The position numbers and the translations under genes were made by a program. The notes under the pieces are model-generated. The model had not been told where the DNA came from. It saw only the letters and a program-made list of their open reading frames with translations, and did no database searches. DNA of 64,000 nucleotides, taken from NCBI GenBank assembly GCA_035544215.1, contig DATKHY010000007.1, positions 1,178,001 through 1,242,000 of the forward strand. The letters are read 5' to 3'. Within the stretch, counting starts at the first letter, position 1, and each line of letters begins with the position of its first letter. Shown piece by piece: positions 1 through 64,000 of the stretch. This stretch comes from Candidatus Binatia bacterium. Its GTDB lineage: Bacteria; Vulcanimicrobiota; Vulcanimicrobiia; Vulcanimicrobiales; Vulcanimicrobiaceae.

Positions 1-937
1 TGGGCTTTCGCCGGCACGAACTCTTGGGGCTCAACGCGTTGCTGCTGTCGATGTTCCGCGAGTTTCCCGGCGTCACGGGTGTACGCACGTCTGACTATAT
101 GTCGGGCGCAACCGGCGACCTCGAACGCGCCATTGGAAACATCGTCCGGCTGGCTCGGCACGCAACCGCAACGGTGGCGGTGCGGGCGCACGTCGAGGGC
201 GGCCGGCTAATCGCAGACGTCGAGGTCGTCAATCTGACTGGCCATCGGTTCCCCACCGGTGTGGCTTTCAGGCGCGCCTTCCTCAACGTCGAGGTTCGCG
301 ATTCGTCAAAGCCTCCCGATGCGGCACCGATCTTTGCATCGGGACGCAGCGATTCGCGCGGACGGATTTTCGGTACGAACGGCCTTCCGCTTCGCAGCGA
401 AAGCTTTACCGAAGATGAGCGGCATCGTCAGACGTACCAGGAGCACTTCGACGAAGCCCACCCCATCACGAGCGGCGATCAGGTACAGATCTTCGAGGAC
501 CTGACGCAAGATGCCGGCGGCCGATTCACGACCAGCTTTGTCAGGCGCGATCGCGAACCAAAAGACAATCGCATTCTGCCGATCGGTTGGAAGCGAACCG
601 CACCCGAGGCGGATATTCCAGCGTACCTCCTCGAGGCAACGTTTCCGAAAGGTCGCGCTGCTGCGGACCCACGCTACTTGGACGGCGAGGGTCACGCCAT
701 AGTTCGGTACGTCGTCGCATTACCTCCGGGCGTCGATGGGTCGCACCTCAAGGTCACCGCGCGCCTCTACTACCAGTCGTTTGCCCGTACTACCTCGCGG
801 ACCTCACGAGAGGAAGCGGTCCGGCAGCGCTGCGTCTAGCGGCATTGGTTCGGAACCTCGACCTCCGAGGTACGGCGCTCGAAGGATGGCGTCTCCTCGT
901 CGCTGAGGCTACCGCTACGCCGCATCTCGCGCGGTAA
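1..937 (+). pseudogene. Multihaem cytochrome c family protein, 3' part, frameshifted
   Basis: The reading frame is open to the left window edge, so this is the C-terminal part of a longer gene. The visible protein has no CxxCH haem motif but carries the segment typical of the C-terminal domain of multihaem c-type cytochromes (NLTGHRFPTGVAFRRAF, about 230-280). After the residues YYQSFA (near 785) the frame runs on to a TAG at 839 with an arginine/threonine-rich tail. The frame that joins at the C run near 785 continues with PYYLADLTRG and ends in EGWRLLV before a TAA at 937, which is what the family normally has after LYYQS. One missing C in the run at 784-787 explains the break. It is either a real frameshift or an assembly error; haems, if any, lie upstream of the window. 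Confidence 0.6.
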
Positions 938-1146
938 GTACCGCCGTTTGGCCTTTATTCCTTGCGATGTTCACGCCGCTGTTGGGAGCGTCGGTAGATA
1001 TCGAAGAGCAGCTTTGCCGATTCTGTGTAGTAAACGGTTTTAGGGAGAGCAAACCGGGCAACCGGGCCCGCCTAGAGGCCTAACCTCCTAGGATGGAATT
1101 AAGCGCCCAGCGGCTAAGGATTTTTCCGAAAAATGGGAGGCACGGC

Positions 1147-2718
1147 ATGCCCTACCGCGTCTTTGTCTCGTACGCTCACAACGATGATGCTAAGCCTATA
1201 GACGGCGGCGGCGAGGGTTTCGTTAGCGCGCTCATGCGGCGCGTCAGCCACTACTTTGTCGTAGACGGGCCGCCCGTTCCCGAATTCTTCCGCGATCTGT
1301 ACGATATCCGCAAGAGTCGCGCGTACAAACCGATCATTGACGAGGGCCTCGAGACGTGCGATGCCTTGATGATCGTCCTCTCTCGCAATTGGGTCGCCTC
1401 GGCCTACTGCAACCGCGAGCTAGAGACGTTTAGGAGTTTTCGCTCTCGGGAGAATAAGAGCACCTTTCAGCAGCGGCTGATCGTCGTCTCGAAGCAATTC
1501 GTTTCCGAAGGCGACCTTCCGGAGTTGCTAAAGGACGATGCCGGCTTCAGCTTTCAAGAGAGCCATAAATTTTACGCGGAGCACGCAGAGCGGCGCGGCT
1601 GGTACGACGAGTACTTCGCCGAAGGCCAGCGCGAGCAATCGAAAGAGTTCAATGCGGCCACCCGCGAGCTGACGGGGGACCTACGCGAGCGAACGGAAGA
1701 GCAGCTTAGCAAGGGATCGAGCGAAAAGCGTCAGGCAGCGCAGAATCCGGTCCCGGATCGTTCCGGCGTACCCGCTCGTCAAGAGCGCGTCGTCTTTTTG
1801 GCGGCACCTGCCAGCGACATGAAGGATGCCTACGATCGGCTCGCCGCGGAGCTGCAAGGGCGCGGCTATCGAGCCGTTCCGGATCCCTCCGCAAAAATGC
1901 CCAGCGACTCGACCGCCGTCGATTTTATCGAGAATGCGTTGCGCGATTCTGAAATTTCGATTCACCTGATCGGCGAAAAGGCCGGTCCGGCGCCAGAAGA
2001 GCAGGAGCCTATTCTGCCGCTCCAACTCCGCCTCGCAGCCGAGCGTGCCGCCTCGGCGCCCGAAGGCGGGACTTTCTGCCGCATCATTTGGGCGCCTCGA
2101 GCGCTTGCCGTTAACGGCGCGGCGAGCAACGCTCGCGATCCGCTCGAGGTGGTCAAGCGATTCGGCGCGATCGACGGCGACAAGATTGAAGGATGCGAGC
2201 TCGGCAACTTTGTCGAGTTCGTCGTCAAGCATCTCGTCGATCATCCGCCGAAACGGCCGGAGGCAGAGGTGCGGCAGTATAGTGCGCTCGCACAAAATGC
2301 AAGGGTCTACGTCTGGGCACCCAAAGAGGATGCCGATTACGCGCTCGAGATTGCCGACGCGCTCGACAAAGGCGGCACGAGGCCGATTCCGACGATCTTC
2401 GACAACCGGGACGACACCTCGAACGCTTGGCATGAGAAGCAGCTCGCAACGTGCGATGCGGTGCTGATTCCGTGGGCCACCGCAAAGCCCGGTTGGGTAT
2501 TCAGCAATAGCGATCAGCTGCGGGATTGGCACGAGCTCGGGCGCGACAAACCGTTTTTGCAGCGCTGCGTCGTGACCGGGCCGCCGACCGCCGCCGACAA
2601 GACCTCATTCAGGCGTTTTCCGCCCCGCGAGTCCATCGACGTCGTGCTCGATCTCACGCAAAACGAAAAGCCGTCGCCCGACGACCTGAACCCGCTCTTT
2701 CCGGAGACGGACGCATAG
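1147..2718 (+). CDS. TIR-domain protein with two further TIR-like domains
   Basis: 523 aa. The ATG at 1147 is chosen because GGGAGG lies 6 nt upstream (1135-1140) and the TIR domain begins at once (VFVSYAHND, residues 5-13). The first domain has the usual TIR order and a WVASAYCNREL segment whose Glu91 sits where NAD-cleaving TIR domains keep their catalytic glutamate. Residues about 213-285 (VVFLAAPASD start) and about 385-470 (VYVWAPKEDAD start) look like two more degenerate Rossmann/TIR-like domains without that glutamate. No signal peptide or membrane segment is seen. The stop codon overlaps the GTG start of the STAND gene by one base (TAGTG), so the two are translated as a pair. NADase activity is inferred from the motif; a purely scaffolding role is the alternative. 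Confidence 0.85.
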   Translation: MPYRVFVSYAHNDDAKPIDGGGEGFVSALMRRVSHYFVVDGPPVPEFFRDLYDIRKSRAYKPIIDEGLETCDALMIVLSRNWVASAYCNRELETFRSFRSRENKSTFQQRLIVVSKQFVSEGDLPELLKDDAGFSFQESHKFYAEHAERRGWYDEYFAEGQREQSKEFNAATRELTGDLRERTEEQLSKGSSEKRQAAQNPVPDRSGVPARQERVVFLAAPASDMKDAYDRLAAELQGRGYRAVPDPSAKMPSDSTAVDFIENALRDSEISIHLIGEKAGPAPEEQEPILPLQLRLAAERAASAPEGGTFCRIIWAPRALAVNGAASNARDPLEVVKRFGAIDGDKIEGCELGNFVEFVVKHLVDHPPKRPEAEVRQYSALAQNARVYVWAPKEDADYALEIADALDKGGTRPIPTIFDNRDDTSNAWHEKQLATCDAVLIPWATAKPGWVFSNSDQLRDWHELGRDKPFLQRCVVTGPPTAADKTSFRRFPPRESIDVVLDLTQNEKPSPDDLNPLFPETDA

Positions 2719-5700
2719 TGGAGCTCTCACGCGAGCATCCCTTTCCGGGGCTTCGGCCGTTTGATTTTCGCGATCGCGAATTCTTTTTCGGTCGCGAGAA
2801 GCATACGTACGCACTCTACCGGCTCCTCGATCGAAGTCGCTTCGTCGCGGTCGTCGGCAGCTCGGGGAGCGGCAAGTCATCCTTGGTTCGCGCCGGTTTG
2901 CTGCCGCTGCTGGGACAGGAGCTCGACGAAGCAGGTCTCCCGATCTGGCGATGCGCCACCTTTCATCCCGGCGACCACCCGATGCGGGCGCTGCGCGACG
3001 CACTCGTCTCGCTCGCGGCCGGCGCCGATCTCGAGAGAGACGTTCTCGTAAAAGACGTCGAGACCGCGCTCGGAACGTCGAGCTTCGGCTTGTCGAAGGC
3101 GGTCGCCGAGATTCCCGGGCTTTCGGACCGAAAGCTGTTGCTCGTCGTCGACCAATTCGAAGAGCTCTTCCGCTACGAAGGAAGCCGCGACGAGGCGATC
3201 AATTTCGTGCAGAGCCTCCTGGAAGCCACCCGAAGCTACTCGAGCACGATTCACGTTCTCATCACGATGCGCTCGGACTTCATCGGCGATTGCGCGCAAT
3301 TTCAGCGGTTGCCGGAGGCCGTCAGCCGTTCGCAGTTTTTGGTGCCGGCGCTCGACCGCGAGCAGCGCGAAGAGGTCGTCCTAAAGCCGATCGCGCTCGG
3401 CGAGGCTGAAATAGAGCCGCTGTTGGTCGAGCGCCTCCTCAACGACGGCGGCGCCGAAATGGACCAGCTCCCCGTCCTGCAGCACTGTCTGTTGCGGCTG
3501 TGGGAGAGCGCCGCGGTCCTCAACGAAACGCGCCGGCTCACGGAAAAGGAGTACGACGCCATCGGCGGCATCGCGCACGCGCTCTCGCAACACGCCGATG
3601 AGATCATGGCGGAGCTCGGTAAGCCGCTCGAGCCGGCGGTCGAAGCGGTCTTTCGCGCGTTAAGCGAGACCGACGCCGACGGACGAGCGACCCGGCGCGC
3701 GCTCTCCTTTTCAAAGCTGTTGGCCGAAACCGGCATTCCCGAAGCGGATCTGCGCCGCGTCGTCGAGCGCTTCAGTGCCGAGGACTGCTCGTTTCTCGTG
3801 TTGTCGACTCCGGCGTTGACGAGAGAAACGCAGGTTGACGTCGCGCACGAAGCGCTGCTGAGAAATTGGACGAAGATCAGCGCCCCGCTCAGCGTAAAAG
3901 ACGGCCGCCGCGAGAGCGGTTGGCTCGCGGCCGAGGCCACGGATGGGTGGGAGTATCGCGCGCTCCTGAGTCTCGTTAGATCGGGCCCGCCAGGCGCGCC
4001 GGTGACGCTTCCGCTCGAACAGGTCGAGCGGCGATACGAGTGGTGGCGTTCGCGCGCGCGAACCGCAGCGTGGGCGCAACGCTACGGCGGCGGATTTGAG
4101 CTCGTCGAAAAACTCTTTGCCGACAGCCGAGCTGAGCTGGCAAAACAAAACGAGCGCGAGCGGCAGGAGGCGCAGGCAGAGCGCGAACGCGAGGCGCAAG
4201 CCCAGAAGGCTCGACGTGACGAAGAGGTGCGCCGCGTTGAAGAAGAGTTTGCGCGGGTCCGGGCTCGCCGCACGCTCATCGCCGCGGTAGCCATGGCAGT
4301 ACTCGCGCTTATCGCGCTCAGCAGCGCGGCCTGGGCGCTCGTTAAGGATCGTGAACTGACGGTCGCCAACGACGCCGCGGCCACGCTCAACGCGAAGCTC
4401 TCTCACGCCAACGCGCAGCTTCAGCAACTCAACGGCCAAAAGGACGCCGACATCCAGGTCAAGACGACGCAAGCTCGCGTTCTCGCCGCGCAAAAAGACA
4501 AGCTCACAGCGCAAAAGAATCAGCTGGCGCAAGCCGGCGCGAAGATCATGTTGGAAAAAGCGAACCTCGCTACGGTAAACTCGAAGCTGACGGTCACCGC
4601 CGCGCAGCTTGCTGCGACGAATAAGCGCTCGATCATTCTTTGGGAAGAGGAGTTCACTCACTCGCAGGCCTCCGGAAAGAAGATGCTCAGTGCGGACGTG
4701 ACGCAGCATCCGAACGATACCTCCGCTCGCGTCAGCCTCGGCGTTTACGACGAAGTAACCGGCGACATGGCGGGGGCACAGCAGCAGTTCCTCGCGGCGC
4801 ACAGCCCAAATGATGCGTTCGTAGACGCGTCGCTCTGCGACGTAATCGCAGCCCGGGCAGTTGCTCCCGCCAACAAGCATTCCGCAACTGAGAAAAAGCG
4901 CCTACTTCTGCAGGCGCTCGACAATTGCAACACCGCGCTTCGGCTGTCGCCGAACATGACGTACGCTCTACGTTCGCGCGCCGACGTTCAATACGATCTC
5001 AGCCTCTTGCCCGGCGGCGACCGGTATCGGACTGGCGCGGTGGACAGCGTGCAGCGCGCGCTCGCGATCGACCCGAGCGAAGAGGTCAGTCTGCGGTATA
5101 TGTGCGAGCTGCAGTTCACGGCGAAAGATTACAACGCTGCGGTCGCTTATTGCACGCGCGCGGCAAAGGCGTATCGCAAATCGTCCCCAACGTTGCCGGT
5201 CGCGTACCTCGGCCTTGGGCGAGCGGAGATCGATAAAGATGAATACCCCGCCGCCATCGCCGCTTTGACGGCCGCGATCGAGATCGACAACAAGTACTAC
5301 GACGCCTACTACTTCAGAGCGCAGGCCGAAACCATCGGCGGCAGCGATTTGCCCGGCGCCGAGCGAGACTTCGCCTACGTCATAAAGAATGACCCGCAAG
5401 AGTACGGCACCGGCCAGGGTTTCTACAACGCGCATTACTGGCTGGGCGTGGCCGAAGTAAAGAACGATGACGCGGGAGCCGTCGCCGATCTCACCGCCGC
5501 GTTGCGAAGCAAGCCCAACGACTATTGGACGATGTTTTGGCTCGGTCGGGCGCTGATACAGCAGCAAAACTGGCAAGCGGCGATCAACGACCTATCCCAT
5601 ACCCACGAGTGGAACACGTATTACTACCTGGCCTATGCGAAGCTGCGTGCGGGCGATTATCGCGGCGCGCGTCCGGATGCCCAACGCTACATAAGTCAAA

Positions 5701-6683
5701 ATCCCACCCGTGGTGACGGCTATTTGATGCTGGCGAGAATCGAGCTCAACTCCGGAGAGTGGAGCGACGCTTCGGCCAATTCGAAGAAATCCGCGTCGTT
5801 GCTTCCGGCCGCAGACGACAAGAAGGTGGCGCTGGTAGTGGCCGACGACGTTACTTCCATCGGCAATAAGGGCTTTGGCCCGCGATTCGCCGCCGACTCG
5901 AACGCGATTCTCGCCAATCCCCACGACGCCCGCGCGTACTCCGATCGCGGTCGCGTGTACGAAACGATCGGCGATCGCCAGTGGGCGCTTTTCGACTACG
6001 GTTCGGCAGTTGCCGCAAACTCGTCCGACGCATCTGCCTTCGCCGGTAAATGCCGATTAGAAGGGGAGAACGGAACGATCGACGCGGCACTAGCCGATTG
6101 CGACAAGGCAGCAGAGCTCGACCCGAGGCTCGCTTCGGCATTGCGACAGCGCGCGATAATCAACGTCACGCGCGTCGGAAACAGCAACTTGAAGCAGCTC
6201 GCCGCCGCAAGCCGCGACGCCAACCGTGCCGTCACGCTGGAGCCGCAGGCCGCGAGCAGCTTCTCGACGCGGTGCTTCGTCTACTACTCGGCGAGCCGCT
6301 ATGAGGAAGCGATCTCCGATTGCAGCACGGCGCTCGCGCGCGATCCGCAGCTCTCGTTGCCGCACCTTTGGCGAGCCGACGCGCGCTTGAACACCGGCGA
6401 CTACGTGGGCGGCTTGACGGACGTTCAAACCTACTTGAGAACGAACCCGCTCAGCGCGGACGCGTATCTCCTTCAGGCAAGGCTAGAGCTTCGGCTCGGG
6501 AGCCGGACACAAGCGCGGGCGTCCGCCGAGACAGCATTACGCTACTACAAAGCGGCGAACGATCAAGTGGGGCAGGCGACCGCTCAAAAGTTGCTCGACG
6601 ATATCGGATCTTCCAGCCTTTCAGGCCGTGCGGTACGCCCGGCGGGGGTTCCAGACCATCGGGGTGTAGCTCGTCGATCTTGA
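2718..6683 (+). CDS. STAND NTPase (nSTAND1-type) with transmembrane helix and TPR repeats
   Basis: 1321 aa from the GTG at 2718, which overlaps the TIR gene stop; an upstream extension of the open frame lies wholly inside the TIR gene and is rejected. The start HPFPGLRPFD, then FFFGRE, is the entry of the novel STAND NTPase 1 family. Walker A is GSSGSGKSS (47-55) and Walker B LLLVVDQFEEL (about 140-150). A charged coiled coil (about 465-512) leads into one hydrophobic helix (about 518-545), a second Lys/Gln/Ala-rich coiled coil (about 555-640), then roughly 650 residues of TPR-like helical repeats to the end. Family knowledge: STAND proteins are switch ATPases that oligomerise on ligand binding. 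The TPR half is the likely sensor and the partner TIR protein the likely effector. The last 25 residues (SSSLSGRAVRP onward) do not look like TPR. Confidence 0.85.
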   Translation: MELSREHPFPGLRPFDFRDREFFFGREKHTYALYRLLDRSRFVAVVGSSGSGKSSLVRAGLLPLLGQELDEAGLPIWRCATFHPGDHPMRALRDALVSLAAGADLERDVLVKDVETALGTSSFGLSKAVAEIPGLSDRKLLLVVDQFEELFRYEGSRDEAINFVQSLLEATRSYSSTIHVLITMRSDFIGDCAQFQRLPEAVSRSQFLVPALDREQREEVVLKPIALGEAEIEPLLVERLLNDGGAEMDQLPVLQHCLLRLWESAAVLNETRRLTEKEYDAIGGIAHALSQHADEIMAELGKPLEPAVEAVFRALSETDADGRATRRALSFSKLLAETGIPEADLRRVVERFSAEDCSFLVLSTPALTRETQVDVAHEALLRNWTKISAPLSVKDGRRESGWLAAEATDGWEYRALLSLVRSGPPGAPVTLPLEQVERRYEWWRSRARTAAWAQRYGGGFELVEKLFADSRAELAKQNERERQEAQAEREREAQAQKARRDEEVRRVEEEFARVRARRTLIAAVAMAVLALIALSSAAWALVKDRELTVANDAAATLNAKLSHANAQLQQLNGQKDADIQVKTTQARVLAAQKDKLTAQKNQLAQAGAKIMLEKANLATVNSKLTVTAAQLAATNKRSIILWEEEFTHSQASGKKMLSADVTQHPNDTSARVSLGVYDEVTGDMAGAQQQFLAAHSPNDAFVDASLCDVIAARAVAPANKHSATEKKRLLLQALDNCNTALRLSPNMTYALRSRADVQYDLSLLPGGDRYRTGAVDSVQRALAIDPSEEVSLRYMCELQFTAKDYNAAVAYCTRAAKAYRKSSPTLPVAYLGLGRAEIDKDEYPAAIAALTAAIEIDNKYYDAYYFRAQAETIGGSDLPGAERDFAYVIKNDPQEYGTGQGFYNAHYWLGVAEVKNDDAGAVADLTAALRSKPNDYWTMFWLGRALIQQQNWQAAINDLSHTHEWNTYYYLAYAKLRAGDYRGARPDAQRYISQNPTRGDGYLMLARIELNSGEWSDASANSKKSASLLPAADDKKVALVVADDVTSIGNKGFGPRFAADSNAILANPHDARAYSDRGRVYETIGDRQWALFDYGSAVAANSSDASAFAGKCRLEGENGTIDAALADCDKAAELDPRLASALRQRAIINVTRVGNSNLKQLAAASRDANRAVTLEPQAASSFSTRCFVYYSASRYEEAISDCSTALARDPQLSLPHLWRADARLNTGDYVGGLTDVQTYLRTNPLSADAYLLQARLELRLGSRTQARASAETALRYYKAANDQVGQATAQKLLDDIGSSSLSGRAVRPAGVPDHRGVARRS

Positions 6684-6865
6684 GTCGGCGCCCATCCACG
6701 ACCGCAATGAGCGCGTCCCGTTACTCTGCTGAACTTTTATCGTCCGTCACGGAGACTCCCAAGACGAAAGATTCGCATCGTGGCGTATCTCTGCCGGCGG
6801 TGGGCCAAGCCGGCCGAGCACGTGCAGCGACCAGCCAATAGTCTTAGGCCGAACCAGCGAAGGTG

Positions 6866-7291
6866 CTACGGCGCGCGCCGGATGCACCGGAAGCCCTGCA
6901 TCAGTGGCATCTCGAGCCGGTGAAAACCGGCGATCAGCAGGGCTTGCCACAATTTTGGAGGCGTGTAGCCTTCGTCGAGATCCCAGAGCGTGATGTAGAG
7001 GGCATAGCGACGTGGAAAGGTATCGGACCAGCCGCGCACTGCAGGTTCATCGAAGCCCCGCGCGCGCAAAGCAACGAGCACGCTTCTATCGTCGGGCTGT
7101 TCGCAAACGAGCTGCACGAATGCTTCGGTGGTTATGTTCAGCTGTTTCAATAGCGCCGCATCCACGGGTGAATGGCCAATGAGGTAAGCGCCCAGAGTGC
7201 CCCGTTCGCGCATGCGTGCTTTCTCGATCATCCGCGGGAGCCAGCAAATCCCCTCGACCTCAACGTTCCACCGCGGCGGAATCCGATCCAT
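6866..7291 (-). CDS. DUF5069 family protein
   Basis: 141 aa. The sequence opens with PPRRWN-like PPRWNVEVEGICWLPRMIEKAR and contains RGTLGAYLIGHSPVD, both typical of DUF5069 proteins, at the usual family length. A GGAGG lies 5-6 nt before the ATG at 7291 and fixes the start. No membrane segment or signal peptide is seen, so it is expected in the cytoplasm. Function is unknown in the family. It faces the STAND gene convergently across about 180 bp and has no same-strand partner. Confidence 0.8.
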   Translation of the reverse strand: MDRIPPRWNVEVEGICWLPRMIEKARMRERGTLGAYLIGHSPVDAALLKQLNITTEAFVQLVCEQPDDRSVLVALRARGFDEPAVRGWSDTFPRRYALYITLWDLDEGYTPPKLWQALLIAGFHRLEMPLMQGFRCIRRAP

Positions 7292-7693
7292 CCCGGCCTC
7301 CTCGGTTCTTTAACGATGCTTACGTTTCCAACGTACTCAAAATCGGTGACACCTTCCCCTGCTTCGCGGCTACGCGCGCGCGTAGCAGCGAGGCCCCTCG
7401 CTTTGGAAGGCCTTAGTTTAAACAAAACGGTTCGAAATAAAAGCTCGGTGTGCAGCGACGAGGCGCCGCCGATTCGGGCGAGGTGGCCGCTGAGCCGCGG
7501 GCTGGGGCGGCTTCGCGACACGTAGCGTTTTGGGCCCACGGAACGCTTCGGGGACGGTCCCCACCAAGCTGAGATCACTGAGACGGCTTTAGAGATCGCG
7601 GCTTGGGTGTTAAGATGTATTTAAGCGTAGGCCCCTAGGCCGCGCCTCAGATTTGGCTCTAACCGTTGCAATTTTGGCAAAGGAGCGACCCAA
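7292..7693. other. Intergenic region without a gene
   Basis: No reading frame here looks protein-like. It must hold the promoter of the DUF5069 gene (left) and of the glycine-rich lipoprotein (right). No clear -35/-10 pair or hairpin was found. Confidence 0.5.
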
Positions 7694-8578
7694 ATGAAGA
7701 GTCTAGATTTTTGCAGTCATGCTTTAGGCTTTGGCATTGCTGCGGCCGTGCTCGCGGGGTGCAGCGGATCACAGCAGCCGCCGATAGCGGCAGCGCCGCC
7801 GATCGGTGCGGCTCAATCCGCGATTGCACGTTCCGCGGCCGCGCCGCGCCACCACCATAGCAAGACCTTCAATTTCACCGGCGCACAGCAAAACTTCATG
7901 GTGCCGATCGGCGTGACGCACGTCACGGTGCAGGCCGATGGCGCGAGCTCGGGGTCGACGTACGGCGGTGGTTACGTTAAGGCTACGATTCCGGTCACGC
8001 CGGGAGAGTCACTGGCGGTCTTCGTTGGCGGCAACTCCTCCGGCAGTTCAGGCGGCTTTAACGGTGGCGGCAACGGCGGCTCAACACAACAGCATCCTGG
8101 GAACGGGGGCGCCGGCGCATCCGACGTGCGCCAGGGGGGAAGCACGCTCGCCAACCGCGTTGTCGTAGCGGGCGGCGAGGGTGGCGGAGGCAACTTCAAC
8201 TATGGCGGAGCCGGCGGCGGCCTCGTCGGCGGCCAGGGCGGAGGCCGCTGCAGCGGTTCCTGCCGTAACTCCGGTGGTGGCGGCGGCGGCGGTTCGCAGA
8301 GCGCAGGAGGTGCAGGCGGGCGCGGCTGCTGCGGCATCTGTGTGAATAGCGGAGCCAGCGGGTCACTCGGCAGCGGCGGGAATGGCGGCCGTGACATATG
8401 CGGCGGCCGTGGTGGTGGGGGCGGCGGCGGCGGCTACTACGGCGGCGGCGGCGGGGGGGCCAGCTCGGTCAATGCCGGCGGTGGCGGTGGCGGTTCGTCG
8501 TACACCGAACCGAGCGCGCGGCACGTCATCAATCAGCGAGGCGGGAGCACCGGCGGCCTAATCATCATCTCCTGGTAA
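7694..8578 (+). CDS. Glycine-rich lipoprotein
   Basis: 294 aa with a GGAG 8-9 nt before the ATG. An N-terminal hydrophobic stretch ends in the lipobox LAGC (about residues 19-22), so it should be exported and lipid-anchored. A short linker is followed by a beta-rich part (FNFTGAQQNFMVPIGVTHVTVQADGA) and then by about 170 residues dominated by glycine with Ser/Asn, as in the glycine-rich domain seen in many bacterial surface proteins. Cysteines in the Gly region (SCRN, CCGICV, DICGG) could form disulfides. Function is not known; a structural or adhesive surface role is only a guess. Confidence 0.8.
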   Translation: MKSLDFCSHALGFGIAAAVLAGCSGSQQPPIAAAPPIGAAQSAIARSAAAPRHHHSKTFNFTGAQQNFMVPIGVTHVTVQADGASSGSTYGGGYVKATIPVTPGESLAVFVGGNSSGSSGGFNGGGNGGSTQQHPGNGGAGASDVRQGGSTLANRVVVAGGEGGGGNFNYGGAGGGLVGGQGGGRCSGSCRNSGGGGGGGSQSAGGAGGRGCCGICVNSGASGSLGSGGNGGRDICGGRGGGGGGGGYYGGGGGGASSVNAGGGGGGSSYTEPSARHVINQRGGSTGGLIIISW

Positions 8579-8852
8579 CTGGGCGCTCAGCGACCTTCGC
8601 GTATCCAGCCGATCGGCGGTCCGTCGTCGCTGTACCAGCTGGCTTCGGTCGAAGCTGCAGCCATGCTTCGGGCCGACATAATCCATACGATTCCTGTGCC
8701 AAGCGCGGCGGGCTAAACGCGCGTCAAATCGTAGAAGACATATCCCACGATATGCGCGAACCAGCTTTCCGCGAGAAGTTCTGCGCACAGCCTACGCCTA
8801 GAGAACAGATCCGTGCTTCTATCGAGCACCGCTAGTTTAGGCCTTGTAGCGC

Positions 8853-10220
8853 TTAAGGTTTCCAGACCGGGAGCAGCGCGAAGCCGGCTTTTTTCGTGGC
8901 ATCGTAATAGTAGGTGTAAGGCTTGCCCATCAGCTCCACGGAAAAAGCCGCTATTTGCACCGTGCCGCGGTTGTCCAACACGAGCGGCGTGAGGTGTTGC
9001 GGCGGGCCATACTTGCGCCCCATCGCAGCAAAATCGCCGCCGAACTCTGCGGCCATTTCACGGCCTTTCAACGCGCGCTGTAGCCACGCGAGCGCCTGTG
9101 ACTGCATTGCTGACGAAGGTTTCGGTGATTTCGCGGGCGTTGGGGTTGCTGCACCATTTTCCGGAATGTAGAGCGCAGCGATTGCGCGGATCAACTGCGG
9201 CACTGCCGTAAAGCCGCCGTTGCAGAGCACGGTGATCGACATGCGGTCGTCGGGAAGAATCCAGTTTTCGGCGGTACTGCCGACGTGGTTGCCGCCATGC
9301 CAGATCAGGCGATGGCCACGAAACTCCGTGACGTACTCGCCCGCGCCGTACCCAGTCGATGATCCGTTGCGGAGCGTGCCGGGAGTTGTCATGATACGCC
9401 ACATCGCAGCGGAAACGACGCGGTGGGCTAGCAGCGCCTCATCCCACGCAGCCATGTCGCGCACGTCGATCGAGATATCGCCGGAAGCGCCGAGCAAATT
9501 TCTTTTTCCGCCATTCGGATCGGGATAACCACGAATCGGTGTAGGAAAGAAGTAGCTCGTCGCCCGATCCCGCGGCAGCGTGCCGGTGCCGAGGAGCGTC
9601 CAATTGCGCAGTTGCAGCGGTTCGACGATGTACGTTTGCATAAACGTTGCGTACGGCACGCCGCCGACGCGCTCGATCAGCAGGCCGAGCAGCTCGTAGT
9701 TGGTGTTCGAGTAGTTGAATCGTGTGCCGGGCTGGAAAAGCAGGGGACGCGCCGTATCGCGCGTGATCCGCGTGGCAAGAGGCACGGTAGCATCATCGGA
9801 GCCTTTGCCGGTGTCCTGATAACCCGAAGTCATGCCGTAGAGCTGCGCGATCGTTACCTCGCGGGCGTGCGGAATCTGCGGGACGTAGCGCGAGAGAGGC
9901 GCGTGGAGGTCGATCTTCCCTTGCGTCGCGAGCAATGTTAGTGCGGCTGCGGTGAACTGTTTCATCAGTGATGCGCCGTCGTAAACCGTATTGGGTGAAG
10001 CTGGCAGCCTCGGGTCGATACTGCGGTCCCCAAAGCCCTTGGCATAAACGACCTGTCCATCGCGAGTAATCGCGATCGAGACGCTTGGCGCGATTCCCGT
10101 GCCGATGAACGCCCGGGCGTACGCGTCGATTTGAGCGCCCGGATCGGATGTTTCGGCCGCTGCGATGGGACCCGTCGAAACGAGTGCTGCCAGGGCAAGG
10201 GAAAGGGCAACAGTGCGCAT
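8853..10220 (-). CDS. Serine hydrolase, beta-lactamase family (class C-like)
   Basis: 455 aa, signal peptide at residues 1-22 (ends AAAE). The penicillin-binding-fold catalytic motifs are present: SLMK with Ser84 and Lys87, YSN in the FNYSNTNYE segment, and WHGG near residue 305 in place of the KTG box. This pattern fits the large class C/EstB/D-aminopeptidase-like serine hydrolases, which may be esterases or peptidases rather than true beta-lactamases. A C-terminal lipocalin-like domain (about 370-455, ending in FALLPVWKP) follows. It stands alone and exported. Resistance cannot be inferred. Confidence 0.85.
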   Translation of the reverse strand: MRTVALSLALAALVSTGPIAAAETSDPGAQIDAYARAFIGTGIAPSVSIAITRDGQVVYAKGFGDRSIDPRLPASPNTVYDGASLMKQFTAAALTLLATQGKIDLHAPLSRYVPQIPHAREVTIAQLYGMTSGYQDTGKGSDDATVPLATRITRDTARPLLFQPGTRFNYSNTNYELLGLLIERVGGVPYATFMQTYIVEPLQLRNWTLLGTGTLPRDRATSYFFPTPIRGYPDPNGGKRNLLGASGDISIDVRDMAAWDEALLAHRVVSAAMWRIMTTPGTLRNGSSTGYGAGEYVTEFRGHRLIWHGGNHVGSTAENWILPDDRMSITVLCNGGFTAVPQLIRAIAALYIPENGAATPTPAKSPKPSSAMQSQALAWLQRALKGREMAAEFGGDFAAMGRKYGPPQHLTPLVLDNRGTVQIAAFSVELMGKPYTYYYDATKKAGFALLPVWKP

Positions 10221-10416
10221 GAACGCAAGCGTTCGATAGTAGGCAAACGTCCCCTTGGCGTGCCTTCCTCGTGAGGCCGCCCGCGTGCCGCAGTGGTCCT
10301 CGCAGGTAAACGAAACCGGATTCCGCGCAGGAGTTGGAGGGAGTCTGAAACAGCAAATGGTCTAGTGAAAGACATGTCGCGCTGCGAAACGCGATAAGTA
10401 CAGCATAACTAAGAGG

Positions 10417-10443
10417 TGGCGGGAACGTGTAGGAATCGAATCT
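10417..10443 (+). repeat. Left copy of a 27-bp direct repeat of the selC 3' end (attL-like)
   Basis: This stretch (beginning TGGCGGGAACGTGTAGGAAT) matches the 3' end of the selenocysteine tRNA gene at 12559-12585 at 25 of 27 positions, in the same orientation. It covers the CCA end, the acceptor strand and part of the T arm, then similarity stops. That is the layout left by site-specific integration into a tRNA 3' end. There is no tRNA 5' half here, so it is not a second tRNA gene. Confidence 0.75.
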
Positions 10444-10655
10444 CTGAAGCCTCATTTCGCCTCGTAGCAAGTCGCTGAAGTTCGATGCGTTCCATGCGTA
10501 GGCGACGTCTGCGACACTGATCGCGGGCGAGGGGACGATCGTTGACGGCTTGCTCACATATACAAGCCAGAAAAACACGTGCCGCATCGTAGGCGTTCGG
10601 AAGCTTTTGTAGCGCTCGTGCAAAAGGGCAACTAGCCCGAAGGCGGATGGCGCCC

Positions 10656-10684
10656 TTGACGTTGACGGTGAGCGAGCGTATTGT
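10656..10684 (+). promoter_or_regulatory. Candidate sigma70-type promoter for the pentapeptide gene
   Basis: TTGACG at 10656-10661 and TATTGT at 10679-10684 are 17 bp apart, about 145 bp upstream of the pentapeptide-protein start and on its strand. The stretch between is AT-rich. Position and spacing fit, but this is a consensus match only. Confidence 0.45.
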
Positions 10685-10773
10685 TGAATTATGGCGTTAG
10701 GAGTTCGTCCGCGACCAATTCGCTGTCGACACCGGCACTAAAGCAAGATCCCTGACCAATAGAAAGGTACGCC

Positions 10774-10827
10774 ATGGGAGCCGCGGAGATGCTGCGTTTT
10801 CCACGTGTGGCGATTTGTTTTACTTAA
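10774..10827 (+). CDS. Possible 17-codon leader peptide
   Basis: An ATG at 10774 preceded by AGAAAGG opens a 17-residue frame (MGAAEMLRFPRVAICFT) ending in TAA at 10825-10827, three bases before the ATG of the pentapeptide gene. The close spacing would allow translational coupling. No homology is claimed; it may be chance. Confidence 0.25.
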   Translation: MGAAEMLRFPRVAICFT

Positions 10828-10829
10828 AG

Positions 10830-12311
10830 ATGATTTGGCGAATACTGCGACGGACCAAAGCGTTCATAGCACTCCCTCTGCTCGCCTTAGCCATCACAAT
10901 GCAGAGGTGTGATCACCCGCAATCATCGATACCGACGCCTTTACCAACGCCGCCTCCTCAGGAACAGCTATATGGTTTGCACGGATCACTCGAGGTCAGT
11001 GGTCACTGTCACTATTACAAACCCTGGAAGCCCCGCCCGATGGACCTCTATCGGGAGCTCTCTGAAAACCTCGATTGGGCGGTAGCACACCATTATGCCC
11101 TAAAAGACAGCGTCTCTAGCGTTAGGATAGGTAAAAGCACCTTCGAGTTACGATATCCTTCGAGGCGTGGACCTAGAATCGAACATCCCCGACCAGCAAT
11201 GTTGTGCCATGCCGATCTTGCGGGAGTAGGAATCGAAGGCGCGGTTCTTCCGGGCGCAATGCTTCCCGGTTCCAATCTGAGCGGGGCATACATCGTCGGA
11301 GATCTAGATAGCGCTGTCCTTCAAGATGTTCATCTTTCCAAAGCGACGCTTCTCGGCTCCTTTATAAATACGGACTTCTCCAATGCCGACCTAACTGGAG
11401 CAGTTCTGAACGGGGCTAACCTTAGTAGGACTAGGCTAGAGGGGACTCATTTGCAAGGAGCTGACCTAAATGGGACTGACTTCGATCATGCGGACTTGGG
11501 TGAGGCGAATCTCGACGGGACGAATCTTATTTCTGCAAACCTGGCTAACACATCACTGTTGAACGCTAGTTTGTCGAACGCCGAACTCGCTGGAACCGAT
11601 TTGACAAACGCTCTTTACGAACCCGTTTTGAATGCCCCTAATTCCGAAGTCTTTAATATTAAGGGGCTAGGTACGCTCAAGTCTGACGGCAATGTGAGCG
11701 GCATGGTTCGATTACGGATACTGCTGTCAGCAGCTGGTCTACAAGACAGCGTGCGGGCCATTAGCTCGTCAATCGAACGTGGCAAGACAAGCGGCGACTT
11801 TTTTCTCAACCCATCAATAATGTCGGTCAGCTCCGGAATTTTGAGGACTGTGGCGTTCGATCTCCCCACGTCGTATGGGCTGTACCCTGAGCGCGCACTG
11901 ATACTGATTGTAGTATTTGGAAGCCTTCTTGTTCCGATATACTTGAGGCAGATATTCATAGAGCCAAATACCGGTGAGCGCACTGCGGGAATCTACAAAG
12001 TTATGCCAGCAAACCAGCCATCACATGATGAGGGAGCCTCAAGATCAGGGGGCGGCACCAACGCGGTAAGGCTCGTATCTGCTAATGGTTGGCGAGCCTT
12101 TGGTTGGGCTTCGTACTTCTCGTTGTTGTCCTCTGTCAACATCGGCTTTGAGCAGCTCACACCCGGAGACTGGATTCGCCGTCTCCAGCCGACGGAATTC
12201 ACGCTCCTACCTCTTGGGTGGGTTCGCGTTGTGTCCGGAGCACAGTCGCTCCTGAGTCTCTATCTCCTCGCTATGTGGGCCCTGACCCGCTTCGGAAATC
12301 TCTTCCAATAG
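10830..12311 (+). CDS. Pentapeptide-repeat membrane protein with C-terminal pore-like region
   Basis: 493 aa from the ATG at 10830; a TTG at 10815 is an alternative start. A hydrophobic N-terminal helix (about residues 8-25) is followed by a Pro-rich linker. About residues 120-270 hold some 25 A(D/N)LxG pentapeptides (ADLTG, ANLSR, ADLNG, ANLDG and so on), which form a right-handed beta helix. After a linker come a membrane helix (LILIVVFGSLLVPIYL), a segment FSLLSSVNIGFEQLTPGDW and a final helix. That end resembles the two-helix ion-channel domain found behind pentapeptides in other bacteria, but the TxGYG selectivity filter is absent. Codons are clearly AT-richer than in neighbouring genes, which supports recent transfer with the selC island. 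Function unknown. Confidence 0.75.
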   Translation: MIWRILRRTKAFIALPLLALAITMQRCDHPQSSIPTPLPTPPPQEQLYGLHGSLEVSGHCHYYKPWKPRPMDLYRELSENLDWAVAHHYALKDSVSSVRIGKSTFELRYPSRRGPRIEHPRPAMLCHADLAGVGIEGAVLPGAMLPGSNLSGAYIVGDLDSAVLQDVHLSKATLLGSFINTDFSNADLTGAVLNGANLSRTRLEGTHLQGADLNGTDFDHADLGEANLDGTNLISANLANTSLLNASLSNAELAGTDLTNALYEPVLNAPNSEVFNIKGLGTLKSDGNVSGMVRLRILLSAAGLQDSVRAISSSIERGKTSGDFFLNPSIMSVSSGILRTVAFDLPTSYGLYPERALILIVVFGSLLVPIYLRQIFIEPNTGERTAGIYKVMPANQPSHDEGASRSGGGTNAVRLVSANGWRAFGWASYFSLLSSVNIGFEQLTPGDWIRRLQPTEFTLLPLGWVRVVSGAQSLLSLYLLAMWALTRFGNLFQ

Positions 12312-12558
12312 TATGAGGAGACTAAGGCTCCCACGCGCTCGTTGCGGTAGGTCAGCTTTCCCGGTGCGCCTTTAGGGGTGTACCTAGAACCTAGGCCGCG
12401 CGATCGTCGCGGCGTCCGCGCTGACCGCTCAGTGAGACGGCCGGCGGAGCGACTTCGTGAGCTTGGGATACACTTGGGATACTTGGCCGCATCGCTCAGC
12501 GCGAGCGACACGTTGCTTTCGGCGCTACTTCAAGCGAAAACCTCGATAAAATAAAGCT
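12312..12558. other. Non-coding right part of the selC island
   Basis: No gene is supported between the pentapeptide gene and the tRNA end. The only notable content is the short tandem repeat at 12462-12482. Confidence 0.4.
12462..12482 (+). repeat. Short tandem repeat CTTGGGATAC x2 beside the att-like site
   Basis: CTTGGGATAC occurs at 12462-12471 and again at 12473-12482, followed by a partial CTTGG. It lies inside the island about 80 bp from the tRNA end, where arm-type integrase sites often lie. The sequence shows only the repeat; a recombination role is inference. Confidence 0.4.
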
Positions 12559-12585
12559 TGGCGGGAGCGTGTAGGAATCGAACCT
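12559..12585 (+). repeat. Right copy of the 27-bp direct repeat, inside selC (attR-like)
   Basis: This is the 3' end of the tRNA-Sec gene (CCA, acceptor strand, part of the T arm). The copy at 10417-10443 differs at two positions. The two enclose about 2.1 kb with the pentapeptide gene. The intact tRNA remains on this side, as after integration into a tRNA gene. Confidence 0.75.
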
Positions 12586-12652
12586 ACCAGTCGCCTTGCG
12601 ACGACCTCAGCGATTTTGAAGACCGTGCGAGCCACCAGACCCGTACGCTCCC
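12559..12652 (-). tRNA. selC: tRNA-Sec (anticodon UCA)
   Basis: 94 nt on the minus strand including an encoded CCA (12559-12561). The acceptor stem is 8 bp (GGGAGCGT with ACGCTCCC), longer than in ordinary tRNAs, with discriminator G. The anticodon loop is CUUCAAA with the UCA anticodon complementary to TGA at 12617-12619. The variable arm is long, a 6-bp stem capped by a GCAA tetraloop, and the T arm GTAGG/CCTAC is perfect. All this is diagnostic for selenocysteine tRNA. It lies about 64 bp downstream of the CADD-like gene on the same strand and may be cotranscribed. The partners selB and selA are at 31734 and 45782. Confidence 0.95.
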
Positions 12653-12716
12653 GTGGTGACGGAATCGCCTTATTTGCCAGCCTTTTCGAGATACCTAGCC
12701 GTGCGGCGACCGGTAG

Positions 12717-13415
12717 TTACTTTTGGTAAACACCGTCCAGGAAGCACCAGAGGGCTTCGCACGCTGCGATCGTCGCGTCGCAAACCTCGCCACGCATGGC
12801 CGACGATCCGGCGGCCCGCTCTATGATTCGCCATTCCTTGGCCGAATGAACGACGTCGGCGTCTTTGTGCACGGTGAAAAACTCAAACTCGCGTGGATCC
12901 GCAAATCCGTAAAAGCGCCGTAACCCCTCGATCTTCACTTGCGCTATCGCCGGGACCTGTGATTCAAAGGCGTGCAACGCAGCCAGACCGGCATAGAACG
13001 GGCGATTACGGCAGAGCTCCGTAAAGGTCTGCACGAGTCGCGCGGTGGCCGGCATCGCTTGAACTGCGGCGAGCTCGCGCTCCGTGAGCCCTAACGCCGC
13101 ACAAAAGCGCATCCAGAGCCGTGGATGATTGTCCGGACCCATTTCCTCGTCCAAGAGGTTTTCGAGAATTGTCTGACGCGCACTTAGGTCGCAGGTTCCG
13201 TCGGCGGCAAAGTGTGGCGTGTTCGAGTGAACAGCACTGAGATAAGTGGGCTCTGCTAGCACATGCTGCAGATACTGACCGGCGTACTGCCGGAGCTGAT
13301 CGCGCGACAGTTGCCCCTTCGACCACGCGACGTAGAAGGGATGGCCGAGTAGATGGCGGTGTTGGATGATCTCGCGGATTTCAGCTTGGAATGCAGACTG
13401 CGTTGCCGTTCTCAT
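12717..13415 (-). CDS. CADD/PqqC-like dimetal oxygenase, putative self-sacrificing p-aminobenzoate synthase
   Basis: 232 aa of the haem-oxygenase-like PqqC/TenA fold (HPFYVAWSKGQL near the start). From what I recall of Chlamydia CADD, its six metal ligands map here with a constant offset of 9: Glu90, His97, Glu151, His183, Asp187, His190. The lysine proposed as amino donor maps to Lys161, ten residues after Glu151. The sacrificial tyrosine is less clear: the constant offset gives Leu36, while Tyr28, Tyr44 and Tyr48 are near. Such proteins make p-aminobenzoate for folate from their own tyrosine. A PqqC-like oxidase with another substrate is the alternative; no pqq genes are present. It precedes selC on the same strand. 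Confidence 0.75.
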   Translation of the reverse strand: MRTATQSAFQAEIREIIQHRHLLGHPFYVAWSKGQLSRDQLRQYAGQYLQHVLAEPTYLSAVHSNTPHFAADGTCDLSARQTILENLLDEEMGPDNHPRLWMRFCAALGLTERELAAVQAMPATARLVQTFTELCRNRPFYAGLAALHAFESQVPAIAQVKIEGLRRFYGFADPREFEFFTVHKDADVVHSAKEWRIIERAAGSSAMRGEVCDATIAACEALWCFLDGVYQK

Positions 13416-13509
13416 GTACCGCGGGTTCGGTACGGCTGGCTAGCGGCCTTCGTAAAGCGATAGACTAAGCGCGGGGAGAGGCCGGTGAATGCGGACGAAA
13501 AACGTTGCT

Positions 13510-14145
13510 TCATCGCTTGGGCGTGGGGTGTGCGACGGCCCAATCGAGGGCATCTTCCAGCGCCTCTTCTCCCCAAAAGAGTTCCTGGTTGACGACGCAG
13601 TTGGGGGCGCCGAAGATGCCAAGCTCGATCCCATGGCTCACGTTTTCAGGGAGCATGCCTCGCATGTCTGGAGCCTCGGCTCGCGCAATCCAGCCGCTTC
13701 CCCCGGTCTCGTCTAACAAACGATCCACGACGGCACGATCGCTAATATCGCGGTCCTCTGCGAAATTGGCGGTAAAAGTCCGCCGAATGAAGCTTCCACA
13801 CCAGGGCTCTTCCGAAGCAGCACACGCGACGCGAGCTGCGAGCACCGAGTTTCGTGGAAAGACCGTCGGCTTCTGCCACGGTATCCGGTACTTTCCGGTT
13901 AGCCGCTCCATATCGCGCCACATATAGCGGCCGCGTCGCTCGTTGATGTTGAATGGCGAATCGTTCCAGCCTTGTAACTCAAAGATTGGGCCTAGTAAGA
14001 ATGGCTTCCACGTTAAGACTACGCCGCGATCCGCGCAGAGTTGCTCGATGCGCATAGCGGCGATATACGAATATGTGCTGGCAAAGTCAAACCAGAAATC
14101 AAGCTTGCTCAAAGTGAAAACTCGCGCCGCTCTACCACGCGGCAT
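13510..14145 (-). CDS. 2-hydroxychromene-2-carboxylate isomerase family protein (DsbA-like)
   Basis: 211 aa of the kappa-class glutathione-transferase/DsbA fold. The start LDFWFDFASTYSYIAAMRIE followed by VVLTWKPFLLGPIFELQGW is the hallmark of the HccA/NahD family, and the C-terminal GIFGAPNCVVNQELFWGEEALEDAL segment completes it. The redox CxxC of DsbA is absent, as expected for the isomerase branch. The ATG at 14145 has no clear ribosome site; an internal TTG before SKLDFW (near 14112) would also fit. No naphthalene-degradation genes are near, so the substrate is unknown. Its 5' end overlaps the remnant wHTH frame. Confidence 0.8.
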   Translation of the reverse strand: MPRGRAARVFTLSKLDFWFDFASTYSYIAAMRIEQLCADRGVVLTWKPFLLGPIFELQGWNDSPFNINERRGRYMWRDMERLTGKYRIPWQKPTVFPRNSVLAARVACAASEEPWCGSFIRRTFTANFAEDRDISDRAVVDRLLDETGGSGWIARAEAPDMRGMLPENVSHGIELGIFGAPNCVVNQELFWGEEALEDALDWAVAHPTPKR

Positions 14146-14309
14146 TTAACTTGCAGCAGCATGACGAGGATTTGAAGGATCTTCTCCGGCAGAATCTTCG
14201 TGTTCGAGCCCGAGAGCAAACGACGGTGGCCGACGTCGAGCATGTACGGCCCAAACCGATAGGTCAGCGTGGGGTTCGACTCAATCTCGCCGAGGCTTGC
14301 GGCGTCCAT
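14109..14309 (-). pseudogene. Truncated winged-helix (OmpR/CadC-type) regulator remnant
   Basis: A 66-aa frame reads YRFGPYMLDVGHRRLL then ILPEKILQILVMLLQ and VVERREF, the first half of an OmpR-type DNA-binding winged helix as found at the N-terminus of CadC-like regulators. The recognition helix and everything after it are missing, and the frame runs into the 5' end of the isomerase gene. It looks like a decayed gene, not a working regulator. Confidence 0.5.
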
Positions 14310-14360
14310 CGACTACATTTTAGGGCGCACTAACTCCGGCGTGCAAGAGAGTTGGCGTGG

Positions 14361-14530
14361 ATGCGCGCGGAGGCGACGCAAGGCATGCCGCCGTCGGTCG
14401 TCGGCTTCGCGTATTTGCTGGGCGCCGATTCGGGATCCAGCAACACGGACCCCGATGCGCAGGCTCCAACGTCATGTGGGCGGGCACGCCGTATGCCCAC
14501 CTCATGATCCCCGTAGCGGTCGCCGGTTAG
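14361..14530 (+). pseudogene. Remnant of a small conserved hypothetical gene, frameshifted
   Basis: One frame gives MPPSVVGFAYLLGADSGSSNTDP and ends at 14507. A neighbouring frame continues with NVMWAGTPYAHLMIPVAVAG to a TAG at 14530. Together they resemble a conserved secreted hypothetical protein (AYLL-D-GG-SNTDPYA-PT then PHxMI) known to me only as unannotated. The break near 14470 suggests decay. Identification is tentative. Confidence 0.3.
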
Positions 14531-14534
14531 ATCG

Positions 14535-15077
14535 TTATGCTGGTTTTAACTTCCAGCCCAGCCAGGTCCACGAGATACCGGCGAAAATGAAGTTCAGTCC
14601 GACGACGAACCCGATGAACCAGATCGCGGATATCGGCCACTGCGCCCAGAGCAGAATGCCCAAGATGATGCTGAGCACGGCGCTGGTCGCCACCCAACCG
14701 TAATTCGGAAACTGCATCAAAAGGGCAGTAATGAAGCGGAAGACCCCGCCGAACACGAACAGCACGGCGAGCAGAAGAGTGACTATGAGCGCGCCCCCGA
14801 CGGGATGCTCGAGCAGCATCAATCCGACGATGATGTCCAGAACTCCGACCAGCAGCAACAAAATTATGTGGCCCGCGCCGCGCGCCATGAAGGCGGCAAC
14901 GAGCTGACCGATCCCCGCGATGACCAGTACGATGCCGAGGGCGAAAACGGATGCCAGTGTGGCCGCGCCCTCGGCCCAAATGGCGTAGATCCCGACCAGG
15001 ATGAACAGGATGCCTAGTGCGACGTACCAGCCCCAATTCTTTTGGGCCTCCGCGGCATCCGCGACGATTTGCCTCAC
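14535..15077 (-). CDS. HdeD family (DUF308) membrane protein
   Basis: 180 aa, almost entirely six hydrophobic helices with short loops (YVALGILFILVGIYAIWAEG, then repeated helix pairs), the HdeD/DUF308 pattern and length. The GTG start at 15077 has GGAGG 6 nt upstream. HdeD-type proteins sit in the inner membrane and are linked to acid resistance in enterobacteria; the molecular role is unclear. It is divergent from a glutamate decarboxylase gene 116 bp away, which supports an acid-stress role here. Confidence 0.85.
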   Translation of the reverse strand: MRQIVADAAEAQKNWGWYVALGILFILVGIYAIWAEGAATLASVFALGIVLVIAGIGQLVAAFMARGAGHIILLLLVGVLDIIVGLMLLEHPVGGALIVTLLLAVLFVFGGVFRFITALLMQFPNYGWVATSAVLSIILGILLWAQWPISAIWFIGFVVGLNFIFAGISWTWLGWKLKPA

Positions 15078-15193
15078 GACGAACCTCCTTCGTTAAGCTC
15101 CATCCAAAGGGGTTGTGCCTATGGTATACGATTCGGGCGGCCGAGGCCAGCAGCGGGGGAGGGCCATAGGGCTCGGCCCGAAGTGCTGCTTTC

Positions 15194-16579
15194 ATGGCTG
15201 ACAGTACGCTGACCAGTTCCCCCTACGATTCCGTGTTCGAGTCGCGCTGGCTTCAGGAGGCCGCCCCGGACCGCTGCTTCCCCCAGGACGAGATGCCGGC
15301 GGAGAGCGCCTTCCAAATGGTGAGCGACGAGCTCTTCCTCGACGGCACGGCGCGACAGAACCTCGCGACGTTCTGCCAAACCTGGGACGATGAGTACGTC
15401 CATCGGCTGATGGACATCTCGCTCAACAAGAACTGGATCGACAAGGAAGAGTACCCGCAATCCGCCGCGATCGATCGGAAGTGCCTGAGCATGGTCGCCG
15501 ATCTGTGGAACGCGCCGGCCTGCGACGACGCGACCGGCACCAATACGATCGGTTCGAGCGAAGCCTGCATGCTCGGCGGGATGGCGATGCTGCGACGCTG
15601 GCGCACGAAAATGAAAGCCCTCAACAAGCCGGCGGACAAGCCGAACTTCGTGTGCGGACCGGTCCAGGTCTGCTGGCACAAGTTCGCGCGCTATTGGGAC
15701 GTCGAGATGCGCGAAATCCAGATGGAGCCGGACCGGCTGTTCTTGGATCCGGAGCGCATGGTCGACGCCATCGACGAGAACACGATCGGCGTCGTCCCGA
15801 CGTTCGGCGTCACCTATACCGGCAACTACGAATTCCCTGAGCCACTCCACGACGCGTTGGACAAGTTGCAGAAGGCCAAGGGCCTCGACGTCGACATGCA
15901 CGTCGACGCCGCCAGCGGCGGATTTCTCGCCCCGTTTTGCGCGCCCGAGATCGTCTGGGACTTCCGGCTGCCGCGCGTGAAGTCGATCAGCAGCTCGGGC
16001 CACAAGTACGGCCTCGCGCCGCTCGGCACCGGCTGGATCATCTGGCGCGACGCGGCGGCGCTCCCCGACGACCTGGTTTTCAACGTCGACTACCTCGGCG
16101 GCAAGGTCGGTACGATCGCGATCAACTTCTCGCGGCCCGCCGGCCAGGTAATCTCGCAGTACTACACGTTCATCCGGCTCGGCCGCGAGGGTTACAGAAA
16201 CGTGCAGATGAGCGCGTATCAAGTCGCGGCGTATTTGGCGAACGCCATAGCTCCGCTCGGACCCTACGAGTTCATCAGCACCGGCGATCCGAAAGAGGGA
16301 ATCCCGGCGGTGTGCTTCCGCATCAAGGAGGGCGCAGACCCGGGCTACACGCTGCTCGACCTCTCCGACCGGCTGCGCATGACTGGCTGGCAAGTCCCTG
16401 CGTTTGCACTCTGTGGCCGCGCCTCGGACATCACCGTCATGCGGATCATGTGCCGCCGCGGCTTCGAGAAGGACTTCGCCGCATTACTGATGCGCGATTT
16501 CAAGGCCGCGCTGGCATTCTTCGAAAGCCATCCCCGCCCGGAGATACGCCCGTCCGAAGGAACCGGCTTCCACCACTAG
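15194..16579 (+). CDS. gadB: Glutamate decarboxylase
   Basis: 461 aa, the normal length for bacterial GAD. It converts glutamate to GABA with consumption of a proton, using pyridoxal phosphate. The PLP lysine is Lys271 in [17 protein letters not shown] supplies the cofactor-ring aspartate. The N-terminal block ([20 protein letters not shown], then [19 protein letters not shown]) is diagnostic for GadA/GadB rather than other group II decarboxylases. It is divergent from hdeD. No dedicated GadC antiporter is next to it; an APC permease lies at 55765. GABA formed here could enter the gabT pathway at 38745. Confidence 0.92.
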
Positions 16580-16589
16580 TTATCGCGAA

Positions 16590-17018
16590 CTATCGCATCC
16601 CGGGCGAGCCAGGTTTGGCGACGAAGTCGTACAGGCCGCCCGCGTATCGCGCCGTTCCGGAGATCGTGCCGTCGGCGGCCATCGTGCCGGTGAGGGCGAG
16701 CACGTCGCCGACGTGCAGCAGCACGTAGCCGTCACTTGGGTTGACGCTGCCGATCACCGGCTCGATTCTTCCGGTCAGCTGATCAGGGCGTGCCGAGATG
16801 GCCGTGTAGGTCCCCTGGATAGTTCCGTCGTGCACGACCAGTAGCATTTTGCCGACGTAAGGCGCGGCAAACGGACCGAACGCCGGGCTCAACGCTGTGA
16901 CGTACGGAGCGTACGTCGTTTCGCCCGTATTGGTTACCGCTTGGGCGGGCGCCGCTAGGCACGCGGCGGCAAAGAGAGCTACCGCCGGCACGGCGCGGCA
17001 AAAATCGAAAATGTTCAT
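16590..17018 (-). CDS. Small exported protein of unknown function
   Basis: 142 aa from the ATG at 17018; an upstream in-frame extension to 17123 has no signal peptide and crosses the typA start, so it is rejected. Residues 1-24 form a signal peptide ending APAQA. The mature part is beta-rich with a repeated idea (VVHDGTIQGTYTAI and TMAADGTISGTARYAGG), like small periplasmic beta-sandwich proteins. No family is recognised. It ends convergently with gadB, 10 bp away. Confidence 0.65.
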   Translation of the reverse strand: MNIFDFCRAVPAVALFAAACLAAPAQAVTNTGETTYAPYVTALSPAFGPFAAPYVGKMLLVVHDGTIQGTYTAISARPDQLTGRIEPVIGSVNPSDGYVLLHVGDVLALTGTMAADGTISGTARYAGGLYDFVAKPGSPGMR

Positions 17019-17097
17019 GTTTCCAGGATGCTCCCGGCGGCTAGAGAGCTGCTGAGTTTTCGATGAGCGGCGGATTAGGATAGCGAAACAGACTCCC

Positions 17098-18924
17098 GTG
17101 AAGACGCGACCAGACATCCGCAACGTGGCGATCGTGGCACACGTCGATCATGGCAAGACGACCCTCGTGGACGCGATGCTCAAGCAGAGCGGTGTCTTCC
17201 GCGAGGGCCAGCAGGTAGCCACGCGGGTCATGGACTCTAACCCGCTCGAGCGCGAGCGTGGGATCACGATCCTCGCGAAGAACACGGCCGTGCGCCACGG
17301 CGACGTGAAGTTCAACATCGTCGACACCCCGGGGCACTCCGATTTCGGCGGCGAGGTCGAACGCGTGCTGCAGATGGTGCAGGGCGTGCTCCTGCTCGTG
17401 GACGCCGCCGAGGGCGTCATGCCCCAGACGCGCTTCGTCCTGCGCAAGGCGCTCGAGCTCGACCTGCGCGCCATCGTCGTCGTCAACAAGATCGATCGGA
17501 AGGACGCGCGTCCGCAAGAGGTCGTCAACGAGACGTTCGACCTCTTCGTCGAGCTAGGCGCCAACGACGAGCAGGCCGACTTTCCCGTGCTGTTCACCAA
17601 CGCGAAGGCCGGCATCGCGAAGCGCTCGTTGGACGACCCCGGCGACTCGCTCGAGCCGCTGTTCGAGACGATCGTAGCGCGCGTGCCGGAGCCGCCGTCG
17701 GAGGAGGGCCCGTTTCAGCTGCTGATCTCGGCCATCGACCACAACCGCTACGTCGGGCGCATCGGCATCGGCCGCATCTTCCGCGGGACGTCGCGTCGCA
17801 ACGAGCCGATCGTCAAGCTCGCGCGCGACGGCGCCGTTACGACGGGTCTGCGCCTCGCGACGCTGCTGACCTTCGCCGGGCTCGAGCGCATCGACGTCGA
17901 GGAGGCGTCAGCCGGCGACATCGTGTGCGTCTCGGGAATCGAGGATCTCAACATCGGCGACACGATCGCGGACGCGGAGGCACCCGAGCCGATCGCCGCG
18001 GTCGCCGTCGACGAACCGACCGTCTCGATGTTCTTTTCCGTGAACAACTCGCCGTTCGCGGGCCGGGAAGGCAAGTTCCTCACGTCACGCCAGATCCGCG
18101 AGCGCCTCATGCGCGAGCTGGAGTCGAACGTGGCGCTGCGCGTCGCGGACACCGTGTCGCCCGACACGTTCGAGGTGCGCGGGCGCGGCGAGCTGCACCT
18201 CGCGATCCTCATCGAAACGATGCGCCGCGAGGGTTACGAGCTGGGCGTCTCCAAGCCGCAGGTGATCGTCACGGAGCGCGATGGCAAGCGCTACGAGCCG
18301 GTCGAGTACGTCGTCGTCGACGTTGCCGAGGAGTACGCCGGCGCGGCGATCGAGGCGCTCGGCAAGCGCAAGGCGACGATGTCGAACATGCTGACCGTCG
18401 GCGACGTGCAGCGGCTCGAGTACACGATGCCGACGCGAGCCATCTTCGGCCTGCGCGGCGAGTTGCTGACGCTGACGCGCGGCACCGCCGTGCTCTCGCA
18501 CACCTACTACGACCACCAGCCGTGGCAGGGCGAGCTGCCAGGCCGCAACGTCGGCGCGCTGGTTGCGAGCGACACGGGGCGGTCGACGGGCTACGCCCTA
18601 ATGGGCCTCGAGCAGCGCGGCCGTTTCTTCATCGGCCCTGGCATCGACGTCTACGAGGGGATGATCGTCGGCCGCGCCGGCGACGAGTACGACGTCGCGA
18701 TCAACGTCGTGCGCGAGAAGAAGCTCACCAACATGCGCGCCGCGGGCTCCGACGAGAACGTCAAGCTCGCGCCGCCGGAAGAGCTCTCACTCGAGCGCTC
18801 GCTTGAGTTCATCGACGACGACGAGCTCGTCGAGGTCACCCCGAAGTCGATCCGCCTGCGCAAGCGCATCCTCGACGAAACCGCGCGGCTGCGGCTGCGC
18901 AAGCGCGAGGCCGCGAAAGCCTAA
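17098..18924 (+). CDS. typA: Ribosome-associated GTPase TypA/BipA
   Basis: 608 aa. G1 HVDHGKTTL (15-23), RERGITI switch [17 protein letters not shown] (G3) and [11 protein letters not shown] (G4) identify a translational GTPase, and the C-terminal half has the TypA-specific EF-G-V-like domain with [22 protein letters not shown] in place of an EF-G domain IV. TypA binds 70S ribosomes under stress and helps 50S assembly. The GTG start has no clear Shine-Dalgarno sequence. The gene stands alone and its 3' end faces the S9 peptidase 4 bp away. Confidence 0.95.
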
Positions 18925-18928
18925 GGCC

Positions 18929-21037
18929 TCACCGCGCGACCGAGAACTGCCGGGCGAAATAGTCCGCCGTTGCCGTGTCGGCCTCGAGCCAGGGCGCGTA
19001 GCGGAGAAAGCCGTGGATCTCGTTGGGGATCACGATCTCTTCGAATGGAACGCGCGCGAGCCGCAGCCGCGCCACGAGATCGACCATCTGGTGGAACTCG
19101 ACGTTGCGGTCGTCGTCGCCCTGGATGAGCAGCACAGGCGACTTCCACGTCGCGATCGAGGAATCGGGCGAGGATTGCCAGGCCAGCTTCATCAACGCTC
19201 GCGCGTCATACTGTTCGTAGCGCTTGAGCTGCGTGAATCCCCACACCGGATTGTCGATGTCGAGCGACCAGTCGTGCACGCCGTGAAAGTCGACGCCGGC
19301 CTTGAAGATGTCAGAGTTGCGCGCCAGCGCCAGCGCCGTGAGGTATCCGCCGTACGAGCCGCCCCAGATTCCGATGTGCTTCGGGTCGACGCTGTGCTGG
19401 CGCTGTAAAAAGCGCGCTCCGGCAACGACGTCTTGGTACTCGGACGCGCCGGTCGGCCCCCAGCGCGGCGGAAAGTTGAAGTCGTGGCCGTAACCGATGC
19501 CGAGCCGATAGTTCACCGACAGCACGACGAAGCCGTGATTGGCCAGATATTGGTTTACGGCGTACGCGTTGGAGTAGTAGTCCATATAGTGCCAGGTCAA
19601 CAGCATCTGGCGCGGCGGACCGCCGTGCACGAAGATGATGCCCGGGTGCTTTTCGCCGCCGCTCGGTACGAACAGCTGGCCGTAGACGCGTCCGCCATCC
19701 GGGGCGCGGAACGTCACCTCGCGGGGCGTGACGAGCTGCGAGGAGGGAAAGTCGCTCGGAAGCATATTGCCGTCAAGCGCGGTTTGCTTTGCGATCCCGA
19801 CACTGGGGTTCGAGAGCGTGTGGAAAGGAACGCGCAACGTAACGAGCGGAGGCTGCTGCGCGGTCGCGTGGTCGAAGGCGATAGCTCCGCCCGCGAGCGC
19901 AACCGGTTGCCAGTCGCTTCCGGCTCCTTTCGTCAGCTGGAAGATGTTTGCGGTTCCAACGTCAACCATAAAGATGTGCCGGCGATCGTCGTCGCCGGGC
20001 GTCGCACCGGTGTTGGCCGAATACACGACGGACTGAAGGTCCGGCGAAACGGAAACGTCCTCGACCATGAAAGACCCCGGTGTTAGCAGCCGCGCCGGAC
20101 CGCCCGCGGCCGCGACCGCGTACAGGTGCGGCCAGTTGTCCTCTTCGCTGTTGAAGACGAGACGATCGCCGGCGACCCATTCCAGAAACGGACCAAGTCC
20201 GGTCTGCGGCAGCGAGCCGCGCGGCGTATTTGGGCTCGACCACACGAGCCGTCCCGCGCCGGAGCGCGCGTCCGCGACCCAAATCTGCCACGGTGTCAGG
20301 TTCCAGTCGAGCGGATTTTGCGGCGGCCCGCCGTCGCCGTGCAGCCGCACGAACGCGACGCTCGCGCCGTCGGGCGACCAGCGCGGCATCGTGTCCTGCG
20401 ACGTCGTCGGCGCAAGATATTGGATCGGCGTCGCATCGTTGCGATAGATTCCGATGAAGCTGTGATCGGTCCGAGTCGAGACGAAGGCAAGCGCGGTTCC
20501 GTCCGGAGACCAGTGGAGATCGGAGTCCTGGCCGCGATCGAAGAGCAGCCGCTTCGCCGGTGCGGCGCCGTCGGTCGGCGCGATCATCACCGCGCCGCTG
20601 TTCGTGAAGGCGACGCGTGAGCCGTCGGGCGAGATGGCCGGCGTATCGCCCGCACCCAGCAGCTTCGGCGAGCCGGTCCTGAGCGAAGTCGAAGGGCTGG
20701 TAGAGACCAACCAGACCTGCATGTCTTGCTGCGTGGGATATGAGGCGGGATTGGGCTGCAGCGGGTCGGGCCAGTTCGCGTCATGATCGCCGCCGCGCAC
20801 GTAGACGACGTGCGAATCGTCGTTGGAGATGACGAGATTCGTTATCTCCTGGCCATCGTCGGCGCCGGACGAAAACAGCTCCTTCGGAGCGAAGTCGGGC
20901 GCGTGCGCGAACCAAATCGTTCGCACACCTTCCTTATCGAGCGTATAGACGATCGCCGTTCCCTGTTTATCTCGCGCGAGTGCTTCGGGGAATGGATAAC
21001 TCAAGATTTGGGCAAGCGTAAAAGCGGCAAGCAGCAT
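18929..21037 (-). CDS. S9 family prolyl-oligopeptidase-like peptidase
   Basis: 702 aa. The N-terminal 420 residues form a TolB/WD40-like beta propeller (SPDGSRVAF, SPDGTALAF, SPDGASVAF repeats). The C-terminal alpha/beta hydrolase has the nucleophile Ser561 in GGSYGGY, the acid in QGDDDRNVEF and the histidine in NEIHGF. Such enzymes cut short peptides, commonly as dipeptidyl aminopeptidases. The N-terminus (LLAAFTLAQILSYPFP) may be a signal peptide. The start lies 8 bp after the clpB stop, so it is the last gene of the GNAT-BNR-clpB operon. A dispersed repeat is inserted in frame at 20675-20696. Confidence 0.9.
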   Translation of the reverse strand: MLLAAFTLAQILSYPFPEALARDKQGTAIVYTLDKEGVRTIWFAHAPDFAPKELFSSGADDGQEITNLVISNDDSHVVYVRGGDHDANWPDPLQPNPASYPTQQDMQVWLVSTSPSTSLRTGSPKLLGAGDTPAISPDGSRVAFTNSGAVMIAPTDGAAPAKRLLFDRGQDSDLHWSPDGTALAFVSTRTDHSFIGIYRNDATPIQYLAPTTSQDTMPRWSPDGASVAFVRLHGDGGPPQNPLDWNLTPWQIWVADARSGAGRLVWSSPNTPRGSLPQTGLGPFLEWVAGDRLVFNSEEDNWPHLYAVAAAGGPARLLTPGSFMVEDVSVSPDLQSVVYSANTGATPGDDDRRHIFMVDVGTANIFQLTKGAGSDWQPVALAGGAIAFDHATAQQPPLVTLRVPFHTLSNPSVGIAKQTALDGNMLPSDFPSSQLVTPREVTFRAPDGGRVYGQLFVPSGGEKHPGIIFVHGGPPRQMLLTWHYMDYYSNAYAVNQYLANHGFVVLSVNYRLGIGYGHDFNFPPRWGPTGASEYQDVVAGARFLQRQHSVDPKHIGIWGGSYGGYLTALALARNSDIFKAGVDFHGVHDWSLDIDNPVWGFTQLKRYEQYDARALMKLAWQSSPDSSIATWKSPVLLIQGDDDRNVEFHQMVDLVARLRLARVPFEEIVIPNEIHGFLRYAPWLEADTATADYFARQFSVAR
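20675..20696 (+). repeat. Dispersed palindromic repeat copy inside the S9 peptidase gene
   Basis: GGTCCTGAGCGAAGTCGAAG here matches the known type of dispersed repeat with core TCCTGAGC...GTCGAAGG. On the coding strand it is read as PSTSLRTGS inside the propeller, a peptide that interrupts an otherwise ordinary blade. A second, diverged copy is at 24944-24968. Confidence 0.6.
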
Positions 21038-21045
21038 GCTGCTTC

Positions 21046-23669
<2,624 letters not shown>

Positions 23670-23673
<4 letters not shown>

Positions 23674-26600
23674 TGCTTGCCCATCATACAGTTCGAGGCT
23701 GGCACTTGCAGCCCCATGGTATTGCCGAACCGGACAAATTCGCCGTACGCCGATTCAAACCCCAGCGTTTGCGCATGGTAGCACACCCCTAGGTTTTGTT
23801 GCGTCAACGTCGGAGCTTGAAATGAGGTCGTCATGCGGGCGATCAAGTCCAGCACACGCTCGCGCACCTGTGCCGGGCCGTTGAGGTCCTCGACATTCTT
23901 AGGATCGTATGTCACACGCCGCCTGAAGGCGGCAAGCGCGGCGGCGTTCGAACCTGAGGCGTGCTTGAGCCGCGCGTCGATCGCGTTGAGCATCGTATCG
24001 ATACGACTCAGGTCATCGTAGAGCTGCACCATGAAATTATAGCGGCCGTCGTAATACGCCGCGGCAGGGTCGCGCGGATCGGCCCTCACCGTGACGCGTT
24101 GTTCGGCCGTCACGCCATCGGCATTGACGCGCACGATGTAGGTCGAAGGCGGCACTTCCGCACCGGTATCCGGCCCTTGATTCTCCTTGAAGGTGCCGGT
24201 CCACTTGACCGGCCCGTCCTCGTTGAGATCCCACGAGGCGCGATTCATTCCCGCGTGCTTCGCGACGTCGTCGCCGGTCAGGTGGCGGAGAACGCGCCCG
24301 TGCACGTCGAGGACGTCGATCGTCGCGCGTTTGGGCGCGCGAGCGAGATAGTACGTGATGATCGCGCCGTAATCAGGATTGGCGCCGACGAACTCGTTGG
24401 GAGGAATCTTCGGATCCGTGAACGTGTTGACCGGCGCCCACTGCCACATGCGGTACGCATCGCGCACCGGGAAGAGCGTCACCGTCGAAGATCCTGCCGT
24501 CGCGTAGCTTTGCAGCGCGGTCAGGTCGTCGAGGATCCAAACGCCGCGGCCATGAGCGGCCACCACAAGGTCGTTCGCCTGGGGTTGAATCTCGACGTCG
24601 TAGATCGCGCTGGCCGGCATGTTGAGCCGCAGCGAATGCCAGTGCGAGCCGCCGTCGAGCGTTACGAAGACGCCGCGATTGGTGCCGGCGTAGAGGACGT
24701 TCGAATTCTTCGGGTCCTGACGAATCGCGCGAACGAACTGATCGGGCGGCAAATCGCCCGCGATGGAATGCCACGTCGCGCCGTAGTCGTCGGTGCGCAG
24801 CACGTACGGGTGGTCGTCGCCGAGCAGACGACGCTCGACAGCGATGAACGCCGTCCCCGCGGAAAACCGCCCGGCATCGAGGCCGGTGACGCGGCCCCAC
24901 GGCGGCACCAGGGATTCGGGCGGCGCCACATTGTGCCATGTAGCCTGTCCTGAGCCTGCCGAAGAGCCATCCCGCGTGAGCTGCACGAGTCCGTCGTCGG
25001 TCGTCGCCCAGATGATCCCGTCATCGAGCCTCGTGGTCGCGAGCGAGAGGATCGTATCGTAAAATTCGGCGCCAGACTGGTCGTATGCAATCGGGCCGCC
25101 CGACGGCCCCTGCTTGCTCTTGTCGTCCCGCGTGAGGTCGGGGCTGATGACATACCAGAAGCGCCCGCGGTTGGGAGTTCTGAAGACGACGTTGCCGCCG
25201 ACGAGCGCGGAGCCGTCGTTGGTGAACGCGATCGGCGTGTCCCAGTTGAAGCGGTAGCGCAGGTCGCGGGCGGCAAGCTCTCCGTTCGATTCGGCGTCCG
25301 GCGACACGTCATAGGCCTGCGTCGTCCGCTCGTTCCAAAGATAGACCTGACCCGCGTCGGAGTTCGTCGAGGTGGACCATATGTATTGCGGATCCTCCGG
25401 GTCGACGACTGCCCACATGCCGTCGCCGGGAACGATCTGATACCAGTCGCGGTTCATCACGCCGACGCCGTTGGGCGGCGACGAGGGTCCGCACCACGAG
25501 TTGTCATCCTGCAATCCCACGCAGACGAGATAGTTATAATCCGCCGCGCTGCCGAGCCCGACGTGATACGGCTGCGCGAAGGGCAGGGCGTAGGGCTGCC
25601 AAAAGTTTTTGCCGCCGTCGGAAGAAAGGATGACGCCCTCGTCGCTCCCATTGATGATGCGCCGGCCGTCGGCCGACCACCAGATCGCGTGATAGTCCCA
25701 TCCGCCGCCCGTCGCGATCGGGTGAAACGTTCGGCCTCCGTCAGTACTCAGCGTGAGGATCAGCGAGACGTTGATGATGCGATTCGGATCCGCCGGGTCG
25801 ACGAAGACGCTCGTGAAGTAAAACGCGCGCGCGCCCAGGTACGGACTATGCGGCATCTTTTTCCAGCGGACGCCGCCGTCGTCGGAGCGCCACAGCTCGC
25901 CGGCGCGCGACTCGATGGCGGCATACACGCGCGAGTGCGTTCCCGCGGCCAGGCCGACCCGGCCGGTGAAACCGCTTGGTAGGCCGTTGCCGCGCAGCCG
26001 GCGCCACGTCGCACCGTCGTCATCCGAGCGGTAGATGCCGCCGAATGGGCCGCCGCTCGTGAGGCTCCACGGCGTGCGCCGCACCTGCCACACGCCAGCG
26101 AAGAGCGTCGCGGGGCGTCCCGGCACGCGAACCAGCGACGAGACGCCGCTCGATGGCCCGACGTACAGCGTCCGTGTCCAGTGCGCGCCGCCGTCGCGCG
26201 TCAAGTAGACACCGCGATTCGGATCGTCGGCCGAGATGCGGCCGAGCACGCCTACGGCGAGCACGCGCCGGTCGCGCGGATCGATCGTAATGCTCGAGAT
26301 GTGCGCGGAGCGCGCGAGGCCCACGTTCGTCCAGTGCGCGCCGCCGTCGCTCGAATGGTAGATGCCGTCGCCTGACTCGACGTCGTTTCGCGGATTGGAC
26401 TCGCCCGTGCCGACCCAGACGTCGCGGTCGTCCTGCGGCGCGATCGCGATGGCGCCGATCGGCGCCGCGGCTTCGCGATCGAAGACCGGCGACCAGGAAG
26501 CTCCGCCGTCGGTCGACTTGAAGACGCCCCCGCCGGCACCTCCGGCGTAATACAAATGCGAATCGCGGTCGCTGCCCGCGACGGCCGTCGCGCGCCCGCC

Positions 26601-26732
26601 GCTGATCGCGGGGCCGACCTCGCGGTACCTCAGGCCGGAGAGCGCCGCCGAAACCGTATCGGCACGCGCCGGCAACACGGCCAGCGCCGCCAGCGCGGCG
26701 AGCGCGAACGCGACGCGCGCTATCGTGCGCAT
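23670..26732 (-). CDS. Large secreted BNR/sortilin-like beta-propeller protein
   Basis: 1020 aa from the ATG at 26732. A much longer open frame upstream is the antisense-like frame of the GNAT gene and is rejected. Residues 1-25 are a signal peptide ([10 protein letters not shown]). The body is a series of Asp-box/BNR repeats ([32 protein letters not shown]) like the Vps10/sortilin propeller or xyloglucanase-type glycosidases, followed by a C-terminal domain with a helical end ([14 protein letters not shown]). No catalytic residue can be named. It overlaps GNAT (13 bp) and clpB (4 bp). A paralogue of similar size is at 58239. A diverged dispersed repeat lies in frame at 24944-24968. Confidence 0.8.
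24944..24968 (+). repeat. Second, diverged copy of the dispersed repeat, inside the BNR gene
   Basis: CCTGTCCTGAGCCTGCCGAA at this site has the same core as the copy at 20675-20696. It is read as SSAGSGQA on the coding strand, between two blades of the propeller. Confidence 0.5.
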
Positions 26733-27274
26733 ACGCGTCCGTACAGCAAGCCGTCGCACACTGCGTCGTTGCGATCCAGGTAGTACTTGCGTAGCGTCGC
26801 CTCCAGCGCGAAGCCGCACTTCTCCAAGACTCGAGCGGACGCGACGTTGGGAGCGAACACCGTCGCCTCGAGCCGGCGCAGGCCGCCGTCGCGAAGCGCA
26901 TAGTCCGAGACCGTTCGCGCGGCGTCGGTCGCGATGCCCCGGCCCCAGTAGTCGCACCCGAGCCAGTAGCCGAAAAGGCCCGTTCCGCTCCGCTCGCCGC
27001 CGAATCGCTCGACGCCGATGCCTCCCGCCAGCGACCCATCGACCTCGATGGCAAGTGAAAGCGGGGCCGCCGTCGCGATCCCGATCCACTCTTGCGCGTC
27101 GGCCCGCGTGTACGGGTGCGGAAAGCGGCGCGCCATCCAGCGAGCGACCCTGAAGTCGTCCGCAATTGAATACAGCGCGCCGGCGTCGCCGGCGCGATAG
27201 GGCCGCAATCGGCAGCACTCGCCCAATAATTCCAAGGGCAGCTTCTTAGCCGCGCGCGGCGAAAATCCGGGCAT
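26720..27274 (-). CDS. GNAT N-acetyltransferase (RimJ/RimL type)
   Basis: 184 aa from the ATG at 27274. The pattern RLRPYRAGDAGALYSIADD at the start, GYWLGCDYWGRGIATDA with the acetyl-CoA loop, and the C-terminal ASARVLEKCGFALEATLRKYYLDR are typical of the RimJ/RimL branch that acetylates protein N-termini or small amines. The start codon overlaps in a CATG with the divergent S53 peptidase start, so one of the two starts may lie further in; a TTG before ELLGE is possible. It is the first gene of the run leading to clpB. Confidence 0.85.
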   Translation of the reverse strand: MPGFSPRAAKKLPLELLGECCRLRPYRAGDAGALYSIADDFRVARWMARRFPHPYTRADAQEWIGIATAAPLSLAIEVDGSLAGGIGVERFGGERSGTGLFGYWLGCDYWGRGIATDAARTVSDYALRDGGLRRLEATVFAPNVASARVLEKCGFALEATLRKYYLDRNDAVCDGLLYGRVCAR

Positions 27275-28793
27275 GACCGCGGAAAAGCCGGTTCCGATCG
27301 CGGGCACGCATCGCACCGTGTGGCCCGGCGCGACGGCCGTCGCCTCCCTCGCCGACGGCGATGCGCTGCTCACGGCGTGGCTGCGACCGCGCGAGGGCGG
27401 CGAGCTCGACGCCGCGCGCGCCCGGCAACTCGGCGCGACGCCCCCGGCGCGACGCGTCTACGCGAGCCGAGCGGAGCTCGCGCAGGCGACGGACGCCGAC
27501 CCCGACGACGTCGACTTACTGAAGTCGTATTGCGCGAAGATGGGCCTCGACGTCGTCGGAACGCACTGGCGCTCCGTCACGTTGAGCGGGCCGATCGCGA
27601 AGCTGGTCGAGGTCTTCGGCGCGACCGCCTCGATCTACGAGCTTCCCGACAAGCGCCGCTTCCGGCATCGCTCCGAGTCGCTGCACGCCCCGAGCGAGAT
27701 CGCCGCGATGGTGCGCGGGCCGTTCGGCATCCATCAGTGGCCGCGTTCGCACGCCATCGGCACGCTGCAGCCGCACACGACGCCGCTTTCCGCGCAAGAC
27801 GTCGCGGCGCGCTACGAATTTCCCGACGGCGACGGCTCCGGCCAGACCGTGGGCCTGATCCAGCTGCGCGGGACGTTCAAGCCGGACGACTTCACGAAAT
27901 GCATGACGGCTCAAGGCGTAACCGCCAAACTCCCCGTCGTCAAGCGCGTCGACAACGCGGAGATCGCGCACGCCGAGGAAACGGAAAAGGACGTCGAATC
28001 CGCGATCGACACGCAGATCGTCGGGGCGCTGGCGCCGGGCGCGCAGATCGTGGTCTACGCCGCGCCCGACGACGAGCGCGGCGTACTGGACGCCGTTCGC
28101 GCCGCGATCTTCGACGACGAAAACCGGCCGTCGATCCTCTCGATCAGCTTCGGTTTTCCCGAGCAGCTTTGGACGCCGGTAGCCCTGACCATCCTGGACG
28201 AGCTCTTCACCGCCGCGGCGCTCCTCGGCATAAGCGTGTTCTGCGCCGCGGGCGACAACGGAGCGGAGCTCGACGCGGCCGGCAACGCGCACGTGCTCGC
28301 TCCTGCGTCCAGTCCGTTGGCGCACGCGTGCGGCGGCACACAGCTCGTCGCTACCGACAACATCACAACCGAGGTGGCGTGGCCGAAAACCGGCGGCGGA
28401 TTTAGCGAAAAGTTCGGCGCCGCGGCGTGGCAGGGCACGGCTGCGCTTGCCGCGGGCGCGTATCACGCGGCGCCCGGGCGCGGCCTGCCCGACTTCGCCG
28501 CTCAGGTGATGCCCGGATACGCCATTGTCTTCGAGGGCACGGCGCTCGCCGCCGGCGGTACGAGCGCGGCCGCCCCGATGTGGTCAGCGCTCGTCGCGCG
28601 CATCAATCAGCGCCTGGGGGCGCCGGCCGGCTTCATCGCGCCGCTTTTGTACGCGGCGTCGGCGACGCTATTTCGCGACGTGACGAGCGGAGGCAACGAC
28701 CGCTATCAAAGCGCCGTTGGATGGAACCCGTGCACCGGCCTCGGCGTCCCGATCGGAACCGCGATCGACGCGATGCTGCGAGGATCTAGTTAA
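27273..28793 (+). CDS. S53 family (kumamolisin/sedolisin) acid serine peptidase
   Basis: 506 aa. Residues 1-170 are the Pro-kumamolisin activation domain (VASLADGDALLTAWLRPREGG, SLHAPSEIAAMVRGPFGIHQWP). The catalytic domain has Glu242 and Asp246 in ESAID and Ser431 in GGTSAAAP, the sedolisin catalytic set, and ends with the calcium-site type segment NPCTGLGVPIG. These enzymes work in acid and are self-activating. No signal peptide is obvious at the chosen start, as in several kumamolisins. It is divergent from the GNAT gene, with no same-strand partner. Confidence 0.92.
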   Translation: MTAEKPVPIAGTHRTVWPGATAVASLADGDALLTAWLRPREGGELDAARARQLGATPPARRVYASRAELAQATDADPDDVDLLKSYCAKMGLDVVGTHWRSVTLSGPIAKLVEVFGATASIYELPDKRRFRHRSESLHAPSEIAAMVRGPFGIHQWPRSHAIGTLQPHTTPLSAQDVAARYEFPDGDGSGQTVGLIQLRGTFKPDDFTKCMTAQGVTAKLPVVKRVDNAEIAHAEETEKDVESAIDTQIVGALAPGAQIVVYAAPDDERGVLDAVRAAIFDDENRPSILSISFGFPEQLWTPVALTILDELFTAAALLGISVFCAAGDNGAELDAAGNAHVLAPASSPLAHACGGTQLVATDNITTEVAWPKTGGGFSEKFGAAAWQGTAALAAGAYHAAPGRGLPDFAAQVMPGYAIVFEGTALAAGGTSAAAPMWSALVARINQRLGAPAGFIAPLLYAASATLFRDVTSGGNDRYQSAVGWNPCTGLGVPIGTAIDAMLRGSS

Positions 28794-28979
28794 TTAGAAA
28801 CCTATGCAGGCCAGCGCGTCGTCGTGAAACGTTTGATGCGCGGCCTTGTACTTGTCAACTGCCCGAGCCAGGCGGTCCTTGTCGCACCCGGCCAAGGCGG
28901 CGAGTTTGTGATGGAGCTCGTCGATCGTGCGGCCGTGCGCGGCCAATGCGCTCGCTGCGTCTGATTTAACATCGGACAT
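28794..28979 (-). CDS. Small helical protein, 61 aa, unknown
   Basis: The ATG at 28979 is preceded by GGAGGAG, which lies within the last codons of the upstream cyclase/ATPase gene; the cyclase stop is only 7 bp upstream. The protein is predicted as a helical hairpin (VKSDAASALAAHGRTIDELHHKLAAL, then KDRLARAVDKYKAAHQTFHDD), with two cysteines (GCDKD and ACIGF at the C-terminus). No family is recognised. Strong ribosome site and coupling argue that it is real and works with the cyclase protein. Confidence 0.6.
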   Translation of the reverse strand: MSDVKSDAASALAAHGRTIDELHHKLAALAGCDKDRLARAVDKYKAAHQTFHDDALACIGF

Positions 28980-28986
28980 GACGTGT

Positions 28987-31737
28987 TCACTCCTCCTGCG
29001 GCCGAGCCGCTGCGGCAACGGTGTATTGGTGTATCGCCGCAGCGTGTTCGAGCGCCTGCTCCTCCGTAAGCGAGGCGCCGCCGCGCATGTGCACCGCCAG
29101 CTGGTCGGCCGCGTACGCAGTTCGAAGGGCCTGCTCGAGCCGCTCCCAGCCGCGCTTCTCCGTCTGCTGGCGGACCTCGCCGCGCGAGGTATAGCGAAAA
29201 TCGGTGAATCCGGCCAGCACGGCAGCGCGTTCAAGATCCCCCAGCAGTGCCGCGAGCAGCGCGTGGTGCTCGAGCACCGTAGCGAACCAGGTTGAGCGCG
29301 AGCGCCGCTGCAGCGCGAGTGCCTCGCGTAAATTGTCGCGTGCGCTCGCGAGGTCGTCGACGGCCATCGCGTAGGCTGCGAGATTCGACAAAGCAACCTC
29401 GAGATAGATCGAGTCGAGGCCGGCAAAGGTATCCTTGGCCTGGCTCGCTGCGTCGTGCGCCGCGTGCGCGTCGCCGGCGGCGAAGTGGAGTTCGCCCAGG
29501 TTGAGCAGCGCGCTCGCGTGCGCCTCGCTTCCCGGCCGCTCCAGTCCCGCGACCTCGGAGAACCTTTCGCGAGCGCGCTCGAGATCGCCGCGTTGCAGAT
29601 CGGTCACCGCCCAAATGCGCAGGACGACATTTTTGGTGAGCCGCGAGAGCGACTCGGGCGCCGCATAGGCTTCGACGAACGCGCGCTCGGCATCGTCGAA
29701 TCGCGCGGCGTCGCGATAGTTTCCCCCGAGGTTCGCGAGCGCGCGAGCGACCTCGTCGGCGTCGCGCGAGGCCCGCGCGACGTCGAGCGCGCGCAGCGCC
29801 GTCACCTCGCTCTCGGACGGCGAGCGCCCCGCGAGGCGTGAGAGCACCAGTAGGTGGCGCAGGATGCGCGCGTACGCGAGCTTGTCGGGCATCGCTTCGG
29901 CGAGCTGCGCGGCGCGTTCGAACCAGCGCCGTGCTTCGTGCGGCGTCGCCAGCAACTCCGGCCACTCGAGCTCGGCGAGCAGCTTCAGACCGACCTCGGG
30001 ATCGTGGCCAGCGAAGATAGTCCAGTCGATGGCGGCGCGGATGTTGTCGAGCTCGTCGCTCAGCGCACGGCGCCACCGCACATCCTCGAGGTCGTGCACC
30101 AGCGGCCGCAGGCCGCGGACGAACTCCCCGTAAAAGCGCGCGTGCGCGGCGGCGATCTTCTCTGCTTCGTGCGCCACGGCGAGACGCTCCGTTGCGTACT
30201 CGCGGATCGAATACAACATCCCGTAGCGGCACTCTGCACCGAGCGAGTCCACCGTCACGAGCGATTTGTCGACCAGCGATTCGAGTGCGTCAAGCATCTC
30301 CCATTCGTCGAAGTCGCCCTCGCCGCACACCGCGACCGCGGCCGGCAGCGTCCAGCCGCCCGAAAAAATTGCGAGACGCCGGAAGAGCATTCGTTCGCGT
30401 TCGTCGAGGAGATCGTAGCTCCAATCGATGGCCGCGCGCAGCGTCTGCTGACGCGGGAGCCCGCTTCGGTCGCCGCCCGTGAGCAGACGGAAGCGTTCGT
30501 TGAGCCGCTCGAGCACCTGTCGCGGCGAGAGGACTCTCACGCGGGCGGCGGCCAGCTCGATCGCGAGCGGAATGCCGTCCAGGCGGGTGACGATCTCGCC
30601 GACGAGCGCGGCGTTTTCTTCGGTAATCGCAAACGTGCCCGCGGCGGCGAACGCGCGATCCGCGAACAGCGAGACCGCATCGCGCGCCGGCGGCACCGGC
30701 AGCGGCGCAAGGCGCACTGCCCGCTCGCCCGCGACGTTCAGGCTCTCGCGGGTCGTGGCGAGGATGCGAACCTCCGGGCAGACGCGCAGAATCGCGGCGA
30801 CAACGCGCCGCACTTCGTCGATGACGTGCTCGCAGTTGTCGAGGATCAGGAGTGCTTGACGGCGCTCGAGATGTGCCGAGAGGGTTTCGAGCAGAGGTCG
30901 ATTCGGCGTCTCCTTCACGCCCAGTGTCTGCGCCAGCGCGGCCGTAACCAGCGCGGGATTCGAAATCGGCGCCAGATCCACGAGCCAGACGCCGTCGATG
31001 AAGCGATCCAGCAGCTCGGCCCCGGCCTGAATGGCGCAACGCGTCTTCCCCGACCCGCCGGTGCCGACGAGCGTCACGAGGCGGTGCTCGCGCGTGAGCC
31101 GATCGATCTCGCGGAGCTCGGCCTCGCGCCCGACGAACGAGGTGAGCTGCAACGGTAAATTGTTTGGCGTCTGCTCGAGCGAACGCAGCGCCGGGAACGT
31201 CTGCGGCAAACCGCTGCCGTCCAGTTGATAGACGCGTTCGGCGCGAGCGAGGTCTTTGAGCCGGTGCAGGCCGAGATCGCGCAACGCGCTCTCAGACGGC
31301 ATCGCGTCGTGCAGCAGGTCCGCCGCCGTGCCCGAAACGAGCAGCTGGCCGCCGTGACCGACGGCCAGCAGCCGCGCGACGCGATTCAGCGCCGGGCCGA
31401 AGTAGTCGCCGTCACGCTCCTGCGCGCTGCCCGCATGCAGCGCCATGCGAACCGGCATCCCGCCCACGCCCGAGAAGTCTTCGTCGACGAGCGCGTGCGC
31501 GATGCGCAGCGCGGCCGCGGCAGCGTCCGGCGCCGTCGCGAAAGCGGCGCAGAACGCATCACCCATGACCTTGAACACGTAGCCGCCGTGCGCTTCGATC
31601 GCCGCGCGCAGCAGCGCGTCGTGGCGCGCGAGCGCCGCGGCCATCGCGTCCGGATCGCTCTCCCATCGCCGCGTGCTTCCCTCGACGTCCGTGAACAAGA
31701 ATGCGACGGTGCCCGTGGGGCGGCTCGGCACGCTCAA
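28987..31737 (-). CDS. Class III nucleotide cyclase fused to an AAA/NB-ARC-like ATPase and TPR domain
   Basis: 916 aa. Residues 1-175 are a class III cyclase domain: metal aspartates in FTDVEGST and VMGDAF, lysine in YVFKVMGD, and asparagine/arginine in LNRVARLL are all kept, so catalysis is likely. Residues about 205-460 are a signal-transduction ATPase with Walker A VGTGGSGKTR and Walker B LLILDNCEHV, followed by LVDKSLV-type helices and about 350 residues of TPR-like repeats. This architecture is common in soil bacteria and links a sensor/switch ATPase with cyclic-nucleotide output. The start is a TTG overlapping the selB stop (TTGA); a GTG 6 nt inside is an alternative. The ligand is unknown. 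Confidence 0.88.
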   Translation of the reverse strand: MSVPSRPTGTVAFLFTDVEGSTRRWESDPDAMAAALARHDALLRAAIEAHGGYVFKVMGDAFCAAFATAPDAAAAALRIAHALVDEDFSGVGGMPVRMALHAGSAQERDGDYFGPALNRVARLLAVGHGGQLLVSGTAADLLHDAMPSESALRDLGLHRLKDLARAERVYQLDGSGLPQTFPALRSLEQTPNNLPLQLTSFVGREAELREIDRLTREHRLVTLVGTGGSGKTRCAIQAGAELLDRFIDGVWLVDLAPISNPALVTAALAQTLGVKETPNRPLLETLSAHLERRQALLILDNCEHVIDEVRRVVAAILRVCPEVRILATTRESLNVAGERAVRLAPLPVPPARDAVSLFADRAFAAAGTFAITEENAALVGEIVTRLDGIPLAIELAAARVRVLSPRQVLERLNERFRLLTGGDRSGLPRQQTLRAAIDWSYDLLDERERMLFRRLAIFSGGWTLPAAVAVCGEGDFDEWEMLDALESLVDKSLVTVDSLGAECRYGMLYSIREYATERLAVAHEAEKIAAAHARFYGEFVRGLRPLVHDLEDVRWRRALSDELDNIRAAIDWTIFAGHDPEVGLKLLAELEWPELLATPHEARRWFERAAQLAEAMPDKLAYARILRHLLVLSRLAGRSPSESEVTALRALDVARASRDADEVARALANLGGNYRDAARFDDAERAFVEAYAAPESLSRLTKNVVLRIWAVTDLQRGDLERARERFSEVAGLERPGSEAHASALLNLGELHFAAGDAHAAHDAASQAKDTFAGLDSIYLEVALSNLAAYAMAVDDLASARDNLREALALQRRSRSTWFATVLEHHALLAALLGDLERAAVLAGFTDFRYTSRGEVRQQTEKRGWERLEQALRTAYAADQLAVHMRGGASLTEEQALEHAAAIHQYTVAAAARPQEE

Positions 31738-33581
31738 CCCTTGCGCAGCGTTCGGTAGTCACCGTTGCGAACGGTGACCGCGTGCGAGTCGAGCCATTCG
31801 AGCAGCGGAACCGCGTATTTTCGCGACGTCCCCAGGATGTCGCGAAACTCGGCCGCCGTCATGCGCCGCCGCTCGTGCAGATGCTCCTCGACGCGGGAGC
31901 GGATCTGCGCGATCTGAGTTCCTTGATAGAGATCGCCGCCGATCTTCACGAGCGTGCCGCGCGCGAGCATCGTGTCGAAAGCCTTCGGCACGCCGGAGAG
32001 CCGCGACAGCCTGACCGCGGCCGCGGCGGTCGCGAACGGTATCGGAAGGAACGGGCGCCCCTCGTCGACTGGTACGAGGTGCTCGAAGAACGCGCGCTGC
32101 TCGGGCGTGAACGATGGCCGGTGTTCGATCGCGGCGTAGTATCCGCCGCGATTGCAGAGCCGCCCCTCGCCCACGTAGTGCTCGAGGACGCGCACCAACT
32201 GCGGCTCCGCGACGCCGAGCTCGCGAGCCAGGGCTATCGACGTCACGCCCATGGCCCAGGGCTCGTCGCGGTGCGTCGCCTCGATGCGCTCGAGCGCGTG
32301 CTCGAACGCGTCGCGCGCGGCGCATCCCTCGACGTACCCTAGCGGTCGCGCCACCGCGACGATCTCACCGCGCTCGACGAGCCGCTGCAGAACTGTGGCG
32401 GCTGCGTCCTCGCGTAAGTTCGCAGCGAACGCGACCTCCGCCGGTTGCATCGCATCGACGCCGCGCTCGCGCAGAAGGGCGAGCACGGCCTCCTCGTCGG
32501 GATCGCCGCTGGGCGCGAGGTCTTTGGCGTGCGCGATTTCGACGAATCCGCCGCCGAGCAGCGTCATCGGCGAAGGGCGCCGCAGGACGAAGCGCAGCCC
32601 GGGAAACGCGACGACCGGCTCGCGCAGCAGCAGCTCCGCGCGCAGCTCCGTGTCTTCGGTCGCGCCGTCGGCGACCAGGGTCCCGAGCACTTCCGCCGAT
32701 CCGAAATAGGCGCGCACCGGCGTGCGCCGGCGCAACAGCGGTGCGGCCTCCGGCAGCGGCACGAAGTGCACCGTCAGCTTGCGCCGAGCGGCGAGCTCGC
32801 GTCCGACGATCGCGTGCCCGCGCGCGACTTCGTGCCGGTCGATGGCCGGTACGCTCAACGCGACGCGGGCGCCGGCGTCGACGCGCTCGCGCGTCGCCCC
32901 GAAGACGCCGACGCTGCGTACGTGCGCGGGCTTGCCGCCGGGCTCGAGCACGAGCGTCTCGCCCGCCGCGATACGGCCTTGCATGAGCGTGCCGGTGACG
33001 ACGGTACCGAGCCCGGGGAGCGCGAAGACGCGATCGATAGGAAGATAGGCCGGCGCGTTCGGATTGCGCGGCGGAATGGCGGCGAGCTCGTCGTGCAGCG
33101 CGCGCTTCAGAGTGTCGAGGTTCTCGCCGGTCGCGGCGGAGACCGAGAAGATCGGCGCGTCCTCCGCAATCGTTCCGCGCAGAGACTCGCCGATCTCGTA
33201 AGCGGCCTCGGCGGCGCGCGCCGGATCCAGCAGGTCGACCTTAGATGCCGCGATCAGCACGCGACGCACGTTGAGGAACTGCAGGATCGCGAGGTGCTCG
33301 AGCGTCTGCGGCATCACGCCTTCGTTGACGTCCACGACGAGCAGCAGCAGCTCCATGCCCGCCGCGCCGGCCAGCATATTGTGAAGGAATTTCTCGTGGC
33401 CCGGCACGTCGACGATGCCTGCCTCCACGCCGTCGTCGAAGCGCAGGTGCGCGAAACCCAGGTCGAGCGTCATGCCCCGAGCGCGTTCCTCGGCCCAGCG
33501 GTCGGGGTGCGTTCCCGTCAACGCCTCGATCAGCGACGACTTGCCGTGATCGACGTGTCCCGCCGTGCCGACGATGTGCAC
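31734..33581 (-). CDS. selB: Selenocysteine-specific elongation factor SelB
   Basis: 615 aa. G1 GHVDHGKSSL (8-17), G3 DVPGHEKF and G4 SKVDLLDP sit in an EF-Tu-like N-terminal part that starts IVGTAGHVDHGKSSL as SelB does. Domains 2-3 follow, then winged helices, with the last carrying the SelB hallmark FRDILGTSRKYAVPLLEWLD near residues 575-595. SelB brings Sec-tRNA to UGA codons next to a SECIS hairpin. It follows the amine oxidase by 9 bp and overlaps the cyclase/ATPase start by 4 nt. selC is at 12559 and selA at 45782. Confidence 0.95.
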   Translation of the reverse strand: MHIVGTAGHVDHGKSSLIEALTGTHPDRWAEERARGMTLDLGFAHLRFDDGVEAGIVDVPGHEKFLHNMLAGAAGMELLLLVVDVNEGVMPQTLEHLAILQFLNVRRVLIAASKVDLLDPARAAEAAYEIGESLRGTIAEDAPIFSVSAATGENLDTLKRALHDELAAIPPRNPNAPAYLPIDRVFALPGLGTVVTGTLMQGRIAAGETLVLEPGGKPAHVRSVGVFGATRERVDAGARVALSVPAIDRHEVARGHAIVGRELAARRKLTVHFVPLPEAAPLLRRRTPVRAYFGSAEVLGTLVADGATEDTELRAELLLREPVVAFPGLRFVLRRPSPMTLLGGGFVEIAHAKDLAPSGDPDEEAVLALLRERGVDAMQPAEVAFAANLREDAAATVLQRLVERGEIVAVARPLGYVEGCAARDAFEHALERIEATHRDEPWAMGVTSIALARELGVAEPQLVRVLEHYVGEGRLCNRGGYYAAIEHRPSFTPEQRAFFEHLVPVDEGRPFLPIPFATAAAAVRLSRLSGVPKAFDTMLARGTLVKIGGDLYQGTQIAQIRSRVEEHLHERRRMTAAEFRDILGTSRKYAVPLLEWLDSHAVTVRNGDYRTLRKG

Positions 33582-33590
33582 GCTCGCCTC

Positions 33591-35135
33591 TTACCCGACG
33601 GCGCGAACGCGGTAGTCCGCCAGGATCTCCGCGGCGGCACGCACGCCCGACTCGGCGCCGCCCTCCATGAAGCCCTGGTACGCGACCGACGTGTGCTCGC
33701 CGGCGAAGTGCACGCGCCCCTGCGGCCTGGCCTCGTGGCCCGCGACCGTCGTGCATTGCCCGACGAGCCAGCACGAATAGCTAGCGCGGATGTTCGGATC
33801 CGCTTGAGCGTTTCCGAACGTCGCCTTGCCGGTCCACGTCGCGGAGACGCCGGGCCAGATGTGGTCGAGCTCGTCGAAGAAGCTGCGCACGTGCCGGCCC
33901 ACCGCGCCGGAATCGCCCGCGTGCGCGTACGGCATCGGCGGCGTGTCGAGCATCGCCGGTCCGCCCGCCGTGAAGACCTCGATCAGCCCGTCGCCGCCGC
34001 TCTGACCCAGCGAGTAGTCGAGTGCGCTCTGCACGCGCAGCGTCGTCCAAATCTGTCCGCTGGTAGCTTCGGGCCACGGATGCGGGCTGCGCATCCAGGC
34101 GCGGCGATCGAATTGAAGGTGCAGTTTCGTGTGATAACCGTAGCCGAGGTTTTGGATCGCGTTGTCCTTTGCGGAGTCGAAACCTGCGCCGGACGTGTCC
34201 ACCGCGCGCAGCACGACGAACGGGATCGCCAGGACGACGCGATCGGCGTTGACCGTTTCCTGGTTGCCGCCGTGATCGAAGCGCAGCTCGTACGTTCCGC
34301 GCGGGAGGCGCCGCAAGGCGATCAGGTTGTGCTCGAAGAGAATGCTGCCGGCGGGCAGCGCGCCGGCGATCGCCTCCGGAATAGCCTGGCTTCCGTCCGC
34401 CAAGATGTAGCGCTGGTCGGAGTAGCCTAAGACGTTCAGCTCGCGATCCCGCGCGTAGTGCCGCTGCGCGCCGAGCTGCGCCACGAGGTTTACCGCGCTG
34501 AGCTCGCCGGCGTCGCGCCCGTACTCGTTCCAGTAGACCTGCGCGATGAGCCGCCCGAGCTGCGACTCGATTCCGCCGGGCACGTAGCGCGCGATCCAGT
34601 CGCTCATGCTCATCGCGTCGAGCTTGCGTGCCATCGGCGTCGCGTTGGCGTAGGTGGTGGTGGACGGGATAGCCGCGAGCTGCGCCTGCAAAACCGGATA
34701 GATCTTCGCGAAGTCTCTATCCGCGTCGGCCATGGAGTAGTAGCGGCCGTCCAGATAGCACGTGTCGCGCCCTCGCGGCGGCCGCGCTGCGTGCGTGTCA
34801 AGAAGCCCGAGACCGAAGCGCCGCGCGAGCCCGCGAATGTTTTCATGGAGCGAATCGACCATGGCGCCGCACCACTCGGTGTGCTGCCCTTGGTTCCAAT
34901 AGCCCCGTTCCGAGTGCATGCGCCCGCCTACCCGCGAGGACGACTCGTAGATGGTCGACGCGATGCCCGCGTCTTGCAGGCGCAGCGCCGTCACAAGGCC
35001 GGCGATGCCGGCCCCGACGATGGCGACGCGCTCGCTGCCGCGCGCCTGCGAGCTGCCGCAGGCGATGAATTCGGGAACCGCCGCCGATCCCAGCGCGGCG
35101 ATGCCGGCGATGCGGACGAAGCCTCGGCGATTCAA
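33591..35135 (-). CDS. Tat-exported flavin amine oxidase
   Basis: 514 aa from a TTG at 35135 that overlaps the TonB-receptor stop (TTGA); the longer open frame upstream is the shadow of the receptor. It starts NRRGFVRIA, a twin-arginine signal, and EFIAC (22-26) could be a lipobox. The FAD-binding GAGIAG (41-46) and SSRVGGRMHSE follow, as in monoamine/polyamine oxidases, and the C-terminal GRVHFAGEHTSVAYQGFMEGGAESG is the second flavin-contact motif. It should oxidise an amine outside the cytoplasm with FAD folded before export. The substrate is unknown; the polyamine/GABA genes across the divergent junction make polyamines a reasonable guess. Confidence 0.88.
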   Translation of the reverse strand: MNRRGFVRIAGIAALGSAAVPEFIACGSSQARGSERVAIVGAGIAGLVTALRLQDAGIASTIYESSSRVGGRMHSERGYWNQGQHTEWCGAMVDSLHENIRGLARRFGLGLLDTHAARPPRGRDTCYLDGRYYSMADADRDFAKIYPVLQAQLAAIPSTTTYANATPMARKLDAMSMSDWIARYVPGGIESQLGRLIAQVYWNEYGRDAGELSAVNLVAQLGAQRHYARDRELNVLGYSDQRYILADGSQAIPEAIAGALPAGSILFEHNLIALRRLPRGTYELRFDHGGNQETVNADRVVLAIPFVVLRAVDTSGAGFDSAKDNAIQNLGYGYHTKLHLQFDRRAWMRSPHPWPEATSGQIWTTLRVQSALDYSLGQSGGDGLIEVFTAGGPAMLDTPPMPYAHAGDSGAVGRHVRSFFDELDHIWPGVSATWTGKATFGNAQADPNIRASYSCWLVGQCTTVAGHEARPQGRVHFAGEHTSVAYQGFMEGGAESGVRAAAEILADYRVRAVG

Positions 35136-38100
35136 ATCTTGATGCTGAGGTCGGCGAAGAAGCCGAAGGGCTGCGACACCGACGAGATGCCGACCTCGGT
35201 GACGTTGAAGAACGTTCCGTACGGATAGCGCAACTGCACCGGCGGATTCTTCAAGAAGTTGCCGGCCGGCGCCAAGATGTTCGACGGCAGGTTGGAGTAC
35301 ACGCACGTCACCGAGTTGTCCCACGCGTAGCCGCGTTGGAAGCAGCGGTCGTAGAGGTTGACGGCCTGGAAAGTGACCGTCATGCGCGGCGAGATGTCAT
35401 AGGTCGTCTGCAGATTCAGCGTGAGCTGCGCAGGCTCGATGAACGCGCCCAGGTTGTCGAAGCGGCCGCTGTACGGGTCGGGTAGGAAGATCGCGCCGAT
35501 TGCGCCTCCGGGGCAGCTGACGCCGGGCGTCTGCGGCGTCCTCGCGGGCTGCTTCGAGCACGACTGCGGCACGTAACCGGGCCACACCAGCGGCGAGCCG
35601 TAGTCGGAGCCATTCGCGTAGTGCACCGACGGCGTGACGGCGAATTTGCCGTGCCGGTAGTTCAGGATCACCGACGCGACGTCGGGAACTTCGTAGCCGT
35701 TGGCGGCATTGAACGGACTCGGGATCACGTCGTACGGCGTGTACCAGGCGCCCGTATCGAACAGCGGCTGCAGCGCGTCGCTGTAGTACGGGTTCGGTAT
35801 CTTGAGCTTGCCCCGGTCGCCGCCGCTGGACTCGCTGTTCAGCAGCAGCGGCGCGGCGTTCCCGGGATAGGCTCCGCTGCCGCACGTCGCCCACTTGGGA
35901 GAGCTGCGCGTCACGCCGGCGCAGGCGGACGTATACGAGTTGTACAGCTCGACCGCAGCGTTGAGCGAGTCGATCACGCTGACGCCGTTGATCGGGCTGA
36001 ACTTGATCTCGTTCTCGGTGTGCGTATAAGAGAACAACGCTGAGAAACCGTTGCGGCTGAAATCGCCGTACTGCAGCGAGGCCTCGAGGCCATACGAGCG
36101 CTGCGTGCCCACGTTGAGACCGGCGAGCGTTCCTTGTACTGCATTGATCGCCTGGAACTGCAGCTGATTGCGCGTATCCCGGTAGAACGGCGTCACCTTG
36201 TAGGAGAGCTGGGTTCCTTTGACGTGCTTCTCCAGCGAAAGATCGAAATTGTCAGCCGTGTCGGGATAGATGGCGTGATCGGGCGTGTGATAGCCCAGCG
36301 GATAAAACTGTGCGATGAACGATACGAGGTTTTGCTGATAGGTATTGTACTGGTAGTAGGAAGAGCCTTCGGCGCGGGCATATTTTCCGGCCGAGCCGCG
36401 GATTACGGTGTCGGGATTGATCGTGTACGTAAACGAAAGGCGCGGCTGAAAGACGTTGGATACGTTTTCGCCGGCGCCGACGTTGTAGAGCCCGTTGCCG
36501 GGCGCCGTTAGCGGCGCCAGACCCGGCGCACATGCGCCGAACGCACTGCTTGTTCCATTCCAGGTCCACTGCGTCGCCTTGCCCGGCGCGCCGCAAAATT
36601 CGTTATTATACGCGTCGAACCAGAATTGCCGCGCGGGATACGCGCCTTCGAGGTTATTCGTGAAGTAGGCGAACCGGTCGAAGCGCGCGCCCACGTTGAC
36701 CACTATTCGATCGTTGGGCTGCCAAAGGTCGGTCATAGAGACGGAGTCGAAGCGCGGCGTCACGTTGTCGACTTGCGCGCTCTGTCCGTTCTCGGTCATC
36801 ATCCAGCGCGCGCCGGCTTTGGCCGCCGGTGAGCCCCGCGGCGCGAATCCGGGCGTCAGGTTGAAATCGAACGATCCCGTCCCCGGATAACAGCCGAACG
36901 AACTCAGGCAGCCGCCCTGGCTGCCCGCATCGAAGCAGCTCCACGGCTGCCCGGTCACGTAGTTATAGCACTTACCGTTCGGCGTGCCGTAGCTCGAGAG
37001 AATCGTTCCGAGGCCGGTCGGGGCGAGGCTACTCGTGCTTGGATCGGTCGAGCTGAACTGAGCATTATAGGTTTGCAGGTACTGCGTCATGTACGTCGCT
37101 TCGGCGGTAATGAGGTGGCGCGGAGATAGCTCATTGGAGTAGATCAGGCCGGCGCCGTAGCCGTGCTCCCAGACTTCGTAGTCGGCAGGATCCGAAGCGA
37201 AGACGAGTTGCGCGCTGTTGGGCCCGTTGATAAACCAGTCCGAGTACGCTCCCCACACCAGTCCGCGCAGATACGAATGCGAATCGAAGTTCTTTTGATA
37301 CTGCAGCTTTTCTATAGAGTAACCGTTCCAGTTGCCGTCGCGGTCGTTGAGGCCGATCGGTCCCGCGATTGGGCGGTCGGTGGGACTGCTCGGGAATAAC
37401 CCGATCACGACCTTATTTTGGTTAGGCGGCTGCATTAGCGGACCGGTATAGTAGAGCGAATCGAGATACGGCATAGGATATCCGACTCCGGTCGCAGCGC
37501 CGGCTTTTGGCGTGAACCAAACGTCATTCGCCGAGCTAAGAAACTGGTCCGCAATTCCTCCGGTTACGTACAGCATTTGAATGTCGTCGCGCAAGGACGA
37601 GTCGCGATGTGGTATGCCAATGTGCAGGTTGACGACGTTTTCGCGGTCGAAATTGACGCCTTGCGCATAGCTATAACCCGGTGAAAAGATGAAGCCGTAG
37701 GGAAACGCCTTGCCGCCCGAGCCGTCGAGAATGTTGTAGACGTTGTTGTTCGTCGGAACGTTCAACGGATAGAAATACAGCGGATCACTCACACCGCCGA
37801 ACTGATCGCCGAAACGGTACGCTTGATTCGTCCCCGACAGGCCCACATAGTAGGAAAAAAGCCGATCGGGCGTCGCGCCTCCGGCCTCGATCGTCGCCTG
37901 ATGATAGAACGCTGGACCGCCGATCCCCAGGTCGCCGCTAAGATAGCCGGGAAACGTGCCCGTCTTGATCACCTGATTGATGTAGCCGGCGAGTCCGGAC
38001 GAGTTGGACGTCGCCGGGGTGCCGCCGGTATAGACTTGTACCTCTTGGCTGCCGAGCGACGTCAGCGTCGCGATCGGCGCGAGGTCCGACTGGCGCGTTG

Positions 38101-38692
38101 TCGGCAGACCGTCGAACTCGTAAGCGACCTGATCGACGTCGCCGCCGCGAATGTACACGCTTTGATACCAGCCTTGCTGGTTCGACGGGATGCTGACGCC
38201 GGGGGCGGACGCGATCGCGCCGTACGCCTGCGTCAGCGAGCCGGAGCCCGAGAGCGTCGACGCGGCCTTCTGTCCGGCAGAGTTGATCGAGAACACGTCG
38301 CTCGTGACGCCCGAGTGCACGAGCGACTGCGCGGAGCGCGACGTCGTGCGGGCGATCGTCTTGAGCGCCCTCTGCATGGAAACCGCAACGTTGGCGGACT
38401 GATCGGCCACGATCGTGATCCCGGCCTGCGACAAGGGCTCGTAGCCCGTCTTGCTCGCGCTCACCGTGTACGTGTCGGGCTGCAGCGAGATGAACGAGAA
38501 CTCGCCCGAAGCGTCCGACACCGTCTGCGCCGCCTGCGACGGCGACACGGCGGTCACGGCCGCTCCGGCGATCGGCGCCCCCGATACGGCGTCGAGCACG
38601 CGGCCGCGCAGCGTACCGGTCGTTCCTGCCCTTGCCCCGAAGGGCATGGCAATCGCGAACAGGAGGGTAAGCCCGGCGATCCGCTTTCCCAT
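35132..38692 (-). CDS. TonB-dependent receptor with carboxypeptidase-like regulatory domain
   Basis: 1186 aa from the ATG at 38692, which begins a signal peptide (AGLTLLFAIAMPFGARAG); the longer open frame upstream lies antisense to gabT and is rejected. Residues about 25-105 are a CarboxypepD-regulatory beta-sandwich (TLRGRVLDAVSGAPIAGAAVTAV, ISLQPDTYTVSASKTGYE). A plug domain (SVYIRGGDVDQVAYEFDGLPTT) and a long outer-membrane barrel follow, and the last residues are the aromatic/hydrophobic type of barrel end (FGFFADLSIKI). It is first in the run amine oxidase-selB-cyclase and divergent from gabT (52 bp). The ligand is not evident. Confidence 0.9.
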   Translation of the reverse strand: MGKRIAGLTLLFAIAMPFGARAGTTGTLRGRVLDAVSGAPIAGAAVTAVSPSQAAQTVSDASGEFSFISLQPDTYTVSASKTGYEPLSQAGITIVADQSANVAVSMQRALKTIARTTSRSAQSLVHSGVTSDVFSINSAGQKAASTLSGSGSLTQAYGAIASAPGVSIPSNQQGWYQSVYIRGGDVDQVAYEFDGLPTTRQSDLAPIATLTSLGSQEVQVYTGGTPATSNSSGLAGYINQVIKTGTFPGYLSGDLGIGGPAFYHQATIEAGGATPDRLFSYYVGLSGTNQAYRFGDQFGGVSDPLYFYPLNVPTNNNVYNILDGSGGKAFPYGFIFSPGYSYAQGVNFDRENVVNLHIGIPHRDSSLRDDIQMLYVTGGIADQFLSSANDVWFTPKAGAATGVGYPMPYLDSLYYTGPLMQPPNQNKVVIGLFPSSPTDRPIAGPIGLNDRDGNWNGYSIEKLQYQKNFDSHSYLRGLVWGAYSDWFINGPNSAQLVFASDPADYEVWEHGYGAGLIYSNELSPRHLITAEATYMTQYLQTYNAQFSSTDPSTSSLAPTGLGTILSSYGTPNGKCYNYVTGQPWSCFDAGSQGGCLSSFGCYPGTGSFDFNLTPGFAPRGSPAAKAGARWMMTENGQSAQVDNVTPRFDSVSMTDLWQPNDRIVVNVGARFDRFAYFTNNLEGAYPARQFWFDAYNNEFCGAPGKATQWTWNGTSSAFGACAPGLAPLTAPGNGLYNVGAGENVSNVFQPRLSFTYTINPDTVIRGSAGKYARAEGSSYYQYNTYQQNLVSFIAQFYPLGYHTPDHAIYPDTADNFDLSLEKHVKGTQLSYKVTPFYRDTRNQLQFQAINAVQGTLAGLNVGTQRSYGLEASLQYGDFSRNGFSALFSYTHTENEIKFSPINGVSVIDSLNAAVELYNSYTSACAGVTRSSPKWATCGSGAYPGNAAPLLLNSESSGGDRGKLKIPNPYYSDALQPLFDTGAWYTPYDVIPSPFNAANGYEVPDVASVILNYRHGKFAVTPSVHYANGSDYGSPLVWPGYVPQSCSKQPARTPQTPGVSCPGGAIGAIFLPDPYSGRFDNLGAFIEPAQLTLNLQTTYDISPRMTVTFQAVNLYDRCFQRGYAWDNSVTCVYSNLPSNILAPAGNFLKNPPVQLRYPYGTFFNVTEVGISSVSQPFGFFADLSIKI

Positions 38693-38744
38693 AGTAAAGA
38701 AGAGCGCCTTTAAACCCGCCGAATACAACCTCCTCGCTTCCACC

Positions 38745-40022
38745 ATGACCGTACGAGAAAAAGCGTTGAACACCGCAAGGGCGTCGCTCGCGCAGCGCCG
38801 CGACGAAAACGTCGCGCGCGGCGTCGCGACCACGCACTCCGTCTGGGTGGCTCGAGCCTCCGGCGCGACGCTTTGGGACACGGAGGACCGCCAGTATTTA
38901 GACTTCGCGGGCGGCATCGGCGTGCTCAACGCGGGCCACGCGAATCCAAAAGTCGTCGCCGCGATCGCCGAGCAGGCCGCCGCGCTGACCCATGCGTGCT
39001 TCCAAGTAACGGCATACGAGCCATACCTGCGCGTCGCGGAGGAGCTCAACCGCCGCGCGCCGGGCGATTCACCGAAGAAGGCGCTGCTGCTCTCGACCGG
39101 CGCCGAGGCGACCGAGAACGCCGTGAAGATTGCCCGCGAGTTCACGCGCCGCCCCGCGGTCGTCGCGTTCACGCACTCGTTCCACGGCCGTACGATGCTC
39201 GCGCTCTCGATGACCGGCAAGTTCGCGCCCTACAAACAGCACTTCGGCCCGTACTGCAGCGAGATCTATCACGCGCCGTTTCCGCACGAACATCACGGAA
39301 CGTCTGCAAAACAGGCACTGCACGCGCTGGAAGAGATGTTCGAGTCGACCGTGGCGCCCGGCCGCGTCGCGGCGCTGATCGTCGAGCCGGTGCTCGGCGA
39401 GGGCGGCTTCGTTCCCGCTCCGATCGAATTCTTGCGCGAGCTGCGGAAGATCGCCGACGCGCACGGCATCGTGCTGATCGCCGACGAGATCCAGACGGGG
39501 TTCGGCCGCACCGGAAGGTTGTTCGCGTGCGAGCATTACGGAATCGAGCCCGACCTGATCGCGGTCGCCAAATCGCTCGCCGGCGGGCTGCCGCTCTCGG
39601 CGGTCGTGGGGAAGTCGCACATCATGGACGCGCCCGAACCGGGCGGCCTCGGCGGCACGTTTGCGGGAAATCCGGTGGCGTGCGCGGCCGCGCTGGCGGT
39701 CCTCGAGATCATGGACGATGCGTTCCTCGCGCGCGCCCGCGATGTCGGCGCGCGAATCGACGCGGAGCTGCGCGCGCTGCAGACACGCTACTCGGCGGTG
39801 GAAGACGTACGCGGGCTGGGAGCGATGCAGGCGATGGAGCTCGAGTCGGGAGCGCCGGAAGTCATCGCGGCCGCGCGAGGCCGCGGGCTGATCCTGCTGC
39901 TCGCGGGAGAACGCGACGTGATTCGCGTTCTCGTGCCGCTCGTCGTCACCGACGAAGAGCTTGACGAGGGTTTCGCGATTTTGAGCGCGAGCATGGAAGA
40001 CGTTTTTAGTCAAACGAGGTGA
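38745..40022 (+). CDS. gabT: 4-aminobutyrate aminotransferase-like class III aminotransferase
   Basis: 425 aa from the ATG at 38745; a longer open frame upstream is antisense to the TonB receptor. It moves the amino group of GABA (or a related omega-amine) to 2-oxoglutarate. The PLP lysine is Lys276 in VAVAKSLAGG; STGAEATENAVKIAR, ADEIQTGFGRTG and GGTFAGNPVACAAAL are class III motifs matching GabT closely. It is followed in the same frame by patA with only one TGA between them, then an aldehyde dehydrogenase. GABA made by gadB or by patA plus the dehydrogenase would be its substrate. Confidence 0.88.
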   Translation: MTVREKALNTARASLAQRRDENVARGVATTHSVWVARASGATLWDTEDRQYLDFAGGIGVLNAGHANPKVVAAIAEQAAALTHACFQVTAYEPYLRVAEELNRRAPGDSPKKALLLSTGAEATENAVKIAREFTRRPAVVAFTHSFHGRTMLALSMTGKFAPYKQHFGPYCSEIYHAPFPHEHHGTSAKQALHALEEMFESTVAPGRVAALIVEPVLGEGGFVPAPIEFLRELRKIADAHGIVLIADEIQTGFGRTGRLFACEHYGIEPDLIAVAKSLAGGLPLSAVVGKSHIMDAPEPGGLGGTFAGNPVACAAALAVLEIMDDAFLARARDVGARIDAELRALQTRYSAVEDVRGLGAMQAMELESGAPEVIAAARGRGLILLLAGERDVIRVLVPLVVTDEELDEGFAILSASMEDVFSQTR

Positions 40023-40028
40023 CCGAAA

Positions 40029-41393
40029 ATTACCGGTGAACGAGAAAAGAAAGTATACGAATACACACAGCGCGTCCTAGACCTGATCGAAAGGACGGAC
40101 GTCGTGCCCGCCGAGGCGGACTGGATCACGCGCGAAACCGTCGAGTCGTTTCGCGACCACATTAACCCGGGTTTCCTCGAGTACCGCAAGGCGGGCGACC
40201 CGAAGGGCGCCGCCGCCGTCGTCGAGTGGGCGGACGCCGGACCCAACTCCTATCGCGACGTCACCGGCCGCACGTACCTCGATTGCTTGGGCGGATTCGG
40301 CATCTTCAACGTAGGTCACCGCAACCCTAAAGTCGTCAAGGCCGTGATGGATCAGCTCCGGCGCCAGCCGTTACACAGCCAAGACCTGCTGGATCCGCTG
40401 CGCGCGATGCTGGCCAAGGCGCTCGCGATGCTGACGCCAGGCGGCCTGGACTTCAGTTTCTTCTGCAACAGCGGCACCGAGGCGGTCGAGGGCGCGCTGA
40501 AGCTCGCGCGAGCGTACGATCCCGCGCGACAGACGATCGTGGCGGCCACGAAGGGCTTTCACGGCAAGAGCTACGGCTCGCTATCGGCCAGCGCTAAGGC
40601 CGAGTTCCGGCGGCCGTTCGGCCCGATGCTGCCGAACATCGAGCACGTGCCGTTCAACGATCTGCTCGCGCTGCGCGACATGATGACGTCGTGCCGAGCA
40701 GTCGGCGAAGACGTCGGCGCAGTGCTGCTCGAACCCATTCAGGGCGAGGGCGGGGTCAACATTCCCGACGACGACTATCTCCCCGGCGTGCGCGCGCTCT
40801 GCGACGAATTCGGGGCGCTCTTCATTCTCGATGAGGTGCAGACTGGCATGGGACGCACCGGCAAGATGTTCTGCTGCGAGCACTACGGCGTCGCGCCCGA
40901 CCTGATGTGCCTGGCGAAAGCCTTCGGCGGGGGCGTCGTGCCCGCCGGCGCGGTGGTCGGGCGGCGCGAGATCTTCGCACGGTTGTTCGATAACCCGTTC
41001 CTGCACACGTCTACGTTCGGAGGAAATCCGCTCGCTTGCGCGGCCGCGCTGGCCACCATCAACGTGCTGATCGGCGAGCGTCTTCCCGAGCGCGCCGCGG
41101 CGCTGGGCGAACGGATGCTGGCGGGATTACGCAACGCCGTGCGACGCTACGACGATCTCGTCGTCGCGGTGCGCGGCAAGGGACTCTTGATGGCACTGGA
41201 GTTCAGCGACAACGCGATCGGCTTCGAGTTCGGCAAGCAGATGCTGGAGCGCGGCATCCTCGTGTCGGGCACGCTGGTCAACGCGCGCACGATCCGCATC
41301 GAGCCGCCGCTGACGATCACGGAGGAAGAGGCCGACTACGTGTGCCAAGCCACCGGCGAAAGTTTGAATTCGATGACGAAGGTAGGGGTATAG
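40029..41393 (+). CDS. patA: Putrescine aminotransferase
   Basis: Close match to E. coli YgjG/Pat[66 protein letters not shown]. It converts putrescine to 4-aminobutyraldehyde using PLP. The start is uncertain. A GTG at 40104 is the first ordinary one (429 aa), but the codons before it read [10 protein letters not shown], which lines up with the N-terminus of PatA. The ATT at 40029 has GAGGTGA 6 nt upstream and gives 454 aa, with the PLP lysine (CLAKAFGGG) at 297, near the position I recall for E. coli. I therefore favour the rare ATT start; 40104 is the conservative choice. Confidence 0.85.
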
Positions 41394-41397
41394 CGAC

Positions 41398-42933
41398 ATG
41401 CAAACGACCGCAGAATCCAGCGCGCGCGCCGAGGAAATTCTTCGCAACCTGCCGCATATCAACGGCGTCGTTCCGATGTACGTCAATGGGCGCTGGGTGC
41501 TCGCGGCGGACGGCGCGACGCGCGAGCTGATCAATCCGGCGGATGGCCGGCCAATCGCCGTCGTCGCGGACGGCGGCGCCGCCGACGCGGAGGCCGCGAT
41601 CGCTGCGGCGCGCGCGGCGTTCGACGACGGGCCCTGGGGCCGCTTGAGCGCGGCCGACCGCGCGACGCTGCTGTTCCGCGTCGCCGACGCGATCGACGCT
41701 AACCGCGACGAGTTCATGCGGATCGACACGCTCAATAACGGCAAGCCGCTACGTGAGACGGAATACGACGCGATAGACGCGGCGAATTGCTTCCGCTACT
41801 ACGCGGGCCTCGCGACAAAGCCGCACGGGCAGACTTTCGACGTCCCCGCGCCGTCGCAGACGTTCACGGTGCGCGAGCCGATCGGCGTGTGCGGCCAAAT
41901 CGTTCCATGGAACTACCCGCTCTTGATGGCGACGTGGAAGCTCGCGCCGGCGTTGGCAGCGGGGAACGTGTGCGTCCTCAAGCCGGCGGAGCTGACTCCC
42001 CTGTCGACGATCCGCCTGGCGATGATCTTCGAGCGACTGGAGTTCCCGCCCGGCGTCGTCAACATCGTTTTGGGTGTGGGCGCAACCGCCGGCCACGCGA
42101 TCGCCGCGAGCGTGCGCGTGGACAAGATCGCGTTCACCGGTGGAACCAAGACGGGCCGCAGCATCATGCAAGCCGCCACGTCTAACCTCAAGAAGATCTC
42201 GCTCGAGCTCGGCGGCAAGTCGCCCAACGTCGTGTTCGCTGATGCGGACTTCGACACGGCGGTCGATTACGCGCTCTTCGGCATCTTCGCCAACGCGGGG
42301 CAGGTGTGCTCGGCGGGGTCTCGGCTGATCGTCGAGCGCTCGCTGCACGACCGATTGGTCGAACGCGTGGTCGAGCGCGCGCGCAAGATCCGCGTCGGCG
42401 ACGGGTTCGATCCGCAGACCGAGATGGGACCGATCATCTCGCCGGTCCACCGCGAGCGCGTCGAAGGCTATATCGAAAATGGTCTCGCCGAGGGCGCGAA
42501 GATGTTGTGCGGCGGGGAGCGGCTCGGTGGAGAGCTCGCCGAAGGCAACTTCATCGCGCCGACCGTGTTCGACCGTACGTCGCCGAAGATGCGGATCGTG
42601 CAGGAAGAGATCTTCGGGCCGGTGCTCGTCGTGCAGACGTTCGACGACGAAGCCGAAGCGATTGCGCTCGCCAACGACACGATCTACGGTCTAGCCGGCG
42701 CCGTCTTCACTCAGGACATCTCCAAGGCGCACCGCGTGATTCGAAAGATGCGCGCCGGCATCACGTGGATCAACACGTATCACCCGACCTATAACGAAGC
42801 ACCGTGGGGCGGCTACAAACAGTCGGGCATCGGTCGCGAACTCGGCACCTACGGCTACGACGCGTACACCGAGGTCAAGCAGATCAACGTCAATCTGGAC
42901 GTGGAGCCGTCGGGCTGGTTCTCCGACCGCTAG
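41398..42933 (+). CDS. Aldehyde dehydrogenase, likely 4-aminobutyraldehyde dehydrogenase
   Basis: 511 aa of the NAD(P)-dependent aldehyde dehydrogenase superfamily. Catalytic Cys304 lies in NAGQVCSAGSRL and Glu270 in ELGGKS; the nucleotide-binding FTGGTKTGR is present, and IVPWNYPL supplies the oxyanion asparagine. It lies 4 bp after patA with an AGGTAGGGG ribosome site, so the natural reaction is 4-aminobutyraldehyde to GABA (PatD/PuuC role), which gabT would then use. Sequence alone cannot separate this from betaine-aldehyde or other aldehyde dehydrogenases. It ends against the blaR-type gene with no gap. Confidence 0.85.
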   Translation: MQTTAESSARAEEILRNLPHINGVVPMYVNGRWVLAADGATRELINPADGRPIAVVADGGAADAEAAIAAARAAFDDGPWGRLSAADRATLLFRVADAIDANRDEFMRIDTLNNGKPLRETEYDAIDAANCFRYYAGLATKPHGQTFDVPAPSQTFTVREPIGVCGQIVPWNYPLLMATWKLAPALAAGNVCVLKPAELTPLSTIRLAMIFERLEFPPGVVNIVLGVGATAGHAIAASVRVDKIAFTGGTKTGRSIMQAATSNLKKISLELGGKSPNVVFADADFDTAVDYALFGIFANAGQVCSAGSRLIVERSLHDRLVERVVERARKIRVGDGFDPQTEMGPIISPVHRERVEGYIENGLAEGAKMLCGGERLGGELAEGNFIAPTVFDRTSPKMRIVQEEIFGPVLVVQTFDDEAEAIALANDTIYGLAGAVFTQDISKAHRVIRKMRAGITWINTYHPTYNEAPWGGYKQSGIGRELGTYGYDAYTEVKQINVNLDVEPSGWFSDR

Positions 42934-44205
42934 CTACGGGCCCGGCTTGAAGTCGGCGCGGAACAGGTAGTGCCCTTCGACCGCCGTGCAGCTCACGAGT
43001 TTGGGCGAGTACGTGCTGTTGCGGGCGGCCGTAACGACGGCGCTGTCGATCGCCGCGTCGCCGCTGGAACGCATGACCTTTGTGTTGGTGACGCGCCCGT
43101 TTGGCGCGATCGTCACCGCGATGATGACGCTTCCGCTCGCCCGCAACCCTTGAGGCAGCGACGGAGCGACTGCGTTTTGAATCTGCGCGTCGACGTTTGG
43201 ATCGGCGCAGGCTGCGGCGATGTAGGCTGCGCCCGCTGACGGGTTGTCGATCCCGGTCCGTGCCGGCGCGAGCGCGAGCGCGGGCGAGAACGCCTGCAGT
43301 GCGAGGGTCGCGGCGATAAAGAGCACGATCGTTCCTCCAAGTGCGTATGTGTTGATGCCAAGGCGGCGCGGGCCGCTGGCGCAGAGCCGTTCGATACGTG
43401 CGACGAGCGCGTGGCGCGAGCGGTAGGCGCCGGCGACGAGAAGCGGCAGCTTCTGCGCGCGCAGCATCTGCGCGAGTGTCGCGAGACAGACCGCGTAGTC
43501 GTCGGCGCTTCCGGTTTGCTCCACGGCCCAGTCGTCGCAGGCGGCCTCGCGCTCGTTCGAGACGGCGCCGCCCGCTATGTGAACCCACGGATTGAAGAAC
43601 AGCGCCGCCTCGATCACGCGCTGGATCAGGTTCCAGAGCGGATCGCGGCGACGAACGTGCGCGCGCTCGTGTTCGACGACGCGGCGAAGGTCGTCCTGCG
43701 ACAGCGTTGCCGGCAGGTCTTGCGGCACCACGACGACCGGTCTCAGGATGCCGGCGACGATCGGAACCGCGACCTCGCGCGAGCCGAAAACGTCGCCGGC
43801 AGCGCTCGAGAGCAGCCAGGCTCGCCGCCGGATCCCCTCGATGTGGACGAAGCCGGCCGCCAGCCGTGCTAAGCCGATGGCGGCGCCGAGAGCCCAGGCG
43901 ATCACGACCCACGGCGCGACCGCTTCGAACCAGCCGCGCGCGTGATCGGCGTACGCTTCGGCGGGGAGCAGCGTGATCGTGAAGCCCGGGTGCGTCGAAT
44001 GCGCGGAAAACGCTCGGAGCAGTTGAGCGCCGGCGTCGGACAGCGCCGTCGCTACCGGCACGGCCACGAGCGCAAACAGCGCGGCGAGCCACAGCGCATG
44101 GCGCGTCGTCGCGCTGCGCCGCGCGAGGAGCTTGGAGATCGCATAGGTGAGCGCGACGACCAACGCGCCCTGCCAGAGACCGTTGAAAAGGATTGCGACG
44201 ATCAT
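42934..44205 (-). CDS. BlaR1/MecR1-type M56 peptidase with C-terminal TonB domain
   Basis: 423 aa. Several hydrophobic helices (about 5-25, 35-55, 95-115, 310-328) frame a cytoplasmic M56 zinc-peptidase domain with HERAH (His179, Glu180, His183) and the third-ligand region NEREAACDDWAV. After the last helix, residues about 335-423 form a TonB C-terminal-like domain (SGSVIIAVTIAPNGRVTNTKVMRSSGDAAIDSA) in place of the penicillin-binding sensor of true BlaR1. It should sense an envelope signal and cleave the partner repressor. The 4-nt ATGA overlap with the blaI-type gene confirms the pairing. The inducer is unknown. Confidence 0.88.
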   Translation of the reverse strand: MIVAILFNGLWQGALVVALTYAISKLLARRSATTRHALWLAALFALVAVPVATALSDAGAQLLRAFSAHSTHPGFTITLLPAEAYADHARGWFEAVAPWVVIAWALGAAIGLARLAAGFVHIEGIRRRAWLLSSAAGDVFGSREVAVPIVAGILRPVVVVPQDLPATLSQDDLRRVVEHERAHVRRRDPLWNLIQRVIEAALFFNPWVHIAGGAVSNEREAACDDWAVEQTGSADDYAVCLATLAQMLRAQKLPLLVAGAYRSRHALVARIERLCASGPRRLGINTYALGGTIVLFIAATLALQAFSPALALAPARTGIDNPSAGAAYIAAACADPNVDAQIQNAVAPSLPQGLRASGSVIIAVTIAPNGRVTNTKVMRSSGDAAIDSAVVTAARNSTYSPKLVSCTAVEGHYLFRADFKPGP

Positions 44206-44609
44206 TTCTGCTCCTTCCTGCGGCGCGCGAGGACTCGCTTGACGTGCGCCAAGTCATCGTCGCTCAGGCGAGCGTCGTCGAGCAGCGTCACCGCGAGCGC
44301 GCCCGGCGAGCTCGCGAAGAAACGGTCGAGCACGTGGCGGACTGCCGATTTGGCGGCATCGGCCCGCTGCACCGACGGGTGGTAGACGAACGCGCGGCCG
44401 TCCGCCTCGTGCGCGACGTGGCCCTTTCGCTCGAGTGTCCGCAGGGTGGTGAGGACCGTGCTGTACGTCAACGGCGGCGGAGGGAGCGCCTCGACCACCT
44501 CGGCCACGGTGGCGCGCTGCTTGCGCCAAAGCACCTCCATCAGGCGCAGCTCGTGATCGGTCAGGACGGGCGATTTTCGCCTGGACAATGCGCGGCCTCC
44601 GATTGCCAT
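44202..44609 (-). CDS. BlaI/MecI family transcriptional repressor
   Basis: 135 aa winged-helix repressor: LTDHELRLMEVLWRKQRATVAEVVEAL, then TYSTVLTTLRTLERKGHVAHEADGRAFVYHPSV, the family signature. The C-terminal dimerisation helices (ASSPGALAVTLLDDARLSDDDLAHVKRVL) are present. It is cleaved or released when its M56 partner is activated. Its own promoter region carries two operator-like repeats, so it is probably autoregulated and may also control the divergent secreted-protein gene. Confidence 0.92.
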   Translation of the reverse strand: MAIGGRALSRRKSPVLTDHELRLMEVLWRKQRATVAEVVEALPPPPLTYSTVLTTLRTLERKGHVAHEADGRAFVYHPSVQRADAAKSAVRHVLDRFFASSPGALAVTLLDDARLSDDDLAHVKRVLARRRKEQK

Positions 44610-44669
44610 TAGATTTGTAATAGCAGCATAGCCGAGCCGCCCGGCTTTGTCAACTAGATTTATAATAGT
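44609..44669. promoter_or_regulatory. Two operator-like repeats in the BlaI divergent promoter
   Basis: TAGATTTGTAATAG at 44610-44623 and TAGATTTATAATAG at 44655-44668 agree at 13 of 14 positions, 45 bp apart in direct orientation. The outer bases form an ACTA...TAGT dyad in the second copy. They are AT-rich islands in a GC-rich region and flank the space between the repressor start and the divergent secreted-protein gene. BlaI binding is inferred from position. Confidence 0.55.
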
Positions 44670-44683
44670 GTTAGGATGGCGGC

Positions 44684-45250
44684 ATGCGGAAGATTTTCAT
44701 GGCAGCCGGCTTTTCGTGCGCGGCTGCGTTCGCAATCGCTCTGGCCGCCTCGTCCACGAAGGTCGTCATGTTCGCCCCGTTCGGATCCGGCGGCCTAAAC
44801 GCGAGCTACAAGGTGACGTCGAAGATGCACGGTGCTTGCTGGACGGGCTCGATCGCATCGCAGAGGCCCGATGCGTGGAGATGCATGGTCGTCAACAGCA
44901 TCTACGATCCGTGCTTCAGCAACGCGGCCCTTTCGAGCGTCGCCTGCGCGAGCGATGCATTTTCCAAGAGAATCGTGCTCATCGTCCTCGACAAGCCCAT
45001 CCCGACGCAGGAACGCAACAAGGGCAAGCCCTCTGCGTGGGCGCTCCTGCTCGCCAACGGCGCGCGCTGCTACATCGCAACCGGCGCGACCGGCGAAGTT
45101 GCGGGGATGCGGCTGAACTTCGAATGCAGCTCGGGCGGATGGGTCCTCGGAACGCCCGATCAAGCGAAGAAGCCGTGGCAGGCCTTTTACAGCCCGAAGT
45201 CTGACGGCACTCACTCTACACGCCTTTCCGTACGCCAAGCGATTCTCTAA
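44684..45250 (+). CDS. Secreted cysteine-containing protein of unknown function
   Basis: 188 aa with a signal peptide (MAAGFSCAAAFAIALAAS). The mature part has about eight cysteines (GACWTG, WRCMV, DPCFSN, VACAS, ARCYI, FECSS), suggesting disulfides outside the cytoplasm. The segment pattern SIYDPCFSN, then WALLLANGARCYIATG and EVAGMRLNFECSSGGWVLG is like small conserved actinobacterial-type secreted proteins, but I cannot name a family. It is divergent from the BlaI-type gene and shares its operator region, so it may belong to that regulon. Confidence 0.7.
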   Translation: MRKIFMAAGFSCAAAFAIALAASSTKVVMFAPFGSGGLNASYKVTSKMHGACWTGSIASQRPDAWRCMVVNSIYDPCFSNAALSSVACASDAFSKRIVLIVLDKPIPTQERNKGKPSAWALLLANGARCYIATGATGEVAGMRLNFECSSGGWVLGTPDQAKKPWQAFYSPKSDGTHSTRLSVRQAIL

Positions 45251-45257
45251 TGAGAGA

Positions 45258-45785
45258 TCAGCTCTTAACGGCGCTCATCCAAAAGTTGTATGAGCGTTCG
45301 GAGATTCGTTTCGACTCCGTTCGGCGCTGCTCGTCGTAAATTTCGGAGAGAACAGCGAAGAGCGCGAGCGCGGCCTCTCTTTCTCCTAAGAGGGTGAGCG
45401 AGCGCAGCATGCGCGTGAGGCGCAAGTGGTTGTGATTTCCGATCTGCAGCCAATTGCCGCTGCGCAGCGGAAAGGCGGCGCTCTTCTCGACGCGCTCGCC
45501 GCTCCATGCGAAGCCGTAGAACGCAAGCATGCGGTCCAGCGACCTGCGCAGCGCGGCGCGCAGCTGCGGCCGCGTGTGAAACGCCTCGATCGCGGCATCG
45601 TCGAGGATCGGCGCCGTGGGCTGGGCTCCGCTGCGCTCCGGAAGCGGGAAGAGCCACTGTATGAAGTTGTGGACGTACTCGAGCCGCTCGTCGTCGAACC
45701 GCAAGACATCCTCGTGAAAGCGGCCGCAGTCGTCCGGTGCGCTCCCTTCGTAGAATGCGACGATGCGCCGACCCTCGCCGGTCAT
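45258..45785 (-). CDS. Opioid growth factor receptor (OGFr) conserved-domain protein
   Basis: 175 aa. LEYVHNFIQWLFPLPERSGAQPTAPIL is the core motif of the OGFr N-terminal domain family, first named in animals and also found in bacteria, where its role is unknown. The remaining helices (ALRRSLDRMLAFYGFAW, NHNHLRLTRMLRSLTLLGE) fit the same domain. No signal or membrane segment is seen. Its ATG overlaps the selA stop (ATGA), so it is translated with selA. Confidence 0.8.
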   Translation of the reverse strand: MTGEGRRIVAFYEGSAPDDCGRFHEDVLRFDDERLEYVHNFIQWLFPLPERSGAQPTAPILDDAAIEAFHTRPQLRAALRRSLDRMLAFYGFAWSGERVEKSAAFPLRSGNWLQIGNHNHLRLTRMLRSLTLLGEREAALALFAVLSEIYDEQRRTESKRISERSYNFWMSAVKS

Positions 45786-47116
45786 TTTGCCGCGAGCGCC
45801 GCGATCACGTCGTTATCTTCGGACGGCTCGATCGTGCGCAGATCGAGCAGCACTCGCCCTTCCTCGATGCGCGTCACGATGGCCGGTGTGCCACGGCGAA
45901 GTTTCGCGGCGAGGAGATCCGGTTTTTCGGTCGAGACCGCCACGGCGATCGACGGAATGCGCTGTTGCGGGAGCGCGCCGCCGCCGATGTAGGCACTGCT
46001 CTCGATTGCGACCGAACCGGGGAGCGCGGCGACGTAGGCATCCGCGCGCCGGCGAAGGTCGCCGACGCTCGCCGCCAGCATGCGCAAGATCGGAATGCGC
46101 TCGCGCGCGCAGCCTTCGCGATAGATCTGCAGCGTCGCGGCGAGCGCCGCCAGCGTCATCTTGTCGACGCGGAGCGCCCGCAGCAGCGGATTGTTACGCA
46201 GGCGCGCGACGAGACTCGCGCGTCCGGCGACGATCCCGGCCTGCGGCCCTCCGAGCAGCTTATCGCCCGAGAACGTGACGAGCCCCACTCCGTCGGTAAG
46301 CGCGTCCTGCACGGTGCGCTCCCGTTCGACGCCATACTCCGAAAGATCGACGAGCGCACCGCTGCCGAGATCCTCGACGACGACGACGACGGCGCGGCGC
46401 CCGAGCTCGACCAGCTCGCGCGCGCCCGCCTCGTGCGTGAAGCCCTCGATGCGATAGTTGGAGGCGTGCGTGCGCAACAACAGAGCGGTGCGGGGCGAGA
46501 GCGCGCGCTCGAAGTCCTCGACGTAGACGCGATTCGTGGTTCCAGCCTCGACGAGAGTCGCGCCGCTGCGGTCCAACACCTCGGGAATGCGGAAGCCGCC
46601 GCCGATCTCGATAAGCTGGTTCCGCCCCACGATGACCTCGCGTCCCTTCGCGAACGTGTCGAGCACGAGCAGCACTGCGGCGGCGCAGTTGTTGACGACG
46701 AGTGAATCCTGCGCGCCGGTCACGTCGTTGAGCATGGCGGAGACGTGCGCGTAGCGCGAGCCGCGCTCGCCTCCAAAGAGGTCGTACTCGAGGTTGGAAT
46801 AGCCGCGCACGATTTGCGCGACGGCATCGAGCGCTTCCGGCGCCAGCGGCGCCCGCCCGAGATTCGTGTGGACGATGATGCCGGAGCCGTTGATGACGGG
46901 CGATAGCGCTTGCGCGGCGAGCTCTTCCAAACGTCCCGCTACCGACGCCACGATCGCTTCGCATGAAGGTTCGGTGCTGGAAGCACGAGCGCGGTCGAAG
47001 ATCGTCTCGACCGCACGCCTTACGTTCGCTCGCCCTAGAACGGGCTGGTATCTTTTAACGGCAGCGTCCTCGAGAACGCGCTGTACCGACGGCAGGTGCC
47101 ACCGGCGCTGCTTCAC
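45782..47116 (-). CDS. selA: L-seryl-tRNA(Sec) selenium transferase SelA
   Basis: 444 aa from a GTG at 47116. SelA uses PLP to turn seryl-tRNA(Sec) into selenocysteyl-tRNA(Sec) with selenophosphate. The PLP lysine is Lys286 in TFSGDKLLGGPQAG; INGSGIIVHTNLGRAPL and GYSNLEYDLFGGERGSR are SelA-specific. The N-terminal domain that holds the tRNA (LPSVQRVLEDAAVKRYQPVLGR) is complete. It sits 4 bp after a small secreted-protein gene and overlaps the OGFr gene. selC (12559) and selB (31734) are in the window; selD is not. Confidence 0.95.
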   Translation of the reverse strand: MKQRRWHLPSVQRVLEDAAVKRYQPVLGRANVRRAVETIFDRARASSTEPSCEAIVASVAGRLEELAAQALSPVINGSGIIVHTNLGRAPLAPEALDAVAQIVRGYSNLEYDLFGGERGSRYAHVSAMLNDVTGAQDSLVVNNCAAAVLLVLDTFAKGREVIVGRNQLIEIGGGFRIPEVLDRSGATLVEAGTTNRVYVEDFERALSPRTALLLRTHASNYRIEGFTHEAGARELVELGRRAVVVVVEDLGSGALVDLSEYGVERERTVQDALTDGVGLVTFSGDKLLGGPQAGIVAGRASLVARLRNNPLLRALRVDKMTLAALAATLQIYREGCARERIPILRMLAASVGDLRRRADAYVAALPGSVAIESSAYIGGGALPQQRIPSIAVAVSTEKPDLLAAKLRRGTPAIVTRIEEGRVLLDLRTIEPSEDNDVIAALAAK

Positions 47117-47120
47117 GAGA

Positions 47121-47489
47121 TCACGAAGGAAGACAGACCTTGTTGCTCAGGTCCGAATAGGTAAGCTCAGCTCGATTGGAGCTCGCGGCCGGCGCGACGG
47201 CGCGAACTTGGAAACAGTCCCCCGGCTTCCACGAGCCGGCCGGCGCCGTAATCGTGTACGAAACCAATTGCTGTGACGAATCGGGGGGAGCGCCGGCGTC
47301 GATGCTTGCCACGACTTGCCCTCCTCGCACGGCCTGAAACGATTGCGGCATGAGGCAAACGTCTTCCGGGCAATCCATCTTCCACGAAAATTGCATCGTG
47401 ACCGCGCCCGAACTGGTCGCGGTCACGTGCAGATTGCTGGGAGCGGCTACCGCAATCGCAAGAGCGAGGACCGCCCCCGGTAACGGCAC
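47121..47489 (-). CDS. Small exported Fn3-like protein
   Basis: 122 aa from a GTG at 47489. A short signal peptide (PLPGAVLALAIAVAAPS) precedes one beta-sandwich-like domain (NLHVTATSSGAVTMQFSWKMDC ... CFQVRAVAPAASSNRAELTYSD) with the layout of a single fibronectin type III module and four cysteines. Function is unknown. It lies between trxA (4 bp) and selA (4 bp) and may be cotranscribed with both. Confidence 0.6.
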   Translation of the reverse strand: MPLPGAVLALAIAVAAPSNLHVTATSSGAVTMQFSWKMDCPEDVCLMPQSFQAVRGGQVVASIDAGAPPDSSQQLVSYTITAPAGSWKPGDCFQVRAVAPAASSNRAELTYSDLSNKVCLPS

Positions 47490-47493
47490 CGCT

Positions 47494-47820
47494 CTACGCC
47501 ACGTGTTTGCTGAGCATCGACGTCACGGTGTTCTCGGGTACGTAGCCGACGATACGATCGACCGGCTGACCGTCCTTGAAGAGAATCAAGCACGGGATTC
47601 CGGAGACTTGATACTGCCCCGCAAGGCTCGGATTCTCGTCGGTGTTCAGCTTGACGAACTTCGCCTTGCCGCTGTTGGCGGCTGCGACTTTCTCGACAAT
47701 CGGGCTCAACATGCGGCACGGCCCGCACCACGGAGCCCAAAAATCGACCAGCACCGGCTGCTGGCTCTTCAGAACCTCGGAGTCAAAGTTGGCTTGCGTG
47801 ACGTCGGGTAATGCGCTCAT
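47494..47820 (-). CDS. trxA: Thioredoxin
   Basis: 108 aa, normal length. The active site is WCGPC (Cys32, Cys35); VLVDFWAPWCGPCRMLSP and the cis-proline in VSGIPCLILFKDG are typical. An extra cysteine follows the cis-proline. It reduces cytoplasmic disulfides. It starts 16 bp after the gyrA stop and is followed closely by the small exported protein and selA. Confidence 0.93.
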   Translation of the reverse strand: MSALPDVTQANFDSEVLKSQQPVLVDFWAPWCGPCRMLSPIVEKVAAANSGKAKFVKLNTDENPSLAGQYQVSGIPCLILFKDGQPVDRIVGYVPENTVTSMLSKHVA

Positions 47821-47836
47821 AGCTCTTCAAACACTC

Positions 47837-50341
47837 CTATAACTCGGTTTGTTGCGGCTCGCCCGTGATCTCGGTGATCTGCTTGGCTTGTTTGCCGAGG
47901 TTGGTGATGGCGATGACCTCGTCGCCGCCGCCGAGCCGCTGGAGCCGGACACCCTTCGCGTCGCGGCCCGTCTTGCGAATGTCGCCGACCTTGAGGCGAA
48001 TAACCTGGTTGCCGGACGTGATCATCAGGATCTGATCGTCGGGAGCGACGAGAATCTGATCGAGTACCTGGCCGATGTCGTCGCGCTGGCGCGCGAAGGC
48101 CTTCACGCCCTTGCCGCCGCGCGAGGTATGGCGGTAGTCCGTGATCGGCGTGCGCTTGCCGAAGGCGAGCGACGTGACGAGCAGCACTTCACGGCGGTCC
48201 TCTTCGATCACGTCCATCGCGACGACGGTGTCGCCCTTATCGAGCGTCATCGCCTTGACGCCGCGCGCGACGCGTCCCATCGGACGGACGTCCTTCTCGT
48301 TGAAGTACACCGCCATGCCGCGCGTTGACCCGAGAATGATGTCCCGCGAGCCGTTCGAGAGATCCACCGCGAGCAGCTCGTCGCCCGGATCGAGGTTGAT
48401 CGCGATCAAGCCGTTGCGGCGCACGTTGGCGAACTGGTCGAGCTTAGTCTTCTTGATGACGCCGTTCTTGGTGACCATCACCAGATATTTCTCTCCCTCG
48501 AACTTGTCCACCGGGAACACCGCGCTGACCTGTTCGCCGGGCGGCAGCGTCAGCAGGTTCACCAGCGCCGTGCCGCGGGCTTGCCGCGTCGTGTCGGGAA
48601 TCTCGTAGCCGCGAAGCCGGTAGACGCGGCCCATGTTCGTGAAGAAGAGCACGTGGTCGTGCGTCTTCGTCACGAAGAAGTTGCGGACGACGTCCTCGCG
48701 CTTGAGATTGGAGATGCCGGTAACGCCGCGCCCGCCGCGACTCTGCGTGCGGAACGTGTCGACCGTCACGCGCTTGATGTAGCCCCCGACCGTGTAGGTT
48801 ACCACGACGTCGATGTTCGGAGTGATCTGCTCGATCGAAATCTCGTCTTCCGCCGGCTCGATGGTAGTGCGCCGCTCGTCGCCGAAGCGCTTCTTGACGT
48901 CGAGCGCCTCGCTCTTGACGATATTCGCGATCCGCCGCGGGCTACGCAGGATGTCCTGAAGTTCCGCGATCGTCTTGATCAGCTCCGCATATTCTTGCTC
49001 GATTTTCTGGCGCTCGAGGCCGACCAGCGTCCGCAGACGCATGTCGACGATCGCCTGCGCCTGCACGTCGCTGAGCTCGAAGCGCTTCGACAGCCGCTCT
49101 TTGGCCTCGTCGGTCGTCTGGCTGCCGCGGACTATCTCGATAACCTCGTCGATGTTGTCGAGCGCGATGCGGTAGCCCTCGAGTAAGTGCGCGCGCTCCT
49201 CGGCCTTACGCAGATCGTAGCGCGTACGCCGCGTAATGACGTCCTCGCGGTGCGCTATGAAATGCTCGAGCAGCTGCTTGAGCGAGAGCACCTGTGGCTC
49301 GATCGGTACCGAGCCGTCGGCGCGCGGTTTGCCCACGGGCACCAGCGCCAACATGTTGAAGCCGAACGTGGCCTGCAGCGGCGTGTGCTTGAAGAGCTGA
49401 TTGAGGACGATCTTGGGCGTCGCGCTGCGCTGCAGCTCGACGACCACGCGCATCCCCTTGCGGTTCGACTCGTCGTCCATGCGCGCGATTCCGGCGATGC
49501 GCTTCTCGGCGTAAGCCTCCGCGATGGCTTCGACGATGCGGCTCTTGTAGACCTGATACGGGATCTCCGTGATGAGGATCTTGTGTTTCCCGCGTTCCTC
49601 GATGATCTCGGCCTTGCCGCGGATCGTGATCGAGCCGCGCCCCGTCTTGTAGGCCTCGCGGATCGCCTCTTGGCCGAGGATCGTGCCGCCGGTCGGGAAG
49701 TCCGGCCCGGTAACGATGTTGCACAGGTCGTCGTCGGTCGTCTCAGGGTCGTCGACCAGCGCCGCGATCGCGTCCGCGATCTCACCGAGATTGTGCGGGG
49801 GAATGTTCGTGGCCATCCCCACCGCGATTCCGCTCGATCCGTTGACGAGCAGCTGCGGAAGCCGGCCCGGGAGCACGCTCGGCTCCACGCCCTGGTTGTC
49901 GAAATTTTGAACGAACGGAACCGTTTCTTTGTCGATGTCCGCCAATACGTCGAGCGCGGTGCGCGCCAAACGCGCCTCGGTGTAGCGGTAGGCTGCCGGC
50001 GGATCGGGGTCGATCGAGCCGAAGTTGCCGTGACCGTCGACCAGCGGGTAGCGCAGGGTGAAGTCTTGCGCCATGCGCACTAGCGCGTCGTAGACGGAGG
50101 TGTCGCCGTGGGGATGGTAGCTCTTGAGCACCTCGCCGATGACGCCGGCGCACTTACGATGCTGCTTGCTGGGATCGAGTCCCATCTCGCGCATCGCGTA
50201 GAGGATCCGCCGCTGCACGGGCTTGAGGCCGTCGCGGACGTCCGGAAGCGCGCGCGAGGCGATAACGGACATTGCGTACGAGAGGTAACTCTCCCGCATT
50301 TCGTCTTCGACGTTGACCTGTGCGACGATGTCGTTGTTCAA
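47837..50341 (-). CDS. gyrA: DNA gyrase subunit A
   Basis: 834 aa from a TTG at 50341. The breakage-reunion domain has [34 protein letters not shown], with the catalytic tyrosine in [10 protein letters not shown], and the quinolone region reads [15 protein letters not shown]. Serine at the classic position 83-equivalent is Thr here (GDTSVYD), a variant found in many wild-type gyrases. The C-terminal pinwheel has SRGGRGVTG as its GyrA-box-like element. It starts 18 bp from the divergent tsaE start. Confidence 0.95.
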
Positions 50342-50359
50342 TACTTACCTATACCTATC

Positions 50360-50782
50360 ATGGACGACCGAGTAACCCTCGCGACCGAAGACGACTTCGA
50401 TGCATTCGCCGCCGCGTTTTCGCGGCGCTTGCATGCCGGCGACGTCGTTGCGCTGTCCGGACCGCTCGGCTCCGGAAAGACCGCCTTCGTCCGGGCCGTC
50501 GTGCGTTCGCTCCACGGCGCCGATCAAAGCTACAGTCCCACCTTCACGTTTTGGCACCACTACGACGGGAGTCCGCCGATCGATCACATCGACCTCTTCC
50601 GCATCGACGATCCGCGCGAATCCGCGGAGCTCGGCCTCGAGGAAGCGCTCGACGGCGGCTCGATTGTCCTGGTGGAGTGGTGGCGCAACGCGCCCGAGCT
50701 CGTCGCCGAGCGCCGGTACGAAATCGAAATAGAAGGCTCCGGTAACGAACCGCGCACAATTTCCATTCGACGACTGACGTGA
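50360..50782 (+). CDS. tsaE: tRNA threonylcarbamoyladenosine ATPase TsaE
   Basis: 140 aa from the ATG at 50360; an open frame upstream is antisense to gyrA. Walker A GPLGSGKT (34-41), SPTFTFWHHYDG and HIDLFRIDDP are the TsaE pattern, and LVEWWRN is the Walker-B-distal motif. It works with TsaB and TsaD in t6A tRNA modification. Its stop overlaps the tsaB start (GTGA). First gene of a plus-strand operon. Confidence 0.93.
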   Translation: MDDRVTLATEDDFDAFAAAFSRRLHAGDVVALSGPLGSGKTAFVRAVVRSLHGADQSYSPTFTFWHHYDGSPPIDHIDLFRIDDPRESAELGLEEALDGGSIVLVEWWRNAPELVAERRYEIEIEGSGNEPRTISIRRLT

Positions 50783-51420
50783 ACGTTCTTGCCCTGGACG
50801 GTGCGCTGGGAGCCTTCTCGGCCGCGATCGCACGCGACGGCCGAATCGCCGCCTCGCTCAGCGAGCCCGGCAACGTCGCGCTCGAGCGAGGTCTCGCCAT
50901 CGTTGAGGCCACGTTCGGAGAGGCGCGTTTGAAGCACGGCGACATCGATCGCCTGGCGGTCGGAATCGGACCCGGCCGCTTCACCGGCCTGCGCATCGCC
51001 GTCGCGTATGCCAAAGCGCTTGCGGCGGTCTGGGGCTGCCCGCTCGTACCGGTCCTGTCGTTCGACATCCTCGAGTACGGCAGCGGCTTCACGCGGGTCC
51101 TGTCCGTCGTCGAGGGACGCCCCGGCGTGATCTCCGCGCGCTATCGAGCAGCCGAAGAGTTGCGCCGTGCGTCGGGGCGGATTGCGGACGTGCTCGACGC
51201 GCTTCATCCTGAAGGGGAGGTGGACGTTGTGGGGGCGCCAGAGGACGTGCTCCACGCGCTCGCCGAACGCGCAATCATCGTGCGCTCCGTCGAACCGCTC
51301 GTGACGCCCGCCGCAGCGGCAGCCGCCCTGGCAGCCGGCGCGCGCTCGCCTGCGAAGAGCCTGCACGAGGTCCGCGCGGACTACGGCGAGCTGCCCGCCG
51401 TCACGAAGCCCCGCCGGTAG
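50779..51420 (+). CDS. tsaB: tRNA threonylcarbamoyladenosine scaffold TsaB
   Basis: 213 aa from a GTG that overlaps the tsaE stop. VLALDGALGAFSAAI, then IDRLAVGIGPGRFTGLRIAVAYAKALA is the TsaB/YeaZ signature in the ASKHA fold. TsaB forms the dimer that holds TsaD and TsaE during t6A formation. tsaD, often nearby, is not in the window. Confidence 0.92.
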   Translation: MNVLALDGALGAFSAAIARDGRIAASLSEPGNVALERGLAIVEATFGEARLKHGDIDRLAVGIGPGRFTGLRIAVAYAKALAAVWGCPLVPVLSFDILEYGSGFTRVLSVVEGRPGVISARYRAAEELRRASGRIADVLDALHPEGEVDVVGAPEDVLHALAERAIIVRSVEPLVTPAAAAAALAAGARSPAKSLHEVRADYGELPAVTKPRR

Positions 51421-51433
51421 CGCTTCATCCGGT

Positions 51434-51973
51434 ATGAAAATGGAGCTCGAGCGGCCGGCGGAACGGCCCGACCACTTCTCCGTTGCACCGATGGTCACGT
51501 CGGACATCGCGGCCGTGATGCGCATCGAGCGCGCCTCATTTTCAGCGGTGTGGCCGTCGGACGCGTTCTACAACGAGCTGAGCACGAATAAGCTCGCACA
51601 CTATTACGTCGGACGCTACCAGGACCGCGTCGTGGCGTACGGCGGCATTTGGGTAATTCTCGAAGATTCGCACGTCACGACGCTCGCCGTCGATCCCGAG
51701 TTTCGGGGGCGTCGCTTCGGCGAGGTGCTGCTGTTGCGGCTCATCGACGAGGCGATCGCACGCGGGGCGGCGTGGATGACGCTCGAGGTGCGCGAGAGCA
51801 ACGCGGTCGCGCAACGCCTGTATCGTAAGTACGGGTTTACGACGGTAACGATGCGGACGGGCTATTACAGCGACGACAACGAGAGCGCGCTGATCATGTG
51901 GGCCGGCAGTCTGAAGAGCGAGCTCTACTGCAATCGCTTGCGCGTCTTGCGAGAACGATTCCCGTCGCGGTGA
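51434..51973 (+). CDS. rimI: Ribosomal protein S18 alanine acetyltransferase RimI-like
   Basis: 179 aa GNAT enzyme. The acetyl-CoA loop is VDPEFRGRRFGEVLL, and MTLEVRESNAVAQRLYRKYGF is typical of RimI, as is its place after tsaB. It would acetylate the N-terminus of ribosomal protein S18. The C-terminus (LYCNRLRVLRERFPSR) is a little longer than in E. coli RimI. Its stop overlaps the yqeK start (GTGA). Confidence 0.88.
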   Translation: MKMELERPAERPDHFSVAPMVTSDIAAVMRIERASFSAVWPSDAFYNELSTNKLAHYYVGRYQDRVVAYGGIWVILEDSHVTTLAVDPEFRGRRFGEVLLLRLIDEAIARGAAWMTLEVRESNAVAQRLYRKYGFTTVTMRTGYYSDDNESALIMWAGSLKSELYCNRLRVLRERFPSR

Positions 51974-52593
51974 GCGCGCACGATCCCGCGTCGTTCGTGA
52001 ACTTGCTGCGGCGCGTTCGCGAACATCTGCGCCAGGACGACCGCTACGCGCACAGTGTCCGTGTCGCGCGCAGCGCCGGCACGCTCGCGCAGCGTCACGG
52101 CGTCGACGCGTCCAAGGCGCGCCTGGCGGGACTGCTGCACGACCTCGCGCGCCTCTACTCGGCCGCGCAGCTGCTCGACGAGTGCGAGAAGCGCGGCTTC
52201 TTCATCGACGACTTCGAGCGCGCTCACCCCGTGTTGCTGCACGCGCGCCTCGGTGCCGCGCTAGCTTGGGAGCAATTCGGGATAGACGACCCCGACGTGC
52301 TCTCCGCGATCGAAAAACATACGACGGCGGCCGGCGAGATGTCGCCGCTGGATTGCGTCGTCTATCTCGCCGATTCGCTGGAGCCGGCCCGCAAGTTCGC
52401 CGAGCGGCCGGTGCTGTGGCGAATCGCCCTGCTCGATCTCGAAGACGCCATGCGCGAGACGCTGGCGCTCGCCATTCGGCGTCACGAGCGCAAGGGGCTC
52501 GCGCCGGCGCCGCCGACGCTCGCCGCGGCTGCCCTCTTCGGTGCGGGGTCCAAACCCGGCGAACTTCCGGAGGTGCAGGCATCCGCGAGTTGA
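51970..52593 (+). CDS. yqeK: HD-domain diadenosine tetraphosphatase-like protein YqeK
   Basis: 207 aa from the GTG at 51970 that overlaps rimI; an extended frame upstream lies within rimI and is rejected. HD residues: His28 in YAHSVRVA, His57-Asp58 in GLLHDLAR, His75-type in HPVLLHARLGA and a later Asp in VVYLADSLEP. The family hydrolyses Ap4A symmetrically. It precedes rsfS, the usual yqeK-rsfS order. The last 30 residues (ERKGLAPAPPTLAAAAL) are low in complexity. Confidence 0.88.
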   Translation: MSAHDPASFVNLLRRVREHLRQDDRYAHSVRVARSAGTLAQRHGVDASKARLAGLLHDLARLYSAAQLLDECEKRGFFIDDFERAHPVLLHARLGAALAWEQFGIDDPDVLSAIEKHTTAAGEMSPLDCVVYLADSLEPARKFAERPVLWRIALLDLEDAMRETLALAIRRHERKGLAPAPPTLAAAALFGAGSKPGELPEVQASAS

Positions 52594-52922
52594 TCGAGGT
52601 CGTGCGCGAGAGCGCGCTCGACAAGAAGGGCGACGCGTTCACGGTGCTCGACGTGAGCGGCCGTACGATCCTGGCCGATACCTTCGCGATCGTCAGCGGC
52701 CGTTCCAAGATTCAGACGCGGGCCATCGCCGACGCCGTGATCGAGGCCGTGCGCCACGACGGCTTCGGGGTCGCCCGGGTCGAAGGATATGCGGATGGAT
52801 CCTGGATTCTCATCGACCTCGGCGACGTGATCGTGCACGTGTTTACACCGGAGCAACGCACGTTCTACAACCTTGAGCGGTTATGGGCTCCCGTGGTTGC
52901 CCGGCAGGCACAAACGTCGTGA
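52590..52922 (+). CDS. rsfS: Ribosomal silencing factor RsfS
   Basis: 110 aa from the TTG at 52590, which overlaps the yqeK stop (TTGA). The core DKKGDAFTVLDVSG, FAIVSGRSKIQTRAIADAV, GYADGSWILIDLGDVIVHVFTPEQRTFYNLERLW is complete RsfS. It binds ribosomal protein L14 and blocks subunit joining. An ATC at 52581 lies 7 nt after GGAGG (52569-52573) in the same frame and could be a rarer true start; the TTG is 16 nt away from that site. Confidence 0.92.
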   Translation: MIEVVRESALDKKGDAFTVLDVSGRTILADTFAIVSGRSKIQTRAIADAVIEAVRHDGFGVARVEGYADGSWILIDLGDVIVHVFTPEQRTFYNLERLWAPVVARQAQTS

Positions 52923-53074
52923 GGGGGCGCCGGCCGACGCTCCATACGCGCGCAGCCCGCGCGCGCCGCGACTTCTGGAAGCGCTTCGGCGTGTGGGTCT
53001 TCATCGTGTTCTTCGCGCTTAGCGTCGCGGGCGGCCTGATCATATTCATTTCGGGGAGGCCGGGCACGCGATGA
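52919..53074 (+). CDS. Small single-pass membrane protein
   Basis: 51 aa from the GTG at 52919, overlapping the rsfS stop. A basic N-terminal half (RGRRPTLHTRAARARRDFWKRF) precedes one hydrophobic helix (VWVFIVFFALSVAGGLIIFI), so the N-terminus should be cytoplasmic. Its stop overlaps the aminotransferase ATG (ATGA). No family is recognised. It may simply be an assembly or anchoring partner; reality is supported by the unbroken chain of overlaps. Confidence 0.55.
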   Translation: MRGRRPTLHTRAARARRDFWKRFGVWVFIVFFALSVAGGLIIFISGRPGTR

Positions 53075-54399
53075 AGCCCTCGACCCTGGTCGCCCGCGAC
53101 ATCGCGGCCATGCACGAGCGCTACGTCCTGACGCCGTGGGTGGCGCAGGCGGGTCGCAAGACGCCCGTCATCGTGCGCGGCGAAGGCTCGTACCTCTACG
53201 ACGAGGCGGGAAGGCGGTATTTGGACTTCTCCGCCGGGCTCGTCGCAGTCAACCTCGGCCACGCGCATCCCGCAATGGCGAAGGCGATCGCCGAACAGGC
53301 CCAGCGCGTTGCATACGTCGCGCCGAGCCTGGCCAACGATCGGCGGGCGGAGCTCGCCTGCGCGATCGTCGAGATCGCGCCGTGGGACGAGGGCGGACGC
53401 GTCTTTTTCACTGCCGGAGGCGGGGAGGCCAACGAGGACGCGATCAAGTTCGCGCGCGTTTTGACCGAGCGCCACAAGGTACTCACCGCGTACCGCTCGT
53501 TTCACGGCTCGGCGCCCGGCGCCGGAACGCTGACCGGCGAGAATCGTCGGTGGCCGAACGAGCCCGGACTCCCCGGCGTCGTGCGCTTCTTCGCGCCGTT
53601 TCCATACCGAAGTCCGTTTCACACGCGCGACGCGCGCGAAGAAACGCAACGCGCGATCGCGCATCTCGAGGCCATCGTCGACTACGAAGGCGGCGACCGC
53701 ATCGCGGCGCTCCTCATCGAGCCCGTCGTCGGCGCAAACGGCGTCATCGTGTATCCCGGCGACTATCTGGCGCGCGTTCGGGACTTGTGCGACCGCCACG
53801 GAATCCTGCTGATCTTCGACGAGGTCATGACCGGCTTCGGCCGCACGGGGGAGGCCTTCGCGGCGCAACGCTTTGGTGTGACGCCCGACATACTCACGTT
53901 CGCCAAGGGCGTCACGTCGGCGTACGTTCCGCTCGGGGGCGTTGCCGTGCGCGAGTCGCTCGCGCGCCACTTTGACTCGCATCCGCTGCCGAGCGGACAC
54001 ACGTTCAGCGGACATCCTCTGGCAATGGCGGCCGGGGTTGCCGCGCTGCACGCGTACCGCGACGAGCGGCTGTTCGAGCGGGCCCGCGAGATCGAGGGTT
54101 GGCTGCGCGAGCGCTTCGATCGGCTGGCGAGCCGTCACGCCGTCGTCGGCGAGGCCCGCGGCCTCGGCGCCTTCTTCGGCGTAGAGCTCGTCTCGGATCG
54201 CGAGACGCGCGCGCCGCTCGTCGCGTGGCAAGGAACGCAGTCGCTCGGCGCGTTCTTCAACGACCTGCTCGCGCACGGTCTGTACGTGTACGGCCGCTAC
54301 AACGTCGCGATCGTCTCGCCGCCGCTCACGGTTACGCCCGAGGAGCTGGACGAAGGGTTCGAGATCCTCGACGCGGCCCTGACGCGTCTGGAGAACTGA
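53071..54399 (+). CDS. Class III (omega-amino acid) aminotransferase
   Basis: 442 aa. PLP Lys279 lies in FAKGVTSAYVPLGG, with FDEVMTGFGRTG and GHTFSGHPLAMAAG. The TxG-SAYxPLG pattern is that of the beta-alanine/taurine:pyruvate or adenosylmethionine-like branch rather than GabT. It is coupled with mmsA (TGATG overlap), whose CoA-acylating product fits malonate- or methylmalonate-semialdehyde from beta-alanine or 3-aminoisobutyrate. The exact amine donor is not determined. It is the third class III aminotransferase in the window. Confidence 0.82.
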   Translation: MKPSTLVARDIAAMHERYVLTPWVAQAGRKTPVIVRGEGSYLYDEAGRRYLDFSAGLVAVNLGHAHPAMAKAIAEQAQRVAYVAPSLANDRRAELACAIVEIAPWDEGGRVFFTAGGGEANEDAIKFARVLTERHKVLTAYRSFHGSAPGAGTLTGENRRWPNEPGLPGVVRFFAPFPYRSPFHTRDAREETQRAIAHLEAIVDYEGGDRIAALLIEPVVGANGVIVYPGDYLARVRDLCDRHGILLIFDEVMTGFGRTGEAFAAQRFGVTPDILTFAKGVTSAYVPLGGVAVRESLARHFDSHPLPSGHTFSGHPLAMAAGVAALHAYRDERLFERAREIEGWLRERFDRLASRHAVVGEARGLGAFFGVELVSDRETRAPLVAWQGTQSLGAFFNDLLAHGLYVYGRYNVAIVSPPLTVTPEELDEGFEILDAALTRLEN

Positions 54400-55784
54400 T
54401 GCAGCTGCAGATTCACGACAAAGCGACGCGCCAGCTGCTCGGCGAGGTCAGCGTCGCTCGGCGCGCCGAGACCGATCGCGCCGTCGCGAGCGCGCGCGGC
54501 GCGTTCGAGACGTGGCGCGAGGTGCCGGTCGTCGAGCGCGCGCGTCTCTTCTTCCGTTACGCCGACGCGTTGGAGCGGCGGCGCGAAGACCTGGCGCTCT
54601 CCGTGTCGCGCGAGAACGGTAAGACGCTCGCCGATGCGCGCGCGGAGGTGCGACGCGGAATCGAGGCCGTCGAGTTCGCCTGCGGCATGCCGTCGTTGAT
54701 GATGGGCGACGCGCTGCCCGACGTCGCGCGCGGGATCGACTCGATCTCCGTGCGTCAACCGCTCGGCGTCTGCGTGGGGATCACGCCGTTCAACTTCCCC
54801 GCGATGATACCGCTGTGGATGTTCCCCATCGCGGTCGCCGCCGGGAACACGTTCGTCCTCAAGCCCTCGCCGCAGACGCCGCTCACGTCGGAGCTGCTGC
54901 ACGCGATCGCGCGCGAATGCGCGTTTCCGGACGGGGTGCTCGAGGTCGTGCACGGCGGCGCGGACACGTCGGAGGCGTTGATCGAGCATCCCGACGTGAC
55001 GGCCGTGTCGTTCGTCGGCTCGTCGAACGCCGCGCGGGCCGTGCAAGAGCGCGCCGTGCGCGCGCACAAACGCGTGCAGGCGCTGGGCGGGGCGAAGAAC
55101 TTCTTGATCGTCATGCCGGATGCCGCGAACGACGCGACGTGCGACGCCGTCATCGCCTCGGCGTTCGGCGGCGCGGGCCAGCGCTGTCTGGCGGGCTCGG
55201 TCGTCGTGGCCATCGGCGACGCCGGCGACGCGCTCGCGCCGCTGCTGGTAAAGGCGGCGGGCGCGCTGCGCCTCGGTCGCGGCGTGGACGAAAGCGTGCA
55301 GATGGGGCCGGTCGTCAGCGACGACGCGAGCGCGCGCGTGCGCGGGTACGTCGAGCGCGCGCGGCGCGACGGCGCGGTGGTGCTGCTCGAGGCGGGCGAA
55401 ACGCCGGAGAGCGGCTCGTTCGCGGCTCCGGTGATCTTCGACCGCGTCGACGCGGGCAGCGAGCTCGCGCGCGACGAGATCTTCGGGCCCGTCCTCGCGA
55501 TCGTGCGCGCCGGCTCGCTCGACGAGGCAATCGCCGTCGCCAACGCGTCGCGCTACGGCAACGCGTCGTCGATCTTCACGCGCGACGGAGGCGCGGCGCG
55601 AACCTTCGCGGTGCGCATCGAGGTCGGCATGGTCGGGATCAACGTCGGGATTGCCGCGCCAATGGCGTTCTTCCCGTTCGGCGGCGTCAAGGACTCGATC
55701 TTCGGCGACCTGCGCTGCCACGGAAAGGACGCCGTCGCGTTTTACACGCAACAGCGCGTCGTGATCAGCCGCTGGCCCGCCTGA
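54399..55784 (+). CDS. mmsA: CoA-acylating methylmalonate-semialdehyde dehydrogenase
   Basis: 461 aa from the ATG at 54399, which overlaps the aminotransferase stop; an earlier open frame is inside the aminotransferase. Catalytic Cys263 is in GAGQRCLAGSVVV. The usual catalytic glutamate is replaced in ALGGAKNF, which is diagnostic for the CoA-dependent MMSDH branch. ITPFNFPAMIPLWMFPIA also matches. It converts (methyl)malonate semialdehyde to propionyl- or acetyl-CoA with CO2 release. Its 3' end overlaps the convergent permease by 20 bp. Confidence 0.9.
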   Translation: MQLQIHDKATRQLLGEVSVARRAETDRAVASARGAFETWREVPVVERARLFFRYADALERRREDLALSVSRENGKTLADARAEVRRGIEAVEFACGMPSLMMGDALPDVARGIDSISVRQPLGVCVGITPFNFPAMIPLWMFPIAVAAGNTFVLKPSPQTPLTSELLHAIARECAFPDGVLEVVHGGADTSEALIEHPDVTAVSFVGSSNAARAVQERAVRAHKRVQALGGAKNFLIVMPDAANDATCDAVIASAFGGAGQRCLAGSVVVAIGDAGDALAPLLVKAAGALRLGRGVDESVQMGPVVSDDASARVRGYVERARRDGAVVLLEAGETPESGSFAAPVIFDRVDAGSELARDEIFGPVLAIVRAGSLDEAIAVANASRYGNASSIFTRDGGAARTFAVRIEVGMVGINVGIAAPMAFFPFGGVKDSIFGDLRCHGKDAVAFYTQQRVVISRWPA

Positions 55785-57111
55785 GCCGAAACCAGATCCA
55801 GCCCGCAGCCAAGAACGCCAGGAAGTAGTAGACGAACCAGTGCTGCGGCGGCGCCGGGATCGTCGAGAAGAACCACACCGTCGAGAGAATCAACAAGACG
55901 AGCGCGATCCCGGAGATCGCGACGTCGACGACGCGCATCTCGCCAAGCTGCTTCGTATATACGAGCGCCGCGATGGCGATCAGGATGTAGATCAGGATGA
56001 ACCCGAACGTGCTGAGCGTTCCGCAGTTATTGAAGACGTCGATGGGTGCGACGCGCAGCGCCAGGGCGACCACCGCCACGACGAGCGTGAGCGCCGTAAC
56101 GACGGTCACCGCGACGTTCGGCGTGTCGTGCCGCGGCTCGATCCGGGCAAATGCCGCCGGCAGCAGTCCTGCCCTGGCCATGGCGTAGGCGATTCGGCCC
56201 GCCGTCGTGATGCATGCGAGACACACGGAAAACGCGCTGAACAGCGCCCCGACGGTGATCGGCAGCCTCAACTCGCCGATGCCGTACGCGTTGACGAGCG
56301 TTCCGAGGGGAAACGTCTGCTGGTCCAGCGGCTTACCGGCATGCGCCAGCCCGACGATCTCCGCATAGGTTGCGATTACGAAAAATGCGCTGGCGAACAG
56401 CACGCTGCCGATCACGGCTTGCGGAATCGTCACCAGCGAACGCTTCGCCTCCGCTCCGAATGCGGTCGCGCTCTCGAAGCCGACGAAGCTGAACACCGCA
56501 AACGCGATAGCGAGGCCGATGCCGCCCGGAAAGGCGTGCACGAGGTGCAGTTGATTGCGGTCGAGCGACGGTCCGTGGTCGTGCAGCACGATCCCGACGA
56601 CGAGGCAGATGATGCTCACGGAAACGACTTCCAGGACGAGCATAACGATCGCCGAGATCTGCACTCCCCGGTACGCTGCCTGCCACGCGATCACCGCGAG
56701 AACCGCGACGATCGCGATGGCCGGAAGACGGAGTCCCGTGCCTTGCGCCAACAGCTCGACGAAAAGCGCCATCGCGCCGAGTACGGCCGTGGCGACGAAG
56801 CCGTACGCCCACAGCAGCGTCCATCCGGCAATGGCGCCGACCGTATGGCCGAGATGATCCGCGACGTAGCCGTACATCGACCCCGCGGCGCTCGAGCGGC
56901 TCGCGAACTGGTTAATGCAGAGCGCGACGAATACGAGCATCGTCCCACCGAAGACGTAAGCCAGCCACGTCCCGTTTCCGGCCAACGCGTACATGTACGG
57001 CGCAATCAGAATCGGGGTCATGCTCGGACCGATCAAGGCGATCGACGTGGCCAGGACCTCGAGAAAGGTCAGCGAGCCTTCACGAAGGGAGGCGGGCGCC
57101 GTTCGGCTCAT
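55765..57111 (-). CDS. APC family amino-acid permease
   Basis: 448 aa, about 12 membrane helices throughout. The APC superfamily feature IGPSMTPILIAPYMYALAGNG lies in helix 1, and FVGFESATAFGAEAKRSLVTIPQAVIGSV in helix 6 is the typical substrate-region motif. It faces the beta-alanine-type aminotransferase/mmsA pair, so an omega-amino acid such as beta-alanine or GABA is a fair guess. It is not recognisably GadC. The start is ATG at 57111, 81 bp from the divergent TPM gene. Confidence 0.85.
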   Translation of the reverse strand: MSRTAPASLREGSLTFLEVLATSIALIGPSMTPILIAPYMYALAGNGTWLAYVFGGTMLVFVALCINQFASRSSAAGSMYGYVADHLGHTVGAIAGWTLLWAYGFVATAVLGAMALFVELLAQGTGLRLPAIAIVAVLAVIAWQAAYRGVQISAIVMLVLEVVSVSIICLVVGIVLHDHGPSLDRNQLHLVHAFPGGIGLAIAFAVFSFVGFESATAFGAEAKRSLVTIPQAVIGSVLFASAFFVIATYAEIVGLAHAGKPLDQQTFPLGTLVNAYGIGELRLPITVGALFSAFSVCLACITTAGRIAYAMARAGLLPAAFARIEPRHDTPNVAVTVVTALTLVVAVVALALRVAPIDVFNNCGTLSTFGFILIYILIAIAALVYTKQLGEMRVVDVAISGIALVLLILSTVWFFSTIPAPPQHWFVYYFLAFLAAGWIWFRLRRASG

Positions 57112-57192
57112 CAGCGACCTTGTGAGCCGACCGGCCGGGCAGTTCCCGCACGAGCGCGAAACTTCGACCCGAGCGCAGGGGTAGGACCCCGC

Positions 57193-58203
57193 ATGAACGC
57201 CATGACTTCCCGCTCCCTCGCGGTCGCGGCGTCCGCCCTCGCGTTACTCGTGGGAGCCGCCCCCGCAGCGGCTCGCGACTTCGTCCAGGATCAGGCGGGA
57301 ATGTTCTCAGGCTCCACCGTCGCGCAGCTCAATGCGCGCATCGCGAGTTTCAATGCCCAGACCGGGAAAGAGATCGTCGTCGTCACGACGCCGTCGCTCG
57401 GCGGAGCGACGCTGCAAAGCGCGGCAAGCTCGGCGTTCGCAGCGCAAAACGTCAACGGCATCCTGATCTTCATCGCTCGCGACGATCGCAAGGACATCAT
57501 CGTGCCCGATCGCGCCGGGACGCAAGCCGGATGGTTTACGGGCGACGTGCTGCGCTCGATTCGCACGTCGATGGAGTCGCAGTTCCGCAGCGACTCGTAC
57601 GACGCGGGCATCACCGGCGCCGTCGACGCCATCCTCAACATCTATCGCGCGCATCTCGGCGCCCTGCAGCGCTCCGGGGGTACGGGCGTCGTCCCGGCGC
57701 AGCGCGTCTCGTCCCCGTCGGGAGGTTTACACATCTCAATGTTTTGGTGGGTCATCATCGCCATTGTCGGCTTTTTGATCTTGCGCTCGATCCTGCGCGC
57801 GCTCGCGACGCCGCGTTCTTACGGCGGACCGCCCGGAGCGGCGCCGCCGCCGGGAGCGACGTATGGTCCGGGTTACGGGCCGGGTTACGGTTACGGCGGT
57901 TTCGGCGGCGGGGGCAGTTTCTGGAGCGGACTCCTGGGCGGTTTGGGCGGCGCGTGGCTCGGCAACGAGCTGTTCCGCGGCGGTGGCGGCGGCATCGAAC
58001 CTGCGCAGGGCGCACAAGCGATGCCGGACGCGGGCGGTGGATGGGGTGGCGCCGATTCCGGAGGCTGGCAGAGCGACGCCGGCCAGGCGGACATCGGCGG
58101 CGCGAGCGGCGGTGACTGGAGCGGCGGCGGATTCGGCGGCGATGCCGGCGGCGGTGGCGACTTCGGCGGCGGCGGCGGCGGCGACAGCGGCGGCGGCTGG
58201 TAG
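57193..58203 (+). CDS. TPM-domain protein with glycine-rich tail
   Basis: 336 aa from the ATG at 57193; a long open frame upstream is antisense to the permease and is rejected. A signal peptide (LAVAASALALLVGAAPAAARD) precedes a TPM domain (FVQDQAGMFSGSTVAQLNARI, FNAQTGKEIVVVTTPSLGG, DIIVPDRAGTQAGWF), then one membrane helix (MFWWVIIAIVGFLILRSIL) near residue 195. The last 110 residues are rich in Gly, Ser and Trp. The TPM family is linked to photosystem II repair in plants and has ill-defined envelope roles in bacteria. A cell-surface or membrane role is likely. Confidence 0.82.
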   Translation: MNAMTSRSLAVAASALALLVGAAPAAARDFVQDQAGMFSGSTVAQLNARIASFNAQTGKEIVVVTTPSLGGATLQSAASSAFAAQNVNGILIFIARDDRKDIIVPDRAGTQAGWFTGDVLRSIRTSMESQFRSDSYDAGITGAVDAILNIYRAHLGALQRSGGTGVVPAQRVSSPSGGLHISMFWWVIIAIVGFLILRSILRALATPRSYGGPPGAAPPPGATYGPGYGPGYGYGGFGGGGSFWSGLLGGLGGAWLGNELFRGGGGGIEPAQGAQAMPDAGGGWGGADSGGWQSDAGQADIGGASGGDWSGGGFGGDAGGGGDFGGGGGGDSGGGW

Positions 58204-58238
58204 GCGCGCAACGTTGCGGTAACAAACAGCAGGCGTCT

Positions 58239-61200
58239 ATGCGACGCCTGTTCTCTTTCGTATTGGTCTGCGCGCTGTTTTCGCCGCCGCTGGTTTCCAC
58301 CGCGGCCGCCGGCGGTGCTTCCGCTTCGGCATACTTCGACATGCTGCACTGGCGTTCGATCGGGCCGTTTCGCGGCGGGCGCGCGCTGGCGGTCTCGGGC
58401 GTGCCGGGACAGCCCGACCACTTTTACTTCGGCGCCGTCGACGGCGGCGTGTGGGAGAGCGTCAACGCCGGGCGCACGTGGAACCCGATCTTCGATCGCG
58501 AGGACATCGCTTCCATCGGCGCCATCGCCGTCGCGCCCAGCGATCCGAGCGTCATCTACGTCGGCACCGGCGAGGCCGACATGCGCTCCGACATCGCGTA
58601 TGGTGACGGCGTCTACAAATCCACCGACGGCGGCAAGAGCTGGGTACATCTCGGGCTGAGCGGCACGCGGCAGATCGGCGCGATCGTCGTCGATCCGCGC
58701 AACGCCGCGGTCGCATACGTGGCCGCGCTCGGGCATCCCTACGGTCCCAGCGCGGAGCGCGGCGTGTTCAAGACGAGCGACGGCGGCGCGACCTGGAGCA
58801 AAGTGCTCTACAAGAACGAGGACACCGGTGCGATCTCGCTCGCGTTGCAGCCCGGCGATCCCGACGTGATCTACGCCGCGCTGTGGCAGACGCGCCGGCC
58901 GCCGTGGAACGTATATCCGCCGTCGAACGGCCCTGGAAGCGGACTGTACAAGTCGAGCGACGGCGGCGCGACGTGGACGCAGCTTACGAACGGCCTGCCG
59001 GCGCGCGTGGGCCACATCGGGCTGTCAATCTCGGCCGCGGCGCCGCGCCGCGTCTACGCCATGGTCGACGGCGCACCGGGGTTGGGCGGCGTCTACCGCT
59101 CCGACGATGCCGGAGCAACCTGGGTTCACCTCGACCACGAGCAGCGCGTCTGGCAACGCGGCTGGTACTTCAGCGGCATCACCGCCGATCCGCGCGATCC
59201 CAACGTCGTCTACGCTATGAACACGGCGACGTATCGCTCTCTCGACGGCGGCAGGACGTTCGACGCGCTCCTCGGCGATCCGACCGGCGACGACTATCAC
59301 GCCATGTGGATCGACCCAAACGAGTCGAACCGCATGATCCTGTGCAGCGATCAGGGCGTCATCGTCAGCGTCGACCGCGGACGAACCTGGAGCTCCTGGT
59401 ACAATCAGCCGACGGCACAATTCTATCACGTCGCAACCGACAACGCGTTTCCGTATTGGGTGTACGGCGCCCAGCAAGACTCCGGCGCTGCCATGGCGCC
59501 GAGCGAGAGCAGATACGGAGCCGTCTCGCAGCAAGATTTTCGACCGCTCGACGTTGGCGGCGAGAACGGAGAGCTCGCGCCGGATCCGCGGCATCCCGGC
59601 GTCGTATACGGGGACTCCAGCGGGCAGGGCGGCCCGACGGTAACGCGCGAGATCCCATCGTCCGGATGGGAAGAGAATCTCGATCCGGTCCTCGATCATC
59701 CCGGAGTCGTGTGGCGCAACACCTGGACGCTGCCGCTGACGTTCTCGCCCGCCGATCGAACGTCGCTGTACTTCGCGCATCAGAACGTCTTCCGCTCGCG
59801 CGACGGCGGAAAGACGTGGTCGATCGTCAGCCCGGATCTCTCGCGCGTCAACGAGGGAACGCCCGCGAATCTCGACGCGCCGACCGCTGCCGACACCAAC
59901 GGCGTGCGCCGCCACGGCGTGGTCTACACGATCGCGCCGTCGCCGCTGCGCGCGGGGGTCGTCTGGGCGGGCACCGACGACGGCTCCATCTGGGTGACGC
60001 CCAACGATTCTCATACGTGGCATAACGTAACGCCCCCGGCGCTGACCGCATGGAGCAAGGTCGGCACCATCGAGGCCTCGCACTTCGATACCAACGTCGC
60101 GTATGCGGCGATCGACCGCCATCGGCTCGACGATTACGCGCCGTACGTTTACCGCACGCGCGACGGCGGCGCGACGTGGACGACGATCGCGAGCGGGATT
60201 CCGAGCGGTTCGTTTGTCAACGTCGTGCGCGAGGATCCGGTTCGACGTGGACTGCTCTACGCTGGAACCGAAAAGGGCGTCTACGTCTCGTTCGACGATG
60301 GTGCCGCATGGCAATCGCTCCAGCGCAACCTCCCGGTCACGTCGATTCGCGACATTGCCGTACACGGTGACGACCTCGTCGTCGCGACACACGGGCGATC
60401 GTTCTGGATCATGGACGACGTGACGCCGCTGCGGCAGATGAGCGAGGCCCTCGCCTCCGGCGACGTGTTTCTCTTCGCGCCCGCGCCGGCGTATCGCGAG
60501 CAGCCGGAAAGCGAGGAAGGCACGCCGCTGCCGCTCGACGAGTCACAGTCGGACAACGCGCCGGTGGGGCTCTACGTCGACTATTATCTCGCGCGCGCGC
60601 CGCGCACGCCGGTCGTCGTCGAGATCTTCGACGCAGGCAGCAGCCTCGTTCGTCGTTGGTCGAGCGCTGAGCCGCCGAAGCCCGTGGATCCGAAGTCGGT
60701 TCCGTACACGCCGCACTGGATCGCGCGCCACCCCGTGCCGCCGGCCTCGGCCGGCGCGCACCGCTTCGTCTGGGACTTCCACCAGGACAGTCCGGACGGG
60801 CCGCTCGCGCCGCCCGGCGCGTACGTGGTGCGACTCAGCGTAAACGGCAGCGCCTACACGCGCAGCGCTACGGTGTTGCGGGATCCACGTGTCCGGGCAA
60901 GCACCGCGGATTTGCGCGCGCAGTACGAGCTGGCCCGGCAGGTCGCCGCGCTGCGCGCGGAGGCCGCCGGCGCGCGCGCCCGCGCGCGAGAGCGCGCGGA
61001 GGGGCTGTCAGGCGCAAGCCTCGTCGCGTTTCGCCGCGACGTGATCGGAGAGCCACCGCCCGATAATCCCGACGACTCGATGGGGACGTACTCGCACGAC
61101 TTCACGAGCTTCCTGTACTTGGAAAACGAGCTCGACTATCTGGGCAGCGCGATCGAGAGCGCCGACGCGGCGCCGACGCCCGACATGCGCATCGCCTACC

Positions 61201-61253
61201 AGAGGCTCGACGGGATCTATCGCGCGACGCTCGCTCGAGCCGAGGCGCCGTAA
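58239..61253 (+). CDS. Large secreted BNR/sortilin-like beta-propeller protein (paralogue)
   Basis: 1004 aa with a signal peptide (LFSFVLVCALFSPPLVSTAAAGG). Asp-box repeats (STDGGKSW, TSDGGATW, SSDGGATW, RTRDGGATW) build a propeller. The C-terminal part has a beta-sandwich (FVWDFHQDSPDGPLAPPGAYVVRL) and a helical end (SFLYLENELDYLGSAIES). It shares order and length with the protein at 23670, and the two are likely duplicates. Function is unknown; a glycosidase- or receptor-like binding role is an inference. It ends convergently with the S10 peptidase, 7 bp away. Confidence 0.8.
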   Translation: MRRLFSFVLVCALFSPPLVSTAAAGGASASAYFDMLHWRSIGPFRGGRALAVSGVPGQPDHFYFGAVDGGVWESVNAGRTWNPIFDREDIASIGAIAVAPSDPSVIYVGTGEADMRSDIAYGDGVYKSTDGGKSWVHLGLSGTRQIGAIVVDPRNAAVAYVAALGHPYGPSAERGVFKTSDGGATWSKVLYKNEDTGAISLALQPGDPDVIYAALWQTRRPPWNVYPPSNGPGSGLYKSSDGGATWTQLTNGLPARVGHIGLSISAAAPRRVYAMVDGAPGLGGVYRSDDAGATWVHLDHEQRVWQRGWYFSGITADPRDPNVVYAMNTATYRSLDGGRTFDALLGDPTGDDYHAMWIDPNESNRMILCSDQGVIVSVDRGRTWSSWYNQPTAQFYHVATDNAFPYWVYGAQQDSGAAMAPSESRYGAVSQQDFRPLDVGGENGELAPDPRHPGVVYGDSSGQGGPTVTREIPSSGWEENLDPVLDHPGVVWRNTWTLPLTFSPADRTSLYFAHQNVFRSRDGGKTWSIVSPDLSRVNEGTPANLDAPTAADTNGVRRHGVVYTIAPSPLRAGVVWAGTDDGSIWVTPNDSHTWHNVTPPALTAWSKVGTIEASHFDTNVAYAAIDRHRLDDYAPYVYRTRDGGATWTTIASGIPSGSFVNVVREDPVRRGLLYAGTEKGVYVSFDDGAAWQSLQRNLPVTSIRDIAVHGDDLVVATHGRSFWIMDDVTPLRQMSEALASGDVFLFAPAPAYREQPESEEGTPLPLDESQSDNAPVGLYVDYYLARAPRTPVVVEIFDAGSSLVRRWSSAEPPKPVDPKSVPYTPHWIARHPVPPASAGAHRFVWDFHQDSPDGPLAPPGAYVVRLSVNGSAYTRSATVLRDPRVRASTADLRAQYELARQVAALRAEAAGARARARERAEGLSGASLVAFRRDVIGEPPPDNPDDSMGTYSHDFTSFLYLENELDYLGSAIESADAAPTPDMRIAYQRLDGIYRATLARAEAP

Positions 61254-61260
61254 GGAGCCT

Positions 61261-62766
61261 CTACCGTCCTGCCTGAAGCGTCTCCGAGTACCAGCGTTCG
61301 AGATCGTCGTGGAACTGCGCCAGCGCCTGAGGGTGCAGATACACCATGTGCCCGGACTCGTAGAATCCGTAGCTGATGTTGCGCTGGAGCTGCGGCGGGA
61401 TGTTCAGGTGGTCGAGCGTATAGACCGTCGCGAAAAAGGGCGTCGCCAGATCGTAGTAGCCGTTGCCTGAAAAGATCCGCAGGTTTGGGTCGTACGTCAT
61501 CGCGCTCGCCAGGTCTTGCGCGGTATTGGTGGGCAGGTTGCCGTTGTGCTTCCATTCCCACTGGCGGAAGACGCTGGTCATTGGGCGATAGATCAGCGTC
61601 GTCTGATAGCCGAGGATCTGGCGCACGAAGTAGTTTCCTGCCGCGACGAACGCGGATTGGATCGCCGCGTTCGTAGGATCGAAGTCGGCAGTGTCGTTCA
61701 GCGTATCGAGCATGAAGGACGTGTAGCGTGCGTCGTAACGCCCGGTCGCCACGCCGCTGTTGCGCAGCAGCTGCGTCGCATAGCGCCGGTAGGAGATGCG
61801 CAGGTTTGACTGGCGAATGTATCCCTCTGAGAGGCCGGTGTACTGATGGAGCTTCGCGACGACGTCGTTAGAGGCGGCCGGCGACAGTTTCGCGCCCTGA
61901 GCCAGCGCGTTGAGATACTCGTGCATCGCGAAGTCTTCGACCTGCGGCAGCAGCGCGGGCAGCGTCGTTGTCGGCCCCGGCAGCATGTCGTGGTACCACG
62001 ACGCGGCGGCCTCGGTCGGAAGATAGAGCGGGAACGCCCAATCGCCGCCGCCGATCGCCGTCGGCGAGAAGTTGATGTCCCAGTCGAGGCTGAAGTCCAA
62101 AATCGACGAGAGCAGCACGACGCCGTTGATGCCGATGCCCTCGCGCTGCAAGTCGCGGACGAGCATCGCAGATCTCGGCGTTCCGTACGACTCTCCAAAC
62201 AAGAACTTCGGCGAGTTCCAACGCCCGAACGTCGTGATGTAGCGCGACACGAACTGGCCGAACGCCTTCACGTCCGGGTCCGCGCCGAAGAAGTCGCTCG
62301 GCTTACCCGGCGGCACGATGCGGCTGAATCCGGTGTCGGGCGCGTCGACGAAGACGAGGTCCGTGCGGTCGAGCAACGAGTATTGATTCTCGACGAGATT
62401 GAACGGCGCGTCGGGCGTGGGGCGGGCGTCGCCCACCTGCACGCGCATCGGCCCAAACGAGCCCATGCGCAGCCAGATCGTCGAGCTTCCGGGGCCGCCG
62501 TTGTAAAGGAACGTCACGGGACGCGTCCGCAGGTCGGCGCCGTCCACGGTGAAGGCCGTATAGAACATCCGGCACGTCGTGTGACCCTTGTCGTCGTCGA
62601 GCGCGATCGTCCCGGCACGCGCGGTATACGGATACGTCTTGCCGCCGAGCGCGATCGTGTGCTGCGTCACCGCGTCGGCGTTCGGCGCCGCCTCGGGAGC
62701 CGGCGTAGGCCGGGGAGCCGCCGCCAGCAGCATGCCCGCCAAGAGTATGAGCGCGCCGCTACGCAT
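61261..62766 (-). CDS. S10 family serine carboxypeptidase
   Basis: 501 aa from the ATG at 62766; a longer open frame upstream lies within the other carboxypeptidase gene. A signal peptide (LILLAGMLLAAAPRP) is present. The catalytic triad is Ser193 in FGESYGT, Asp in SGNGYYDLATP and His in ESGHMVYLHP, the S10 layout, with VTFLYNGGPGSST as the oxyanion segment. Such enzymes remove C-terminal residues at acid pH. Its start overlaps the end of the paralogue by 8 bp. Confidence 0.88.
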   Translation of the reverse strand: MRSGALILLAGMLLAAAPRPTPAPEAAPNADAVTQHTIALGGKTYPYTARAGTIALDDDKGHTTCRMFYTAFTVDGADLRTRPVTFLYNGGPGSSTIWLRMGSFGPMRVQVGDARPTPDAPFNLVENQYSLLDRTDLVFVDAPDTGFSRIVPPGKPSDFFGADPDVKAFGQFVSRYITTFGRWNSPKFLFGESYGTPRSAMLVRDLQREGIGINGVVLLSSILDFSLDWDINFSPTAIGGGDWAFPLYLPTEAAASWYHDMLPGPTTTLPALLPQVEDFAMHEYLNALAQGAKLSPAASNDVVAKLHQYTGLSEGYIRQSNLRISYRRYATQLLRNSGVATGRYDARYTSFMLDTLNDTADFDPTNAAIQSAFVAAGNYFVRQILGYQTTLIYRPMTSVFRQWEWKHNGNLPTNTAQDLASAMTYDPNLRIFSGNGYYDLATPFFATVYTLDHLNIPPQLQRNISYGFYESGHMVYLHPQALAQFHDDLERWYSETLQAGR

Positions 62767-64000
62767 GGCCAAGCACCCGCGCGTACCACCGCTCGAGATC
62801 GGCGTGGAAGCGTGCCAGGGCCTCCGGATGGAGATAGACCATATGGCCGGAGTCGTAAAACCCGTACGTGATGTTGCGCTGCAGCGCCGGCGCCAGATAC
62901 AAGTGATTGAGTGCGTACGCGGTCGCGAAGAAGGGCGTGGCAAAATCGAAATACCCGTTCGCCGAGAAGATCTTCAGCCGCGGGTCGTAGGTCATCGCCT
63001 GCGCGAGATCCGGCGTCACGTTGAGCGACTGAACGTTGTCCCCATGCTTGAAGTCCCACGTCTCGCCGTCGGCGTAGATGAGCCCGTAGATGTCGGAGCG
63101 ATAGAGCACCGGTGGGTTGTATCGCAGGACCTGGCGCAAATACTGGTTGCTCGTCGTCACGAACGCCGAGTCGATCGCCGCGTCGAGCGCATCCCAATCC
63201 GGCGAGACCTCCGGTTTGTCGAGTACGTACGTCTCGAAGCGCGAGTCGATCCTCCCCACGGTGACGCCGCGATCGCGCAGCAGCTCGTTTTGAAAGCGAT
63301 CGTACGGAATGCGCAGATTGGAGCGGCGGATGTACTGCTGTGAGAGCCCCGTGTACTCGTGCAGCTTTGCAACCACGTCGTCGAAGCGGCTCGGAGCGAC
63401 CTGCGCGCCTTCGGCCAGCGCGTCGATGTACTCCGTAAGCGCAAAGTTTTCAACCTGAGAAAGGAAGGCGTCGAGCCCGGTGCGCCGCGGCACGGCGTGA
63501 TGGTACCACGCTGTCGCGGCCTCGGTCGGAAGATACAAAGCGTACGCCCAGTCGCCGCCACCGACCGGCGCGCCGTCGTTATAGTCGATGTTCGCGTTCA
63601 AAAACGACGAGAGCAAGACGATGCCGTTGAGCCCGACGCCTCGGTTCTGCAGGTCCGCAGCCAGCACGCACGAGCGCATCGTCCCATACGATTCACCGAA
63701 CAGAAAGCGCGGTGAGTTCCAGCGGCCAAACGCGCTCAGATACCGCTGGATGAACTGCGAGAATGCGGAGGCATCCTGGTCGACGCCCCACAAGTCCTTG
63801 CGCGTGCCCGCGCCGATGATGCGCCCGAAGCCGCTGCCCGGCATGTCGATAAACACGAGATCGGTCGCATCCAGCAAGCTGTACTGATTGTCCACGAACC
63901 GGTAGGGCGGCGGTCCGGTGATGCGTCCGTCGCCCGTGACGACGCGGACCGGCCCGAACGACCCCATCCGCAGCCACATCGTCGAGCTCCCAGGGCCGCC
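62759..64000 (-). CDS. S10 family serine carboxypeptidase, 5' end cut by the window
   Basis: The reading frame is open to the right window edge (GGPGSST MWLRMGSFGPVRVV). It is a close paralogue of the downstream gene: Ser in FGESYGT, Asp in SANGYFDFATP, His in DSGHMVYLHP. The signal peptide and first 100 or so residues lie outside the window. The pair is translated in tandem and was probably made by duplication. Confidence 0.85.
   Translation of the reverse strand, partial: GGPGSSTMWLRMGSFGPVRVVTGDGRITGPPPYRFVDNQYSLLDATDLVFIDMPGSGFGRIIGAGTRKDLWGVDQDASAFSQFIQRYLSAFGRWNSPRFLFGESYGTMRSCVLAADLQNRGVGLNGIVLLSSFLNANIDYNDGAPVGGGDWAYALYLPTEAATAWYHHAVPRRTGLDAFLSQVENFALTEYIDALAEGAQVAPSRFDDVVAKLHEYTGLSQQYIRRSNLRIPYDRFQNELLRDRGVTVGRIDSRFETYVLDKPEVSPDWDALDAAIDSAFVTTSNQYLRQVLRYNPPVLYRSDIYGLIYADGETWDFKHGDNVQSLNVTPDLAQAMTYDPRLKIFSANGYFDFATPFFATAYALNHLYLAPALQRNITYGFYDSGHMVYLHPEALARFHADLERWYARVLGHA

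Follow-up and report, generated by a model that had tools for sequence, protein, structure and literature searches.

A 2.1-kb Integrase-Less Island, Probably of the Cis-Mobilizable Type, at the 3′ End of the Selenocysteine tRNA Gene in Candidatus Eremiobacterota

The window analyzed here is a stretch of 64,000 nucleotides from a genome that belongs to the group Candidatus Eremiobacterota. It contains an intact gene for the selenocysteine tRNA (selC), a displaced copy of the 3′ end of this gene and, between the two, a short segment with a gene for a pentapeptide-repeat protein. A first-pass annotation had described this segment as a small genomic island that was integrated at selC. The features of the locus are listed below; related genomes are designated by G numbers, and the present genome is G000.

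6704–6796, plus strand: possible integrase relic of a second element, with a KTKxSxRxVS motif (51 bp at 84%)
10352–10416, minus strand: end of the second element; this flank shows homology to the integrase-side end found for the element in G002, G015, and G012 (BLAST, shuffle test)
10417–10443, minus strand: displaced lone core with the AGATTCG variant; it marks the far boundary of the island, where the second element joins (repeat comparison)
10444–12558, no strand: integrase-less island with a GC content of 0.538 (composition; no integrase)
10815–12311, plus strand: cargo gene for a pentapeptide-repeat protein (Pfam PF00805, E 3e-25)
12462–12482, minus strand: two copies of the 10-bp direct repeat GTATCCCAAG in the selC-proximal part of the island, possibly arm-type sites for an integrase
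12559–12585, minus strand: attachment core within the 3′ end of selC, AGGTTCG variant (repeat comparison)
12559–12652, minus strand: selC (tRNA-Sec), intact integration target, regenerated (ARAGORN; Rfam RF01852, 70.5 bits)

The two cores form a direct repeat in the same orientation, with 25 of 27 nucleotides identical (93%) and two differences. When up to three mismatches are allowed, the core occurs only twice in the whole 3.23-Mb genome, and the third-ranking match within the window has 8 mismatches. The chance of finding a repeat this good within 10 kb was estimated to be about 2e-8 with a simple base model. The repeat of the selC 3′ end that had been noted in the first-pass annotation is real and constitutes a unique pair. 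The segment is flanked by a direct repeat of a tRNA 3′ end, and the tRNA gene itself is intact.

The island is bounded by these cores, is 2115 bp (2.1 kb) in length, and carries one sizeable gene at the end of selC. The GC content of 0.538 was compared with that of 2115-bp windows, for which the mean is 0.650 with a standard deviation of 0.035 (z of −3.2); only 1 of 310 windows was found to be lower. The GC content at third codon positions is 0.54 for the pentapeptide gene versus 0.64–0.93 for nine neighboring genes. The pentapeptide gene had been called AT-richer, and the proposed check of GC and codon bias is favorable to that description. No integrase or recognizable remnant of one was found between the repeats by inspection of open reading frames, by tblastn, or by Pfam searches, in agreement with the original description. 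The repeat GTATCCCAAG is located approximately 80 bp away from selC and may represent a pair of arm-type sites; similar repeats accompany the core in G004, G011, and G016, but 17 of 1277 background windows contain such repeats as well. No homologues of the island's own ends were found in the family.

The likelier start of the cargo gene is the ATG at 10830. Membership of the product in the pentapeptide-repeat family is clear, with a Pfam Pentapeptide score of 87.8 bits at a cut-off of 20.2, and the gene assignment of the first-pass annotation stands. From hydropathy, the protein consists of a hydrophobic N-terminal helix, the pentapeptide region, and two C-terminal hydrophobic helices that are connected by a conserved loop, YFSLLSSVNIGFEQxTPGxW. 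Searches of the available libraries gave no family match for the C-terminal domain. Across 148 further genomes of the phylum, no relative of the domain was detected, nor was one found in plasmids, phages, viral contigs, or GTDB contigs; the contig scans relied on short peptide patterns, which distant relatives can escape. The only relative found is encoded in the same genome at C3:292105–293571 and is 58% identical over the C-terminal domain. A gyrase-protection function of the Qnr/MfpA type was rejected, as the scores are 27–29 bits versus curated cut-offs of 240–360. PADLOC returned no match for the protein as a defense component. The AlphaFold model, with a mean pLDDT of 38.7, is too poor for a fold search, and no relative of the C-terminal region was found in the PDB. 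The C-terminal loop is reminiscent of the pore loop in two-helix channels, except that the GYG motif is missing. In comparison with the two-helix potassium channels of the Ion_trans_2 family, NIGFEQ replaces GYG, there is no Pfam match, and two hydrophobic helices only are present; profile searches gave no support to the channel idea. We suggest, with low confidence, that this gene encodes a pore or a sensor in the membrane.

The relative of the cargo gene is also located in an integrase-less segment that is bounded by tRNA gene copies. The gene for tRNA-Val(GAC) is at C3:299776–299847, and exact copies of its 3′ part (45–46 bp) are found 4430 and 7907 bp downstream. The relative sits between the two outer copies. 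The whole region (G000:C3:291869–299847; L063, 8869–16847) is made up of two tandem integrase-less segments that share their ends and carry different cargo. The likeness of the ends is 85% over 87 bp and 77% over 109 bp, and the genes differ. The CCA sequence is present on the outermost copy and in the tRNA-Val genes of relatives, and it is lacking in the resident tRNA-Val gene. This distribution is expected if the element's copy replaced the end of the tRNA gene.

A census of such segments was made by searching for copies of tRNA 3′ ends in stretches of approximately 10–17 kb beside the tRNA genes. The initial rule required 22 nt with no more than 3 mismatches; the island at tRNA-Glu(CTC), whose far core has no CCA, escaped this rule and was recovered through the arm motif. 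Six tRNA-bounded segments were found in the genome, five without an integrase and one with a broken integrase. The integrase-less segments are located at selC, tRNA-Val (two), tRNA-Ala(CGC), and tRNA-Glu(TTC). Neither the segment at tRNA-Ala(CGC), with an exact repeat of 46 bp at +5314, nor that at tRNA-Glu(TTC), with an exact repeat of 25 bp at +7703, contains a tyrosine integrase. The 5.3-kb tRNA-Ala(CGC) segment (L189, 132–5446) carries genes that resemble those for a TetR regulator and a short-chain dehydrogenase. In the 4.8-kb segment at tRNA-Glu(CTC), the integrase gene is frameshifted. The far ends of the two tRNA-Glu islands and of a selC island in G041, a member of another genus, align over approximately 150 bp with an invariant TCTAACATTTTCTAACGGA. 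Three islands, one with an integrase and two without, thus have one end type in common, although they occupy three different tRNA genes in two genera. The three islands are found at L196, 240–5051 (Glu(CTC)), L187, 5032–12735 (Glu(TTC)), and L075, 4917–10700 (G041 selC). The G041 island encodes an HTH protein, a C5-methyltransferase, Vsr, and a UvrD-like helicase, and it has no integrase.

The selC locus was compared among relatives. Ten other genomes of the genus contain a full-score selC (89–100% identical), and G007 has it twice. The gene typA is mostly located 5′ of selC in the genus, and the DNA past the 3′ end varies almost everywhere; the content at this site is thus variable or absent in relatives. 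An integrase gene, missing from 10444–12558, adjoins selC in three other genomes. A tyrosine integrase of 387 amino acids (Pfam PF00589) is found 84–86 bp past selC in G002 and G015, and in G075, from another genus, an integrase lies 57 bp past selC with a displaced core 10 kb further. In G004, an integrase that follows selC is cut by the end of the contig. The search for relatives with an integrase, which the first-pass annotation had recommended, was therefore successful. Contigs of the relatives frequently stop at the 3′ end of selC or no more than approximately 230 bp from it (G004, G005, G007, and G011). In G007, two contigs carry identical selC genes with different downstream DNA, which may reflect strain-level variation or a duplicated site.

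A pattern search revealed lone selC 3′ ends, with no tRNA gene, in G005, G012, G016 (two), and G017, and one each was found in G075 and G041. The selC genes examined have GGTTCG, whereas GATTCG is found at most lone copies (those of G000, G005, G012, G017, and G075 and one of the two in G016). The AGATTCG variant was apparently brought in by the element. An A at the lone cores is expected if the attachment site of the element has an A and the crossover occurs 3′ of it, and the repeated occurrence of AGATTCG argues against independent decay, which would not repeat one change. Alternatively, the lone copies may have inherited the variant from a single old element and would then not record repeated insertions. 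G001 and G017 share the DNA after the core (83% over 215 bp), with an intact selC in the former and a lone core in the latter, and we consider them to be an empty-versus-filled pair for the hotspot. The check for an empty site that had been proposed yields this pair for the hotspot in general, and no relative was found to be empty with the exact left flank of the island. The case that had been named as one that would contradict integration, namely the same gene and both repeats at this place in all relatives, does not apply, since the gene is absent from all the other genomes that were searched in the genus, the family, and the phylum, as judged by the C-terminal half. These comparisons show that the 3′ flank of selC is an integration hotspot in the relatives. 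The 26-nt core is also found more than once in assemblies that are labeled Sporomusaceae or Selenomonadales (DLGF01000012.1, JAHDOI, and JAHDPL), and these assemblies may therefore harbor selC islands as well.

Displacements were also observed on the other side of the gene. The displaced 5′ halves of selC are 38 nt long and end in the anticodon loop. In G073, G069, G040, G091, and G067, they precede an intact selC by 1.3–16 kb, and lone 5′ halves are present in G001 (twice), G012, G024, and G010. In G067, the 16 kb between the 5′ half and selC contain an integrase and genes that resemble those for type I restriction, and the end of an integrase gene lies 103 bp before selC in G001. From the displaced 5′ halves, selC seems to be hit from the 5′ side too, by elements that supply the 5′ half.

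The DNA beyond the lone core of the present island belongs to a second element. A BLAST match to G012 spans the lone core together with its outer flank (E 1e-8). From 10416 downward, the outer flank aligns with the integrase-side flanks of G002 (z of 6.3) and G015 (z of 5.3); 0 of 200 shuffles were as good, and the flanks from other genomes gave z values of about 0. The resemblance to the integrase-side end of G002 and G015 places the island in tandem with a decayed element, and the order in the window is selC, the 2.1-kb island, the shared core, and the end of the second element. Further out, 51 bp at 6747–6797 match the integrase gene of G002 and G015 in the expected orientation. This relic is called only possible because the match at the protein level is weak (E 0.09). 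A gene of the beta-lactamase family (8853–10220) lies between the relic and the island. Its counterpart in G004, with a protein that is 86% identical, is on the opposite side of selC, which indicates that the flank has been rearranged; a search at E 1e-60 returned the gene from none of the remaining 16 genomes of the genus.

The interpretation of the locus as the footprint of integration at a tRNA site is supported by these results, with the addition that the island is not solitary, since a second element adjoins it. With a probability of about 0.8, we propose that the segment is an integrase-less island similar to a cis-mobilizable element (CIME) at the 3′ end of selC. The recombination event is one that we infer by comparison with the relatives. 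A tyrosine recombinase would have acted on an attachment site formed by the last 24–27 bp of selC, with the crossover in the identical part of the core, 3′ of the A. Integration would rebuild selC and leave the element-borne AGATTCG copy as the far boundary. The island is situated between selC and an older, decayed element of the G002/G015 integrase type, and the central core is common to both. Exit or movement would occur only with a selC-core integrase from another element, either in cis (by accretion) or in trans. As in a CIME, attachment cores are kept at both ends, integration and transfer genes are lacking (the pentapeptide gene is the only one), and the segment lies at a tRNA gene in tandem with a core-sharing element, as its outer flank is homologous to an integrase-side end. 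The differences are that the island is only 2.1 kb long with one gene and that no related conjugative element is known here.

The strongest alternative, to which we give slightly less than even odds, is that the segment was once an autonomous island, lost its integrase through a deletion, and is now a decayed and fixed remnant instead of a unit moved by a helper. Such decay is seen under way in the same genome in the frameshifted integrase at tRNA-Glu(CTC), the neighboring second element has also lost its integrase, and the definition of a CIME itself assumes the loss of integration and transfer genes. However, no integrase remnant is found inside the island, and all five of the integrase-less segments in this one genome are free of visible remnants. 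The tRNA-Val segments have their ends in common and not their genes, for which an exchange of cargo is a better fit than independent deletions. It is rather improbable that the cores bound different elements and that the DNA between them is left over from a large rearranged island, with limits that are meaningless as those of a unit. The outer flank of the lone copy does belong to an integrase-type end, and the position of the 8853–10220 gene across selC in G004 shows that the neighborhood has been rearranged, but the cargo recurs in a second tRNA-bounded segment, and so behaves as cargo, and the GC content is low throughout the segment. That no integration took place at all, and that the lone copy is a chance match or the remains of a tRNA-Sec gene that was duplicated or degenerated, can be dismissed: the copy is indeed short and differs from selC at 2 positions, but the likeness is confined to 27 nt, the same shortened 3′ end with the identical substitution reappears beside integrase-side flanks in other genomes, and a chance repeat is ruled out by genome-wide uniqueness and the very low match probability.

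The CIME-like reading of the selC island might be extended to the integrase-less tRNA segments of this genome, which would then be no dead remnants and would form a class of helper-dependent tRNA cassettes that are moved in trans by the integrases of other elements. We offer this extension as a speculation that is rather unlikely to be correct. It draws on the two-ended cores, the swapping of cargo between fixed ends, the end type that is common across tRNA genes, and the cargo families that are restricted to cassettes, among them the pentapeptide gene with its two-helix tail.

Islands bounded by tRNA gene fragments and CIMEs are already known (PMC4383910, PMC5704250), and selC is a known integration target in Escherichia coli (PMC6174562). 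The present island resembles the tRNA and tmRNA islands of Islander (PMC4383910) in that a regenerated tRNA gene and a displaced 3′ fragment form its ends, but it differs from them in having no integrase gene. With the selC islands of enterobacteria (PMC6174562), it has the same target gene and the same end in common. The host group, Candidatus Eremiobacterota, is an unrelated phylum, as the first-pass annotation had suspected from the sequence; moreover, the present island has no integrase and no virulence genes and is far smaller, and it is not a pathogenicity island of that kind. CALIN arrays and MITEs are hitchers without a recombinase of their own (PMC11389934). They are similar to the present island in carrying recombination sites without a recombinase but differ in the enzymes and sites, and the helper dependence is a proposal here. 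New in this case are the host group and the cargo family, together with the minimal form of an island with a single gene and the repeated occurrence of segments without an integrase in the same genome.

Within the sequences searched, the occurrence of the C-terminal cargo domain is limited to two integrase-less islands of one genome. The 3′ end of selC is an integration hotspot in the little-studied candidate phylum Eremiobacterota, far from the best-known cases in enterobacteria. The integrase-less islands, few in number but with clear boundaries and defined cores, provide a direct test bed for helper-dependent movement of cargo.
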